Positions 1 through 10,311 of a stretch of 10,311 bases of DNA are shown here, piece after piece (the first letter of the stretch is position 1; each line of letters starts with the position of its first letter). This DNA is from an uncultured Lactobacillus sp. GTDB taxonomy: Bacteria > Bacillota > Bacilli > Lactobacillales > Lactobacillaceae. The stretch covers positions 1 to 10,311 of the forward strand of contig CALYQE010000067.1 of assembly GCA_945281075.1 (NCBI GenBank), written 5' to 3'. A model generated the notes under the pieces. The model was not told where the DNA came from. It made no database searches and was given only the letters and a program-made list of their open reading frames with translations. The position numbers and the translations under genes were made by a program.

Positions 1-51
1 AATAAACTCCCTGGTGAAACACCAATCGAGCCACTGAAAATCGACAAGTAA
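1..51 (+). CDS. C-terminal end of an unidentified protein (partial)
   Basis: The first reading frame is open from base 1 to a TAA at 49-51 and gives 16 residues ending in EPLKIDK. The stop abuts the A-rich side of a strong terminator hairpin, which is how a real gene end usually looks. Too little is visible to assign a family, and the residues match nothing I can name with confidence. The gene runs on the opposite strand to the operon that follows and converges with it, so it is probably not part of the same system. Confidence 0.55.
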   Translation, partial: NKLPGETPIEPLKIDK

Positions 52-88
52 AAAACCGCCTTGAACACTGTCTCAAGGCGGTTTTATT
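52..88. terminator. Bidirectional rho-independent terminator
   Basis: A perfect 13-bp stem pairs 52-64 with 73-85 around an 8-nt loop (65-72), with a GC-rich core (CCGCCTTGA/TCAAGGCGG). The plus strand continues into a T-run after the stem. The minus strand does too, because the 5' flank is a run of A. It can therefore end both the plus-strand gene stopping at 51 and the minus-strand operon whose last stop codon is at 182. Confidence 0.9.
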
Positions 89-181
89 ATTCTTTTAAAA
101 TTAACACTAATTTGAATGGTAGTAAGAATAAAATAAACAACAATTTTTATATACTTACTAAGAACTTACTTTCTCGTAAAT

Positions 182-1402
182 TTACTTATTGAATACTTCA
201 TAGTCAATCGCATTAACTGATTTTCCAACAATTAGCGCAGAATAGACATCAGAATTAACATTAAGAATTGTTCTGAGCATTCCAACAAACCATTCAACAC
301 CTGCAAAAATGGCAATGCTCTCAATCGGCAAACCCATCTGAGGAACTATTATCGCTAAAGAAACTAATCCAGCTCCAGGTACAACAGCATTAGCCAAAGA
401 CACAAATGTCGACATTATGATGAGATAAAGAATTTTATCAAAAGAAAAGTTAATATTATACAATTGAGCAATTGTAATCACAGTTATAGCCATATGCATT
501 GCAGACCCATTTGAATTGAGTGACATCCCCAATGGCAACACTAAGTTAGTAATTCGATCCTTTAGCCCTAAACTATTTTTGGCTTCCTTCATCTCAATTG
601 GTAAGGTAATTGCCGAAGAAGTGGTGGCTAATGCCATAATGGACATTTCAGACATATTAGTAATTAGCTTAATTGGATTTACTTTAAGGAATAAGGAGAT
701 AACAGCTATCCAAATCAATAGATAAGCAAACGTTGCAAATCCATATGAAAGCAAATACTTTATCAATGGAATAATAATTTTTATACCCAAATTACTAATT
801 GTGGAAGCAATTAAAGCAAAAATACCGATTGGAGCAAAGAACATCACACAAGTTACCAACTGAATAACGACATCATTGAAATCAATTATTAAACTAAGCA
901 ATTTTGATTGTGGCCTTTTTACCATAAATCTGCTCAATCCAATTCCAAAAAATATTGCAAAAACAATAATCTGAATAATCGTTCCTTTAGTTAAAGATGC
1001 AAAAATGTTGCTAGTGAAGAAATTCAAAACAGTATCATTTAATGAAATAGATTTAAATTTAATTACTTTACCAGTAGCTTTAGTTAACTGGATTCCAATT
1101 CCGGGTTTAAAAAGCACCCCAATTATTACTCCAAAAGCAGCTGCTAACAATGAGGAGCTTAAAAAAGTAATAATGGTTTTTATTCCCAAGTTACTTAATT
1201 CATCAGGTTTAATACTTCCAACTGCTTGAATAATTTGTCCCAGCACTAAAAGCGGAATTGACATTTGCATTAGTTTCAAAAAAATATCACCGATTATTTT
1301 TAAATGTACCGAAACATTCGGCAACACAAAAGCAAAAATTATGCCTAGAATAACTGCTATCAAAATCTGATTAACCATTGATATCTTGACTTTTTTCATC
1401 AT
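182..1402 (-). CDS. SDF/DAACS-family dicarboxylate (or related anion):cation symporter
   Basis: A 406-residue integral membrane transporter of the sodium:dicarboxylate symporter family (GltPh/DctA/GltT type), of normal length. Family marks are the first re-entrant hairpin TTSSAITLP (260-268), an NSNGS sequence (296-300) where NMDGT is usual, the second hairpin PGAGLVSLAIIVP (342-354), and the last helix with R377, T378, N381 and D385. By motif alignment to GltPh, the aspartate that holds the substrate amino group (Asp394) is Gly374 here, while the carboxylate-binding Arg397 is kept as R377. DctA, which carries C4-dicarboxylates, also lacks that aspartate, so a substrate without an amino group is more likely than glutamate or aspartate. 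It is the last gene of the operon, 18 nt after the carbamate kinase gene, with AGGTG ahead of a double ATG; the first ATG is taken as start. Import of the carbamoyl acid or export of its product is inference. Confidence 0.88.
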   Translation of the reverse strand: MMKKVKISMVNQILIAVILGIIFAFVLPNVSVHLKIIGDIFLKLMQMSIPLLVLGQIIQAVGSIKPDELSNLGIKTIITFLSSSLLAAAFGVIIGVLFKPGIGIQLTKATGKVIKFKSISLNDTVLNFFTSNIFASLTKGTIIQIIVFAIFFGIGLSRFMVKRPQSKLLSLIIDFNDVVIQLVTCVMFFAPIGIFALIASTISNLGIKIIIPLIKYLLSYGFATFAYLLIWIAVISLFLKVNPIKLITNMSEMSIMALATTSSAITLPIEMKEAKNSLGLKDRITNLVLPLGMSLNSNGSAMHMAITVITIAQLYNINFSFDKILYLIIMSTFVSLANAVVPGAGLVSLAIIVPQMGLPIESIAIFAGVEWFVGMLRTILNVNSDVYSALIVGKSVNAIDYEVFNK

Positions 1403-1420
1403 GATAGCACCTGCTTTTCT

Positions 1421-2356
1421 TTACTTATCAGTTATTAAGGTACCAGCGTTTTGAGAAATATTTGGTAAATTAGAAATTGATGTAATTATTGCCTTTCTAT
1501 CTGGATGATCCATAACAAATAAAATTGCGGCTTGAATCTTGGGTAACATACTTCCCTTCGCAAATTGTCCTTGTTTTATATATTCTTCGGCTTCAGCAAC
1601 CGTTATATGATTCAAAGCTTTTTGATTTTCTTGACCAAAATTGATATAAACACTATCTACAGCTGTTAAAATTATTAAATTATCAGCTGAAATCCCCTCT
1701 GCAACTTTCTCAGAACCAAAATCTTTATCAATAACAGCTTCTACACCTTTTATTTGATTGCCTTCTACAATAACAGGTATACCTCCACCACCTGCTACAA
1801 CCGGCACAATACCAGCATTTACAGTATCTTTAATAATATCTCTTTCGACTATTTTTATTGGTTTAGGAGAAGGTACTACTTTTCTATATCCACGACCAGC
1901 ATCTTCTATAAACATATCATTACTATTTTTTTGTAATTCAATTACTTCTTTTTTGGTATAAAAGGGGCCTATCGGCTTACTTGGAGACCTGAAAGATGGA
2001 TCATTTTTATCAACTTCAGATTGGGTAATAACCGTAAGAGATTTGATATTTTGACCAAGATCTTTAGAAGCATTATCTAGCCCTTGTTGAATCCAATAAC
2101 CAATGCTACCCTCTGTCATTGCCCCACAGGTATCAAGTCTAAAAGCAGGATTTTTCTTAGAATTAGCGGCATTCTGTTGCAACAACAAATTACCCACTTG
2201 CGGACCATTACCGTGACAAATTGCCACTTTATTTCCAGCCTTTATATATTCAACAATATATCTTGCTGCCCTATTAACCGTTTCTTTTTGCCCAATATCG
2301 GTTGGATCTTTCTCTAGAATTGCATTCCCACCTAGGGCGATTACACTAGTAGCCAT
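1421..2356 (-). CDS. arcC: Carbamate kinase
   Basis: A cytoplasmic amino-acid-kinase-fold enzyme that transfers phosphate between carbamoyl phosphate and ADP. In catabolism it makes ATP and releases carbamate, which breaks down to CO2 and ammonia. The 311 residues match the family length. Visible marks are ALGGNA (7-12), HGNGPQVG (48-55), DTCGAMTEGSIGYW (75-88), KPIGPFY (127-133), the VVPSP segment (160-164), GGGGIPVI (189-196), VIDKDFGSEKVA (208-219) and LTAVDSVYINFG (230-241). No expected motif is missing. Its ATG overlaps the stop of the MFS gene in a TAATG arrangement, with an AAGGGAG ribosome site about 13 nt upstream inside that gene. No arginine deiminase or ornithine carbamoyltransferase gene is nearby. 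Beside the FdrA/DUF1116/DUF2877 genes it is best read as the counterpart of E. coli AllK (YbcF), consuming carbamoyl phosphate made by them, rather than as part of an arginine deiminase operon. Confidence 0.95.
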   Translation of the reverse strand: MATSVIALGGNAILEKDPTDIGQKETVNRAARYIVEYIKAGNKVAICHGNGPQVGNLLLQQNAANSKKNPAFRLDTCGAMTEGSIGYWIQQGLDNASKDLGQNIKSLTVITQSEVDKNDPSFRSPSKPIGPFYTKKEVIELQKNSNDMFIEDAGRGYRKVVPSPKPIKIVERDIIKDTVNAGIVPVVAGGGGIPVIVEGNQIKGVEAVIDKDFGSEKVAEGISADNLIILTAVDSVYINFGQENQKALNHITVAEAEEYIKQGQFAKGSMLPKIQAAILFVMDHPDRKAIITSISNLPNISQNAGTLITDK

Positions 2357-3600
2357 TATACAGCTGTTTCTCCCTTCTTTGAGTCAGTTGCCAGTACAGC
2401 AAATACAATCAAGCCAATTATTAATAGACCACAGCCTAAATAAAAACCGATTTCCATTTGTCCAGTCACATCTGCTAGCCAGCCAGTGATATAAGGTGCC
2501 AAAATGGAACCTGACATACCAATAAAGTTATAAGCACTTAATGTTGTTGATAAAGAACCTGATGGAGCTTTCTTTGTAACATAGGCTACAATAATAGGAT
2601 CAATTGCCAGCTTACCGGTTAGCCCATATAAAATAAGTACTGCTATTAGCAAAACTTTATTGGAAACAAAAGCAATCGCAAATACTGAAATAATTGATAA
2701 CGGTACTAGAAGGTAGATCCATTTTTTTGTACTACCAGTTTTATCGGCTAATTTAGCAAATACTAGAGCACCCGGTATGGAAGCCCAGGGCACTAACGAA
2801 GAAATAAATCCTACACTGCCACCTTCGAATCCCCTATTGGAAATTAAAAACGATGGTAGCCAAGTAATAATTACAAAATTGGCATAAATACTACAAAAGC
2901 AAAGAACAAATGCCGCAACCAAATTTTTATTGGTGAAAATCTTTTTAAGAGAAACCTTTTCTTTTGGCTGATTCTCTGATACTTTTTCAGCCTTTTTAGG
3001 TCTATAAACTTTCTCCTTTAAACATGTATAAAATAAAACTGCCAAGATAGCTGTTGGGACAGCTACTACAAAGAAAGGAACTTTCCAACTTTGATGATTT
3101 TGTAATACTAAATAGCTTGAAAGCAGGTATCCACCAGAAGTACCAAAAGCCATACCTGAGTTGATGATTGCAGTACCAAGAGTTAACTTATCTTCTGGAA
3201 TAGCTTCTGAAGACAGTGCATATTGTGGACCATAATAGGAAGCTTGACCAACACCAGCAAGAGCTCTAATTATCAGAAATAAAGTAAAGCTAGCTGCAAT
3301 TCCTGATAACCAACTCATCACAGCTAAAACAAGAAACCCAATAGTAATCACCAATTTTCTTCCATACTTGTCACCTAACGCCCCAAATGGTACTTGGAAG
3401 ACAGCATAGGTCAAAAAGAATATGCTATTGGCTAATCCCAGCTGAGTATTATTTAAACCAAACTGTTTGCCAACGATTCCCATAATTGGATTAAAAATGG
3501 TACGCGTTCCATACATTAATATCCAACCTAAGAAGAATATAATGACGACTCTTATCCAATAGTTTTTAGAAACCTTTACGGCTTCTTCGTCGTTTTTCAT
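2356..3600 (-). CDS. Major facilitator superfamily transporter
   Basis: A 414-residue MFS permease with about 12 hydrophobic segments and a charged central loop around residues 195-222. The MFS motif A after the second membrane segment is clear (GALGDKYGRK, 73-82), with a weaker copy in the second half (FAKLADKTG, 281-289). A glycine-rich RALAGVGQ segment (112-119) fits the fourth helix. The general look resembles the anion:cation symporter (ACS) branch, which carries organic acids, but this is impression rather than proof. The ATG at 3600 is preceded by AAAGGAG (3607-3613) at 6 nt spacing. The start lies inside the end of the DUF2877 gene (35-nt overlap) and the stop shares one base with the carbamate kinase start, so it is translated as part of the operon. 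The likely role is uptake of the carbamoylated acid used by the pathway; the substrate is not deducible from sequence. Confidence 0.88.
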   Translation of the reverse strand: MKNDEEAVKVSKNYWIRVVIIFFLGWILMYGTRTIFNPIMGIVGKQFGLNNTQLGLANSIFFLTYAVFQVPFGALGDKYGRKLVITIGFLVLAVMSWLSGIAASFTLFLIIRALAGVGQASYYGPQYALSSEAIPEDKLTLGTAIINSGMAFGTSGGYLLSSYLVLQNHQSWKVPFFVVAVPTAILAVLFYTCLKEKVYRPKKAEKVSENQPKEKVSLKKIFTNKNLVAAFVLCFCSIYANFVIITWLPSFLISNRGFEGGSVGFISSLVPWASIPGALVFAKLADKTGSTKKWIYLLVPLSIISVFAIAFVSNKVLLIAVLILYGLTGKLAIDPIIVAYVTKKAPSGSLSTTLSAYNFIGMSGSILAPYITGWLADVTGQMEIGFYLGCGLLIIGLIVFAVLATDSKKGETAV

Positions 3601-4453
3601 TATTCGCTCCTTTCATAGACTCAGGAGTATTTAAACTAGCTAAAATACCCAGTTCAATCCCATAACTCAAATCATTACCCGAAGTATGGCCAATATTAAG
3701 AATGGAATTTAGCTCACGGTCTATATTTTTTAAATCATGATTTTTCAAGGATTCATATAATTGATAAACTTTGGAATTAACGTATCCTTGTGTTGCACAA
3801 ATTAGATAAGCTTTACTCACATCAGTAGTAAGACTCAGATTACTAATTATTTGTTCAATAAAGTTTGATAAATAATTAGTTGCTTTGCCAACTAATAATA
3901 GTATGAAAATGTAACCACAAAGGATATCATCACCGCTTGGCGTTAATCCCTTTCCTCTGCCAAGTAACCAAGTAACAACTTGCTCAATATTAAGATTCTT
4001 AAATGTAGTCATTTCCTCAGTAAAAGTTTTGAACAAACTATTGTTGGGTAGCCCTATTCTTTGATCTAATTTTTTTCTTTCCAGGATTTTGAGGACTTTT
4101 TTTAATTCAGCTTTTGGAAACTGACTAAACGCATTAATTTTTAAGTCAACTATATTTGAATCTACTAAACTAATCTTTTTAATCCCATCTTTGGTATAGA
4201 AGTAGAGATAATCATTTGAAAATTTAACTATTTCGTTTTTTCCCACACTATGAATAATTGATTGCAAAATGTTTTCAGGAATGTTCATCCCAAAGCAGGA
4301 CAAGTAATTCTCAAAACAGCCAATATTTACTAAGTGATAACCAATTTGAATATTAATAGAGTGGGTGAATATTGAATGTATTTTGCCTATTTTGCCAAAT
4401 TTAGTAATGGGATTAATGTAACTACTAATTTGAACAACATGAGAATTAATCAA
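3566..4453 (-). CDS. allH: DUF2877 protein, AllH/YlbF-like oxamate carbamoyltransferase subunit
   Basis: A 295-residue protein of the DUF2877 (AllH, formerly YlbF) family. The hallmark glycine-rich block is present (LLGRGKGLTPSGDDILCG, 163-180), and so is the second one (IGHTSGNDLSYGIELG, 254-269). The N-terminal 110 residues are poorly conserved to my eye. In E. coli this protein is required, with FdrA and YlbE, for oxamate carbamoyltransferase activity; its exact part in catalysis is unclear to me. The start is a TTG at 4453 that overlaps the stop of the upstream fusion gene by 8 nt. The next in-frame ATG would be codon 56 and would remove conserved-length sequence, so TTG with translational coupling is preferred. 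The end is also unusual: the last ten residues form a basic tail (EKRRRSRKGF) encoded wholly inside the start region of the MFS gene. The family call is firm, the start less so. Confidence 0.85.
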   Translation of the reverse strand: MINSHVVQISSYINPITKFGKIGKIHSIFTHSINIQIGYHLVNIGCFENYLSCFGMNIPENILQSIIHSVGKNEIVKFSNDYLYFYTKDGIKKISLVDSNIVDLKINAFSQFPKAELKKVLKILERKKLDQRIGLPNNSLFKTFTEEMTTFKNLNIEQVVTWLLGRGKGLTPSGDDILCGYIFILLLVGKATNYLSNFIEQIISNLSLTTDVSKAYLICATQGYVNSKVYQLYESLKNHDLKNIDRELNSILNIGHTSGNDLSYGIELGILASLNTPESMKGANNEKRRRSRKGF

Positions 4454-7400
4454 CTTCGATACCTAAGGTCTTAGCATAGGCTTCCAAAGCCTTTTCAAAG
4501 CAGGCTATTGGCGCTTTAACAGTACCAGCACCAATCTGACCAACACCTGGTTTTTTATGTGCAATACCTGTGTTAATAATTGGCTCAATGCCAGTTTCTA
4601 CTACTTTTCTAATATCAATGCCCAAGTTCGTGCCTTTAAAGTCCCAAGTTGGAATCGACCAATTTGGATTGTGAGTAGTATTAATCTTCTCCATGGAATT
4701 GGAAATTCTTAATGCATCTTCAAAACCGCCTGCACCAACAAATCTTGTTACACCAGGAGCTGCTACCATGGCCATACCGCCTACACCGACAGTTTCTGTA
4801 ATTGAAGAATCGCCAATGTCGGGGTTAGCGTCATCCTCTGAAAAGCCTGCAAAATAAAGGCCCTTAGGAGTATTTACAGGTGCTTTAAACCATTGGTCTC
4901 CCATACCAGCAATACGGATACCAAAATCACGTCCATTTCTAGCCATTGCAGTTACGATAGTACCTTTTTGATACTTTCTTGCAGCATCAGCAATTGACTT
5001 GCCAGTAGCCATCATAATGTTGAGGAAGAATTGATCAGTATCTGCTAAAAATTTAATTACATCGTATCTGTCTTTCTCACTAATATCTAGTTCACTAATT
5101 AGTGGCGCTATTGAACATAAGAAGTTTGCTGAAGCGGCAATATTTCTTTGATGGAACTCATCTCCCATTGTAATAGAACGTGCTATTAAGACATTTAAGT
5201 TAAGGCCATCCTCAGTTTTCTTTAAAGCTTTTGATAAGACTGGACCGAGTACATCCCTCATCCAAACTAGCCGATCAATAACTTCTTGAGAGTATGCTCC
5301 AAATCTCAAAACCTTACCTATACCTTCATTCAAGGTGCAATAAGCTCTCGTATTGTCCAATCTGTTTTCAACAATGACAACAGGCATATTTCCTGATGTA
5401 ATTCCACCCATTGGTCCGACGGCATGAACAGAATGACAAGGCATTAAACTTATTTCTCCATTTTCCAATAACTTTCGTGCCTCAATCTCATCTTTTGCCC
5501 AGCCCTCAAATATTGCTGCACCAACACATGAGCCCTGCATAGGTCCTGTCATTTCTGTATATGTAATTGGCGGTCCTGCATGCAACAATGTCTTGTGCTC
5601 AGTATTCAGTTCAGGAATAACAGTCTTAGCAGGAACTACATCAGTCAGAAACGGTTTCGCATCCTTAAATCTTTGAATTACCTTTTCATTGTCTGCGTCA
5701 ATCTTGTCATCATACTTTTCTAGTGCATCTAATAACTTAATCATCCGCTTATTACCATTAGCGCGTGGCTTCCAATTGAATTGAACAGTTTTTCCACCAT
5801 ATTTAATAATCGAATCGGTAAAACTATTAATACCAATATTAATTACTCGTGGTTTTGTAGCTAATAATTCCTTTACTTCGTTGCTAACAGTTGGTAATGC
5901 AATTTTCTTCCCTGTATATGGAATATTTGTTTTATCTGGCTCAGAAATTTGAATTCCTTTTAACTTTAATGCTAGTTGAACAGCCTTTGCATTGCTCTTC
6001 TCAACTAAAACGCCATGTTCTTTTAAGCGCTCAACTGTTTCATCATAATTTTGCGGATCTTTATTCGTTCCTACAACAGTGGCAACAAAGTATAATGGTC
6101 TGCCAGCTTTTTCAGCCTTATCAATTTCTTCATCAATTACTGGAATTAAAGCACCAGCCATATCATCGCTTGCGCCATATCCCAACACTACATCAAGTAA
6201 AATGACCCCAGTATGTGGATCCTGACAATATTCGCGCATTTTATTAATCCGAACCTCTGGATCAATCATCGGGTGTGGCTTTCCTTGGGTATAAACATCA
6301 TCTCCTAAATCAATGACATCATATCCCTCAGTTTTTAGAATATAGCCTTTTTCCTTTGTTAAATGCCCTAAGTCGAGTGCTTCAGAAATCAGCATGCCGG
6401 CTTCATTAGCCAAAGTTCCACCTGAATAGAGTCCCTTAATAGTTTTATCTTCTGCTAGTGTTTTAACATTAGCTGGTAGTTCAACTTTTTCAAAATAATT
6501 TTTTTTAACTTCTTTACCAGCTGCCAAATCAACAGCAATCTTAGCCGTTTCTTCTAATGTATGAGCTAAATAAACATTACCTTCATAATGAGTAGGTCGC
6601 TCACCTAAAAAGTCAGCAACAACGGGCTTATCACAGCTTTCAAGAATCTGCATAACTTCATCTCTAACCTTTTTTGCAGGTGGTTTAGAAATGACACAAA
6701 TCACATCCGTTGGCTCATGATCTTCTAAAGCCGCAATTGCATCTTTAACTGTAATTGCATCTACCTCATTACTTAAATCACGTCCACCGGTACCTATGGC
6801 ATGAATAACACCATTGCCCAATCTGTCAATAATGGTCGTTACTTCTTGAATTCCAGTTCCTGAAGCACCAACAATGCCAATATTTCCGGGTGAGACAACA
6901 TTAGTAAACGCCAATGGAATACTTGAAATAACACCCGTGCCACAATCAGGTCCCATCATTAGTAAGCCTTTTTTATGGGCTAATTTCTTTAATTTAACTT
7001 CATCTTCGATTGAAACATTATCCGTAAATGAGAACACATTTAAATTATGTTTCAAAGCCTTTTCCATTTCTGGAGCTCCGTATTCTCCAGGTATGCTAAA
7101 TAAAGCCAAATTCGCATCTGGCAATGCCTTTAATGCATCATCCCAATTATCAACCGCCACTGTGTCTTCATCAGATTCAGTCTTTTTAGTAGAAAGATCT
7201 TCCAGGAATGACTGAACAGTTGGTAAAACTTTATCCATAACCTCATTGTCATCACTTCTAACAACTACCATTAAATCATTGGGTGATGCAGTTTTAGCCT
7301 TCTCAGTTAACAAGCCAGTATTAGCCAAAATATCCTTATTCGCTTCAGTACCCATCATGATCTGGCTCATTTCTACATCGGCCAGCTCGTTAATCTTATT

Positions 7401-7463
7401 CGTCAATAGCATAAGATTAATTGAATCCTGATAGTTATCCTTTAAGATTACTGTCTTAAGCAT
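4446..7463 (-). CDS. fdrA: FdrA-DUF1116 (AllF-AllG) fusion, oxamate carbamoyltransferase-like
   Basis: A 1005-residue cytoplasmic protein joining two proteins that are separate in E. coli. Residues 1 to about 583 are FdrA/AllF, a succinyl-CoA synthetase-like protein: the N-terminal IMMGTEANKDIL block (35-46), CoA-binding-like parts with GPDCGTG (171-177) and GIVGASGTG (196-204), then the FdrA signature DLGDDVYTQGKPHPMIDPE (385-403). Residues about 588-1005 are DUF1116/YlbE (AllG): HAGPPI (628-633), TGPMQGSCVGAAIFEGWA (639-656), PCHSVHAVGPMGGITSG (675-691), MGDEFHQRN (766-774) and NPDIGDSSITETVGVGG (880-896). The halves match the lengths of E. coli FdrA (about 555) and YlbE (about 420), so neither is truncated and the linker is only a few residues. 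With DUF2877 these form oxamate carbamoyltransferase in E. coli, which makes carbamoyl phosphate. The ATG at 7463 sits 7 nt after GGAGGT (7471-7476). It is the first gene of the operon. The substrate here could differ from oxalurate/oxamate. Confidence 0.92.
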   Translation of the reverse strand: MLKTVILKDNYQDSINLMLLTNKINELADVEMSQIMMGTEANKDILANTGLLTEKAKTASPNDLMVVVRSDDNEVMDKVLPTVQSFLEDLSTKKTESDEDTVAVDNWDDALKALPDANLALFSIPGEYGAPEMEKALKHNLNVFSFTDNVSIEDEVKLKKLAHKKGLLMMGPDCGTGVISSIPLAFTNVVSPGNIGIVGASGTGIQEVTTIIDRLGNGVIHAIGTGGRDLSNEVDAITVKDAIAALEDHEPTDVICVISKPPAKKVRDEVMQILESCDKPVVADFLGERPTHYEGNVYLAHTLEETAKIAVDLAAGKEVKKNYFEKVELPANVKTLAEDKTIKGLYSGGTLANEAGMLISEALDLGHLTKEKGYILKTEGYDVIDLGDDVYTQGKPHPMIDPEVRINKMREYCQDPHTGVILLDVVLGYGASDDMAGALIPVIDEEIDKAEKAGRPLYFVATVVGTNKDPQNYDETVERLKEHGVLVEKSNAKAVQLALKLKGIQISEPDKTNIPYTGKKIALPTVSNEVKELLATKPRVINIGINSFTDSIIKYGGKTVQFNWKPRANGNKRMIKLLDALEKYDDKIDADNEKVIQRFKDAKPFLTDVVPAKTVIPELNTEHKTLLHAGPPITYTEMTGPMQGSCVGAAIFEGWAKDEIEARKLLENGEISLMPCHSVHAVGPMGGITSGNMPVVIVENRLDNTRAYCTLNEGIGKVLRFGAYSQEVIDRLVWMRDVLGPVLSKALKKTEDGLNLNVLIARSITMGDEFHQRNIAASANFLCSIAPLISELDISEKDRYDVIKFLADTDQFFLNIMMATGKSIADAARKYQKGTIVTAMARNGRDFGIRIAGMGDQWFKAPVNTPKGLYFAGFSEDDANPDIGDSSITETVGVGGMAMVAAPGVTRFVGAGGFEDALRISNSMEKINTTHNPNWSIPTWDFKGTNLGIDIRKVVETGIEPIINTGIAHKKPGVGQIGAGTVKAPIACFEKALEAYAKTLGIEVD

Positions 7464-7470
7464 TTTTCAT

Positions 7471-7476
7471 ACCTCC
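7471..7476 (-). promoter_or_regulatory. Ribosome binding site of the fdrA fusion
   Basis: The minus strand reads GGAGGT here, then 7 nt, then the ATG at 7463. An ATG directly after the GGAGGT (at 7470) is out of frame, reaches a stop after four codons and is too close to the site to be used. This fixes 7463 as the start. Confidence 0.85.
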
Positions 7477-7492
7477 AATTTGTTAATTTTTT

Positions 7493-7508
7493 TACAATTT
7501 AAATTGTA
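7493..7508. promoter_or_regulatory. 16-bp perfect palindrome, candidate operator
   Basis: TACAATTTAAATTGTA is a perfect inverted repeat. Its right arm covers the -10 element of the operon promoter and extends over the expected start region, while it also overlaps the -35 of the opposite promoter. Related half-sites recur at 7511-7516 (ATTGTA) and 7527-7532 (TACAAT). It is a plausible binding site for the divergent PucR-type regulator. The alternative is that the hexamers are just promoter elements in an AT-rich stretch. Confidence 0.45.
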
Positions 7509-7531
7509 TGATTGTATAGAAGCGCTTACAA
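7503..7531 (-). promoter_or_regulatory. Promoter of the carbamoyl-transfer operon
   Basis: On the minus strand TTGTAA (7531-7526, 4 of 6 to TTGACA) and TACAAT (7508-7503, 5 of 6 to TATAAT) are separated by exactly 17 nt. Transcription would start near 7496 and leave a leader of about 33 nt before the fusion gene. The elements coincide base for base with those of the opposing promoter, so polymerase can occupy only one at a time. Confidence 0.6.
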
Positions 7532-7532
7532 T
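7504..7532 (+). promoter_or_regulatory. Promoter of the pucR-like gene and hydrolase
   Basis: On the plus strand TTGTAT (7504-7509, 4 of 6) and TACAAT (7527-7532, 5 of 6) are 17 nt apart, giving a start near 7539 and a leader of about 65 nt. No better pair of hexamers with a good spacer was found between 7533 and the ribosome site. It is the near mirror image of the operon promoter on the other strand. Confidence 0.5.
7517..7530. promoter_or_regulatory. cre-like catabolite responsive element
   Basis: TAGAAGCGCTTACA agrees with 12 of 14 positions of the CcpA-binding consensus TGWAARCGYTWNCW, including the whole AARCGYT core. It lies in the spacer of both promoters and overlaps the operon -35, a position that normally gives repression when a preferred sugar is present. 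Carbon control of a catabolic operon fits this reading. Confidence 0.65.
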
Positions 7533-7591
7533 GGATAAAAAGTAAATCTATTTGGAAGATTTTTAGCCAAATGGACAAAGGAAAATAATTT

Positions 7592-7597
7592 AAGGAG
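7592..7597 (+). promoter_or_regulatory. Ribosome binding site of the PucR-like regulator
   Basis: AAGGAG lies 7 nt before the ATG at 7605 and clearly marks that codon as the start. Confidence 0.85.
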
Positions 7598-7604
7598 ATT
7601 TAAT

Positions 7605-9185
7605 ATGAAACTATACGATCTGCTAGAATTACCAATTTTCAAAGAAAGCAAAATTTTAACACCAAAATTGGAAAGAAATACTGAAATTAAGTCTGTAATG
7701 GTTTTAGAGGCTTTAGATATTGAAAAATGGTCACGCAAAAATCAAATCATTTTGACCTCTTTTTATGCATTAAAGCAATTATCGCCCGATGAGATGAATA
7801 CTTTTTTTGAAAAGATGGTACGGATCGGGATTAGTGGAATTATCGTGAAAGTTGATCGACTGATTAAACAAGTACCAAATTGGTTTATAGACCTTTGCTA
7901 TCAAAATAAAATTCCGTTAATCAAAGTGGGTACGGAGTTAAATTATGAACAAATAATATTAGCCATCTATCAGCCAATTTTAAATAATCAATCGTTAGTC
8001 TTGGAGAACTACTATAAAACAAGACAAAGATTAATACCTTTAGCTGATAGTCTAGCTTCTTACCAAGTTTTAGTAGCCGAATTTAATAATATAACTCACT
8101 ATCCTTGCTCGTTATATTTAGCTTCAAACTCAACCTCTTATAAAAGCAAAGATATGCCTGAAAAAATGGTAATTAAGGAAAGGAGTCCCTATACAGAAGA
8201 AGATTCTGAATTTGTGAAAAACAAATATTTTTTGTACACTCTTGAATCTTTGGCTACAAATCAAATATATAACGCCACAAGAATTGAGTTTTCAACGAAT
8301 AATGTTAATCAACGTAATTCACTCTTAGTAATTCATAAAACTCAAAAATTAAGTGAATCAGAGACAATGATTTTCGAAAATTTCATTGATATTATTCAGA
8401 ATAAATTACAAACAGAATATGCTTTAAAGCAAAAAGAGTACGCCCACTTAAATAATATTGCAGATGCGATTTTGCAATACCCACTTTTGGATGAAAGAGA
8501 GCTTGATACACTGCTAGATGAAGTAAATTTAAATCATTACAAGTATTATCAAGCTTGTGCTTTTTTTACTACTAATTTGAGTAAAATGGATCTTTATAAT
8601 ATTCGAGCAATACTTCAAGGACTTAAGCGCTACAGCATTTACTCAGAACACCACGACTATATGATCATTCTTTTTAATATTGAAAGTCACTCTGATCAGT
8701 TAGATTCTGCACTAATAAAAAAGAAGTTGTCTAAGTATTTTCAAAAGCGTTCAAGTCTTTCAATTGTAATTAGCTTTATTAAGACAAAAAATAACTTGCA
8801 AACCATTTTAGATGAATGCTTGCAGGCCTTGAGTTTTAACGCAAAAATTTTTATTAATTATGTTTTCTCAATTGAAAGACTAGGTATATTTAGATATTTC
8901 TTGTCAATCAAAGACCCTAGCACTTTAAATAAATTCATCCCTCAAAATTTAATAGATTTGAAAAAAGATAATTATGATTTATTTAAAACGCTAAAAATAT
9001 TTTTTGACACAAATAAAAATTACAAAAAAGCTGCTGAACTATTATTTGTACACGAAAAAACCGTCCGCTACAGGATTAAAAAGATTCAAGGTTTATTAGA
9101 TCTTGATCTTGAAAACCAAACTGAACTAATCAATTATCAAATCTCAACTTATTTACTTAGTATGGAGAAAAATAATGAAACATAA
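7605..9185 (+). CDS. PucR-family transcriptional regulator
   Basis: A 526-residue cytoplasmic DNA-binding protein with the architecture and length of Bacillus PucR (about 530). Residues 1 to about 125 resemble the PucR/PurC-like N-terminal domain, with its LEALDIEKW (34-42) and GISGIIVKVDR (75-85) segments. The middle (about 280-420) fits the CdaR/GGDEF-like region found in this family. The C-terminus has the typical PucR-type helix-turn-helix, NYKKAAELLFVHEKTVRYRIKK at about 472-493. Family members control use of purines, allantoin, sugar acids and similar compounds, often by sensing a pathway metabolite. It is divergent from the carbamoyl-transfer operon and shares its promoter DNA, so it is the natural candidate regulator of that operon and of itself. 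Whether it activates or represses cannot be read from sequence. The next gene overlaps its last 11 bases. Confidence 0.92.
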   Translation: MKLYDLLELPIFKESKILTPKLERNTEIKSVMVLEALDIEKWSRKNQIILTSFYALKQLSPDEMNTFFEKMVRIGISGIIVKVDRLIKQVPNWFIDLCYQNKIPLIKVGTELNYEQIILAIYQPILNNQSLVLENYYKTRQRLIPLADSLASYQVLVAEFNNITHYPCSLYLASNSTSYKSKDMPEKMVIKERSPYTEEDSEFVKNKYFLYTLESLATNQIYNATRIEFSTNNVNQRNSLLVIHKTQKLSESETMIFENFIDIIQNKLQTEYALKQKEYAHLNNIADAILQYPLLDERELDTLLDEVNLNHYKYYQACAFFTTNLSKMDLYNIRAILQGLKRYSIYSEHHDYMIILFNIESHSDQLDSALIKKKLSKYFQKRSSLSIVISFIKTKNNLQTILDECLQALSFNAKIFINYVFSIERLGIFRYFLSIKDPSTLNKFIPQNLIDLKKDNYDLFKTLKIFFDTNKNYKKAAELLFVHEKTVRYRIKKIQGLLDLDLENQTELINYQISTYLLSMEKNNET

Positions 9186-9990
9186 TATGCAAAAATTATC
9201 CAATTCAATGCAATGTACTTTATGGTACCCTAGCACCCCAACATCAACTATCTTAATTTACTTTCATGGTGGCGGATTAATATATGGCACGCGTAATGAC
9301 TTACCCTCTGCTTTAACTAATATTTTCCTAAAAAAACAGATAGAAGTTATTGCACTAGATTATCCACTAGCTCCAAACTCTTCTTTAAGTAAAATTTTAG
9401 AAACAACTTTCCAGTCATTTAAAGAGCTATATAAAAAAGTAATCGAACCACATAATTTTAATTACATATTATGTGGCCGCTCTGCTGGAGGTTTTATTAT
9501 GTTTTGGTTGGCCAATCAGATTCTCAAATTAAGCCAAATAAAAAAGCCTACCAAAATTATCAATTTCTATGGTTACTATGACTTGAAAGACGCTAATCGA
9601 GCAAAAAAATTATCGACTACGACTATTTCAAAAGAGCTTATACAATCAATAGATACAAAAAATTTTATTCATGATGATTCTGCTTTATCTCGCTATCTTT
9701 TATATTTATATCTTGCTGAACAAGGTGATTTGTTAAAAGCTTATGGCGTTAACGAAAATGAAGTAAGCAAATATTCAATTACCATAGACGAATTAAAAAA
9801 TTTCCCTCCTATTTTTTCCGCTGCAAGTACAACAGATAAAGAGGTACCCTTTAGCTACAGTAAGTCATTAAAACAACTTTCCCAATATAACGTTTTTTAT
9901 CCACTTTATTATTTAGATCACGATTTTCTAAAAGAAATTAATAACCCACAAGTACAAAAAGTCTTAAAAAGTCTTGCAAATTGGATTTAG
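9175..9990 (+). CDS. Alpha/beta hydrolase, HSL-like esterase family
   Basis: A 271-residue soluble alpha/beta hydrolase. It carries the oxyanion-hole HGGG motif (31-34) after a hydrophobic strand, DYPLAP (62-67), the nucleophile elbow GRSAGG with Ser103 (101-106), a likely acid Asp221 (TTDKEVP) and a likely base His249 (LDHDF). The triad therefore looks complete. This pattern fits the carboxylesterase/lipase branch related to hormone-sensitive lipase (Abhydrolase_3); there is no signal peptide. The start at 9175 has GGAG (9164-9167) at 7 nt spacing inside the end of the regulator gene. The second ATG at 9187 has no such site. The 11-nt overlap implies coupled expression with the regulator. 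The substrate is unknown. An ester or amide that yields the carbamoyl acid, or a detoxifying role, are both possible. Confidence 0.85.
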   Translation: MKHNMQKLSNSMQCTLWYPSTPTSTILIYFHGGGLIYGTRNDLPSALTNIFLKKQIEVIALDYPLAPNSSLSKILETTFQSFKELYKKVIEPHNFNYILCGRSAGGFIMFWLANQILKLSQIKKPTKIINFYGYYDLKDANRAKKLSTTTISKELIQSIDTKNFIHDDSALSRYLLYLYLAEQGDLLKAYGVNENEVSKYSITIDELKNFPPIFSAASTTDKEVPFSYSKSLKQLSQYNVFYPLYYLDHDFLKEINNPQVQKVLKSLANWI

Positions 9991-10174
9991 TGCTTAAATA
10001 TGCTAATCAAGCTTGATATTAAGATGCTTTAGGTAAGATAGCAAAAAAATCAATTTGCTAAATAGTGTGAATACTAAAAAACAAAATATCATAAGCTATC
10101 CGATGCAGCTTTGTTGTTCAATCACCTCATACAATAACATTTACTCATTTTCATAGCTGTAAATTATTTTTAAC
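9991..10174. other. Intergenic stretch without a recognisable gene
   Basis: No coding frame with a convincing start and ribosome site was found on either strand. It holds a 12-bp palindrome (ATCAAGCTTGAT, 10006-10017) shortly after the hydrolase stop, and a weak 7-bp hairpin (10039-10045 with 10054-10060) without a following T-run. No clear terminator for the regulator-hydrolase unit is visible. Confidence 0.5.
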
Positions 10175-10213
10175 AAAAAATACATGATCTAGATAAAACA
10201 TCTAAATCATGTA
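10175..10213 (-). terminator. Rho-independent terminator of the minus-strand gene ending at 10251
   Basis: Bases 10181-10194 pair with 10200-10213 over 14 bp with a 5-nt loop. In minus-strand RNA the one irregular pair is a G-U wobble, so the stem is continuous, and it is followed by six T (10180-10175). In plus-strand RNA the same position is a C-A mismatch and no T-run follows. It therefore acts mainly on the minus strand, 37 nt after the stop codon. Confidence 0.85.
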
Positions 10214-10250
10214 CTACAAAACAATTATTATTATCAAACCTTAATACATT

Positions 10251-10311
10251 TTAATTATCGTGTTCTTGGTGCCACTTTTTAATCTGCTGCAGACGCTTTT
10301 TAAACCGGTCT
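10251..10311 (-). CDS. C-terminal end of an unidentified protein (partial)
   Basis: The minus strand is open from the window edge to a TAA at 10253-10251 and gives 19 visible residues, rich in Lys, Arg and Gln and ending KKWHQEHDN. A convincing terminator follows, which supports a real gene end. The family cannot be named from this much sequence. The gene converges on the hydrolase and is probably unrelated to the carbamoyl system. Confidence 0.6.
   Translation of the reverse strand, partial: DRFKKRLQQIKKWHQEHDN

Follow-up and report, generated by a model that had tools for sequence, protein, structure and literature searches.

A putative oxalurate fermentation module with a fused AllF-AllG protein in an uncultured Lactobacillus

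By its profile matches, the window (the whole 10,311-nucleotide stretch of DNA that was analysed) carries all three families of the oxamate carbamoyltransferase AllFGH, with AllF, AllG and AllH each detected. We consider it likely that these genes and their neighbours constitute an oxalurate fermentation module, which would take up oxalurate, split it with phosphate into oxamate and carbamoyl phosphate, and gain one ATP. The analysis itself provides gene content, homology, synteny and the absence of AllB, AllC, AllD and AllE at the cut-offs applied. In the scheme that we infer for substrate, reaction direction, transport roles, regulation and hydrolase reaction, a carboxylate carrier (SDF or MFS) would import ready-made oxalurate, and AllFG-AllH would direct phosphate to its carbamoyl group, releasing carbamoyl phosphate and oxamate. 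A dedicated carbamate kinase would transfer the phosphate to ADP, so that each oxalurate would yield one ATP along with ammonia and CO2. Oxamate, an inhibitor of lactate dehydrogenase, would probably be expelled by the second carrier. The PucR protein would control the divergent promoters, and the hydrolase would act on a product or precursor of the phosphorolysis step.

Gene content and regulatory signals

The minus-strand arm comprises an SDF (DAACS) family carboxylate carrier (182-1402; PF00375, 338 bits), a carbamate kinase of the ArcC/AllK type (1421-2356; TIGR00746, 377.2 bits, cut-off 358.25), an MFS carrier (2356-3600; PF07690, 200 bits), the third oxamate carbamoyltransferase subunit AllH with a TTG start (3566-4453; PF11392, 100 bits, cut-off 25) and an AllF-AllG fusion, AllFG (4446-7463; NF004760, PF00549, PF02629 and PF06545). 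On the plus strand, a divergent PucR-family regulator (7605-9185; PF07905 and PF13556) is overlapped at its end by an alpha/beta hydrolase of the Abhydrolase_3 family (9175-9990; PF07859). Within each arm, neighbouring genes overlap or are separated by at most 18 bp, the overlap of the AllH and AllFG genes being 8 bp. The seven genes are all present in Lactobacillus sp. W8174, the closest relative with a name, on which the genus assignment relies. An earlier note on this DNA had listed FdrA, DUF1116, DUF2877 and a carbamate kinase with two transporters and a PucR-type regulator; profile searches recovered all of them within positions 182-9990, except that FdrA and DUF1116 are not separate proteins and form a single fused one. 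The hydrolase was missing from that list.

AllFG has 1005 residues and joins AllF and AllG in one chain, with 674.8 bits to NF004760 (FdrA; cut-off 433) for the AllF part and 312 bits to PF06545 (cut-off 27) for the AllG part. The AllG half shares 61% identity with E. coli AllG, compared with 42% with the paralogue YahG. With E. coli AllH, the window AllH is aligned by BLAST over residues 164-269 only, at 37% identity. The Pfam search of AllFG returned CoA_binding, Ligase_CoA and AllG only and no OTCace domain, which sets it apart from the transcarbamylases of the OTCase/ATCase fold. Nor is AllF a succinyl-CoA synthetase alpha subunit with its phosphohistidine: at the column of SucD His247, which we take to be the phosphohistidine of the Ligase_CoA domain, Glu occupies 79 of 79 AllF rows (Glu354 in the window), with E. 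coli AllF and YahF no exception. A deiminase module acting on arginine or agmatine was also considered and rejected, as no OTCase-fold enzyme is encoded in the window; elsewhere in the genome, contig C4 carries one putrescine-carbamoyltransferase-like gene (451 bits, cut-off 500).

A sigma-70-like promoter, TTGTAA-17-TACAAT, is predicted upstream of AllFG on the minus strand (7503-7531), in a scan whose sites were overall no more numerous than in shuffles. A weak cre-like stretch with two mismatches lies at 7517-7530 within this promoter region, below the pass mark. Across 52 upstream regions, cre-like sites were found in 23, with 0.7 expected from mononucleotide shuffles; this excess suggests carbon catabolite control, although the window's own site failed. 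The earlier note had placed terminators on both sides of the set. The left one, a hairpin at 52-85, resembles a terminator on either strand and likely marks the end of the minus-strand operon. The right one (10179-10215, minus strand) would serve leftward transcription coming from the right side, leaving no obvious end to the pucR-hydrolase arm. The scan found 10 terminator-like sites, against 4.7 +/- 1.9 in shuffles.

Ureide genes in the genome and in related clusters

The window's genome, 94% complete, and a sister genome were searched for AllB, AllC, AllD and AllE. Neither genome gave a match for AllB over the curated cut-off, for AllD at E <= 1e-60, for AllC at E <= 1e-40 or for AllE at E <= 1e-5, and neither has, elsewhere, a c13 amidohydrolase (a cytosine-deaminase-like protein) at E <= 1e-5. 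This genome search had been proposed in the earlier note, whose claim that no allantoin-pathway genes accompany the module thus holds genome-wide for these four. Its description of the set as a stand-alone source of carbamoyl phosphate likewise fits what the sequence predicts, namely a carbamate kinase and carriers of its own.

Neighbourhoods of the fusion, a comparison also proposed there, were taken from the best 80 of 269 related stretches; three loci (L052, L086 and L091), in which a simple gene caller did not recover AllFG intact, were left out, and one AllF part called in two frames (G304) was left so. A genome-wide test of AllB, AllC and AllD covered 46 genomes: the window's own and those of 45 of the 80 loci, picked as stand-alone-, c13-bearing- or AllD-only-looking, plus L031, whose neighbourhood contains allantoin genes; L053, L068, L079, L081 and L094, of the same kinds, lay outside it. 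In 28 of the 46 genomes bearing such a cluster, none of the three genes had a match over its cut-off. Six of the 28 (G416, G422, G429, G430, G439 and G440) have AllC-like matches below the cut-off, the best at 250-304 bits, and one (G434) has a protein scoring 338 bits for AllB, where the cut-off is 358. At E <= 0.001, every one of the 46 genomes and of the 14 control genomes gives at least one AllB-like match. The module is therefore not unique: similar sets occur in other gut and food bacteria, Enterococcus faecalis among them. A range of Firmicutes, including lactic acid bacteria, carries the ATP-yielding end of the pathway without AllB, AllC or AllD, implying that their habitats offer oxalurate, a urate-derived compound, or a close precursor of it. 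The window's genome lacks both AllD and c13 as possible sources of oxalurate, so the scheme presupposes that the compound comes from outside.

In a quickly built AllFG tree with long E. coli branches, the rows of stand-alone loci are interspersed among those from allantoin clusters and from AllD-bearing clusters. At the same time, stand-alone rows group together more than in shuffled labellings, none of 500 of which gave so low a value; a substrate shift confined to part of the tree would produce such a pattern. The class labels used here, like the neighbourhood counts, refer to the fetched stretch and not to the whole genome.

Substrate, carriers and the associated hydrolase

Oxalurate is our best guess for the substrate because of the closeness of the AllG half to E. 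coli AllG, the mixing of stand-alone rows with the others in the tree, and the presence in E. faecalis of both a similar cluster and an oxalurate pathway; the earlier note's doubt about oxalurate as the substrate thus loses ground. The AllF half is just 39% identical to E. coli AllF and equally 39% to YahF, which leaves room for a substrate shift. In the SDF carrier, Gly374 occupies the column that, as we assume from glutamate carriers, binds the amino group, and the presumed carboxylate-binding Arg377 is retained; in the alignment, Gly replaces the amino-binding Asp in 46/47 sequences and the Arg is present in 45/47. This combination fits a substrate without an amino group. N-carbamoylaspartate is also compatible with these residues. 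The protein cluster of the MFS carrier is also found in 11 of 28 allantoin loci.

The same chemistry might act on another substrate, the stand-alone enzymes having shifted to N-carbamoylaspartate or to the product of another cyclic ureide. Of 77 loci, 11 carry a c13 gene and lack AllB, AllC, AllE and AllD in the fetched stretch, and one more carries c13 together with AllD. E. coli possesses a yah set of related genes that includes YahJ, and the annotation of its SDF-family carrier DctA covers dicarboxylates and orotate. Nevertheless, at least 6 of the 11 c13 genomes have AllD elsewhere, and c13 and AllD co-occur in one E. faecalis cluster, as would fit if both supplied a single compound, oxalurate. 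Together with the AllG identity and the mixed tree, this makes a changed substrate unlikely.

As carbamoyl phosphate is a precursor in both pyrimidine and arginine synthesis and carbamate kinase can also run in reverse, the module could serve nitrogen or carbamoyl-phosphate salvage instead of energy. We regard this as very improbable, given an arcC-model carbamate kinase that lies in the operon and is the only one in the genome at E <= 1e-30 (the sister genome also has just the module's) and given the cre-like sites described above, even with the failure of the window's own. About as improbable is a remnant of an ordinary E. coli-type anaerobic allantoin pathway whose other genes sit on other contigs or in the unassembled part of the genome. 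The assembly, in 117 contigs with the window's own of just 10,561 bases, would allow it, but the sister genome lacks the same four genes over the cut-offs and 28 of 46 genomes lack AllB, AllC and AllD. A role in acid tolerance, also raised in the earlier note, is mildly disfavoured by analogy with the E. coli enzyme: PMC11326118 describes lysates with E. coli oxamate transcarbamylase that had no activity towards oxalurate at pH 6 and 7.

The alpha/beta hydrolase accompanies AllG nearly always, though not universally. Hydrolase-positive genomes have AllG in 55/55 Enterococcaceae and 14/14 Lactobacillaceae (Fisher values of about 2e-24 and 7e-25, with relatedness ignored), and none of 427 AllG-less genomes has the hydrolase at threshold. 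It is absent at threshold from 5 of 60 AllG-positive Enterococcaceae genomes and from G372, and from the fetched stretch of 12 of 77 loci. This co-occurrence is new, as is the invariant triad, Ser103-Asp221-His249, in columns assigned from the fold family. An HGG motif together with the triad, as in hormone-sensitive-lipase-like enzymes, is found in 63/63 sequences. The nucleophile motif of that family is G-D/E-S-A-G, with an acidic residue before Ser; here Arg102 takes that position in 63/63 hydrolases and also in 2qru of E. faecalis. The latter is the closest structure (TM-score 0.94 to the predicted model), alike in fold and gene position, with only 41% identity.

The co-occurrence counts mark the hydrolase as a regular partner; its reaction is a guess, with oxamate or parabanate hydrolysis as candidates. 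Tentatively, it may be a fourth working part of the Firmicutes oxamate transcarbamylase system, for example a new-family oxamate amidohydrolase (oxamate to oxalate and ammonia) that would remove a lactate dehydrogenase inhibitor and double the ammonia yield, with Arg102 holding the carboxylate. For this uncharacterised conserved partner, a related structure is already in the PDB and the substrate list is directly testable.

Comparison with known systems

Oxamate transcarbamylase was identified in 2024 and, according to PMC11326118, is an activity of E. coli AllFGH. The window resembles E. coli AllFGH and AllK in having the three protein families and a carbamate kinase in one operon. It differs in the AllF-AllG fusion, its own carriers, PucR control and the hydrolase, which has no counterpart of its kind in the E. 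coli all region, and in that no AllB, AllC, AllD or AllE was found. In E. coli yahEFGIJ, for which the literature search listing gave no function, AllH-, AllF-, AllG-, carbamate kinase- and c13-like genes adjoin one another; there AllF and AllG are unfused and the AllG part is the 42% relative noted above.

PMC11326118 also mentions that S. faecalis ATCC 11700, S. allantoicus and Streptococcus D10 have been reported to show the activity in their extracts, and a 1986 title cited in PMC6022934 assigns to S. faecalis an oxalurate catabolic pathway together with a third carbamate kinase. One genome with the cluster, G442, is identifiable as E. faecalis by its hydrolase (99% identity to 2qru, in the same gene position as in the window) and its putrescine carbamoyltransferase (338/339 residues identical to PDB 4a8h). 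Its cluster adds AllD and a c12-c13 pair to the module as it stands in the window, and AllE lies elsewhere in the genome; of its four carbamate kinases, one is inside the module. The comparison with the ATCC 11700 pathway is made by way of G442, which carries the same kind of cluster. With this, a pathway of enterococci and streptococci known from enzyme assays since the 1960s would be tied to a concrete gene cluster. The module shares its working principle with the known systems that couple phosphorolysis of a ureido compound to a carbamate kinase, whose transcarbamylase belongs to another family.

Gene organization and distribution of the cluster

The cluster consists of two divergently transcribed arms, within each of which neighbouring genes overlap or almost abut. 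The leftward arm encodes, in order, a fusion of AllF (FdrA) to AllG (DUF1116), hereafter AllFG, AllH (DUF2877), an MFS carrier, a carbamate kinase and an SDF carrier, and the rightward arm encodes a PucR regulator and an alpha/beta hydrolase; all the components named in the earlier note, including both transporters, are thus encoded there. The contig is 10,561 bases long, extending 250 bases beyond the left end of the window and ending at its right end. Lactobacillus sp. W8174, the window's nearest named relative, carries the seven genes in identical order with 69-94% identity. AllH (3566-4453 in the window) is 69% identical to its W8174 counterpart, whereas AllFG, MFS, ArcC, SDF, PucR and the hydrolase are more conserved (77-94%). 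The AllH structure was predicted with high confidence (pLDDT 93.5), and a Foldseek search showed no match to it in PDB at E ≤ 0.001. We regard the cluster as encoding a pathway of an ordinary kind, whose form here, compact and stand-alone, is unusual; it includes one unexplained partner gene whose partnership is well supported.

In a genome-wide profile search, the allantoin-pathway proteins AllB, AllC, AllD and AllE had no match over the curated cut-offs in the window's genome or in that of W8174. The lack of ureide genes that the earlier note described for the window, and for which it proposed a genome check, therefore extends to the window's genome as far as these four proteins go, and the module (AllFG, AllH and carbamate kinase with their carriers) is stand-alone within this limit. 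Among 46 genomes, i.e., the window's and those of 45 of 80 relatives, AllD, AllC and AllB were over cut-off in 18, 11 and 5, respectively, and all three were under cut-off or absent in 28, so the stand-alone module is common and not peculiar to the window.

Within Lactobacillaceae, AllG was present in 15 of 397 sampled genomes and absent from each of the 20 same-genus genomes among those listed. The neighbourhood comparison that had also been proposed covered 12 of these 15 genomes (the window and 11 others, leaving out G182, G201 and G305). Nine have a fused AllFG in a stretch free of AllB, AllC, AllD and AllE, including G304, with its AllF part in two frames, and three have split AllF and AllG within an allantoin cluster. 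Based on their open-frame lengths of 420, G182, G201 and G305 would also belong to the split group. An aspartate-glyoxylate-aminotransferase-like gene, c14, recurs close to allantoin clusters (L023:274-1488, L113:16474-17700).

Substrate of the module

The hint in the earlier note that the substrate may not be oxalurate found no support. The AllG half of the window protein shares 61% identity with E. coli AllG versus 42% with the paralogue YahG; for the AllF half, identity to E. coli AllF and to YahF is 39% in each case, the AllF match being longer and stronger. A tree of 80 sequences has 28 stand-alone rows, which are interspersed with allantoin, AllD-bearing and c13-bearing rows (c13 is a cytosine-deaminase-like amidohydrolase), requiring 15 label changes. 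Shuffled labels required more (mean 23.1; 0 of 500 shuffles as low), so the stand-alone rows are nevertheless clustered. We read this pattern as one pathway probably trimmed repeatedly to its final, energy-yielding step, rather than as a single substrate switch. Known physiology also agrees with oxalurate: passages of PMC11326118 identify E. coli AllFGH as oxamate transcarbamylase and report this activity in extracts of S. allantoicus, Streptococcus D10 and S. faecalis ATCC 11700. A passage of PMC3282769 states that, as of 2012, the gene had not yet been identified, and our literature search found no paper linking the enzyme to a Firmicutes gene cluster.

The c13 gene recurs with the module as a pair with c12, a permease-like protein without a Pfam match (e.g., L028:13986-16589 and L142:4832-7501). 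It is present in 12 of 77 loci, lies near the module in six of the nine fused Lactobacillaceae loci, and had no match at E ≤ 1e-5 in the window's genome. Its product may open the ring of a cyclic ureide such as parabanate. In the E. coli K-12 yah region (L099), yahE, yahF, yahG, yahI and yahJ mirror AllH, AllF, AllG, carbamate kinase and c13, respectively; the literature records listed by our search give no function for them. A further, lower-scoring Enterococcaceae AllG group with open frames of ~479-508 residues (e.g., G442:C1:2560883) may be of the yah type.

Proposed mechanism and regulation

Oxalurate would be taken up via one of the two carriers. In an alignment of 47 SDF sequences of this family, Gly stands in 46 at the position through which glutamate carriers bind the amino group, the carboxylate-binding Arg is retained in 45, and Asn replaces the sodium-site Asp in 42. 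These residues would suit a carboxylate lacking an amino group, e.g., oxalurate or oxamate. AllF resembles the alpha chain of succinyl-CoA synthetase, an acyl-phosphate-making enzyme, whose histidine column is occupied by Glu in 79 of 79 AllF rows (residue 354 of the window AllFG), making a phosphohistidine step in AllF appear unlikely. We infer that phosphate would attack the carbamoyl group directly, with the invariant Glu as a candidate residue, and carbamate kinase would next yield ATP.

Of 52 upstream regions, which are related and hence not independent, 23 contain a cre-like site with no more than one mismatch, versus 0.7 expected from mononucleotide shuffles; the window, one of the 52, has a site with two mismatches and therefore falls outside the 23.

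Comparison with E. faecalis

In the window's genome, the only carbamate kinase found is that of the module; contig C4 of this genome carries a putrescine-carbamoyltransferase-like gene (L130:919-1938). PDB 2qru, titled alpha/beta hydrolase of E. faecalis, has a counterpart in genome G442 with 99% identity over 265 residues. The putrescine carbamoyltransferase of G442 matches PDB 4a8h at 338 of 339 residues; we take 4a8h to be the entry of the E. faecalis enzyme structure. That structure is described in a passage of PMC3282769. The G442 cluster has hydrolase-PucR divergent to AllFG-AllH-MFS-carbamate kinase-SDF-AllD-c12-c13, and G442 is not devoid of ureide genes, because an AllE gene is present. 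Its four carbamate kinase genes lie at 115 kb and 2.17 Mb, each adjoining an OTCase-fold gene, near the putrescine enzyme, and inside the module; the last is the natural candidate for the 'third' carbamate kinase reported for S. faecalis in 1986.
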